A stretch of 13,434 nucleotides of DNA from Candidatus Hydrogenedentota bacterium (lineage in GTDB: Bacteria; Spirochaetota; Leptospiria; Turneriellales; J094): NCBI GenBank assembly GCA_003695005.1, contig RFJE01000430.1:1-13434 (forward strand). The letters are read 5' to 3'. Positions 1 through 13,434 of this stretch are shown one piece after another. The translations under genes were made by a program, and so were the position numbers. A model generated the notes under the pieces. That model worked only from the letters and a program-made list of their open reading frames with translations, was not told where the DNA came from and did not search any database. Numbering within the stretch: position 1 is the stretch's first letter; each line of letters opens with the position of its first letter.

Positions 1-1
1 G

Positions 2-1615
2 CCTTGGTATGGGAAACGAGGTTTTGGCTGGATAAGTTATAAATTCTTTATGAAAACATCTACTGGTTGGGGTGGGAGTTTTGTACCCTATGATAGTGAT
101 TCCCAAGATTTAATTAGTGAAGTAGAAAATGAAAAAAAAGAACTTTCCCCTCCCAAAAAAGTAATTGCCTCGCAAGGAACGTTTTCAGATAAAATTGAAG
201 TATCCTGGGATCCTGTTCCTGACGCGATAGCGTATGAGTTAGAAAGAAGCGAAGGTAATAATAAGGATTTTTATCGCATTGCTTATAGCAAAGAAACCAA
301 TTATGTGGATACGGCAGTCCAAGCCGGCTTGTCTTATCGCTATCGGGTCATTGCTATTGCGGGTGATTTAAAGTCTGATGCAAGCAAGTCGCCTATTGCC
401 GAGGGTTATGCAGAAGAGGAGGACTTGCTAGTAGAGCCGGAACAGGTTACTGGTTTAACAGCGAAAGCTGAATCTTCTGGCAAAGTGCTTTTAGAATGGA
501 CAAAACAAGCAGCTGCCGATTACTATCAGGTAATTCGCTATATTCCAGCTCGAAATCGTTGGAAGTTTTTATCCCGTAAGATTCGCCAAGCCTCTTTTAC
601 AGATACGCATCCCATTCAAAATAGCCAAAATATTTACCGGGTGAGAGCTGTTGCTGGTGGCGAAAAAGGAGAATGGAGCGAAGCCGCTTCTGTTTATTTA
701 GGGGGTAGCCAAACGCCGCCTTCGATTGTTACCGGTTTGGAAGCGAGTATGGGTGATTACAAAGACAAAATTGTAATACATTGGGATAAAGTTCCTGGCG
801 CAGACTCTTATGTCCTATTTCGTTATAATTTTGACACAAAAAAATGGGATTCCCCGATTACAGTAACAAGCAATATTTACGAAGATAATGATCCAAAAAT
901 TAAAAGTGGCAAACAGTTTGCTTATACTGTCATTGCGAAAAACTCAGCGGGAGTAAGTCCAAAATATAGTGAATTTGCCTATGGATATGCAGACCCTTTC
1001 GCGAGTCGGGGGGGTAAAATTCCAGCACCAAAAAATGTAAAAGGTGGCCTAGACACCAAGACAAATGAAGTTTGGTTAAAGTGGGACAAAGTTAAGGATG
1101 CAGATTCCTATTATATTTTTCGGAAAAAAGACGGAGAGAAAAAGTTTCAGTTTATTGCCACGGCAACCACGAATCAATATAGATCTAAGTTCAAAGGTGA
1201 AGCAGGACAATTGTATTTTTATACAGTACGCAGTAAAGGCATGCTGACAGGCGAATCGCAAAATTCAAAGTTTGTTGCTATTTTTGTCAATGAAACCTTG
1301 CCAGTGATTCATCATCGTGTAGCTGGGGACGAAGGACTAGAAAAATTTTTAGGCAAATGGGAAGGAGTGTATTGGACACAGGATTTTAAACCAATCCCGA
1401 TCAAAATTGAAATTAGCAAAAAGGGGACAAAGCCTTGGATTCAGTACACCATAGGAAATCAGCGGAAAGCAACAAAAGGAAGTTTTGCCAGTGGGGCAAG
1501 TGTAATTCGATCAAAAGACGTTGACTTATCTCTAGATCCAAATGTACAAGATATTTTGCATATTGAAGTGAAACGCGGAACTAAAATTGTTGCGAATTTA
1601 GGAAAAGCATCATGA
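2..1615 (+). CDS. Fibronectin type III repeat protein, 5' end outside the window
   Basis: The frame is open from base 2 without a stop, and the first ATG (50) has no Shine-Dalgarno sequence, so I treat the gene as starting left of the window; 537 residues are visible. Counting from that ATG, four fibronectin-III-like beta-sandwich units lie at about 34-120, 130-217, 222-313 and 324-413. Each has a 'V..W..V..A..Y...R' core (for example IHWDKVPGADSYVLFR) and a closing Y.V.A strand. A different beta-rich domain follows at 428-521 (GKWEGVYW...), possibly lipocalin-like, family not recognised. Such FN3 arrays are usually in extracytoplasmic or surface proteins that bind protein or carbohydrate; no enzymatic motif is seen. 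Any signal peptide would be upstream of the window. The stop overlaps the next start (ATGA), so the cystatin-like lipoprotein is probably translated from the same message. Domain calls are firm, function is not. Confidence 0.85.
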   Translation, partial: PWYGKRGFGWISYKFFMKTSTGWGGSFVPYDSDSQDLISEVENEKKELSPPKKVIASQGTFSDKIEVSWDPVPDAIAYELERSEGNNKDFYRIAYSKETNYVDTAVQAGLSYRYRVIAIAGDLKSDASKSPIAEGYAEEEDLLVEPEQVTGLTAKAESSGKVLLEWTKQAAADYYQVIRYIPARNRWKFLSRKIRQASFTDTHPIQNSQNIYRVRAVAGGEKGEWSEAASVYLGGSQTPPSIVTGLEASMGDYKDKIVIHWDKVPGADSYVLFRYNFDTKKWDSPITVTSNIYEDNDPKIKSGKQFAYTVIAKNSAGVSPKYSEFAYGYADPFASRGGKIPAPKNVKGGLDTKTNEVWLKWDKVKDADSYYIFRKKDGEKKFQFIATATTNQYRSKFKGEAGQLYFYTVRSKGMLTGESQNSKFVAIFVNETLPVIHHRVAGDEGLEKFLGKWEGVYWTQDFKPIPIKIEISKKGTKPWIQYTIGNQRKATKGSFASGASVIRSKDVDLSLDPNVQDILHIEVKRGTKIVANLGKAS

Positions 1616-1959
1616 AAAAAATAAGTCTTGTTATTGCTTTGTGTAGCATAATCATTACTTGCAAAAGTAAGGAAGTGAAAGGACAACAGATGGACAAGAT
1701 TCCAGGGAGTTATGTATCACAACCCGTGAATTCTCCATTAGTAAAAGAAGCTTATGATTTCTTAAAAGCATATCTGCAAAAAGAAAAACCAGATATTCAG
1801 CTAGGCAAAGTTGTAGAAGCAGGTAGCCAGGTTGTAGCGGGTTATAATGTCCGACTTGTGTGTGAGTATACTGAAAATGGTTCCATAAAAAAACTTGAGG
1901 CCATCGTCTATACAAATGAGCGTGGTGAAAAAAGTATCTCTCACTTAAAGTGGTTATAA
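1612..1959 (+). CDS. Small lipoprotein with a cystatin-like domain
   Basis: This protein has 115 residues. It begins with a short basic N-terminus, a hydrophobic stretch and a Cys at 17 in the context IIITC, which suggests a lipoprotein signal. Thr at -1 is unusual for an enterobacterial lipobox but tolerable in spirochaete-type ones. The mature part resembles a cystatin: a Gly near the start (G32), an amphipathic helix (SPLVKEAYDFLKAYLQ, 41-56), then QVVAGYNVRL (73-82), which matches the cystatin QxVxG hairpin and its following strand, and two further beta strands. The second cystatin hairpin (Pro-Trp) is not obvious; NERGE stands in its place. Family knowledge: cystatins inhibit papain-like cysteine proteases by inserting the Gly, QxVxG and PW edges. 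Inhibition here is inference; it could be a cystatin-fold protein with another role. The start is set by the ATGA overlap with the FN3 gene, with AGGA just upstream. Confidence 0.75.
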   Translation: MKKISLVIALCSIIITCKSKEVKGQQMDKIPGSYVSQPVNSPLVKEAYDFLKAYLQKEKPDIQLGKVVEAGSQVVAGYNVRLVCEYTENGSIKKLEAIVYTNERGEKSISHLKWL

Positions 1960-1960
1960 T

Positions 1961-1994
1961 TTTTCCCCTTCACCGAGGATTGCTGTATCGCTGA
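1961..1994 (+). repeat. Partial copy (copy C, right end) of a dispersed intergenic repeat
   Basis: Bases 1961-1977 (TTTTCCCCTTCACCGAG) are identical to 8465-8481. The following bases to 1994, ending TATCGCTGA, match 8482-8501 apart from one substitution and a 3-base gap. Only the right end of the repeat seen at 8350-8501 is present; no hairpin arm with CCTGCTCGTGCTCAAA is found nearby. It starts just after the stop codon of the lipoprotein gene. Confidence 0.8.
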
Positions 1995-2019
1995 GTTACA
2001 TAGAAGCGAAATTTTTTTT
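1988..2019 (+). terminator. Weak candidate intrinsic terminator after the FN3-cystatin pair
   Basis: TCGCT (1988-1992) can pair with AGCGA (2005-2009) across a 12-base loop. The stem is followed by a run of eight T (2012-2019). The T-run and its position after the operon are right, but a 5-bp stem is short, so this is tentative. The left arm is built from the end of repeat copy C. Confidence 0.35.
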
Positions 2020-2046
2020 GCCGATTGCCTGTTTTTTTTATATAAT
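2018..2046 (+). promoter_or_regulatory. Sigma70-type promoter for the 131-residue gene
   Basis: TTGCCG (2018-2023) and a perfect TATAAT (2041-2046) are separated by exactly 17 bases. Transcription would start near 2053, giving a leader of about 26 bases with GGCAGG eight bases before the ATG at 2079. The spacer contains a run of eight T. This is the clearest promoter in the window. Confidence 0.7.
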
Positions 2047-2078
2047 CAGTATAAACATAAAAAAGGCAGGTATCAGCA

Positions 2079-2474
2079 ATGAAGCAAGAAGCCCTAGGAG
2101 AAGCGGAACTATCAAAAGATTATTGTTACCACACAAACGATTTCCCTTATGCTGAAAAATGTAGACACTGTTCGGGTTTTGAAGAAAAATTAGAACCAGC
2201 AATCAATAACTCTTTGTGGAAAGAAATTGCAGAAAGCGAAAAACACGAAATTATATGTAGCATTAGTCAATTTTTAGGCAATGACCCTTGTAAGCTTGCC
2301 GAAGCAGAAGAGATTTTTAACTCCATTAAATATGCCGTAGCGGAATATGTATTAAAATATGAATATAACCAACACCAAAAATTATCGCTCGACCTTACGC
2401 TTTGGCTAGAGCAGAAAAAATCTCCCCACCGATGTACCCAGTTGAATGAAGTCATTCAGACTTATTTAAAGTAA
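2079..2474 (+). CDS. Hypothetical protein with N-terminal Cys/His cluster
   Basis: I do not recognise this 131-residue protein. It has no signal peptide or membrane segment and is probably cytoplasmic. Near the N-terminus is C16-x-H18 followed by C28-x-x-C31 (EKCRHCSGF), an arrangement that could bind a metal such as zinc; C60, C71 and C119 are further cysteines. The rest looks mainly helical, with many charged residues. The start is supported by GGCAGG eight bases upstream and by a well-formed promoter (2018-2046), so it seems to be a single-gene transcription unit. It converges on the glycosyltransferase gene, with only four bases between the two stop codons and no terminator in the gap. 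Coding is well supported by the promoter, ribosome site and open frame; function is unknown. Confidence 0.75.
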   Translation: MKQEALGEAELSKDYCYHTNDFPYAEKCRHCSGFEEKLEPAINNSLWKEIAESEKHEIICSISQFLGNDPCKLAEAEEIFNSIKYAVAEYVLKYEYNQHQKLSLDLTLWLEQKKSPHRCTQLNEVIQTYLK

Positions 2475-2478
2475 TTCT

Positions 2479-3645
2479 TTAGGGAAGTGATTTAAATTTT
2501 TCCCACTCCTGCATGGCTTGTAATGCCTTGTCCACAGGAATCTTTTCCATGCAGTTAAAAAACTCGCATTTTTCTTTTAAGCAAACAATACAGTCTTTAT
2601 CCACATTCGGTTGTAATAAAAAAGATTCTAGTTCTGGCTGAGGCTGAAACTCCAATGTGCGCCACCGATAAATGCTAGAAACATGATTCTTAGGGTAAAA
2701 GCCAATATGAGGAACTTGCAACAGGCCAGCCAGCTGCAGTGGACCGGATGAATTCCCAATGAATATTTCACTTTGCTTCATAAGCCGAGCTAGCTCAAAA
2801 AAAGAAAGGTTTGTTTTGGTTTCAATATGGTTTTTTTCTTCGGTCTTAAAAGAACGAGAAAATTTTTTAATGGCTTTTTCGTCTGCGGAATCTCCAATTA
2901 AAATAATTTTTTTATTTTTGCGAATGAGATCCCGAATCAGTTTTCGGAAATATTTTTCCGGCCAACTAAGAGCTGTTTGGTTTCTCTTAATAGGATGAAT
3001 TAAAACAAACTTATTTTGCTTTTTCTTTCTAGATTTCGAGGTAACTTTTTTTTTGCCTTTTGTTTTTTTTGTCTCTGGAAACGTAGTTTCCACAGGTTCT
3101 GGAATTTCTACTTTTGGAAACTCAAACCGAGGTCGCAAACCTAAAACAGAAAGGTAGTGAATATTTAACATGTATTCCGGTAAATCGCTATATTTTCTAG
3201 AATCAAAATTCCACGCATTAAAGCGGTAAAACCACAACCTGCGAAAAGATCCAACTCGAATCGGGATGCCTGCCTTGGCTATTAACTTCGCCGATTCTTT
3301 TTCTGCATATAAAAAAATGGCAGCATCAAAGCGATAAGCCTTAATTTCTTCAAGTAACTCGCGCCGTTTTATGCGCAATTCTTTTTTAGGCATATTTTGA
3401 ATATGTCTTTTGAGTAAAACCCCATCATCTAAAATACTGCCGTCAATTTGTGGCAACATAGGGATAAGCTTTTGGTTGTTCCTATGAATTAAAACATAAA
3501 TCCGAGCACTAGGCAATTGCTTTCGAAGCGACGCAATAAAAGGCAAGCTGTGAATAAAATCACCTAGTCCATCATTTCGCACCACTAAAATCCGTGGATG
3601 TGATAAACGGTATTTTAAAATTTTCTTAATGCGCTTTGGACTCAT
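2479..3645 (-). CDS. Glycosyltransferase family 9 (heptosyltransferase-like) protein
   Basis: The 388-residue protein is probably cytoplasmic or peripheral at the inner membrane. It has the family 9 layout: an N-terminal Rossmann half with RNDGLGDFIHSLPFIASLR (23-41), and a C-terminal half with LIHP...QTALSWPEKYF (215-233), ILIGDSADE (248-256) and IFIGNSSGPLQLAGLLQVP (294-312). Family members transfer heptose or related sugars onto lipopolysaccharide core. The usual Asp-(Ser/Thr)-Gly-x-x-His block reads Ser-Ser-Gly-Pro-Leu-Gln here, so donor or acceptor may differ. A Lys-rich linker (192-212) joins the halves. The C-terminus carries C352-x2-C355-x4-C360-x4-C365, as in some family members. It is the last gene of the gspD-E-F operon, overlapping gspF by ATGA, which is an unusual place for a sugar transferase. 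The acceptor is unknown. Confidence 0.85.
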   Translation of the reverse strand: MSPKRIKKILKYRLSHPRILVVRNDGLGDFIHSLPFIASLRKQLPSARIYVLIHRNNQKLIPMLPQIDGSILDDGVLLKRHIQNMPKKELRIKRRELLEEIKAYRFDAAIFLYAEKESAKLIAKAGIPIRVGSFRRLWFYRFNAWNFDSRKYSDLPEYMLNIHYLSVLGLRPRFEFPKVEIPEPVETTFPETKKTKGKKKVTSKSRKKKQNKFVLIHPIKRNQTALSWPEKYFRKLIRDLIRKNKKIILIGDSADEKAIKKFSRSFKTEEKNHIETKTNLSFFELARLMKQSEIFIGNSSGPLQLAGLLQVPHIGFYPKNHVSSIYRWRTLEFQPQPELESFLLQPNVDKDCIVCLKEKCEFFNCMEKIPVDKALQAMQEWEKFKSLP

Positions 3646-4862
3646 CGTATATATTGTGTAATTTGATAAATTGGTAATAAAATAGCAGCCATGATTCCAC
3701 CTACTAACACTCCCATAACAACAATTAACACTGGCTCTAAACTGGTCGTGAGTCCTTTGACAGCTGTATCAATCTCTCTGTCAAGAATATCTGCTACTTT
3801 AATAAGCATTTGTGGCAGCTTGTCTGTGGATTCCCCTGCTGCAATTAACCCCTTCGCCATTTGAGGTAACACTTCAGAAGATGAGAGTGCCTGCCGTATG
3901 CTTACGCCTTCTTTAATTTGAACAAGCCCTTCTTTTAGCTCCTGCCGAAATACCTCGTTGGTGATCGTATCCGTTACAATTTCCATTGCCGTAATTAAAG
4001 AAACATTAGACTCTAACAAAACCCCAAAATTTCTTGCAAACCGACTCGCTTGGATTTTTTTTAATAGCTTCCCAAAAAGAGGTAGTCGAAATAAAAGTTC
4101 ATCTGTTTTAAGTTTACCAACTTCACTTTTTCGGTAGCGATACAACCCATAAAGGGCTGCTACAAGCAATAAAATTAAAAACGGCCATCCTGCTCGAATA
4201 AATTCCGAAGATGCAATGACAAACCTAGTGAGCAAAGGAAGCTCTCCTTTAAATTTAGCAAACATATTTTGGATTTGCGGTACTACGGAAGTTAACAAAA
4301 ACAATACAACTCCAATGGACATGGCAAACATAAAAGAGGGATAAATTAAAGCTGTAATGGCTTTTGATTTTAATTCATAATTTTTTTCTTCTAATTCGGA
4401 AAGACGATTTAAGACAGTCTCGTAAGAACCCGTAGCTTCTCCTACTTGCACCATAGAAGAATACACAGGGGGAAAAATATCAGAATGATTTTTTAAGCCT
4501 TCCGAAAGCGAAGCCCCGCTAATAACTTCGTTTTTAATATCTAAAATAATTTTTTTTAAGTTCGGGTTTGATGTTTGCTCCCAAACATCTTGCAAGGCTT
4601 CATCAAGAGAAATTCCTGCCCCTAACAAAGTCCCTAGCTCTTTTGCAAACAAACCAATATCTTTTCGAGGAATTCTATAAATGAACTTGGCCAAAAAAGG
4701 GAAAAGCGTTCTATCCCGCTTTGCAATATCTTCTTGGATTTCTCGGATGTAAAGCCTTTGCTGTTGAAGCTTGCTGCGAGCCATGGCTAAATTAGCCGCT
4801 TCAATAACACCTTTTACTTCTTTTCCCGCAGAATCAAATGCTTTGTAAGAAAAAACCGGCAT
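3642..4862 (-). CDS. gspF: Type II secretion system inner-membrane platform protein GspF
   Basis: At 406 residues it has the usual length of GspF/PilC. It starts with the family signature MPVFSYKAFDSAGKEVKG. It then has two homologous cytoplasmic helical domains (about 67-165 and 270-370, each with a pattern like LLGAGISLDEAL or LLESNVSLITAM) and three membrane segments (about 167-192, 225-241 and 376-398). GspF is the polytopic inner-membrane protein that couples the GspE ATPase to pseudopilus assembly. Its start overlaps the gspE stop by one base (TAATG) and its stop overlaps the glycosyltransferase start by four (ATGA), indicating coupled translation. PilC of a type IV pilus is the main alternative; the adjacent gspD-like secretin and gspE order favour type II secretion. 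Confidence 0.92.
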   Translation of the reverse strand: MPVFSYKAFDSAGKEVKGVIEAANLAMARSKLQQQRLYIREIQEDIAKRDRTLFPFLAKFIYRIPRKDIGLFAKELGTLLGAGISLDEALQDVWEQTSNPNLKKIILDIKNEVISGASLSEGLKNHSDIFPPVYSSMVQVGEATGSYETVLNRLSELEEKNYELKSKAITALIYPSFMFAMSIGVVLFLLTSVVPQIQNMFAKFKGELPLLTRFVIASSEFIRAGWPFLILLLVAALYGLYRYRKSEVGKLKTDELLFRLPLFGKLLKKIQASRFARNFGVLLESNVSLITAMEIVTDTITNEVFRQELKEGLVQIKEGVSIRQALSSSEVLPQMAKGLIAAGESTDKLPQMLIKVADILDREIDTAVKGLTTSLEPVLIVVMGVLVGGIMAAILLPIYQITQYIR

Positions 4863-6538
4863 TATGTTACTCTCAAGGCTTCTTCAATCGAAGTAATACC
4901 TGCAAGAACTTTTTTTAAAGCAGCTTCGCGTAAGGTAACTAAACCTTTGGCTAGAGCTGCTTTTCGAAGAGCATCTAACCCAGGATTTGTTAAAATTAAG
5001 TGACGAGTTTCTTCGTCTAGCACAAAGAGCTCATAAACTCCCGTTCTACCATGATAGCCTGTATGCATGCACTCTTTACACCCGACTGCTGTAAAAACTG
5101 TTTTTCGCGCATTCCCTTTTAATGACTTTAGTCCTAATTTACGAAGCTCCGCAGCAGAAATGCTTGTTTTCTTTTTGCAATGTGGACAGAGAACACGGAC
5201 AAGCCTTTGCGCCATAAAGGCCTGACAGGTTGATGTAATTAAGTACGGCTCAATATTCATATCTAAAAGACGAGTTACGCCCGATGGAGCATCATTCGTA
5301 TGGAGTGTGGAAAAAACCAAGTGACCCGTTAAGGAAGCTTGGATGGCCACCCTTGCTGTTTCTTCGTCACGAATTTCACCAACCATAATAACATCCGGAT
5401 CTTGTCGTAAGATGCTACGCAAGCCTTCGGCAAAGGTTAAGCCAATTTCGCTTTTTGCCTGTACTTGGGAAATCCCGTCTATTTGGTATTCTACAGGATC
5501 TTCCACTGTAATAATATTTCTACTCTCGTCGTTTAGTCTTGCAAGCGAAGCATATAACGTACTTGTTTTTCCTGATCCCGTTGGACCTGTAATTAAAATA
5601 ATTCCATTTGGTAAATCGAGCAATTTTGTGTATGTATCATACACTTCTTTTTCAAAACCAATATTTTCTAGCTCATATTTGGTATCTGTCTTATTTAAAA
5701 GGCGCATAACTACACGCTCGCCATATTGCGTCGGAAGAGTAGAAACCCGAATATCAATATCTTTACCACCAAAGCGAATTTTAATGCGACCATCTTGTGG
5801 TAGACGATTTTCCGCAATGTTTAAATCTGCCATAATTTTAATCCGCGAAATAATTCCATTTTGGATACCCTTCGGCGGGGTAAGAACTTTGTGCAAAATA
5901 CCATCGACACGGTAGCGAACAGATAACTCTTTTTCTTGCGGCTCAATATGAATATCCGAAGCTCGTTGCGAAACTGCATTTGTTAAAATCATATTGACCA
6001 TGCGAATGATAGGCGCTTCATTCGCTAAATCCATGGAATCGCGCAAATCTTCTAAATCCTCGGTAAAGTCAAAGTTGTCTTCTAAATCAAGAGCTTCTTC
6101 CCCCCCTTTTTCAAAATGAGCATGGATAAAGCGTAAAATTTCGGATTCCGCAGCTAATGCTATTTTTAAATCATACCCTAACCACTGACTACGAAACTCA
6201 TCTAAAAGATGAATTTTTGTTGGGTCACTAATGGCTACATATAAAAGATTTCCTTGCAAAGCATACGGAACAATTCTAGCTTTTTGTAAGAAAGGTAGTG
6301 AGATTTTTTCCGCAATTTTTTCGAGATTTTTTGGCTCTAATTTTTCGACTACCGGAAAACCAAATTGCTTTGATAGGGCTTGTAATAAATCGCTTTCGGA
6401 AATAAGGCCTTTTTTGTATAAAATTTCACCAATCCGTGCATCCGATTTTTCTTGTAGCTTTAATGCTTTTTCGAGACTTTCTTTATCGATGACGCCGGCT
6501 GATAAAAGCCACTCGCCAATTTTCTTTTTTTGCTTCAT
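4862..6538 (-). CDS. gspE: Type II secretion system ATPase GspE, with tandem MshEN-type motifs
   Basis: This is a complete 558-residue secretion ATPase. Residues 6-29 and 35-58 are two 24-residue motifs of the form (K/R)IGxxL...GxI....L..AL..Q, separated by exactly five residues. That is the MshEN layout known to bind cyclic di-GMP; the first motif has Lys where Arg is usual. The catalytic part has Walker A GPTGSGKT (318-325), Asp box ITVEDPVEY (343-351), Walker B LRQDPDVIMVGEIRDEETA (from 377, Glu388) and His box TGHLVFSTLHTNDA (404-417). Zinc-type cysteine pairs are C451/C454 and C487/C490. It acts as a cytoplasmic hexamer on GspF to drive pseudopilus assembly. It overlaps gspD by ATGA and gspF by one base. 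PilB/MshE-like function is an alternative; c-di-GMP control is inferred from the motif only. Confidence 0.93.
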   Translation of the reverse strand: MKQKKKIGEWLLSAGVIDKESLEKALKLQEKSDARIGEILYKKGLISESDLLQALSKQFGFPVVEKLEPKNLEKIAEKISLPFLQKARIVPYALQGNLLYVAISDPTKIHLLDEFRSQWLGYDLKIALAAESEILRFIHAHFEKGGEEALDLEDNFDFTEDLEDLRDSMDLANEAPIIRMVNMILTNAVSQRASDIHIEPQEKELSVRYRVDGILHKVLTPPKGIQNGIISRIKIMADLNIAENRLPQDGRIKIRFGGKDIDIRVSTLPTQYGERVVMRLLNKTDTKYELENIGFEKEVYDTYTKLLDLPNGIILITGPTGSGKTSTLYASLARLNDESRNIITVEDPVEYQIDGISQVQAKSEIGLTFAEGLRSILRQDPDVIMVGEIRDEETARVAIQASLTGHLVFSTLHTNDAPSGVTRLLDMNIEPYLITSTCQAFMAQRLVRVLCPHCKKKTSISAAELRKLGLKSLKGNARKTVFTAVGCKECMHTGYHGRTGVYELFVLDEETRHLILTNPGLDALRKAALAKGLVTLREAALKKVLAGITSIEEALRVT

Positions 6539-8292
6539 TTTAGTCGTTGTTCAAAACGCTTATTTTCCTCTTTCTGTAACTCAATAATTTCTTGTGTAAT
6601 TTTATCAGCTACAGATTTCTTGGTTAAAATATGAGGGGTAATAAACACCAATAAATTTGTTTTTTGGATAACAGTAGAAGTTCGCTTAAACAAATAACCA
6701 AGAATTGGTAAATCCCCTAAGACAGGGATTTTCCGAACACTTTTTGTTTTTTTGGTAGAGACTAATCCACCAATGACAATAGTTTGGTTATCGGCTACTC
6801 GAATGACTGTTTTAATACTTCGTTTTTGAAAGGTTGGATTTAAGGTAACATCTTCGGTAGCACCACTAATTGATTTTACTTCTTGCAGCAAATTTAAAGT
6901 GATAGTGTCTTTATTGGAAATTTGAGGTGTAAATTTTAGTTTTACACCGGTTGGACGGTAATCAAATTGATTGACTGTGAATTGATCTGTACCGGTCCCA
7001 CCACCAATGCGCTGTGCTGTTTGTACTGGCACATCCGAACCAACATCAATTTCTGCTTCTTGGTTATCGAGTGTTAAAATTTGTGGTGCAGAAATTACAG
7101 CAAAGTTTTGACGAGAGATGTTCGCATTTAGCAAAGCTAAAACATTGTTTGTTCCTTTCTCTAAAACTCCTAAAGAAAAGCCTAGTAGAGTATTGACTCC
7201 GGTTGTATTTCCGAAATTATCACCGGGGGTTAAGTCAATTACATTCGAAGATGCAATTAAGCCAGAATTAAATTGAGCTGTTCCATTTCCCGCAACCCAA
7301 TCAATGCCAAATGAATTTACATCATCCGCAGTAACTTCTACAATGAGTACTTCTAAAAGGACCTGATCTCGCGGGGTATCTAATTTTTGAATCAGCCCCT
7401 TTACTAATTTCCATTCTTCTTCGTTTCCTATAAATATAATACTATTGCTTTCCTTATGCGCAACGACTTCAATATTCTTGCGCCTTTGTTGTTGGTTTGG
7501 TTGATTGGGTTTTACTTTTTTCTTTTTCTTACCTAAATTCGGTGGTAATGTTAATCTTTTTAAAGTAGCTTCCAGTTTATCTGCTTGCTGGTTTTCAAGC
7601 TCATACAAATGAAACTCTCCCCAAGAAGTCCCTTGGTCTTCGTCACGTGGCTTTTCTTCGAGAGATGGCTTGTCCACCTTATCAATAATCCGAATTAAAC
7701 GGTTGATTTCTAAAGCTCCGCCTGTTAAAATTAAAGTATTTACTTCATCATAATCTACGACTTCGGTTTTTGTATTCGTTACGCGTTTTAATATGCCCGC
7801 TAATCTCGAAGGCTTGGTATGTTCAATTTCTACAATGGCCGTAATCACTTTATTTCGTTTGAGCCAATCGGGATCAATAGGACCTCGTCCAATGTGAATA
7901 TCCTGCGCTTGCGCTACCGCATCTTTTAATGTAATGACCTTAAGCAAGTTTCCTTCGCGGACCACACCAAAGCCTTTTACAGCTAAAATACTGGTTAAGT
8001 ATTGATATGCCCGACTAACGGGAATGCGCTTTGGCGAAATTACCGTAATATTTCCGCGAACCTTATCATCCGAAATGATATTTTTGCCAATAATCGCAGA
8101 AAAGGCCTTTAAGACATCCTGAATATCCTTATTGCGAAAATCAACCCGAAATGTTTTTTCTTTTTTCTTCCGTGCTTTGCTTAATTCTCTTTTAACTCGA
8201 GCACCCTCTTTCCCTTGAGCAAACATAGTTTGGCTCGAAGGCGGAAGCAAAAAACTAACTGCGATTAAAAATACAAATACTTTTACACGCAT
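6535..8292 (-). CDS. gspD: Type II secretion system outer-membrane secretin GspD
   Basis: I start at the ATG ending at 8292 (585 residues) because GGAAG lies five bases upstream. The ATG at 8304 (589 residues, numbering used below) has no ribosome site and itself overlaps that GGAAG. A signal peptide follows (RVKVFVFLIAVSFLLPPSS). Then come N0 (about 52-125, FRVDFRNKDIQDVLKAFS), N1 (153-212) and an N2-like domain (231-310) interrupted by a Lys/Gln-rich insert (259-275). The secretin beta-barrel core spans about 313-560, with VPVQTAQ (425-431), VIGGLVSTKKTKSVRKIPVLG (510-530) and LLVFITPHIL at the end. A short charged tail replaces an obvious pilotin-binding S-domain. It forms the outer-membrane channel of the secretion machine. 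It is first in the operon and overlaps gspE by ATGA. No gspC precedes it; a repeat element lies upstream instead. Confidence 0.92.
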   Translation of the reverse strand: MRVKVFVFLIAVSFLLPPSSQTMFAQGKEGARVKRELSKARKKKEKTFRVDFRNKDIQDVLKAFSAIIGKNIISDDKVRGNITVISPKRIPVSRAYQYLTSILAVKGFGVVREGNLLKVITLKDAVAQAQDIHIGRGPIDPDWLKRNKVITAIVEIEHTKPSRLAGILKRVTNTKTEVVDYDEVNTLILTGGALEINRLIRIIDKVDKPSLEEKPRDEDQGTSWGEFHLYELENQQADKLEATLKRLTLPPNLGKKKKKVKPNQPNQQQRRKNIEVVAHKESNSIIFIGNEEEWKLVKGLIQKLDTPRDQVLLEVLIVEVTADDVNSFGIDWVAGNGTAQFNSGLIASSNVIDLTPGDNFGNTTGVNTLLGFSLGVLEKGTNNVLALLNANISRQNFAVISAPQILTLDNQEAEIDVGSDVPVQTAQRIGGGTGTDQFTVNQFDYRPTGVKLKFTPQISNKDTITLNLLQEVKSISGATEDVTLNPTFQKRSIKTVIRVADNQTIVIGGLVSTKKTKSVRKIPVLGDLPILGYLFKRTSTVIQKTNLLVFITPHILTKKSVADKITQEIIELQKEENKRFEQRLK

Positions 8293-8349
8293 GCTTACTT
8301 CCATAGTCGAAAAAGCAATGTCACGGGCAACTAAAAATGTTTATAGCGA

Positions 8350-8380
8350 TCAGCGATACGGCGAAACGCCGTATCGCTGA
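8350..8380. repeat. Perfect 14-bp hairpin with AAA loop
   Basis: TCAGCGATACGGCG, then AAA, then its exact reverse complement. It forms the left end of repeat copy A and lies about 58 bases upstream of the gspD start codon, so it could affect the gspD promoter or leader. A near-identical hairpin, with one mismatch in the stem, is at 10905-10931. Confidence 0.9.
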
Positions 8381-8501
8381 ATCTAGATTCAAAAAAAGGG
8401 AAAAAAGGCCTGCTCGTGCTCAAACAGTCCTCGCTTAAGGCTGCGGAACTGCGCCGAGCAGGCCTTTTCCCCTTCACCGAGAATTGCTGCCGTATCGCTG
8501 A
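8350..8501 (+). repeat. Full copy (copy A) of a hairpin-rich dispersed repeat with 13-bp terminal inverted repeats
   Basis: This fills the middle of the 312-base gene-free region between gspD and the ferredoxin gene. In order: a 31-base perfect hairpin (8350-8380); a 12-base palindrome GAATCTAGATTC (8379-8390); an A-rich spacer; a 14-bp stem (8403-8416 with 8455-8468) whose left side continues as CCTGCTCGTGCTCAAA (8409-8424); and a tail TTTTCCCCTTCACCGAG (8465-8481) ending GCCGTATCGCTGA. The outer 13 bases (8350-8362 and 8489-8501) are exact inverted repeats. The same blocks recur in reverse orientation at 10696-10934, and the tail recurs at 1961-1994. This is the layout of a non-autonomous MITE/REP-like element; no transposase gene is in the window. 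Confidence 0.8.
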
Positions 8502-8521
8502 CCGCCGTGCTAATATTTCGG

Positions 8522-8558
8522 TTTACAGCATGTTTTTAAGTTTTAGACTTGTTCTAAA
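8522..8558 (+). promoter_or_regulatory. Candidate promoter and operator palindrome for the ferredoxin gene
   Basis: TTTACA (8522-8527) and TAGACT (8544-8549) are spaced by 16 bases and could be -35 and -10 elements. The -10 region lies in an exact palindrome, TTTAGA-CTTGT-TCTAAA (8542-8558), the shape expected for a dimeric repressor site. I cannot name the regulator. Confidence 0.3.
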
Positions 8559-8604
8559 CTTTAGCGTAGTCCTTTGAAGGCTAGCGCTGTTAAAAGGAGC
8601 GATT

Positions 8605-8829
8605 ATGAGCGAAAGCAAAAAAGTTTATGTAGAAAAGGACGATTGCACAAGTTGCTCTTTGTGTGCAGATACATTACCCCAGTACTTCCGTATGGATGAT
8701 GACGATTTAGCGGAATCGCATAACAATGGCGAAAATATCAATGATGCCATTATTCCGCCGGAAGATATTGATAAAGTGCAAGAAGCCATTGATGATTGTC
8801 CAGGGGAATGTATCCACTGGAAAGAATAA
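8605..8829 (+). CDS. Small single-cluster 4Fe-4S ferredoxin
   Basis: This is a 74-residue acidic protein with C14-x2-C17-x2-C20 (CTSCSLCADTLPQYF) and a distant C65-Pro (DDCPGECIHW), the four ligands of a single [4Fe-4S] cluster. C69 is a fifth cysteine that could form a disulfide or be free. The spacing and length fit the monocluster ferredoxins that act as small cytosolic electron carriers. The partner enzymes cannot be inferred from this context. The start has a strong AAGGAG ribosome site about six bases upstream. The gene is divergent from gspD, and its stop is one base from the stop of the convergent Crp-like gene. A palindrome in the promoter region suggests regulated expression. Confidence 0.9.
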   Translation: MSESKKVYVEKDDCTSCSLCADTLPQYFRMDDDDLAESHNNGENINDAIIPPEDIDKVQEAIDDCPGECIHWKE

Positions 8830-8830
8830 A

Positions 8831-9475
8831 TTAAAGAATAGCTTTGCCAAGATACTGAAAAATATTTGGCTGAAAAGTAATAAAATAATTTCCGCGGGTA
8901 TCTTGGCGGATATGAATTAAATCTTTATTTTTAAAACGTAATAAAATGCTTTTTGTCTCTTGTGGATTAAAGCCTAAATTATCTTTGGTGTACTTTAAGA
9001 ACCCCTCGAAAGGAACAAGCAAAAATGATTTACTTGCATCTTGCTGTCCATTGATTTGCCAATAAGCCCCTAGAGCTTTTAAAAGTCTTGTTTCTTTGCC
9101 AAGAGTTAAGAGTTCTTCAATTTGTTGGTCGGCTTTTTTTAGACGCTCACAAAGAGTTTTAATTAAATTGCGAGCAAATTCATGGTTGGTTTCGAGCATG
9201 TAATCAAAGGATGATTTATCAATTCTTAAAAGAAGAGATTTTTCCATAACTGTGGCTGTGGCACTTCGTTTTTGATCGGTAAATAAAGCCATCTCACCAA
9301 AAAAATCCCCGTCTTTTAAGGTGGCTAATACAGCTTCTGCATTTTTTGCTTTTTTTGAAATTTTTACTTTTCCGCTTTGGATAATGTACATCTCATTTCC
9401 AACATCATTTTCGCGAAAAACAACCGCCCCTTCGGGATACGTTCTACCAAATTTTTCTGTTAGATCTTTGCTCAT
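8831..9475 (-). CDS. Crp/Fnr-type cyclic nucleotide-binding protein
   Basis: The 214-residue protein has an N-terminal cyclic-nucleotide-binding beta-barrel (about 10-95). Its phosphate-binding cassette reads FFGEMALFTDQKRSATATV (58-76), keeping the Gly-Glu, Ala-Leu and Arg-Ser residues used to hold the cyclic phosphate, so real cNMP binding is plausible. A long dimerisation helix (about 97-124) follows, then a C-terminal part (127-205) that looks like a divergent winged helix: an ETKSILLRFKNKDLIHI recognition-like helix, then RGNYFIT as the wing. Its match to the standard Crp helix-turn-helix is weak, so DNA binding is likely but not certain. The start is fixed by an ATGA overlap with the upstream PC4-like gene, so the two proteins are co-translated and may act together in transcription control. 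Confidence 0.85.
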   Translation of the reverse strand: MSKDLTEKFGRTYPEGAVVFRENDVGNEMYIIQSGKVKISKKAKNAEAVLATLKDGDFFGEMALFTDQKRSATATVMEKSLLLRIDKSSFDYMLETNHEFARNLIKTLCERLKKADQQIEELLTLGKETRLLKALGAYWQINGQQDASKSFLLVPFEGFLKYTKDNLGFNPQETKSILLRFKNKDLIHIRQDTRGNYFITFQPNIFQYLGKAIL

Positions 9476-9696
9476 GACTCTTCTAAATACTCTTTTGCTT
9501 TCTTTAAGGCGTCAATGAGTTCAGGGATTTTTTCTACACTGACTGCAATCCCTTTTTTAGATGGTAAGTATTGCCCCTCATCATTTAAAAACCAAGTTCG
9601 GATATTTAATAACTTCTTTCCTCGATATTCGCTAATTTCAACCCGTACAATTTCTTTACTGTTTTTTTGAAATTCATGTAACAAAATAGGATCCAT
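9472..9696 (-). CDS. PC4/p15-like single-stranded DNA-binding protein
   Basis: At 74 residues it is essentially only a PC4 domain: a beta-rich half with YRGKKLLNIRTWFLNDEGQY (24-43), then a Pro-Ser-Lys-Lys-Gly turn and a C-terminal helix (VEKIPELIDALKKAKEYL, 54-71). The family binds single-stranded or melted DNA as a dimer. The eukaryotic member is a transcription coactivator, and bacterial members are small DNA-binding proteins of mostly unstudied role. No strong Shine-Dalgarno precedes the ATG. An AT-rich GATAAT-like box lies immediately upstream, so the message could be nearly leaderless. It is first in a two-gene unit with the Crp-like gene (ATGA overlap). Confidence 0.85.
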   Translation of the reverse strand: MDPILLHEFQKNSKEIVRVEISEYRGKKLLNIRTWFLNDEGQYLPSKKGIAVSVEKIPELIDALKKAKEYLEES

Positions 9697-9727
9697 AATA
9701 TATTATCGGCACTTTTTTACGCCATGC

Positions 9728-10687
9728 TTAAAAAAGATGCGGAATAGGAAGCAAATTAAAAAATGAATTTTGAATTTCTTTCTGCACACGAGCAGTAATT
9801 TTAGCTTCCATGGAGTGTTTTATTTTCAAAAGCCAATTCGAGAAACTTGTATTCGTCTTATCTTGTAAGCGTATATAAAGAATCATTCCATTTTTGGAGT
9901 GACATAATTTATCAATTGTTCTTTGGATTTTATCTGCTAAAAGTTTTTTTGGCTGGTTTAACTTTAGCTTTCGAAATGTAATTTTTAGAAAAAGAGAGAG
10001 AATATCATCTTTTTTTTTCATATCGAAATCAAATGTGCCAGCAGCTTCTCGAATGGAGTTCGTCCTTATTTGTATAGACTGCAGAAAGTTGGATAGTGAC
10101 GTCACTTTTCCGTTTACTTTGATATCCATATCATTAGCTTGTTTTGCAAGACCAAATGTTATTAAGCTATTTTTTGTACGCAAATTTTGTCTTGCACTTT
10201 TTTTATCTCGGACTAACATTATTTTTGCTTTGCCTTTTGCATGTAATTTTTTAAACACCAAATTGAAATCATGAATAAAAAATTCACTCTTTGATGTAAG
10301 ATATTTTGAAGGGTTTTGCTGAAAAAAAGTAAACGCACTATGATAGCAAGGAAGTTTTATGAATGGATTTAAATTTAGGTTTACATGTTCAATTTCGTTT
10401 TTTAATGGTAGAGCATCCCAACGCTCTAAATAAGCACTGTAGTTAGACGCCACCAAAACAGGTTGATTGCATTTTTTTGGCTGCCAAAAAATTTGAGAGA
10501 TTTTTATTCCCGAAGGCAGGATGGCCTGTACACCTTGCAATTTAATTTCTGCAGGCAGCTTTTTTTGAATTGTATAAGGAATAAAAAACCAATATAAAAA
10601 AATGGTTGTTATGATACCGCCCGCAATCAGAATTAGAATTCCATAAAACGGCCACTTGAGTTTTTTAATTACGTTATTTTTTTTCAC
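9728..10687 (-). CDS. Unrecognised membrane-anchored protein, possibly GspN/AsmA-like
   Basis: This 319-residue protein starts at GTG. An in-frame TAG sits two codons upstream and AGG lies six bases upstream, so no earlier start is possible. A single N-terminal membrane segment (about 12-38) is followed by a basic, beta-rich domain that would face the periplasm. The stretch just after the membrane segment (IPYTIQKKLPAEIKLQGVQA, 36-55, then PSGIKISQIFW) resembles the beginning of GspN or AsmA-type envelope proteins, but similarity elsewhere is too weak for a call. The C-terminal third is Lys-rich with alternating amphipathic segments. It lies alone between repeat copy B and the PC4-like gene, and repeat sequence runs to within a few bases of its ribosome site. 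If it is GspN-like, it would complement the gspD-E-F genes in this window. Confidence 0.65.
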   Translation of the reverse strand: MKKNNVIKKLKWPFYGILILIAGGIITTIFLYWFFIPYTIQKKLPAEIKLQGVQAILPSGIKISQIFWQPKKCNQPVLVASNYSAYLERWDALPLKNEIEHVNLNLNPFIKLPCYHSAFTFFQQNPSKYLTSKSEFFIHDFNLVFKKLHAKGKAKIMLVRDKKSARQNLRTKNSLITFGLAKQANDMDIKVNGKVTSLSNFLQSIQIRTNSIREAAGTFDFDMKKKDDILSLFLKITFRKLKLNQPKKLLADKIQRTIDKLCHSKNGMILYIRLQDKTNTSFSNWLLKIKHSMEAKITARVQKEIQNSFFNLLPIPHLF

Positions 10688-10695
10688 TTTAACCT

Positions 10696-10934
10696 AGTAA
10701 TTCTCACGAAAGGGCAAAAAGTCCTGCTGAACGCAGTTTCCGTCCCTGAATCCCTCACCTTTTTTACACAAAGGTAGAACAAGATTTGTTTTCTACTTAA
10801 ATAGGAGCAATGCACGCCATTCATGTTACAAAACGTAAAAAAAGGTGAGGGATGAGGGATTTGAGCACGAGCAGGACTTTTTGCCATATTTTTAATTCGA
10901 CATTAGCAATACGGCGAAACGCCGTATCGCTGAC
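10696..10934 (-). repeat. Full-length variant (copy B) of the dispersed repeat, reverse orientation
   Basis: Read on the minus strand, the blocks follow the same order as in 8350-8501. First is a hairpin (10931-10905, one mismatch, loop of three). Then come a spacer, GGCAAAAAGTCCTGCT with CCTGCTCGTGCTCAAA (10875-10860, identical to 8409-8424), a central part, GGAAACTGCG, AGCAGGACTTTTTGCC, and finally GAGAATTACT (10705-10696), matching GAGAATTGCT at 8479-8488. The central part is about 90 bases longer than in the copy at 8350. It begins two bases after the HIT gene stop and ends just before the ribosome site of the 319-residue gene, so it fills the whole gap between them. Confidence 0.8.
10713..10885. 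repeat. Nested long stem-loop inside repeat copy B
   Basis: The outer arms are an exact 16-bp inverted repeat (GGCAAAAAGTCCTGCT at 10713-10728; complement at 10870-10885). Inside lies a second stem: ATCCCTCACCTTTTTTAC (10750-10767) pairs with 10835-10853 with a single bulged A. A 67-base loop remains, which includes a smaller imperfect hairpin (GTAGAACAA with TTGTTTTCTAC). Co-directional transcription from the HIT gene would place this structure in the RNA. Confidence 0.85.
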
Positions 10935-10935
10935 T

Positions 10936-11274
10936 TTAACCGGGTGGCCATGCAAAAGCACGTCCCCCTAGAAGATGCACATGCAAATGGAACACCGTTT
11001 GTCCCCCATTTTTACCAATGTTGTTTACAATACGATATCCTTCTTCGTCAATTTTTTCTTCTTTTGCAATATCGGCGGCTTTTTTCATGATTTTTCCAAT
11101 TAATTCTTCGTGGCCGGCAATTTCGCGTAAAGACTCAATATGTTTTTTCGGGATAATTAAAATATGAGTTGGCGCCACAGGGAATTTATCGCGGAACGCT
11201 AAAATTTCATCATCTTCGTATACTTTATCTGATGGAATTTCGCCATTTACAATTTTACAAAACAAGCAGTCCAT
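10936..11274 (-). CDS. HIT-family (HinT-type) nucleotide phosphoramidase
   Basis: The 112-residue protein fits the HinT/PKCI branch in length and sequence. It has an N-terminal C3-x2-C6 (CLFCKIVNGEIPS), a His at 45 in IPKKHIESL, NNIGKNGGQ (84-92) and the catalytic histidine triad HLHVHLLGG (H96, H98, H100), ending in WPPG as in HINT1-type proteins. Family members hydrolyse adenosine phosphoramidates and acyl-AMP in the cytosol. All active-site residues are present. The start has a short AAGG close to the ATG, a weak ribosome site. It follows the DegT-family gene after 67 bases containing a hairpin, and a repeat hairpin starts two bases after its stop. It is probably a housekeeping gene unrelated in function to its neighbours. 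Confidence 0.92.
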   Translation of the reverse strand: MDCLFCKIVNGEIPSDKVYEDDEILAFRDKFPVAPTHILIIPKKHIESLREIAGHEELIGKIMKKAADIAKEEKIDEEGYRIVNNIGKNGGQTVFHLHVHLLGGRAFAWPPG

Positions 11275-11312
11275 GAGCCTTTTTTACGGATGGATTTTCC
11301 CTGTAAAGAGCT

Positions 11313-11339
11313 TGTGCGCCAACCTCCTGTTGGCGCACA
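11313..11339. repeat. Perfect 11-bp hairpin between the DegT-family and HIT genes
   Basis: TGTGCGCCAAC (11313-11323) and its exact complement (11329-11339) flank a 5-base loop. On the transcribed (minus) strand the loop reads AGGAG. The structure sits two bases after the DegT-family stop codon. No T-run follows on either strand, so a classical intrinsic terminator is not supported. It may stabilise the 3' end of the message or mark a processing site. Confidence 0.75.
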
Positions 11340-11341
11340 GG

Positions 11342-12460
11342 CTAATTCAGGAGTACATCACAAATAAAATCAACATCGGCGAGATCTAAACTTGGGTACA
11401 AGGGAAGAGTAATGCAACGCTGATAATACATGTCATTACTTGGAAAATGCGCAGACTGCGTTTGGTTTTTTACATAGCTCATTTCATAGAGGGGAATAAA
11501 ATGCACAGAGAAACCAATATTTGCTTGGTTTAATTTTTGCATGGCATGATCACGAGAATAATTTTTCGGTAGCATAACAGGCATAATGTGATACGCATGA
11601 TCAAAATTTTCTGGAAACGAAGCTTGTTGGAATTGAAAACCATGCGGACTTAAGCGATTTTGGTAATGCTCTGAAATGTCTTTTCTTTTTTGGTGGTTAT
11701 TTTTTAAAAAAGGGAGCTGTGCTAATCCTAAGGCGGCATGGATGTCATTAAAGTTCATTTTGTATCCTAGATCGACAATATCATATTGCCATTTAGCATC
11801 GTGATAGCGGCGGTATGCATCTTTGCTCATGCCATGTAAAATAAGCTCTCGTGCTTTTTTCTCGTAAGCGGGATTTTGAAAAACTAAAGCCCCACCTTCG
11901 GCCGTAGTTAAATTTTTTGTAGCATAAAAGCTGTAGGCTGCAAAGTCGGCATAGAGATGAAGTGGCTTCCCATCAAAAGTACTTTCGAGGGCATGCGCAT
12001 TATCTAAAATTAGGGTGATACGACGATCTTTACAAAAAGCAGAAAGCCATTTTAAGTTTACAGGCATTCCAGCGAAACTAACGGCTATAATGGCTTTTGT
12101 TTTTTGGTTACATTTTTTTTGTATTTCCTTAACAGAGATGTTCCAGTCATCGGGATGAATATCACATAAAACAGGGATATGACCTGCATGTAAAATAACT
12201 TCGTAAGTTGCAATAAAGGTATTCGTAGGCAGAAGTACCTCGGACTTTGGTGGAAGATCGGCTAGTTTTAAGGCAAGCAACAGAGCCGAGGTACAGGAGT
12301 TTACGCAAACAAGGTTTTCTGCTTGTAAGAAGTTCGCTAACTTCTTTTCCAATTCAATACTTAAAGGGCCATAGGTAAGCCAACCATTCTGTAATGCTTG
12401 ATCCCAATAATGAAAGGTTTGTTCTTTTGGAATAAATGGCTTAAAAAAAGGGATGCTCAT
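11342..12460 (-). CDS. DegT/DnrJ/EryC1/StrS-family sugar aminotransferase
   Basis: The 372-residue protein is a PLP enzyme of the family that aminates keto groups on nucleotide-linked sugars, usually with glutamate as donor. Visible motifs are the phosphate-binding VNSCTSALLLAL (53-64), LPTNTFIAT (77-85), the cofactor-ring Asp in LILDNAHALES (150-160, D153), the Schiff-base lysine in SFYATKNLTTAEGGALV (177-193, K182) and the C-terminal HFIPLY (320-325). The family normally supplies amino sugars for surface polysaccharides, lipid A or glycoproteins; the exact sugar cannot be read from sequence. It overlaps the upstream LysM-peptidase gene by ATGA. No other sugar-nucleotide genes adjoin it, though the family 9 glycosyltransferase is 7.7 kb away. 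Length and active site look intact. Confidence 0.9.
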   Translation of the reverse strand: MSIPFFKPFIPKEQTFHYWDQALQNGWLTYGPLSIELEKKLANFLQAENLVCVNSCTSALLLALKLADLPPKSEVLLPTNTFIATYEVILHAGHIPVLCDIHPDDWNISVKEIQKKCNQKTKAIIAVSFAGMPVNLKWLSAFCKDRRITLILDNAHALESTFDGKPLHLYADFAAYSFYATKNLTTAEGGALVFQNPAYEKKARELILHGMSKDAYRRYHDAKWQYDIVDLGYKMNFNDIHAALGLAQLPFLKNNHQKRKDISEHYQNRLSPHGFQFQQASFPENFDHAYHIMPVMLPKNYSRDHAMQKLNQANIGFSVHFIPLYEMSYVKNQTQSAHFPSNDMYYQRCITLPLYPSLDLADVDFICDVLLN

Positions 12461-13434
12461 GCCGAAGGCACACGGACTTTTTTCGTTAATTGAAATACTT
12501 TATATGGATTGATTTTTTTCCGCCCCCGTCTTACTTCAAAGTGCAAGTGCGACCCTGTGGAAAGTCCTGTGCTCCCTACTTTTGCAATCCTTTGTCCTTT
12601 GCGCACAGCTTGGCCTTTTTTCACTAGAATTTTAGAGCAATGAGCATAAGCCGTTAAGTAATTTCCCCTATGTTTTAAAATCACTAAATTTCCATAAGAA
12701 CCGCCGTTGCCAGCATATACTACAACACCGGACCCAGCAGCACGAATCGTGCTACCATAACGAGCTCCAATATCTAAACCCGTATGAAATTGTCTTTTTC
12801 CAGTAATTGGATTTTTTCTCCAGCCAAAGCGGCTTGTAATCCTTCCGCGAATAGGCCATTGGAATAACTTTCTTTTTACAAGCCGATAAATAGGTAAAGG
12901 TTTTGCTCCCGGAATAAATAATTTTTGCCGAATGCGAATGATATTGCTAGTAAGTTTGTTTTCTTCTCGAATTTTTTGCATATTTACTTTATACTTTTTC
13001 GCAATAGAAGATAATGTTTCTCCTTTTTTAACAATATGATACACCCCTGCTTTTTCCGGGATAAAAATTTTATCTCCAGGACGAATCATTCTTGTGGCTT
13101 TATCGGGGTTGGCCGAAGTAAGTGTGTAAAGTGGTAAGCCATATTTTCGTGCAATTCTCCAAAGAGATTCTCCTTTGTGAACAATGTGGAAGTGAGAAGA
13201 AGAATTCTTTTTTTGGCCAGTTGCATCAGCATCTTTTGTTTTTATATTAAGTTTTGCTTTTTCTTCGGGATTTTCAGTTTCCTGAACAGTATCTTGATCG
13301 GCATCCTCTTCTATACTTAGCTGATCTATAAGACGATTTTCTTCTTCTGCTAGTTCCGGCTGTTTGCTTAAGTTCGAGAAATAATTTTCAATGGCTTTAT
13401 CTATTTCTTCACTATATACATCAATATCCTCGGA
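12457..13434 (-). CDS. LysM-LysM-M23 peptidoglycan endopeptidase, 5' end outside the window
   Basis: The frame stays open from the stop at 12457 to the right edge, giving 325 visible residues. The ATG at 13089 lies inside a LysM domain and is not the start. In order: a strongly acidic, probably disordered region (visible residues 1 to about 75); LysM 1 (about 13194-13060, FHIVHKGESLWRIARKYG); LysM 2 (about 13041-12907, YHIVKKGETLSSIAKKYKV); a basic linker; and an M23 (LytM) domain from about 12855. All metal and catalytic residues are present: H-x3-D in FHTGLDIG, YAHCS and HLHFE. M23 enzymes cut peptide cross-bridges of peptidoglycan, and LysM binds its glycan, so this is an envelope enzyme or a divisome-type activator (NlpD-like layout, but with intact zinc ligands). 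It is coupled by ATGA to the DegT-family gene. Confidence 0.9.
   Translation of the reverse strand, partial: SEDIDVYSEEIDKAIENYFSNLSKQPELAEEENRLIDQLSIEEDADQDTVQETENPEEKAKLNIKTKDADATGQKKNSSSHFHIVHKGESLWRIARKYGLPLYTLTSANPDKATRMIRPGDKIFIPEKAGVYHIVKKGETLSSIAKKYKVNMQKIREENKLTSNIIRIRQKLFIPGAKPLPIYRLVKRKLFQWPIRGRITSRFGWRKNPITGKRQFHTGLDIGARYGSTIRAAGSGVVVYAGNGGSYGNLVILKHRGNYLTAYAHCSKILVKKGQAVRKGQRIAKVGSTGLSTGSHLHFEVRRGRKKINPYKVFQLTKKVRVPSA

Follow-up and report, generated by a model that had tools for sequence, protein, structure and literature searches.

What is the short, structured repeat that occurs as two near-full copies and one isolated tail in the 13,434-nucleotide window analyzed here (i.e., the whole stretch of DNA under study)? 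Is it an element that has moved, or a structured RNA family that happens to be dispersed? The initial annotation, made from the letters of the window alone, proposed either of these. We conclude that the repeat is a transposed MITE of a family that we did not recognize among known ones and that its end is unusual in being self-complementary; the newness lies in the family and in the anatomy of that end, while the kind of element is already known. In full, our reading is of a short, gene-less, transposed element with defined ends and 9-bp target duplications, which gives rise to solo palindromes by deletion, whose arms undergo template switching, and which survives mainly between genes. We place the probability of this reading at about 0.88.

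A dispersed family and its anatomy

The window is contig C193 of a 2,193,696-base genome in 431 contigs, 80% complete, that stands alone in its family (none of the 40 chosen relatives comes from that family). With up to 3 mismatches allowed, the left-end hairpin matched this genome 29 times on the forward strand and 20 times on the reverse, counts in which one palindrome may appear on both strands, and its reversed control pattern matched 0 times; the right end matched 145 times (70 + 75) and its control twice. On these controls, chance similarity is rejected. A covariance model built from 27 copies was scored on 150 of 1593 first-look candidates and gave 122 matches at E <=0.001 in the 2.19-Mb genome, a number that includes solo hairpins and single places matched on both strands. 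The near-full set used below comprises the 65 uncut matches of at least 65 bits across model positions 1-143; five cut matches above 65 bits were excluded (L236, L248, L154:1-113, L144, and L196). These 65 copies measure 105 to 251 bp, and none contains a transposase gene. The repeat is thus multi-copy and dispersed, and dozens of copies with covarying stems were found where the initial annotation had reckoned with the alternatives that the window held the only copies or that the stems did not covary.

Does the family extend beyond this genome? Under stricter filters the covariance model gave 0 matches in 47 other genomes of the class, and the hairpin was absent from the 40 relatives searched. 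Exact patterns had no match in the genome-contig or viral-contig collections, either of which may omit records of the same or a very near genome, and one copy used as a blastn query had no match among plasmids and phages. Covariance model R1 had 0 matches in 20 of 80 GspE loci. A literature search at the level of titles and abstract openings found no description of this family, from which it does not follow that the family is unpublished.

At its left end the element has a palindrome in one of two forms: 33 nt, in which CAGCGATTCTCGG runs straight into its reverse complement, or 29 nt, with CAGCGATACGG. An A-rich spacer separates this palindrome from a stem of ~20 bp (AGGGNAAAAAGGCCTGCTCG); an inner region follows and, last, the right end CCGAGAATTGCTG. 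Terminal inverted repeats are present (CAGCRATTCTCGG and CCGAGAATTGCTG), with just ~7 bp in elements of the 29-nt type. The right end recurs, in direct orientation, as the inner arm of the left palindrome. The apex of the inner region is a short loop or a palindrome of 31-34 or ~104 bp, mostly TCCCTCACC...GGTGAGGGA.

That apical palindrome belongs to a second family, which occupies the apex in many copies and is found in other places too (window 10751-10852, L012, L038, L144, L158, L167, and others). Its arms had 84 matches versus 2 for the reversed control in 495,624 bases, and no target duplication was evident by eye around these palindromes. Yet another palindrome, GTGCGCCAACCTCCTGTTGGCGCAC, lies behind a DegT-like gene at 11313-11339 of the window and had 5 matches (<=3 mismatches) in the same 495,624 bases, with 0 for the reversed control. 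Several such palindrome families occur in the same genome.

Table 1. Coordinates of the features discussed; positions refer to the window unless a locus is named.
Feature	Position	Strand	Basis
Copy 1, near-full element, 139 bp, 29-nt-type palindrome	8351..8489	+	R1 match, 150.2 bits
Copy 1, left-end palindrome CAGCGATACGGCGAAACGCCGTATCGCTG	8351..8379	+	read in sequence; found across genome
Copy 1, inner stem, left arm (AGGG A-run GGCCTGCTCG)	8397..8416	+	sequence; consensus structure
Copy 1, inner stem, right arm (CGAGCAGGCC T-run CCCC T)	8455..8473	+	sequence; consensus structure
Copy 1, right end CTTCACCGAGAATTGCTG	8472..8489	+	exact match, one of 145 at <=3 mismatches
CCGTATCGCTGA, outside the element, just 3' of copy 1	8490..8501	+	sequence
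Copy 2, near-full element, 238 bp, long apical palindrome	10695..10932	-	R1 match, 89.8 bits; exact duplication
Copy 2, target duplication, one side (ACTTTAACC on + strand)	10686..10694	.	flank comparison
Copy 2, target duplication, other side (ACTTTAACC on + strand)	10933..10941	.	flank comparison
Nested palindrome TCCCTCACC...GGTGAGGGA, apex of copy 2	10751..10852	.	sequence
Right-end fragment CTTCACCGAGGATTGCTG, then TATCGCTGA	1968..1985	+	1 mismatch; no left palindrome upstream
In-frame copy in typA/bipA, 51 codons between GTPase domain and domain 2	L184:2040-2183 (contig C34:5139-5282)	-	homologue alignment
In-frame copy inside a 342-aa ORF	L220:547-690 (contig C57)	other strand to ORF	open-frame test

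Within the window, the two copies and the tail site that had been reported are present, but the boundaries drawn for them do not hold, as the family consensus stops at 8489 and copy 1 accordingly occupies 8351-8489. Nor is copy 1 bounded by exact 13-bp inverted repeats, as had been claimed, because the 12 bases that complete them (8490-8501) fall outside the element. Copy 1 is preceded by TAGCGAT (8344-8350) and followed by CCGTATCGCTG; TAGCGAT and 8490-8501 are probably the remains of an older 29-nt palindrome, which would explain the apparent 13-bp repeats.

Target duplications and the search for a mover

The case for transposition is carried by the flanks. When the nine bases before each copy were compared with the nine after it, 29 of 64 copies had identical flanks, 10 matched at 8/9, 6 at 7/9, and 19 at <=6/9 (the 65th, L189, had too little flank), such that 45/64 match at 7/9 or better. 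In the null comparison of left flanks with the right flanks of other copies, 0/4096 pairs were identical and 0.27% reached at least 7/9. Copy 2 has an exact GGTTAAAGT on either side. Against the transposition reading, copy 1 is among the 19 of 64 copies at <=6/9; its flanks match at 0/9, without a target duplication. One copy (L150) lies in the right-end fragment of another, with CTTCACCGA on both sides and then GAGAATTACTG, and is an insertion with a 9-bp duplication. Together, the 29 exact duplications and this nested copy lend strong support to the multi-copy, non-autonomous element of the initial annotation. Insertion thus duplicates nine target bases, presumably through a cut-and-paste enzyme.

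For the empty-site comparison, the ferredoxin-gspD neighborhood of copy 1 was sought in the 5 closest named loci and not found. The GspE of the window has 61-66% identity to these five, which come from MAGs labeled Spirochaetia (three), Leptospiraceae, and Caldithrix sp. The host is probably an uncultured bacterium related to the Leptospira group. Elsewhere, L145:31-206, at the start of contig C164, has two right-type ends, and its flank on one side recurs in inverted orientation on the other; it is probably a fold-back assembly artifact.

What, then, moved the element? Searches with PF01609, PF00872, PF01797, PF01610, and PF03400 found no match in the 80%-complete genome, with positive controls; PF06782 and PF13737 also had no match, but their controls were silent too, making them uninformative. 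We take the searched families to be transposases that leave 8-9-bp duplications, or tyrosine transposases. One weak IS-sized pair with the same ends was found (L016; 8/9 flank match, poor ends), and apart from it no autonomous element with the same ends emerged from the ~23% of the genome searched and the five informative Pfam searches. The mover may be in the missing 20% of the genome, may be collapsed in the assembly, may be of another family, or may have been lost.

Could the repeats instead be REP-like palindromes moved by a tyrosine (Y1) transposase, a search for which the initial annotation had recommended? Palindromes of 20-40 nt, present in many copies and mostly between genes, would fit that idea, and in these respects the family resembles the GTAG and CGTC REPs, which the passages of PMC3733652 that treat them describe as many-copy palindromes mostly outside genes. 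However, the 80%-complete genome has 0 Y1_Tnp matches (PF01797; controls positive in 5/14), 9-bp target duplications are present, and, unlike in those REPs, no constant GTAG or CGTC tag was seen by eye beside the 39 hairpins outside near-full copies. A REP/Y1 origin of the near-full element is rejected on the first two of these grounds, and as a reading of the family as a whole we consider it barely credible.

Bacterial MITEs are among the closest known systems. Like MITEAba12, as described in part of PMC6382973, the element is short and non-autonomous, with terminal inverted repeats and 9-bp target duplications. The ends of MITEAba12 are common to a resident IS (ISAba12), and the same portion of that account reports no predicted Rho-independent terminator in it (PMC6382973); here, the searches turned up no parent, and the element has a perfect palindrome for its left end, with a long terminator-like stem behind it. 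The pneumococcal SPRITE, BOX, and RUP repeats are likewise short and intergenic and insert into one another, and SPRITE is terminator-like; a 9-bp duplication and a palindromic end are not among the features given for them in the relevant passages of PMC10969869, a comparison made by description and not by sequence.

The self-complementary end

Why should the end of a transposon be a palindrome, and how is it kept? The palindrome also occurs without a body. Three body-less 33-nt palindromes (L182, L187, and L197) carry exact 9-bp duplications, and in all three the left arm is of the left-end type and the right arm of the right-end type. Deletion between the inner arm and the right end predicts precisely these arm types, and we posit from the three exact cases that such a deletion would leave a solo 33-bp palindrome that keeps the target duplication. 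In addition, L026 is a 50-bp remnant with an exact duplication. Hairpins of the 29-nt type number 26 outside near-full copies, several in truncated elements and several without a visible body (e.g., L011:2011, L021:2839, and L029:1196); their adjacent flanking repeats were not above chance, L022:6941 alone being noted at 7/9.

The exact duplications of the three solos, one of which (L182) sits beside the right end of another copy, would also suit a different proposal, in which the 33-bp palindrome, with its two ends back to back, is by itself a complete minimal transposon. On that view each solo would have inserted independently, and the long element would consist of this unit with a second right end added. 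Yet all three solos, and L162 (7/9) as well, have a right arm that belongs to the right-end type (AATTGCTG or AATTACTG) and not to the inner-arm type (AATCGCTG), as deletion predicts. An enzyme that requires such arm asymmetry would yield an identical picture. We regard independent movement of a minimal unit as unlikely.

The two arms of the palindrome change as pairs. Among near-full copies, 39 carry the 33/33 type, 12 the 29/29 type, and 3 (L018, L165, and L156) are 33/29 hybrids; the 14 rows that are not plain 33/33 or 29/29 include some mutated arms labeled "x." A third perfect palindrome type, CTTTTGC, is found in L023, with hybrids in L143 and L153. In a neighbor test on 51 of the 65 rows, palindrome type is not tied to similarity of the body (0.657 versus 0.633, with 816 of 2000 shuffles as high), which may reflect a weak signal. 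Paired change extends to the inner stem. In a MAFFT alignment (A1), 96.2% of cells pair, both sides changed in 12/41 pairs (5.8 when shuffled, 0 to 4 when slid), and the covariation score was 0.153 versus 0.056 shuffled, all with a structure predicted from that same alignment.

Does this covariation mean RNA? If selection on the transcript maintained a structured RNA family (a regulatory RNA or a bidirectional terminator) and its dispersal were secondary, this could account for the 12 pairs changed on both sides, the strong predicted folds (for copy 1, z of -8.2 on one strand and -9.1 on the other; for L146, -9.9), and the stem base with its A-run and T-run. If one RNA strand were under selection, though, an excess of G.U intermediates over A.C would be expected, and the count was 56 versus 60 (16:17 in the end palindrome, 40:43 in the rest) in an alignment fitted to the model, covering 65 of the 66 rows of A3 after one 5'-cut row was dropped; of the 56 G.U cells, 14 fall at a single apical pair. 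Thus, nothing points to selection on one RNA strand, and a one-strand RNA family is rejected. Neither the window nor 13 loci had an Rfam match at gathering thresholds, the classes of gene neighbors are near expectation (see below), and copy 1 precedes the first ATG of gspD by 46 bp, a position where a terminator would be unexpected. The structured RNA family of the initial annotation consequently fares poorly, and we judge it very improbable. No G.U excess would be expected from a transcript that acts both ways, and the elements may therefore terminate transcription as a side effect, yet this is not the evident reason for the family.

The simplest reading of the covariation, in our view, is correction of the arms at the level of DNA. 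That is, template switching during replication would copy one arm onto the other, which would keep paired arms in step in both the palindrome and the inner stem; switching between arms would explain both the perfect types and the hybrids. Template switching can create stems and fix their pairing, according to the portions of PMC8794818 and PMC7202029 that deal with it. Exchange of whole palindromes between copies could be an alternative source of matched arms. One may speculate further that a transposon end is here kept whole by its own palindrome: the end would be stored twice, head to head, its arms would be rewritten by template switching, end types (GATTCTCGG, GATACGG, and CTTTTGC) would replace one another as matched pairs on an unchanged element body, and the palindrome could persist, or even move, by itself as a 33-bp unit. 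We offer this extended scheme tentatively, as a possibility that we would not bet on. The family nonetheless provides a natural set of palindromes, hybrids included and many with the insertion footprint kept, that is suited to testing arm-to-arm correction, and it carries a caution, namely, that covariation in bacterial repeats need not imply RNA structure.

Placement among and within genes

The claim that the copies are all intergenic is correct within the window but does not extend to the genome, where 3 of 65 copies lie inside an ORF (L220, L137, and L184), one of them a real in-frame gene insertion; further copies overlap the end of an ORF. Outside the elements, about 0.89-0.91 of the sequence of element-bearing loci falls within ORFs. 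Of 51 copies, 12 lie between convergent, 27 between tandem, and 12 between divergent genes, near the null expectations of 0.185, 0.532, and 0.283. Copies lie a median of 9 bp from the 3' end of a gene and 61 bp from a 5' end (ORFs of at least 80 aa), and this nearness to stop codons and greater distance from starts is what avoidance of promoters would give. We propose that insertions survive mainly between genes, often just 3' of stop codons, and rarely in frame within genes.

How rare is in-frame insertion? Across 65 copies and 39 hairpins, the hairpins drawn from 102 sequence sources without 24 further loci, the frame is open for at least 150 nt on both sides in 2 of 104 elements and hairpins. 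Both insertions are 144 bp, which with the 9-bp duplication adds 51 codons. In L220, the insert has DIF on either side, encoded by the duplication, and a homologue search with the 342-aa ORF returned itself alone.

The second case, in typA/bipA, reads as a real, open, in-frame insertion. The alignment of the L184 product with the solved BipA chain 8ewh runs as far as chain residue 198, at query position 195, and resumes at 206 with 254; the segment is also missing in the five relatives aligned (5 of 119 listed relatives of other genomes). The organism names visible among the TypA matches listed are Turneriella, Leptospiraceae, Spirochaetia, and Leptospira. The duplication has degraded to 6/9. 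A database protein entry of 462 aa, with 100% identity to the L184 TypA, starts six codons ahead of the insertion, and this start counts against translation of the whole typA frame.

A palindromic element of ~150 bp in frame within a protein gene recalls the Rickettsia palindromic elements, a likeness drawn by description, not by sequence, from parts of PMC10969869 and PMC5656822. Unlike in those elements, in-frame insertion is exceptional here, and target duplications are clear. If translated, the typA copy would show that a palindromic mobile element has become coding sequence in an organism far removed from Rickettsia.
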